A DNA stretch of 14,244 nt from positions 1 to 14,244 of the forward strand of contig JAGLQE010000146.1 of NCBI GenBank assembly GCA_023137005.1. The letters run 5' to 3'. The position numbers and the translations under genes were made by a program. Positions 1 to 14,244 of the stretch are shown here, piece after piece. The stretch is from Thermoplasmata archaeon. GTDB taxonomy: Archaea; Thermoplasmatota; Thermoplasmata; SG8-5; JAGLSY01. Each line of letters opens with the position of its first letter. Position 1 is the stretch's first letter. Below the pieces are notes generated by a model. It worked only from the letters and a program-made list of their open reading frames with translations. It was not told the DNA's origin and ran no database searches.

Positions 1-34
1 TATACCTCATCATACAATGCTCAAACCACCGATA

Positions 35-106
35 CCCAAGTTTGACATTCGGCATTGATAACGGGTTCGGAGTTGGCTGGGCCAACTCTGAAATATCAAA
101 TTTGGG
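35..106 (+). repeat. Nested long-hairpin element, copy 1
   Basis: An outer stem pairs 35-48 with 93-106 (13 of 14 positions pair, one as G-T). An inner stem pairs 68-77 with 81-90 (10 pairs, one wobble) around a TGG loop. Bases 36-55 (CCAAGTTTGACATTCGGCAT) occur exactly, in reverse complement, at 7059-7078, inside a second element of the same architecture at 7007-7078. The two copies have diverged in the inner stem yet both still pair, which suggests that the fold matters. No coding potential is seen here. Function is unknown: a structured RNA, a small non-autonomous mobile element, or a cruciform-forming repeat are all possible. Confidence 0.7.
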
Positions 107-237
107 CTGATAGCGGATCAACACGGATACTGTCTTAACATTAACATTTAATAAGTATCTTTCGCCGATTTAACTCCTGGCCGTGCCTAATGATAGTATA
201 GAAACATAGAAAGTATTATAATACCATCAGCGAAATC

Positions 238-245
238 TTTTTATA
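238..245 (+). promoter_or_regulatory. TATA box for the 309-740 gene
   Basis: TTTTTATA preceded by the BRE-like CGAAATC. Transcription would start near 265-270, leaving a leader of about 40 nt that contains a GGAG Shine-Dalgarno at 296-299, nine bases before the chosen ATG. The rest of 1-293 holds only the hairpin element and AT-rich sequence. Confidence 0.55.
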
Positions 246-308
246 CCCCACCAATCTATTAACATCATCTACAGTGGGCTTTCAAATAAAAAGTTGGAGC
301 GAAAGAAA

Positions 309-740
309 ATGGCAATAATGACCAAGACAAAGGAGAGCGAATTCGTAACGCTCACGGTGGATGACCTGACCAGGGCGATCAGGAATAGCATTGACAGGCG
401 GGGTATGCCGGACGAGGAAGCCCGACACATGGCCCAGCATGTTATGAATTTTTTCGGATACAGTGAAAGGATAATAGACAATATCCTGGAACCAGAGGAT
501 CGAGATGCATTTTACATGTTGGAGGATTCTGGACTTCTCACAACCGAGAGGGAAGAAACCACCCTCTATGATGGCCGGGAATGGAGGATCCATTATTGGC
601 TTTTCAGGAAGGAGAAGATCCTGGGGCTGGTCAAGGATATCATCGACAAAGAGAATCTTATAGAAGAGGACCTTTCATCGGTATATGATGACATTCCGGA
701 GGATATCTGGCAGGTCACCGAGGAAGAAGAAGAACCTTAA
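309..740 (+). CDS. Small conserved archaeal protein, winged-helix-like (possibly DUF6015)
   Basis: A 143-aa soluble acidic protein. ATG 309 was chosen over an in-frame TTG at 294 because GGAG lies nine bases upstream of it and overlaps the TTG region. The N-terminal half is helical (TVDDLTRAIRNSIDRRGM, then a segment around AQHVMNFFGYSERIIDN). It is followed by a stretch reading like the recognition helix and beta-wing of a winged helix (AFYMLEDSGLLTTEREETT, then YDGREWRIHYWLF). The C-terminus is strongly acidic, ending in EEEEEP. No membrane segment or catalytic motif is visible. The sequence resembles a small family of Thermoplasmata proteins that I tentatively recall as DUF6015; that name is from memory. 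A nucleic-acid-binding or transcription-associated role is an inference from the wing-like pattern only. It is monocistronic with its own TATA box. Confidence 0.75.
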   Translation: MAIMTKTKESEFVTLTVDDLTRAIRNSIDRRGMPDEEARHMAQHVMNFFGYSERIIDNILEPEDRDAFYMLEDSGLLTTEREETTLYDGREWRIHYWLFRKEKILGLVKDIIDKENLIEEDLSSVYDDIPEDIWQVTEEEEEP

Positions 741-857
741 TCCCCCCTCTTCCCTAGGCTTTAGATTTAATCTATTTCAGTGTGAAACAGGCTTCTATAA
801 TAGAGAAATTCAACTATGCCAGTGACTATCCAATAATATTTTCACCCACCCCCAACT

Positions 858-871
858 GACCTTTATATACT
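858..871 (+). promoter_or_regulatory. Strong archaeal promoter for the 1071-1286 leader and gene
   Basis: ACCTTTATATACTT is a near-ideal BRE plus TATA box. Transcription would begin about 25 bases downstream, near 888-893, giving an unusually long leader of about 180 nt. The stretch 741-857 upstream shows no coding signal and nothing else I can name. Confidence 0.7.
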
Positions 872-889
872 TTGCAGACATGATTGACA

Positions 890-1070
890 ATGTCGCTGGA
901 ATTCCGTTGCCGGCGGCGGAACAAACAAACGGAGGTTGAAAGAAGAGTCAGCCCAGCACGGGGTGAGATGCCCCATGCACAGGGTGCGTCCCGATTCAAG
1001 GGGTTAAGATTTTTTTTACATCAACCCTCCCTCAAAACGGCGAAAAAAAACAAAAGGAGGTAAGAAAACC
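890..1070 (+). promoter_or_regulatory. Structured 5' leader, candidate riboswitch/attenuator
   Basis: The leader has three local hairpins: TTCCG/CGGAA around 902-921, GGGG/CCCC around 960-974 with loop TGAGATG, and GGGTT/AACCC spanning a T8 tract at 1010-1017. GGAGGTTGA at 931-939 can pair with TCAACCCTCC at 1021-1030 (one bulge). The CCTCC at 1026-1030 can instead pair with the Shine-Dalgarno GGAGG at 1056-1060. These pairings exclude each other, so one fold would expose and the other hide the ribosome binding site. The T8 tract could terminate archaeal RNA polymerase before the ORF. No known riboswitch class is recognised. It could instead be a separate small RNA ending at the T8 tract. Confidence 0.45.
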
Positions 1071-1286
1071 ATGGTCGAATCAAAACTGATCGGTTATGTG
1101 AGAAAGAGCAATAAGGGTACGGCGCTAAAGTTCAGCATCGATACTCAGGCATTCTCAGAAGCAGAAAGATTCTCATCCAGAGATGGAAGGGAATTCGTTC
1201 AGCTCATAACCAATATACCAAAGGTCGAGGAGATAATATCTGGGGACCGCGAGGTCACCAGCATCTGCCAATTGGTAGATGAATGA
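1071..1286 (+). CDS. 71-aa conserved-looking small protein, possible nucleic-acid binder
   Basis: The start is unambiguous: ATG preceded by AAAAGGAGGTAAG, one of the strongest Shine-Dalgarno sequences in the window. The protein alternates strand-like segments (LIGYVRKS, TALKFSI, EFVQLITNI, VTSICQL) with short polar loops (KSNKGT, SSRDGRE). This looks like a small beta-rich fold with basic residues near the N-terminus and an acidic end. No zinc ligands or membrane segment are present. Length and strand pattern are in the range of small archaeal chromatin or OB/SH3-like proteins, but it does not match the Sul7d, Cren7, MC1 or Alba sequences I know, so no function is assigned. The strong promoter and SD suggest high expression, and the long leader suggests regulation. 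Confidence 0.8.
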   Translation: MVESKLIGYVRKSNKGTALKFSIDTQAFSEAERFSSRDGREFVQLITNIPKVEEIISGDREVTSICQLVDE

Positions 1287-1320
1287 TAATTCATCCCCCC
1301 ACTGACCAGGAAGAACAATA

Positions 1321-1412
1321 CCAGGTAATATGCCTGGACACTTTTACCGGGCCAGAGAAACATTAAGCCTTACATATTTCGGGTTAAGACCTCTCTGGTC
1401 CCATATTTTTTT
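1321..1412 (+). terminator. Hairpins plus T7 tract after the 71-aa gene
   Basis: A small hairpin (CCAGG 1321-1325 with CCTGG 1333-1337) is followed by a longer stem. In the longer stem, GGGCCAGAGA (from 1349) pairs with TCTCTGGTCCC (ending 1402) with one bulge, and TTAAGCC/GGGTTAA sits inside. T7 at 1406-1412 follows directly. Oligo-T tracts terminate archaeal RNA polymerase, and the placement just after a monocistronic gene fits. Confidence 0.55.
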
Positions 1413-1453
1413 CTGATAAATCACTCTGCCACACACTGTTCCCGCAACAGCAA

Positions 1454-1463
1454 TTTATTATTA
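1454..1463 (+). promoter_or_regulatory. TATA box for the HisA-like gene
   Basis: TTTATTATTA is centred about 28 bases before ATG 1486, so the mRNA is predicted to be leaderless. No Shine-Dalgarno precedes the ATG, which agrees with that. Confidence 0.55.
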
Positions 1464-1485
1464 TGGCACCCGTATTACTTCCCCC

Positions 1486-2211
1486 ATGAAGATAATTCCA
1501 GCCATATCCATAAAAGAAGGGCAAGTGGTGGAGGCCAGGGGCGGCTCCTATTACCTTCTCAGGGGAGAGGACGATGAGGTCATTGACCCGCGTGATCTTC
1601 TACTGGAGCTCAAGAAGGAGTTCGGCATGGTCTATATACTGGACATCGACGGCATCGAGAAGAATGCGCCCAATCTCAAACTGATCCAGCATTCCACCCC
1701 ACTTCTACCTATATGGACATATGCTGGCTCACGAGATACAATGGGAGTGATGGACGTATTGGTCGCCGGGGTTTCCAAGGTGATCATCGGGACCCAGGAT
1801 CTTCATGAATTAAGACTATTGGAAGAAGCCCATGACATGACGGATAATATCATGATATCCTTTGATCATGATACATCTCTTCTCAGTCCAAGCCAGAACC
1901 TCAAGGACCTGGGCTTGCGGGAGTTGGCCAGAAGGGTGAAGAAGATAGGGAAGAAGACGGCTATTTTCTTCGATCTGGGACGACTATCTAATGGTGGAGC
2001 CCTTAACTTGAGAGAGATCAGGGTGCTTCAAGAGGTCTTCGAAGAGGTGTATGTGGCAGGTATTTTATCCCCAGCCGATATAGACAGGCTGGACGAGATG
2101 GATGTATCCGGCATCATTGCGGATTTCAAGTCCCTAAGGGAATGGGGGATCAAGGGAGAAACAGAAGACTGGAATGCTACTGACCAGGACCCAATGGATG
2201 AGGAGGACTAA
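1486..2211 (+). CDS. HisA-related TIM-barrel protein (COG1411-like), catalytic Asp8 replaced
   Basis: A 241-aa protein with the HisA/HisF signature: N-terminal strand MKIIPAISIKEGQVVEARGG, YILDIDGIEKNAPN, the phosphate-site loop YAGSRD (79-84), the strand VSKVIIGT (96-103), and a second phosphate-site-like AGILSPADI (191-199). In true HisA the first strand ends in the catalytic Asp8; here residue 8 is Ser. The second catalytic region is partly kept (SFDHD, Asp127 and Asp129). This fits the archaeal proFAR-isomerase-related group known as COG1411 rather than a histidine enzyme. Those proteins are not characterised as far as I know, so substrate and reaction are unassigned. The tail from about residue 222 is acidic and probably disordered. 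It is the first gene of a two-gene unit; its stop is followed after 2 nt by the next ATG. Confidence 0.85.
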   Translation: MKIIPAISIKEGQVVEARGGSYYLLRGEDDEVIDPRDLLLELKKEFGMVYILDIDGIEKNAPNLKLIQHSTPLLPIWTYAGSRDTMGVMDVLVAGVSKVIIGTQDLHELRLLEEAHDMTDNIMISFDHDTSLLSPSQNLKDLGLRELARRVKKIGKKTAIFFDLGRLSNGGALNLREIRVLQEVFEEVYVAGILSPADIDRLDEMDVSGIIADFKSLREWGIKGETEDWNATDQDPMDEED

Positions 2212-2213
2212 TA

Positions 2214-2690
2214 ATGAATGATATCGAAATAACCATCGCCCTGCTGTACAAGAAGAAGGGCCGCTCCGAGCTTACAGAGAAGGAATTCGTATTTTCAGCC
2301 TCCATGGATTATCGCTGGTTCACTCCCAAGGGCGCTCAGAAGCTTTTGGAGATTGGACTTCAGTCCGATCTCCTAGAGCTCAAGGACGAGCTGGTCATCC
2401 CCACCTTCGACCACAGCTCCATCAACATACCATCGGATTTCAAACCATCTCAGGATATTATCAAGGCAAAGGTGCTTCCCAAAGGTCTTCTTTTCCAGAT
2501 AGTGGATATGATATCCAAGGAAAAAGACCTATCCAGACAGGATATCATGGCTAGCATTAACAAAAAACAGGAGGCCATGGGTATAGATATTGAGGCTGCT
2601 GCTTTGGTGGTTGCCAATGACATGGACCTGGATATATCAGATCACATCGATATGGTCGAGCAAGAGATAAAGGCCAGACATTCTAATTAG
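2214..2690 (+). CDS. DUF2240-like archaeal protein
   Basis: A 158-aa protein starting 2 nt after the preceding stop, with GAGGAGGA (SD) inside the end of the upstream gene, so the two are translationally coupled. The N-terminal half (IALLYKKKGRSELTEKEFV, then DYRWFTPKGAQKLLEIGL) reads as a helical winged-helix-like module. The middle (VIPTFDHSSINIPSDFKP) is a linker, and the C-terminal third is a helical pair (DMISKEKDLSRQDIMASI and a region ending DHIDMVEQEIKARHSN). This matches archaeal proteins grouped as DUF2240, whose function is unknown. Pairing with the HisA-like protein suggests a shared process, but nothing in the sequence names it. Confidence 0.75.
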   Translation: MNDIEITIALLYKKKGRSELTEKEFVFSASMDYRWFTPKGAQKLLEIGLQSDLLELKDELVIPTFDHSSINIPSDFKPSQDIIKAKVLPKGLLFQIVDMISKEKDLSRQDIMASINKKQEAMGIDIEAAALVVANDMDLDISDHIDMVEQEIKARHSN

Positions 2691-2692
2691 AA
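2681..2692. repeat. Perfect 12-bp palindrome at the DUF2240-like stop
   Basis: TTCTAATTAGAA is its own reverse complement and overlaps the stop codon of the plus-strand gene. It sits in the short gap before the convergent PAC2 gene. It may act in 3'-end formation or may be chance. Confidence 0.4.
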
Positions 2693-2738
2693 GCCTGTAT
2701 TTGAGTGAGCGATCAAGATATTCTGTAAACGATCCAGA

Positions 2739-3500
2739 TCAACCAATGTAATTGAGCTGTTCCTTGCTTGGTTCAGGAAGGTCTTCCATCTCCTTTAGCT
2801 TGGCTGTTACAGCATCCATTTCCTTTGTACGATCTTCCAGACTCGAGACATCGATCTCGCTCCCCAGTATCTTGGATAGGATATCGACTATCGCCCTTGC
2901 ACTCTTGGGGTCCACGAAGTATCCGGAGGTCTCGCCCATCAGGCATATGCCCTCCAGTCCTTTCAAGACTCCTAGCCCAAGTAGTAGGCCGGAGGCACCC
3001 ACGATGCCATTGCCTGGCTCGTCCTTGGAGAATATCACGCCGTGAGCCTTCATTTCCTCGACCACGTGCGGATGTGTTGCGGCTCCCAATATCCTTGGCT
3101 CCTTGACCACATGGCCAATGCCCCAGCCACCCAGGGTGATGATCCTCTTTCCGCCGAAGTCCAGTAATGTGTCTATCAAGGTGCTTGAAAGTTCATACTG
3201 CCCTTCTGGAGTAAGGCCCTGATAATCCCCAACAAGGAATATGATGTCGTTCTCTCCCTTCTTTTTAGCTTTGGAATAAAATAACTTATTGGAAACCAGC
3301 CTGGCCACTCCTTCTTCGTCAATGAGGACCTGTGGTGGAAAGAATATGGAATATATGGAAGCGAATTCAACAGCCCCCAATTCCTCTATAACGTGCTCGG
3401 CTGCCAGCTTGCCCACATTACCCACACCTGGCAAACCCTCTATCAGTATCGGTGCTTCGAGGTCTGGCTTTTCCTTGAACTCAATTACGATCTTTTCCAT
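2739..3500 (-). CDS. PAC2-family protein (proteasome assembly chaperone 2-like, COG2047)
   Basis: A 253-aa protein. ATG 3500 was chosen because GGAGGG sits eight bases upstream; an in-frame GTG at 3515 lies before that SD. Family hallmarks are the N-terminal strand and loop ILIEGLPGVGNVGKLAAEHV, YQGLTPEGQYEL, the glycine-rich LGGWGIGH, and GIVGASGLLLGLG followed by MGETSGYFVDPKSARAI. The C-terminal 45 residues form a charged helical tail (SLEDRTKEMDAVTAKLKEME). The fold is shared with eukaryotic PAC2 chaperones. Archaeal members are widespread, and a role in 20S proteasome assembly or ATP-independent chaperoning is plausible but not shown by sequence. It is the last gene of the L44e operon, 14 nt after Nop10, the usual archaeal placement. 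Confidence 0.88.
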   Translation of the reverse strand: MEKIVIEFKEKPDLEAPILIEGLPGVGNVGKLAAEHVIEELGAVEFASIYSIFFPPQVLIDEEGVARLVSNKLFYSKAKKKGENDIIFLVGDYQGLTPEGQYELSSTLIDTLLDFGGKRIITLGGWGIGHVVKEPRILGAATHPHVVEEMKAHGVIFSKDEPGNGIVGASGLLLGLGVLKGLEGICLMGETSGYFVDPKSARAIVDILSKILGSEIDVSSLEDRTKEMDAVTAKLKEMEDLPEPSKEQLNYIG

Positions 3501-3514
3501 GATTTCTCCCTCCA

Positions 3515-3682
3515 CTATTCATCATCGACCATCGCCTTCAACTGCCTTCTGTATTTACCATACCTGTCCTCTGGTGAAAATCTTGGAGGGTGCGGTGTGG
3601 TTGAATCGGTATCGCATTTAGGACATTTACTGGCCATCGTGTACTTCTTACATTCAGGACAGACCAGGATATTGGACTTCAT
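3515..3682 (-). CDS. nop10: H/ACA RNP component Nop10
   Basis: A 55-aa protein read directly from the minus strand: MKSNILVCPECKKYTMASKC and onward to the end MVDDE. Archaeal Nop10 binds Cbf5 in H/ACA ribonucleoproteins that pseudouridylate rRNA. The zinc ribbon ligands Cys8, Cys11, Cys20 and Cys23 are present (two CxxC pairs). The conserved PHPPRFSPEDRYGKYRR segment, which docks on Cbf5, follows. Length is normal for the family. Its ATG overlaps the aIF2-alpha stop as TAATG, so the two are coupled. This placement between aIF2-alpha and PAC2 is a conserved archaeal arrangement. Confidence 0.96.
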   Translation of the reverse strand: MKSNILVCPECKKYTMASKCPKCDTDSTTPHPPRFSPEDRYGKYRRQLKAMVDDE

Positions 3683-4461
3683 TATTTTTCCCTTCTATTG
3701 AACTTCGCGATCCCACCGGATCTCTCGATCAGTTCGGATGCCCTGTCAACAGCCATTTTCAATTCCTCTTCGGCTGTCTTATAATCGTTCGCCTTCACCA
3801 CGATCCTGTATTTGGGAGCTCCAACGTACTGGACCTCTATATCCACATCTTTCGATTCCTCGGCCTTTAACAATGCCTTTCGGATATGCTCTATACCATC
3901 TGGGGCATGGGATGTGAGCTCCAGAAAACCATCTATGGAGACCATGGCCGGGGTCACATTGTCCACAGCGATCTCCTTGAAAGTATCTACCCAGTCTCCC
4001 TTGAAGAGCTTCTTGTCAAGCTTATCATTGACCGCGGCCTCCTCGAAAGCTATGTAGAGTGAATCAAAATATTCAATGAGCTTATTGGCAAAGGTCTCGT
4101 AGCACCAGTCCGCGTCCTTTCCAAGTTTCTCACCAACGATCTCCAGAAGTTTTTCAGCTCTTTGCTCATTCTTCCAGTCTTGAATGGTCTCTCTTTTCTG
4201 ATGTTCATTCACCTTCTTCAGGGACAGATCGATATGGCCCTTGCTGGGATTAACTTCTATGACCCTGCAAACCACTCTCTGGCCTTCACGGATGAAATCA
4301 CTCATCCTCTTTACCCAGCCAGATGCTATTTCGGTAATATGGATGAAACCCTCTTTCTGATCATACTCTTCCAGGCTGACAAACCCGCCAAAATTACGAA
4401 CATTCTTAACGGTACAGACTACGAGGTCACCTGGTTCTGGGAACTCGTTCAACCTGGCCAT
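3682..4461 (-). CDS. Translation initiation factor aIF2 subunit alpha
   Basis: A 259-aa protein of normal family length. It is the alpha subunit of the heterotrimeric aIF2 that carries initiator Met-tRNA to the small ribosomal subunit. An N-terminal S1 (OB) domain covers about residues 8-85 (PGDLVVCTVKNVRNFGGFVS, EGFIHITEIASGWVKRMSDF, GHIDLSLKKV). A helical middle domain follows (about 90-170), then a C-terminal alpha/beta domain (about 175-250, with YRIVVKANDYKTAEEEL) that contacts the gamma subunit. The loop matching the eukaryotic phosphorylation region is EEYDQKEG, with no serine. Its ATG overlaps the S27e stop (TAATG), and its own stop overlaps the Nop10 ATG, so it sits in a tightly coupled chain. 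Confidence 0.96.
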   Translation of the reverse strand: MARLNEFPEPGDLVVCTVKNVRNFGGFVSLEEYDQKEGFIHITEIASGWVKRMSDFIREGQRVVCRVIEVNPSKGHIDLSLKKVNEHQKRETIQDWKNEQRAEKLLEIVGEKLGKDADWCYETFANKLIEYFDSLYIAFEEAAVNDKLDKKLFKGDWVDTFKEIAVDNVTPAMVSIDGFLELTSHAPDGIEHIRKALLKAEESKDVDIEVQYVGAPKYRIVVKANDYKTAEEELKMAVDRASELIERSGGIAKFNRREK

Positions 4462-4646
4462 TATTCGACCACTCCGACAAATTCCCCTTTGATATCAGCT
4501 TTGCCGCCTGTGGGGATTGCTAGAGTTGAGCCGCAGGCCAAACAATTGACCTTTGTGGCTGGTTTAAGAAAAATTATCTGCTTATTACTACAGTCCTTGC
4601 ACTCGACTTCCACGAACCGTGCATTCTCAGGTATCTTGTTTGCCAA
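4461..4646 (-). CDS. rps27e: 30S ribosomal protein S27e (TTG start)
   Basis: A 61-aa protein, ANKIPENARFVEVECKDC onward after the initiator, with the zinc-ribbon pairs CKDC and CLAC and the family ending GGKADIKGEFVGVVE. It is a component of the small ribosomal subunit. An in-frame upstream extension would give 86 residues starting inside L44e, but family length and a Shine-Dalgarno GGAGG seven bases upstream place the start at TTG 4646, two bases after the L44e TAG stop. The stop overlaps the aIF2-alpha ATG as TAATG. The TTG start may tune its synthesis relative to neighbours, but that is inference. Confidence 0.93.
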   Translation of the reverse strand: MANKIPENARFVEVECKDCSNKQIIFLKPATKVNCLACGSTLAIPTGGKADIKGEFVGVVE

Positions 4647-4648
4647 GT

Positions 4649-4930
4649 CTATTCCTCCACGAACTCGAACTTCTTCGCCCTTATGGATGGCGGCTGCACA
4701 TATTTCTTGCATTTCACACACTTGTATCGGAGCCAGACCCTTCTTGTTGGCTTCTCTCTGCCATCCGGCTTAGGTCTTGGGAAACCCCCATAACCCGCTG
4801 TTACTCTTCTGAACTGCCTCTGGCCGCGCTTAAGCTCTCCAGGAGGTCTCTTCTTCACCTTTTCCACATCGTGGACGGTGTGTGTTTTGCACTTGGGGCA
4901 ATATGTGTTAATCTTTCTTGGTAGTTTCAT
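4649..4930 (-). CDS. rpl44e: 50S ribosomal protein L44e
   Basis: A 93-aa protein beginning MKLPRKINTYCPKCKTHTVH. Two zinc-binding pairs are seen, CPKC near residues 11-14 and CVKC near 70-73, with the basic GGFPRPKPDGREKPTRRV segment between them, all typical of L44e in the large subunit near the E site. ATG 4930 matches the usual family N-terminus; an in-frame ATG at 4936 would add two residues and a TTG at 4939 three. No clear SD precedes it. It is the first gene of the minus-strand operon. Confidence 0.95.
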   Translation of the reverse strand: MKLPRKINTYCPKCKTHTVHDVEKVKKRPPGELKRGQRQFRRVTAGYGGFPRPKPDGREKPTRRVWLRYKCVKCKKYVQPPSIRAKKFEFVEE

Positions 4931-4965
4931 AGCCATCAACTTGTTTATACTAGGGTTGGAAGGGG

Positions 4966-4992
4966 GACTAAATATGAACCTATATAATAGTG
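4966..4992 (-). promoter_or_regulatory. AT-rich promoter region of the L44e operon
   Basis: On the minus strand two TATA candidates occur: TATTATATAGG at about 4981-4991 and CATATTTAGTC at about 4966-4976. The nearer would place the transcription start close to 4944, about 10-15 bases before the L44e ATG. The short gap to the tRNA gene downstream on the plus strand leaves little room for another site. Confidence 0.4.
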
Positions 4993-5020
4993 TTTCCTAT
5001 GAATGGGTAGTGCAAAAGAG

Positions 5021-5026
5021 AAAAAA
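5021..5026 (-). terminator. Oligo-T terminator of tRNA-Tyr
   Basis: Six A on the plus strand (TTTTTT on the minus strand) begin two bases past the discriminator base, the usual way archaeal tRNA transcripts end. Confidence 0.6.
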
Positions 5027-5027
5027 G

Positions 5028-5145
5028 TCCCGACTCCCGGATTTGAACCGGGGATCTGCTGATATCGGCTGAGACCGGATTCGCGGTCAGCAAATCCGGG
5101 ATCCTACTACAGTCAGCCGCTCTAGCCAGTCTAAGCTAAGTCGGG
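5028..5145 (-). tRNA. tRNA-Tyr(GTA) with 43-nt intron
   Basis: Read on the minus strand. The acceptor stem CCCGACT pairs with AGTCGGG; the C1-G72 pair and A73 are archaeal/eukaryal tRNA-Tyr identity elements. The D stem is GCTT/GAGC with GG in the loop, the anticodon stem GCTGA/TCAGC, the variable loop AGATC, and the T arm CCCGG-TTCAAAT-CCGGG. The anticodon loop is C-T-GTA-G-A, interrupted between positions 37 and 38 by an intron at 5064-5106. The intron contains a strong CCGGATT/AATCCGG stem and would be excised by the archaeal splicing endonuclease at a bulge-helix-bulge-like structure. The mature length is 75 nt. CCA is not encoded. Confidence 0.95.
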
Positions 5146-5239
5146 ATTGCGTATGGTTGCCACAGCCAGTCCAAGGACAGCTGGGGTGTCCATGATATTG
5201 AAACGTTGTATAAAATGGTTTTTAATAAGCCCTCCCAAC

Positions 5240-5249
5240 CATTTTATCC
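5240..5249 (+). promoter_or_regulatory. TATA candidate for the hydrolase gene
   Basis: CATTTTATCC is centred about 32 bases before ATG 5277, giving a nearly leaderless mRNA. A second TATA-like block (GTATAAAATGG, from about 5209) reads in both directions and could serve the tRNA gene on the minus strand. The remaining 5146-5208 contains a small GGACA/TGTCC hairpin (5175-5191) of unknown meaning. Confidence 0.4.
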
Positions 5250-5276
5250 CGCTCACTCCCAATTCTTATATTCTGG

Positions 5277-6140
5277 ATGAACATTCCTCCCCCAATGCCA
5301 GAATACCCCATCCTCGATAATCACCTCCACCTTCAGCCAGATGGCCTTTGTGAGAAGGCGATCCTGGATTTCCAGAATGCTGGCGGCACCCATATTATTC
5401 TCTCACATCTTCCGTATCACACAGTGAATATCACCAAAGGCGAGGATTTTCTTAAGGAATTTGACATCACCCAGAAGATAGCCAGGCAGGTTCGCGAGGC
5501 CACGGATGTCAAGGTCTTCACAACCCTCGGCCCATATCCTGTCAGGCTCCTGAACCTTGAAGAAAGATATGGCCTGGCCAAGGCAGTTGACATAATGAAA
5601 ATGGGAATGGAGCTGGCTGCCAGGAAGGTGGAGGAGCAAGAGGCTGTGGCCATTGGAGAGATCGGTCGACCTCACTTCCCGGTTTCCGAAGAGCTCTGGG
5701 ACGCGTCCAATGAGGTAATGTCCTATGGGATGGAAATGGCCCGGGATGTGGGCTGTCCGGTCGTCCTGCACACGGAAAGTGCGGGACCCGAGGTCTGGAA
5801 GGAGCTGTCCGGGATGGCGGACAAGGTCAATCTGCCCAGGGAGATGGTGATAAAGCATTATTCACCACCAATTGTCAGGGAAGAGGACAATCATGGATTA
5901 TTCCCATCCATATTGGCAAGTCGTAAGGCGATCAAGGAGGCTCTATCCCACAATACCAGATTCATGATGGAGACCGATTACCTGGATGACCTTAGGAGAC
6001 CAGGTGCGGTCATGGCCCCGACAACTGTTCCGAAGAGGACCAAGGCACTCATCCAGAATGGGGATATGGATATCGAGGGCGCGCTGCAAATTCACAAGTA
6101 CTGGCCAGAGAAATTATACGGTATAGAGATTGAATTTTGA
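5277..6140 (+). CDS. TatD-like/COG1831 metal-dependent hydrolase
   Basis: A 287-aa amidohydrolase-superfamily TIM barrel. Metal ligands fall where expected: His16 and His18 (DNHLHL) on strand 1, Glu128 in the GEIG motif, His165 (VVLHTE), His194 (VIKHYS) and Asp233 (METDYLDD). All are intact, so an active mono- or dinuclear hydrolase is expected. The overall sequence fits the archaeal group annotated as predicted metal-dependent hydrolases of the urease superfamily, related to TatD nucleases. The substrate is not known, and DNase activity should not be assumed. There is no signal peptide, so it is cytosolic. ATG 5277 has no SD, consistent with a leaderless message. Confidence 0.88.
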   Translation: MNIPPPMPEYPILDNHLHLQPDGLCEKAILDFQNAGGTHIILSHLPYHTVNITKGEDFLKEFDITQKIARQVREATDVKVFTTLGPYPVRLLNLEERYGLAKAVDIMKMGMELAARKVEEQEAVAIGEIGRPHFPVSEELWDASNEVMSYGMEMARDVGCPVVLHTESAGPEVWKELSGMADKVNLPREMVIKHYSPPIVREEDNHGLFPSILASRKAIKEALSHNTRFMMETDYLDDLRRPGAVMAPTTVPKRTKALIQNGDMDIEGALQIHKYWPEKLYGIEIEF

Positions 6141-6173
6141 ACCCCATAATAGTTTCGCCCTCCCCCTCTAGTA

Positions 6174-6185
6174 TACTATAAATAT
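6174..6185 (+). promoter_or_regulatory. TATA box for the GyrI-like gene
   Basis: TACTATAAATAT is centred about 25 bases before ATG 6205, which predicts a leaderless transcript starting at the ATG. Confidence 0.6.
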
Positions 6186-6204
6186 ACTCGGGGAAATAGC
6201 CAAT

Positions 6205-6666
6205 ATGGTGGAAAAAATGGACGATATCAAGATAATCAAAATGGAAGAGATGAGGGTGGCTAGCTTTCACGCAATGGGGGAATCTCCGGAGATTATGGCC
6301 ATAGAAAAAATGCAGGCATGGGCACGACCCAAAGGCCTGGTAGGTGGTGGTAAATACAATGTATTTGGGTTTGACAATCCTCTCCCGGAACCTGGAAAGA
6401 AGGAATACGGTTATGAGGTCTGGGTGGTGTTGGATGATGAGAGCATCCCGGTCGATGATGTGGAGGTCAAACAGATCCCGGCCACGAAGTATGCCAAGCT
6501 GTATTCCGAGGGCTTTGATAATATTGGATCCAACTGGCGCAAACTCGCTGATTGGGTGAAGAATAGCGGTCATGAACATGCTTGTGGTCAGTGCCTTGAA
6601 GGTCATTATTCTGGATCATCGGAAACTGGAGATTTCGCACTCGATCTGTTAATACCTATCGAATGA
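6205..6666 (+). CDS. GyrI-like / AraC effector-binding-domain protein
   Basis: A 153-aa stand-alone small-molecule-binding domain. The pattern fits the GyrI-like fold: a first strand with a surface His (RVASFHAMGESPE), a helix, then YNVFGFDNP, YGYEVWVVLDD (69-78), VEVKQIPATKYAKLYSEG, a long helix NWRKLADWVKNS, and a last strand DFALDLLIPIE. No DNA-binding domain is fused, so it is not itself an AraC-type regulator. Such proteins bind hydrophobic or cationic ligands, and some hydrolyse reactive compounds. A CGQC pair (127-130) followed by LEGHY is notable and could be redox or metal active. The start is set by the TATA spacing; ATG 6217 is an alternative. Confidence 0.82.
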   Translation: MVEKMDDIKIIKMEEMRVASFHAMGESPEIMAIEKMQAWARPKGLVGGGKYNVFGFDNPLPEPGKKEYGYEVWVVLDDESIPVDDVEVKQIPATKYAKLYSEGFDNIGSNWRKLADWVKNSGHEHACGQCLEGHYSGSSETGDFALDLLIPIE

Positions 6667-6689
6667 TGGATAAGCATTGACAATAAGAT

Positions 6690-6696
6690 AAAAAAA
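6690..6696 (-). terminator. T7 tract on the minus strand at the far end of the hairpin array
   Basis: A7 on the plus strand reads as TTTTTTT on the minus strand. It would end a transcript that starts at the 7142-7507 gene and runs through the hairpin array, so the array could be its long 3' region. No comparable T tract follows the array on the plus strand. Confidence 0.35.
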
Positions 6697-6700
6697 TAGA

Positions 6701-7006
6701 GGGTGGGGAAGGCTGATTGCCTTCCCCGTGAGGAGAGGTTAATTCGTATTTACGATCTCTTCAAAAAGAAGAGGTTGGAGAATGGTTGGTCGCCATTCTC
6801 CGAGAGAGGAGGTTAATTCGTATGTCTCTGAGAGGGGTTGGTGGAGCCGTGGGCGGGCTCCACCGCGGGTATGGCTGGTCGCCATCCCTGAAGGAATGCG
6901 GTCAGCATTCCTTAGATTGAGGAGGTTTGATTCTGATCCCTTCATAAAGAAAGGGTGGGGAAGGCGGTTGGCCTTCCCCGTGAGGAGAGGTTAATAGTGA
7001 TATGAT
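6701..7006 (+). repeat. Tandem array of hairpins and conserved purine-rich boxes
   Basis: Four diverged units. Perfect or near-perfect hairpins lie at 6705-6727, 6777-6801, 6840-6864, 6867-6888, 6891-6913 and 6957-6979, with 8-10 bp stems. Five have 5-nt loops; the one at 6840-6864 has 7. Stem sequences differ but pairing is kept. Four are followed by a purine-rich box: GAGGAGAGGTTAATTCGTAT at 6730-6749, GAGAGGAGGTTAATTCGTAT at 6804-6823, a variant from 6919, and a variant from 6982. Bases 6701-6743 and 6953-6995 are a 43-nt direct repeat with a few loop differences. The boxes can themselves close into stems: GAGGAGA 6730-6736 with TCTCTTC 6756-6762, and GAGGAGG 6919-6925 with TCCCTTC 6937-6943 (one mismatch). 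No convincing protein reads through. Function is unknown. Confidence 0.75.
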
Positions 7007-7078
7007 CCAAGTATGACATTCCAGAGTTTGACCTAGCCAAACTCTGGATTATCCATCTATGCCGAATGTCAAACTTGG
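7007..7078 (-). repeat. Nested long-hairpin element, copy 2 (inverted relative to copy 1)
   Basis: The outer stem 7007-7021 pairs with 7064-7078 at 14 of 15 positions. The inner stem CAGAGTTTG (7022-7030) pairs with CAAACTCTG (7038-7046) around a 7-nt loop. It aligns along its whole length with the reverse complement of 35-106, including 20 identical bases (7059-7078). The spacer between outer and inner stems is the same length (12 nt), and the inner stem differs in sequence but still pairs. Confidence 0.7.
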
Positions 7079-7088
7079 CCTGTGAAGA

Positions 7089-7133
7089 TCAAATGTGGGT
7101 AGCCAGGCATCCCGGCCAGCCACCCACATTCGA
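7089..7133. repeat. Third long hairpin, next to copy 2
   Basis: TCAAATGTGGGT (7089-7100) pairs with ACCCACATTCGA (7122-7133) at 11 of 12 positions around a GC-rich 21-nt middle that can form a small GGC/GCC stem. It lies nine bases from the stop of the minus-strand gene at 7142, so it would fall just past that gene's stop in its 3' UTR. Its sequence is not clearly homologous to the 72-nt element. Confidence 0.6.
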
Positions 7134-7141
7134 CATGGGGT

Positions 7142-7507
7142 CTAAGCGTATGCGTGCTCGACCTCATCAACATACGTCAGTATGTCGTATTCCGCGGTGA
7201 GGAAGTCTCCCTCAACGCCTATGTTATTGTCTATCATCACATCATCGAAGTAATGGATCAATCCAACCATTTCCGAGATATTCTCGCCACGGTTGTAGAA
7301 TTCGAAAACAATGTCCCTCATGTCCTGAACATTGTGTGATCTCAACCAGTTCTCTGTACCCGCGTCTATATTCCTAAGTGCTCGCGCCTTGCCTTTTGTT
7401 ACGTTTTGTGTTTCCATTTTGCATCCCTTCTGACGTTTTACGCCGTTTTGTCTGACATCTGTCAGCTCCACATCAACATTAACATCAGGGTATATAAAGG
7501 TTTTCAT
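7142..7507 (-). CDS. Small protein of unknown function
   Basis: Up to 121 aa. I do not recognise it. Two starts are possible. ATG 7507 has a TATA box (TATAAAAATAG, 7534-7545 region) about 33 bases upstream, giving a near-leaderless mRNA. ATG 7417 (METQNVTKGKARAL, 91 aa) has a weak AAGG-type SD and a strong CCTTTATATACC TATA block at about 7488-7500, which would then be a promoter rather than codons. The shared part has a basic N-terminal stretch, then helical segments (NWLRSHNVQDMRDIVFEFYN, SEMVGLIHYFDDVMIDNN) and an acidic end (YVDEVEHAYA). No cysteine or membrane motif occurs in that part. It points away from the TPR gene, and the two share a 217-nt regulatory region. The hairpin array lies beyond its 3' end. 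Confidence 0.6.
   Translation of the reverse strand: MKTFIYPDVNVDVELTDVRQNGVKRQKGCKMETQNVTKGKARALRNIDAGTENWLRSHNVQDMRDIVFEFYNRGENISEMVGLIHYFDDVMIDNNIGVEGDFLTAEYDILTYVDEVEHAYA
7449..7465. promoter_or_regulatory. TGTCTGACA palindrome, inner site
   Basis: TGTCTGACA (7449-7457) is a palindrome with a single central base. It is followed at once by CTGTCAG (7459-7465), so the region also forms CTGACA/TGTCAG on the minus strand. It lies inside the 5' part of the minus-strand ORF, or in its leader if ATG 7417 is the start. The same 9-mer recurs at 7577-7585 and, with one change, at 7600-7608. Confidence 0.4.
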
Positions 7508-7564
7508 TGGGCAATTTTATGATAGCCAGGAGTCTATTTTTATAGATTTTCTACCAATTTTGAT

Positions 7565-7610
7565 GACGATTAATGCTGTCTGACAATAGTGCGTCTAATC
7601 GTCTGACAGC
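7565..7610. promoter_or_regulatory. Interlocked inverted repeats with two TGTCTGACA-like sites
   Basis: GACGATTA (7565-7572) pairs with TAATCGTC (7596-7603), and GCTGTC (7575-7580) pairs with GACAGC (7605-7610). The arms alternate A-B-A'-B', a pseudoknot order if transcribed. As DNA, the region carries TGTCTGACA at 7577-7585 and CGTCTGACA at 7600-7608, spaced 23 bp, about two helical turns. It lies just upstream of the TPR gene TATA box, an activator or repressor position. Confidence 0.45.
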
Positions 7611-7632
7611 AACAAATATCAGAATCACCGAA

Positions 7633-7642
7633 GGATATAAAT
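7633..7642 (+). promoter_or_regulatory. TATA box for the TPR gene
   Basis: GGATATAAAT, preceded by the BRE-like ACCGAA, puts the start near 7663-7668 and gives a leader of about 60 nt. A second TATA-like block at about 7659-7669 could replace it. The leader contains GGAGGT at 7713-7718, seven bases before ATG 7725. Confidence 0.5.
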
Positions 7643-7724
7643 CCAGTTTTCCATTACCTAAATAGTATAGGGATGCGCGCGTACTCTGTGTTTTCTCTAT
7701 TGAAATCTATTTGGAGGTTGCTTA

Positions 7725-10700
7725 ATGAGCATCCTGGATTCGATGAATAAGGAGAAGAGGATCTACAAGAAGGCCGCCAAGCTTCTGGAACAGGGGAAAG
7801 GGTTTGACAAACACCATCAGTCAGCCAAGGCACTGGAACATTATCAGAAGGCGAAGAGAACACTTGACGAGAGCAAGGATGCGATATCATCCCTCAAGCG
7901 GGAGTTCTCGAGATTGTATGATGGGGTGGGCTTCGCCCTGGTAGAGAGCAACCGGGTGGATGAAGGGATACAGTGCATTGAATTCTCTCTCAGACTGGAC
8001 CCTGGTAATCTGGGTGCCATGGGGCACAAAGGCATCATCCTGTTCAGGAAAGAGAACTATCCAAAGGCCCTGGAGCAGTTTGACAATGTTCTCAATCTTG
8101 ATAGGGAGAACAAGAATATATGGAGCTACAGGGGCAATACACTTCTCAAGATGGGAAGGGATACCGAAGCCATTAACGCTTACAACAAGGTCCTGGAACT
8201 GGACCCTAATGATCTGGATCACTATGACAAGCTCATACACATTCTACCCAAGGATGTGAACCTGTGGAGCAGAAAGGGCACGGCCCTCAATGGATTGAGA
8301 AGATTTGACGAGGCCATAGAGGCCTTTGACATGGCGCTGAGCATTGATCCTAAAAATGGACGGGTATGGGTCAACCGAGGTCTAGCCATGACCCACATGA
8401 AGAGGCAGGAAGAGGCTATCCAGTCCTATGATCGGGCACTGGAGCTGAATGATAGGGATGGATTTGCCTGGGAACAGAAGGCCCATTCCCAATACAGATT
8501 GGAGAAATTCGCAGAGGCCGCGGAAAGCTATTCCCACGCCCTCCATGCATTTCCTGATAATATCAAGGTCTGGATATGGAAAGGCATGGCCCTGCACAGG
8601 AATGACGAAGAGGACGCTGCTGCCGATGCTTATGACATGGCCCTCACACTGGATCCCAATAACCTGGCCGCTTTGGTCAATAAGAAGCATGCATTGAAGG
8701 CCCGCGACCACCATGAGGACATCATTGAAACAGCAGATCGCATCCTCACGATCGATCCCAAGGACCTGGCCACCATCAAGGACAAGGCCCGGGCTCAATT
8801 CGCCCTCGGTCTGTATGACAAAGCCCTCATCAACCTGGACCTGGCTCTGGACATCAGCCCCAAGGAAATAGACCTGTTTGAAGAGAAGAAAACAGTTTTA
8901 AAGCACCTGGAAAAACATGAGTTGGTGGTGAAGGTGTGCGATCAGTTACTTCATCTCGATCACAAGAATATCGAGGCCATGTACGACAAATCCTCTGCCC
9001 TTTATGCTCTTGACAACCTGGAACCAGCTCTCAAACCGATCAATGCTTTGCTCTCTCTTAATCCCCAGCACGTGCCCGCACTCAATAGGAAGAGGGAGAT
9101 AATATCCAAGCTGGGGGACCATAAGGCAATGGTCCTGGTCTGCAATGATATTCTGAAGTTGGAGCCCGATGACAAACCCGCCCTTATGGGAAAGGCCATC
9201 GCTCTTTACAATATGTCCCAATACGAGGAGGCCATACCGGCCTTTGATGAATATCTAGCCAGGGACAAAGCCAGTGCAGAGGCCTGGGGTTTGAAGGGGC
9301 GTTCCTTCGCCTACCTCGATGATCATGAACACGCGGTCATAGCTTTTGACAAGGCCATGGAATTGACTGCTGAAGGGGGAGATGGGGACAAAACACTCCA
9401 TGAGGCCAAAGGCCGATCCCTAGTCATGCTGGAAAGACCGGATGATGCTATTGTGGAATATGATAAAGGACTCGAGCTGGACCCGGATGACCCCGAGTTG
9501 TGGTACAGCAAAGGACTGGCCCTGGAAATGAAGGATGATTATGAAGAGGCCGTGGGCTGTTATGACAAAGCCCTCAGTTCGAATCCCACCAATAACAATA
9601 TCTGGTATAGCAAGGGCCTGGCCCTAATATGGCTGGGGCATTATGATGATGCCGTAAATTCTATGAACAAGGCCATAGAGATCAAGCCAGTGGAGAGATT
9701 CCCATATATCAAGAAGGCCGAGGCCCTATTGAAACTGGAGAGAACGGATGATGCCATCGATGCCCTGGACAAGGTACTGGACATGAACCACATGGACCTC
9801 GACACCCTCATAAGGAAGAAAGAGGCATTGAAGATACTGGGCGATGATGATAGGATAATAGATTCATGTAGCAAGGTGATCAAGCTCGACTCCAAGAATG
9901 TGGTGGCCATGCTGGACAAGGCACTGGCCGAGTACCGTACCGAGATGTTTGAAAGCTCATTGCGCTCGCTGGATAGGGCCATGAGGCTGGAGCCGGATAA
10001 TATCGATCTTTTGATGGCAAGAAAGGACACTCTTCTAAAAATGGAAGATCACGGTGCGGTGGTCGCAGTGTGTGATGAGATATTGAGGATAGATCCCAAG
10101 TTGAACAAGGTCTGGCATGATCAGGGTATCGCCTTGGTCAGTCTCGGAAGGCATATGGAGGCCCTTGAAAGATATGATAGGGCGATCACCATTGATCAGG
10201 ATATTCCAGAATTATGGGCCAGCAAGGGCGATCTCCTCTACCATCTGAAGAGATATCCCGAGGCCATAGAAACATATGACCGCGCTATCGCCATTCGCCC
10301 CGAGGATGGCGCACTCCTGAATTTGAAAGGACGCGTATTGATCAAATTAGAAAGATACGATGACGCTATCAGGATATTCAATGACGCTCTTTTAGCACAG
10401 CCAGGAAGCATCGACATACTCAATAACAAGGCGAAAGCATTTGTCAAGGTGGAGAGGTATGATGAAGCCCTCGAGACCCTGACCCAGGCACTGAAGACCG
10501 ACCCCTCCAGTCAACGATCTCTCAGGACAAGGGGATTGGTGCACCTGGAGATGAAGAGGTATGACGACGCCCTCAGGGATATAAACAAGGCCCTGGAACT
10601 GGGCGGCGAGGAAAGAAGTGCCATGGCGGCCAAGGCCGGTATTTACGAAGTAATGGAGAACCTGGACGATGCCAAGTACTGGTACGAGAAGGCACTGGCT

Positions 10701-12029
10701 ATGGGTGAGGACGAGGAAATACTCATGGATTACGGCCAGCTCCTGATAAAATTGGGAAGCTATGATGACGCTGCCAAGGCTCTTGATCGTGCATCGGAGT
10801 TGGGCCCCGAGGACAAAGATATCTGGAATGCGCGAGCACTGGCATACGAGAAGTTAAAAAAGTATGATGAAGTTCTCAGATCCTATGATAGGGCCATCGG
10901 CCTGGATGCCGAGGACAAGTTCTCGTGGAACAGCAAGGGTCTGGCCCTTCTGGACATGAACAGGTTCCCGGATGCGGTCCGGTGCTTTCAAAGGGCCCTG
11001 GAGATCGATCGCGAATTCGCGCCCTCATTGGATGGTTTGAGAATTGCTGAGGAGAAGGCAGCCACCATGGAGGTGGAGGATCATGCGCGTTCCGTGCTCA
11101 GGCTGGAATACGATCGCAATAGGGCGGTATCTCGGGAGGATGCTTTCAAGGACGCCAATATCCCCTACAATTACATAGATGATGTTTTCACATTCCTATC
11201 GGATCGCGAGGATATTCCTCTCTCATCCATGACGCCCGATGACAGGGAGGAGTTGGAGAGAGCGTCCTACGATGTCCTGACCGCCTGTCTGGGTGGCGAT
11301 GCTTTCAATCTCAAGTCCAAGCTGAGATTATGTGATATATCAGTCAAATTCTCACAATGGCCCCTGTGGAAGGCGAAGAAGATCCTCGCTTATATCGATG
11401 CTGTTGACAGACTGACTTTCAGCCCCAAGACCACGGATCCGGATATGGACAATCTGATGCGGAGAGCATTGGATCTTCCGGCCGAGAGGCGGACCATACT
11501 TGGATTGATCGAATCACTGCGCATCGGGGTCTACAAGGCCAAGGAACTCCAGGCTGTACTGGCCACCCTCAGAAGGGAAGGATACTCCGCCCCCACCATC
11601 GAGGTCGGATCACTGGTCAGCGACACGGGATTGGGCGGAGGAAAGCCCAAGGCCGAGGTAAGGGAGCCGAAAAGGCCCAAGCCCGAATCACAGCCCACTC
11701 CTCAGGAAGCTCAGGAACAGCCCGCACCCTCGCCCGAAGCACCCCCTCAGCCACAATCTGGCCCCGGCCAGGTCAATACCGGCATGGGTGGGAAATTCTG
11801 CCAGAGCCATGGTCACATGGCGGTCATGAAGCATGATTGTGGCACATATTTGTGCCACAACTGCATCAGTGGCGGGTCCAAATGCCCGATCTGCCATCGC
11901 CCACTTTATGGTTCCAAAGAACCTGCGGTTCCCGAGCCATCCCCCGAACCAGCCCCTCCGCCACCACCTGCTGAGGAAAGGCCAGCAAGGGACGATGATG
12001 ACGTGGCCAGGGACTTTGGACAGTTGTGA
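7725..12029 (+). CDS. Giant TPR-repeat protein with C-terminal B-box/RING-like zinc tail
   Basis: 1434 aa, intact, with a clear SD. After an N-terminal helical segment, residues about 60-1110 are some thirty tetratricopeptide repeats in near-continuous series (e.g. LWSRKGTALNGLRRFDEAIE), forming a protein-binding superhelix. Two blocks (about 317-520 and 695-830) are built of 68-residue double repeats with a distinctive Cys variant: Cys405 and Cys473, then Cys715 and Cys783, each pair exactly 68 apart. Residues about 1120-1290 are a helical domain I do not recognise. A Pro-rich linker (about 1305-1350) leads to a putative zinc module: Cys1359, His1362, His1370, Cys1372, Cys1377, Cys1380, Cys1387, Cys1390 and His1391. 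A second Pro-rich, acidic tail ends the protein. No signal peptide or membrane segment is seen. It is likely a large cytosolic scaffold; partners are unknown, and ligase activity is not implied. Confidence 0.93.
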   Translation: MSILDSMNKEKRIYKKAAKLLEQGKGFDKHHQSAKALEHYQKAKRTLDESKDAISSLKREFSRLYDGVGFALVESNRVDEGIQCIEFSLRLDPGNLGAMGHKGIILFRKENYPKALEQFDNVLNLDRENKNIWSYRGNTLLKMGRDTEAINAYNKVLELDPNDLDHYDKLIHILPKDVNLWSRKGTALNGLRRFDEAIEAFDMALSIDPKNGRVWVNRGLAMTHMKRQEEAIQSYDRALELNDRDGFAWEQKAHSQYRLEKFAEAAESYSHALHAFPDNIKVWIWKGMALHRNDEEDAAADAYDMALTLDPNNLAALVNKKHALKARDHHEDIIETADRILTIDPKDLATIKDKARAQFALGLYDKALINLDLALDISPKEIDLFEEKKTVLKHLEKHELVVKVCDQLLHLDHKNIEAMYDKSSALYALDNLEPALKPINALLSLNPQHVPALNRKREIISKLGDHKAMVLVCNDILKLEPDDKPALMGKAIALYNMSQYEEAIPAFDEYLARDKASAEAWGLKGRSFAYLDDHEHAVIAFDKAMELTAEGGDGDKTLHEAKGRSLVMLERPDDAIVEYDKGLELDPDDPELWYSKGLALEMKDDYEEAVGCYDKALSSNPTNNNIWYSKGLALIWLGHYDDAVNSMNKAIEIKPVERFPYIKKAEALLKLERTDDAIDALDKVLDMNHMDLDTLIRKKEALKILGDDDRIIDSCSKVIKLDSKNVVAMLDKALAEYRTEMFESSLRSLDRAMRLEPDNIDLLMARKDTLLKMEDHGAVVAVCDEILRIDPKLNKVWHDQGIALVSLGRHMEALERYDRAITIDQDIPELWASKGDLLYHLKRYPEAIETYDRAIAIRPEDGALLNLKGRVLIKLERYDDAIRIFNDALLAQPGSIDILNNKAKAFVKVERYDEALETLTQALKTDPSSQRSLRTRGLVHLEMKRYDDALRDINKALELGGEERSAMAAKAGIYEVMENLDDAKYWYEKALAMGEDEEILMDYGQLLIKLGSYDDAAKALDRASELGPEDKDIWNARALAYEKLKKYDEVLRSYDRAIGLDAEDKFSWNSKGLALLDMNRFPDAVRCFQRALEIDREFAPSLDGLRIAEEKAATMEVEDHARSVLRLEYDRNRAVSREDAFKDANIPYNYIDDVFTFLSDREDIPLSSMTPDDREELERASYDVLTACLGGDAFNLKSKLRLCDISVKFSQWPLWKAKKILAYIDAVDRLTFSPKTTDPDMDNLMRRALDLPAERRTILGLIESLRIGVYKAKELQAVLATLRREGYSAPTIEVGSLVSDTGLGGGKPKAEVREPKRPKPESQPTPQEAQEQPAPSPEAPPQPQSGPGQVNTGMGGKFCQSHGHMAVMKHDCGTYLCHNCISGGSKCPICHRPLYGSKEPAVPEPSPEPAPPPPPAEERPARDDDDVARDFGQL

Positions 12030-12080
12030 TGCCCTATTTATTGAAAACTTGTGTAAAGCGGCGTAAGAGTTATTTACCAA

Positions 12081-13013
12081 ATGGTATATAGACCAACAAT
12101 GTCAGACCTAGCCAGTCGTATCCGAACTTTGGTTGCAGAGAAGAACGCGATCATCCTCGTGCACAATTACCAGCTACCCGAGGTTCAGGATATCGGTGAT
12201 TTTGTGGGCGATTCCTTTGGTCTGGCAGTCAAGGCATCGGAGGCCGATGCCGATGTCATCATTTTTTGTGGGGTGAACTTCATGGCCGAGAGCGCGCTCA
12301 TCCTGAACCCCGGGAAACTCGTACTCCATCCAGAGCCAGAATCACGATGCCCCATGGCGGCAATGGCCAATGCCGAGTCCCTGGAGCTTCTCAAGTCCAA
12401 GCATCCTACGGCGGCAGTTGTATCGTACGTGAACACCACGGCCGAAGTAAAAGCTGGCTCTGATATTTGCTGTACTTCATCCAATGCGGCCAAGGTCTGT
12501 CGCTCCCTGCCAAATAAGAAGATCATATTCACACCCGATGTCAATTTGGGAAGCTATGTGGCCAGGCAAGTTCCTGAGAAAGAGATGATACTCTGGCCCG
12601 GTTATTGCGACACCCACCAGAACAGGATAACCCTGGAGGACCTCCGAACCCTGAGGGAATTGCACCCCGAGGCCGAGATAATCGTCCATCCCGAATGCAC
12701 TCCCGAGGTGATCGACTATTCAGATCGAGCATTCTCGACGGCTGGCATGATCTCCCATTGTATGAATTCTGACAGAACGGAATTCATCATTGGTACCGAA
12801 AGGGACATGGTCTACCGCTTGAGAAAGGACATACCGGGCAAGACATTCTATGCCATTGACAAGGCGGTTTGCCCCAATATGAAGAAAATTACTTTGAAAA
12901 AAGTACTGGCCAGCCTCGAAACATTATCGCCCAAGGTGGAATTGCCAGAGGATATCATGCAGAAGGCCAGGATACCATTGGAGAGGATGGTGGCCGTGGG
13001 TAGAGGGGAATGA
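12081..13013 (+). CDS. nadA: Quinolinate synthase NadA
   Basis: A 310-aa protein matching the compact archaeal/thermophile NadA. It condenses iminoaspartate with dihydroxyacetone phosphate to quinolinate for NAD synthesis and uses an oxygen-sensitive [4Fe-4S] cluster. The three cluster cysteines are Cys90 (RCPMA), Cys176 (WPGYC) and Cys264 (CPNMKK), with 86 and 88 residue spacing as in characterised NadA. Substrate motifs AIILVHNYQLPEVQDI, DFVGDSFGL, FTPDVNLGSYVA and HPEC are present. ATG 12099 (MSDLASRI) is an alternative start resembling typical NadA N-termini, with a TATA-like GTTATTTACC about 26 bases upstream. No NadB or NadC gene is in the window, so the partner supplying iminoaspartate is elsewhere. 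The gene follows the TPR gene by 51 nt. Confidence 0.96.
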   Translation: MVYRPTMSDLASRIRTLVAEKNAIILVHNYQLPEVQDIGDFVGDSFGLAVKASEADADVIIFCGVNFMAESALILNPGKLVLHPEPESRCPMAAMANAESLELLKSKHPTAAVVSYVNTTAEVKAGSDICCTSSNAAKVCRSLPNKKIIFTPDVNLGSYVARQVPEKEMILWPGYCDTHQNRITLEDLRTLRELHPEAEIIVHPECTPEVIDYSDRAFSTAGMISHCMNSDRTEFIIGTERDMVYRLRKDIPGKTFYAIDKAVCPNMKKITLKKVLASLETLSPKVELPEDIMQKARIPLERMVAVGRGE

Positions 13014-13021
13014 TCCCAATC

Positions 13022-13038
13022 TCTCAGCATGGCTGAGA
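13022..13038. terminator. Hairpin between convergent nadA and trpS
   Basis: TCTCAGC-ATG-GCTGAGA is a perfect 7-bp stem with a 3-nt loop, eight bases after the nadA stop. A second inverted repeat, GTTGAGGG (13073-13080) with CCCTCAAC (13100-13107), overlaps the trpS stop. Neither is followed by a strong T tract, so a 3'-end role is likely but not a canonical terminator. Confidence 0.4.
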
Positions 13039-13094
13039 ATACACATCAATAAATCAGTCTTTCAGCATATTGGTTGAGGGGACATGCCAGATCA

Positions 13095-14216
13095 TCAATC
13101 CCTCAACATGTACTGCTCGACCAGCTCCTTCGCCTTCTCCCTCTTTTCCTGATGGTCGACTATGAAGTCCGTGACCTTTTCAGTGAGATATTGCTTGCAG
13201 TGGCCGCAGAGTAGTTCTCCCGATCTGCATTGGGCCTTTCTATCATCCAGAGATTCATCATCCCAGTCAAAGAAATAATACAGGTACTGGTACACGGCGC
13301 AGACATCCGGGTTTCCTCCTTTTTCTTTCTGCTCCTCCACACTCACACAGCCGCCCGTGAACGCACTGCCGATCTTCTTTTTAATGGCCTTGGGGGTGTC
13401 CGTGGTGTAGATCGCGCTGGATGACACCGATGCGGACATCTTATCCGACCCAGCCAGGCTGGGCAGCATCTTGCAGTGGATGAGAGCGGGTTTGAAATAT
13501 CCTATCTTATCCGCTATGTCTCTCGCAACTCTGAAATGCGGATCCTGGTCGATCGCGCATGGTATGAGGCACGGCATGTTCTCTCCCTTTAACTCGGATG
13601 GTAGAAAAGCTGTGGCCGCCTGCATGCTGGTGAACCAGATGCTTCCGATATTCGTGGAATTCTCAAACCCGAAAACCGCTTTCGTCGTGCTGAAGTTCAC
13701 CCTCTTGGCAACCTTGATCGCGATATTGTACATGGTCTTCGCATACTCGGTGTCCAGGAAGATGTGGGTCTTCTCTGGGTCGAACCCGAGTGCGATGATA
13801 TCCAGTATGTTCTCATAAGCGAATTTCTTCGTGTCCTCCAGCTCCATATCTGGGCTGAACAGGTACTTCTCATCATCTGTTAGCTGAAAATATAATTCGA
13901 CACCGAACTTGTCCTGCAGCCACTTGGTGAACACCCAGGGCATCATGTGGCCCAGATGCGTGTGGCCGGATGGTCCCCTGCCAGTGTAGAGCACGAAGCC
14001 CGGGCCCTTCTCCTTGGCATCCAGTATCCAGTTCATGTCCCTGTGTGAATAGAATATTCCCCTTCTGAGCATGGGGTGCAGCTCTCCGGTATGGTGGACC
14101 AAGCGCTTGATGAGATCCTGATCTATCTTGCTGGTGCCAAACCTCTTTATCAGCTTGTCATAATCCACATCGCCCTTGACCTCCCAAGGGGTTACGATGA
14201 ACTTGTCCTCTGCCAT
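13095..14216 (-). CDS. trpS: Tryptophanyl-tRNA synthetase
   Basis: A 373-aa protein that charges tRNA-Trp. ATG 14216 (MAEDKFIVTPWEVKG) was chosen because AAAGGAGGAAATCAGAA precedes it; an upstream in-frame start at 14237 lies before the SD. The class I signatures are GPSGHTHLGH (residues 81-90, HIGH) and DKMSAS (258-263, KMSKS), the latter in the archaeal/eukaryal form. Also typical are the N-terminal extension ending HHTGELHPMLRRGIFYSHRD, the AIDQDPHFRVARD motif and SLAGSDKMSAS. The C-terminal region carries Cys pairs (CRSGELLCGHC) that may bind zinc. It is convergent with nadA. About 28 bases upstream of the start remain in the window, so its promoter lies outside. Confidence 0.97.
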   Translation of the reverse strand: MAEDKFIVTPWEVKGDVDYDKLIKRFGTSKIDQDLIKRLVHHTGELHPMLRRGIFYSHRDMNWILDAKEKGPGFVLYTGRGPSGHTHLGHMMPWVFTKWLQDKFGVELYFQLTDDEKYLFSPDMELEDTKKFAYENILDIIALGFDPEKTHIFLDTEYAKTMYNIAIKVAKRVNFSTTKAVFGFENSTNIGSIWFTSMQAATAFLPSELKGENMPCLIPCAIDQDPHFRVARDIADKIGYFKPALIHCKMLPSLAGSDKMSASVSSSAIYTTDTPKAIKKKIGSAFTGGCVSVEEQKEKGGNPDVCAVYQYLYYFFDWDDESLDDRKAQCRSGELLCGHCKQYLTEKVTDFIVDHQEKREKAKELVEQYMLRD

Positions 14217-14244
14217 TTCTGATTTCCTCCTTTTCAAGTCGGAA

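Follow-up and report, generated by a model that had tools for sequence, protein, structure and literature searches.

The hairpin array at 6701-7006 of the window, the whole 14,244-bp stretch of DNA that was analysed (contig 53, part of a 2.0-Mb draft genome that is 79% complete), is best read as four tandem 3'-UTR/terminator units that would act at the RNA level, on the minus strand, behind a gene for a 91-aa protein. We put the probability of this reading, which is built on comparative sequence analysis, at roughly two-thirds. Each boxed unit features a Y box, AUCACnAUUAACCUCYCC on the minus strand (consensus with an optional A, AUCACnAUUA(A)CCUCYCC), followed by a hairpin; three of the four then have a U-rich tract. 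The most conserved part is the box, not the hairpin, and several families have the box without a hairpin. The element hints that a few genes are under a so far unrecognised control at the level of RNA. Among the three origins offered in the initial annotation of this DNA, the novel multi-hairpin RNA is the one supported by the results below.

Features of the array

The window has perfect stems of at least 9 bp, closing loops of 3-9 nt, at 8 sites, 6 of which fall within 6705-7048, and five 9-bp perfect stems lie inside 6701..7006 (Table 1). The initial annotation described six hairpins of 8-10 bp; five have 9-bp perfect stems, and the sixth (6867-6888) is weaker, with a bulged 5+3 bp stem. Of the five 5-nt loops described there, three are found outright among the five 9-bp hairpins, and five are reached only by counting a terminal G-U pair in the hairpin at 6777-6801 and by including the weak sixth hairpin. 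The four boxes are present, one of them in degenerate form (6916-6938), and the direct repeat, first given as 43 nt, was recovered as 50 nt at 90% identity (6694-6743 and 6946-6995). The units are spaced by 74 and 178 nt, and they are diverged and unequal in length and content. As had been claimed, the array lies between convergent genes, a GyrI-like gene on the plus strand (6205-6666) and a minus-strand gene ending at 7142.

Table 1. Coordinates of the array, the upstream gene and the GGGATGC motifs, in minus-strand order
Feature	Coordinates	Strand	Evidence
GGGATGC (X motif), begins 10 nt before the 91-aa start codon	7421..7427	-	GGGATG at -9/-10 in 12/13 homologues
Conserved 91-aa gene, whose transcript would enter the array	7142..7417	-	homologue in 13/13 genomes of the order
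Further GGGATGC copy, largely within the loop of hairpin 7089-7133, downstream of the 91-aa gene and ahead of the array	7107..7113	-	sequence, fold
11-bp hairpin ahead of unit 1, downstream of the 91-aa gene	7020..7048	-	stem search
Y box, unit 1 (first in minus-strand sense), TATCACTATTAACCTCTCCTCAC	6980..7002	-	CM and PWM match (also in both training sets); conserved across units and genomes
Hairpin, unit 1, 9-bp stem, 5-nt loop	6957..6979	-	stem search, repeat, unit alignment
U-rich tract behind unit 1, ACCCTTTCTTTAT, longest T run 3	6944..6956	-	T-run test
Degenerate Y box, unit 2, GATCAGAATCAAACCTCCTCAAT	6916..6938	-	sequence; weak CM match, E 0.76
Hairpin, unit 2, 9-bp stem, T tract absent	6891..6913	-	stem search, T-run test
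Weaker hairpin, 5+3 bp with bulge, boxless	6867..6888	-	sequence; pairing in predicted folds
9-bp hairpin without own box or T tract	6840..6864	-	stem search, T-run test
Y box, unit 3, CATACGAATTAACCTCCTCTCTC	6802..6824	-	CM/PWM match
Hairpin, unit 3, 9 bp	6777..6801	-	stem search, unit alignment
AACCTCTTCTTTTTGAAGAG, T5 tract then GAAGAG, self-folding possible	6757..6776	-	T-run test
Y box, unit 4, AATACGAATTAACCTCTCCTCAC	6728..6750	-	CM/PWM match
Hairpin, unit 4, 9 bp, 5-nt loop	6705..6727	-	stem search, repeat, unit alignment
U-rich tract, unit 4, ACCCTCTATTTTTTTATCTT, T run 7	6685..6704	-	T-run test

Tandem Repeats Finder called no array at the hairpin region, and regular near-identical repeats with unique spacers, as in a CRISPR, were not found in the array with its 74- and 178-nt spacing and diverged units. 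The initial view that the array resembles no CRISPR, REP, riboswitch or tRNA-like element agrees with the Rfam search proposed alongside it, in which every family scored below gathering in the window apart from a tRNA elsewhere in it. Ten loci of the element, searched at E values up to 5, gave four matches, all far below gathering, and hence no family match to the element. The tRNA match spans 118 nt at 5028-5145 on the minus strand; it was missed by ARAGORN and probably carries an intron. A literature search by title returned no paper on the element, and the Rfam name 'ftsZ-DE' was dropped as a candidate with nothing in that search and no Rfam match on the ten loci. Small proteins encoded on the plus strand were also considered and rejected: unit 3 features an SD-like GGAGG and an ATG, which by eye are not kept in the other units read.

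T tracts often precede GAGGAG/GAAGAG or GGGAGG (L119, L106, L044 and window 6757-6776; by eye). These purine motifs can pair, as judged by eye, with a CU tract before the T tract to form an alternative hairpin that holds the U tract in its loop.

Strand and U-tracts

The box was first described as purine-rich, which is true of the plus strand only. The evidence says that the minus strand is the likely functional reading; the order of box, hairpin and T tract and the sense of the gene favour it over the plus-strand reading of the initial annotation. A T run of at least 5 within the 20 nt after the hairpin, in sense, is featured by all nine family units tested outside the window and by 2 of the 6 window hairpins, and by none of the 15 hairpins on the antisense side (the G001 C199 unit was left out of this test). 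The window unit at 6957-6979 has TTTCTTT as its only T tract, and behind three of the six window hairpins the T runs do not exceed a single T. A terminator scan of the window gave 9 sites compared with 12.8 expected, with a sole array site at 6979-6957. Intrinsic terminators are recognised by a GC-rich hairpin with a T run directly behind it; by the T-run test 2 of the 6 window hairpins would be candidates, and the single array site of the scan is a different one.

It is doubtful that the units are ordinary strong terminators between convergent genes, with the box a passenger duplicated together with the hairpin. Similar hairpins do close other genes (boxless GGGGAAGGC...GCCTTCCCC / GGGAAGGC-type hairpins with a T tract were seen by eye after stop codons at 7 other sites in G000 and G001), and near-identical hairpins are found at unlinked loci in one genome. 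The box, however, is the most conserved part, is retained without the hairpin and, across 11 genera, follows one and the same ribbon-helix-helix (RHH) gene, a likely regulator, and the lack of antisense T runs of 5 or more in all 15 hairpins also argues against this explanation.

Folding and selection on stem pairing

The stem pairing is under selection. The region 6667-7141 is predicted to fold much more stably than 100 shuffles of it on either strand, and most strongly on the minus strand (z = -7.7 for the plus strand and z = -11.0 for the minus strand). A covariance model (CM) was built from five units and then rebuilt from nine; the search with such a model, as the initial annotation had recommended, revealed copies in related genomes whose pairing covaries. 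In the alignment of nine homologous units, 97.2% of the cells are paired compared with 74.9% in shuffles, and compensatory changes on both sides are found at 7 of the 9 stem pairs. An alignment of 24 distinct rows from several families gave 97.0% against 67.9% in shuffles, with compensatory changes at 8 of 9 pairs. Both alignments were fitted to the model and therefore favour structure; pairing falls to about 65% or less in both when the partner is slid by 1-3 columns. The claim that preserved pairing reflects selection on structure is thus borne out by compensatory changes among homologous units. The Y box is nearly invariant within the genus while the stem sequences vary.

A site that works at the DNA level, either for the binding of a regulator or for recombination, is barely credible. 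Its association with division and RHH genes and its palindromes would suit such a site, but the stems vary and still pair, which a sequence-specific DNA-binding protein does not need, the orientation to the gene is fixed, and the T tract is on one strand only.

Copies in the family of the window

The genome of the window features a second copy on contig 297. In G001, a genome of the same genus, two units occupy the locus syntenic to the window and units are also present in the region syntenic to contig 297. The nine-unit CM was searched against 8 genomes and gave 12 matches at E <=1.2e-4, which fall in three family genomes that are 74-83% complete: G000 has 5, G001 has 4 and G002 has 3, at 3, 3 and 2 loci, respectively. 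Box loci were added later at the RHH gene in G001 and at the RHH and CxxC genes in G002, and each family genome has three or four loci, in sense behind genes. The box follows, in sense, the tubulin-like paralogue and the gene for a small CxxC protein in all three family genomes and the 91-aa gene in two of the three. The tubulin-like/FtsX intergenic position is kept in all three. The box 3' of ftsZ is present in G002 and absent from the G000 orthologue, and a close ftsZ orthologue was not found in G001. Across 185 kb of G002, a stretch that includes the two known loci, three sites of at least 18 bits were found; they follow ftsZ, the tubulin-like paralogue and the gene for the CxxC protein.

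A non-autonomous mobile array, as proposed in the initial annotation, or a REP/MITE-like dispersed repeat is highly improbable. Homogenised hairpins at unlinked loci and a variable unit number would be expected of either, but the loci are few per genome, in gene sense and at positions that are partly orthologous across genera, and this also speaks against the recombination-site array that had been proposed as the third option. The exact 14-nt box, moreover, is present in both genomes of genus g1; among 98 other genomes searched it occurs in 3, where it stands without a hairpin. Many dispersed, non-orthologous copies in both orientations, as in REP or MITE elements, were not found in the three family genomes at their 74-83% completeness. 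A search with the box alone, allowing one mismatch, gave 12 sites in 13 genomes of the order, of which one is a G002 unit and 11 are hairpinless and, by eye, mostly coding-looking; these sites were set down to chance because a reversed control pattern gives about an equal number.

Other stems are dispersed in these genomes. Near-identical AGGGAAGGC...GCCTTCCCT hairpins occur at L035, L037, L038, L076 and L022; those of G001 have T tracts and follow genes whose C-terminal ends are alike, and the same hairpin recurs in G012. A second dispersed stem element, GCCATATGC...GCATACGGC, was seen by eye in intergenic regions of the order (L043 6622-6700, the 3' flank of the 91-aa gene in L050, and L007 at 1433 and 1803, with variants in L051-L053).

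The 91-aa gene and the X motif

The minus-strand gene before the array was called as a 121-aa ORF (7142-7507), which most likely is really a 91-aa gene from 7417; the re-assigned start is supported by the conserved region from TATA to ATG. The upstream region 7417-7507 features a TATA-like box at 7490-7498, the palindrome CTGACATCTGTCAG at 7452-7465 and the GGGATGC listed in Table 1. The 91-aa protein has no Pfam family at its cut-off, and structure prediction gave a low-confidence helical model with a mean pLDDT of 66. Most of its 62 homologues are nameless and some are hypothetical, two carry JGI names unsuited to a protein of 93 aa, and an organism is named for four, all of them Thermoplasmata, Thermoplasmatota or Euryarchaeota MAGs. 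The box stands behind this gene only in the genus of the window (2 of 13 genomes), and scores in the remaining 11 are <=8.3. Flanks as long as 600 nt can score high by chance: among 1,300 shuffles of them, 4 reach 13.8, the best 18.1.

A TATA-like box accompanies the GGGATG of the 91-aa homologues, most of which also have a CTGACA..TGTC palindrome nearby. The motif GGGATG[CG] was also found in the leaders of ftsZ (L145-L174), in sense in 27 of 30 and in antisense in 0 of 30, over 320 nt per leader (194 in one) with the ftsZ starts set by alignment. About 0.06 per strand is expected from the G035 background of 142 sites per 400 kb on both strands. Five paralogue leaders gave 3 sense and 2 antisense sites, and further copies of GGATG lie in the 3' UTRs of RHH genes. 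The X motif supports a putative shared control scheme.

Distribution across the class Thermoplasmata

The nine-unit CM was run over 400 genomes of the class, scoring 13 candidates per genome, and gave matches in at least 30 genomes at E <=0.05; the gene set is incomplete because of this scope. The genes upstream of 28 contexts from the class and family CM scans (excluding L019, L020 and three second hits that had no locus) were identified by eye as RHH in 11, ftsZ in 5, CxxC in 2, tubulin-like in 1 and winged-helix in 1; the remaining 8 comprise four behind no identified gene (f23, L108/L110-L112) and four more that are chance-like. These contexts were picked by score, and the association was therefore retested from the gene side with a PWM trained on 16 boxes from f1, f3, f23 and f24 and none from f16 or f19.

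A search with an RHH fragment gave 16 loci in 15 of 18 genomes. The Y box follows all 14 of the best RHH orthologues (E <=6.7e-19; 11 genera, 8 families) at 58-148 nt past the stop. One of these 14 boxes (G073) was among the PWM training boxes, which also included f23 boxes that follow this RHH gene elsewhere. The boxes in these flanks score 13.8-27.3, the antisense strand <=10.7, and none of 1,600 flank shuffles reaches 13.8. The box is absent after two weaker RHH paralogues. A T tract directly follows the box in 10 of 14, and G026, G073, G092 and G110 feature a hairpin and a T tract. The RHH 3' UTRs (L275-L288) are about 90-180 nt long, and those of f1 and f3 have hairpins and several copies of GGATG ahead of the Y box; the RHH 3' UTR may be a structured RNA in its own right.

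Ninety 3' flanks of FtsZ-family genes were examined, in which 30 of the 31 top matches were taken as ftsZ and the 60 others came from lower among the matches listed. At least 15 bits was reached by 13 of the 30 best ftsZ loci compared with 1 of the 60 other FtsZ-family genes among the matches listed, with the G002 ftsZ box included in the PWM training set; 1,800 shuffles gave <=14.0 and the antisense strand <=13.1. The other 17 ftsZ loci score below 15 bits, and some of these show degenerate C/U boxes and T tracts by eye. In 400 kb of G035, three sites reach 18 bits (0 in shuffled DNA), two behind ftsZ and one behind the RHH gene, and 8 sites reach 15 bits compared with 1 in shuffled DNA, some of them behind no named gene. 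The box and T tract stand without an intervening hairpin at RHH genes of f1, f3, f16 and f19 and at ftsZ genes of f19 and f16, and these ftsZ genes feature two or three tandem boxes.

It is unlikely that the units are tandem small RNAs, in which the Y box would be an exposed anti-SD-like seed (CCUCC) acting in trans and the hairpin and U tract a terminator. The box contains CCUCC or CCUCUCC and does lie, seed-like and in tandem, right before a hairpin and U tract, but for 10 of 10 genes tried the box pairs with the gene's own start region no better than shuffles do (0.09-0.98 of 200 shuffles are as good), a promoter between units was not recognised by eye, and the position of the box past the stop in 14 of 14 RHH genes is more like that of a 3' UTR.

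Proposed mechanism

Under the preferred reading, a 3'-UTR/terminator element on the minus strand, the Y box would mark a set of genes shortly past their stop codons: ftsZ, the tubulin/FtsZ-like paralogue, the RHH regulator, the CxxC protein gene and the 91-aa gene. The box and U-tract are probably the older part and the hairpin a later addition, because several families have the box and T tract with no hairpin between them. The family of the window mostly has units in which a hairpin like those after other genes separates the box from the U-tract, and the window would be an amplification of the element into tandem hairpin-bearing copies. We infer that transcripts terminate at the units, with RNA polymerase stopping at the U-tracts, and that a trans factor co-regulates the gene set. 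The Y box upstream of the U-tract would be the sequence-specific site for this factor, on the nascent or finished 3' end, and the factor would set the termination efficiency or the mRNA stability of the marked genes. Tandem copies would tighten the 3' end or multiply the binding sites.

A more tentative extension, which we consider possible at best, is a cell-division RNA regulon in which the mRNAs of ftsZ, the FtsZ-like paralogue, the RHH regulator and two small proteins carry the Y box, and most also GGGAUGC in the 5' leader (the RHH gene has it in its 3' UTR), and are read by dedicated RNA-binding proteins. The window would then show the 3' element amplified at the level of the genus. A single base separates the Y-box core GAUUACCUCC from the 3' end of the 16S rRNA, GAUCACCUCC, and a candidate reader would be a KH protein whose usual target is that 16S end; ribosome assembly would then be coupled to division. 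The box behind the RHH regulator (14 of 14, eight families) and behind many ftsZ genes offers a testable handle on post-transcriptional control of division, and archaeal terminators may carry information on gene sets beyond the U-tract. To our knowledge, the control of the level of FtsZ and of its regulators in archaea is poorly understood, and archaea have few conserved 3'-UTR elements that go with a defined set of genes.

Comparison with known systems

The closest archaeal parallel to the U-tracts is found in the U-tracts at which archaeal RNA polymerase terminates and which aCPSF1 binds through its KH domains; archaeal terminators are described as mostly hairpinless, and a hairpin as not strictly required (PMC8716108). 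Those terminators share with the element a U-rich tract at the 3' end of the gene and an expected reader that is a KH-domain termination factor. They differ in that the passages on the U-tract motif mention no box like the Y box, and here the box marks few genes. Bacterial intrinsic (Rho-independent) terminators resemble the units in the GC-rich hairpin of 9 bp and in the T tract behind it where there is one, whereas the element described here has an archaeal host, an upstream box of about 20 nt and tandem copies, and lacks the hairpin in other families.

The cuckoo/CcsR anti-SD small RNAs of alphaproteobacteria are considered to act in trans and carry their motif in hairpin loops. They share with the array a C/U-rich anti-SD-like motif, tandem copies and a terminator hairpin; here, in contrast, the motif lies outside the hairpin in the 3' flank of a gene, and pairing with the own gene is unsupported. 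In eukaryotes, C-rich 3'-UTR stability elements are bound by KH proteins. These elements are likewise pyrimidine- or C-rich 3'-UTR sites in a small set of mRNAs, but they belong to a different domain of life, and a protein that reads the Y box is putative.

In haloarchaea CdrS, an RHH putative transcription factor, regulates ftsZ2, and the words 'untranslated' and 'motif' are absent from the main text of the paper (PMC7439475). The CdrS-ftsZ2 system resembles the gene set described here in that an RHH protein and FtsZ would be joined in one control circuit, a likeness at the level of the RHH class.
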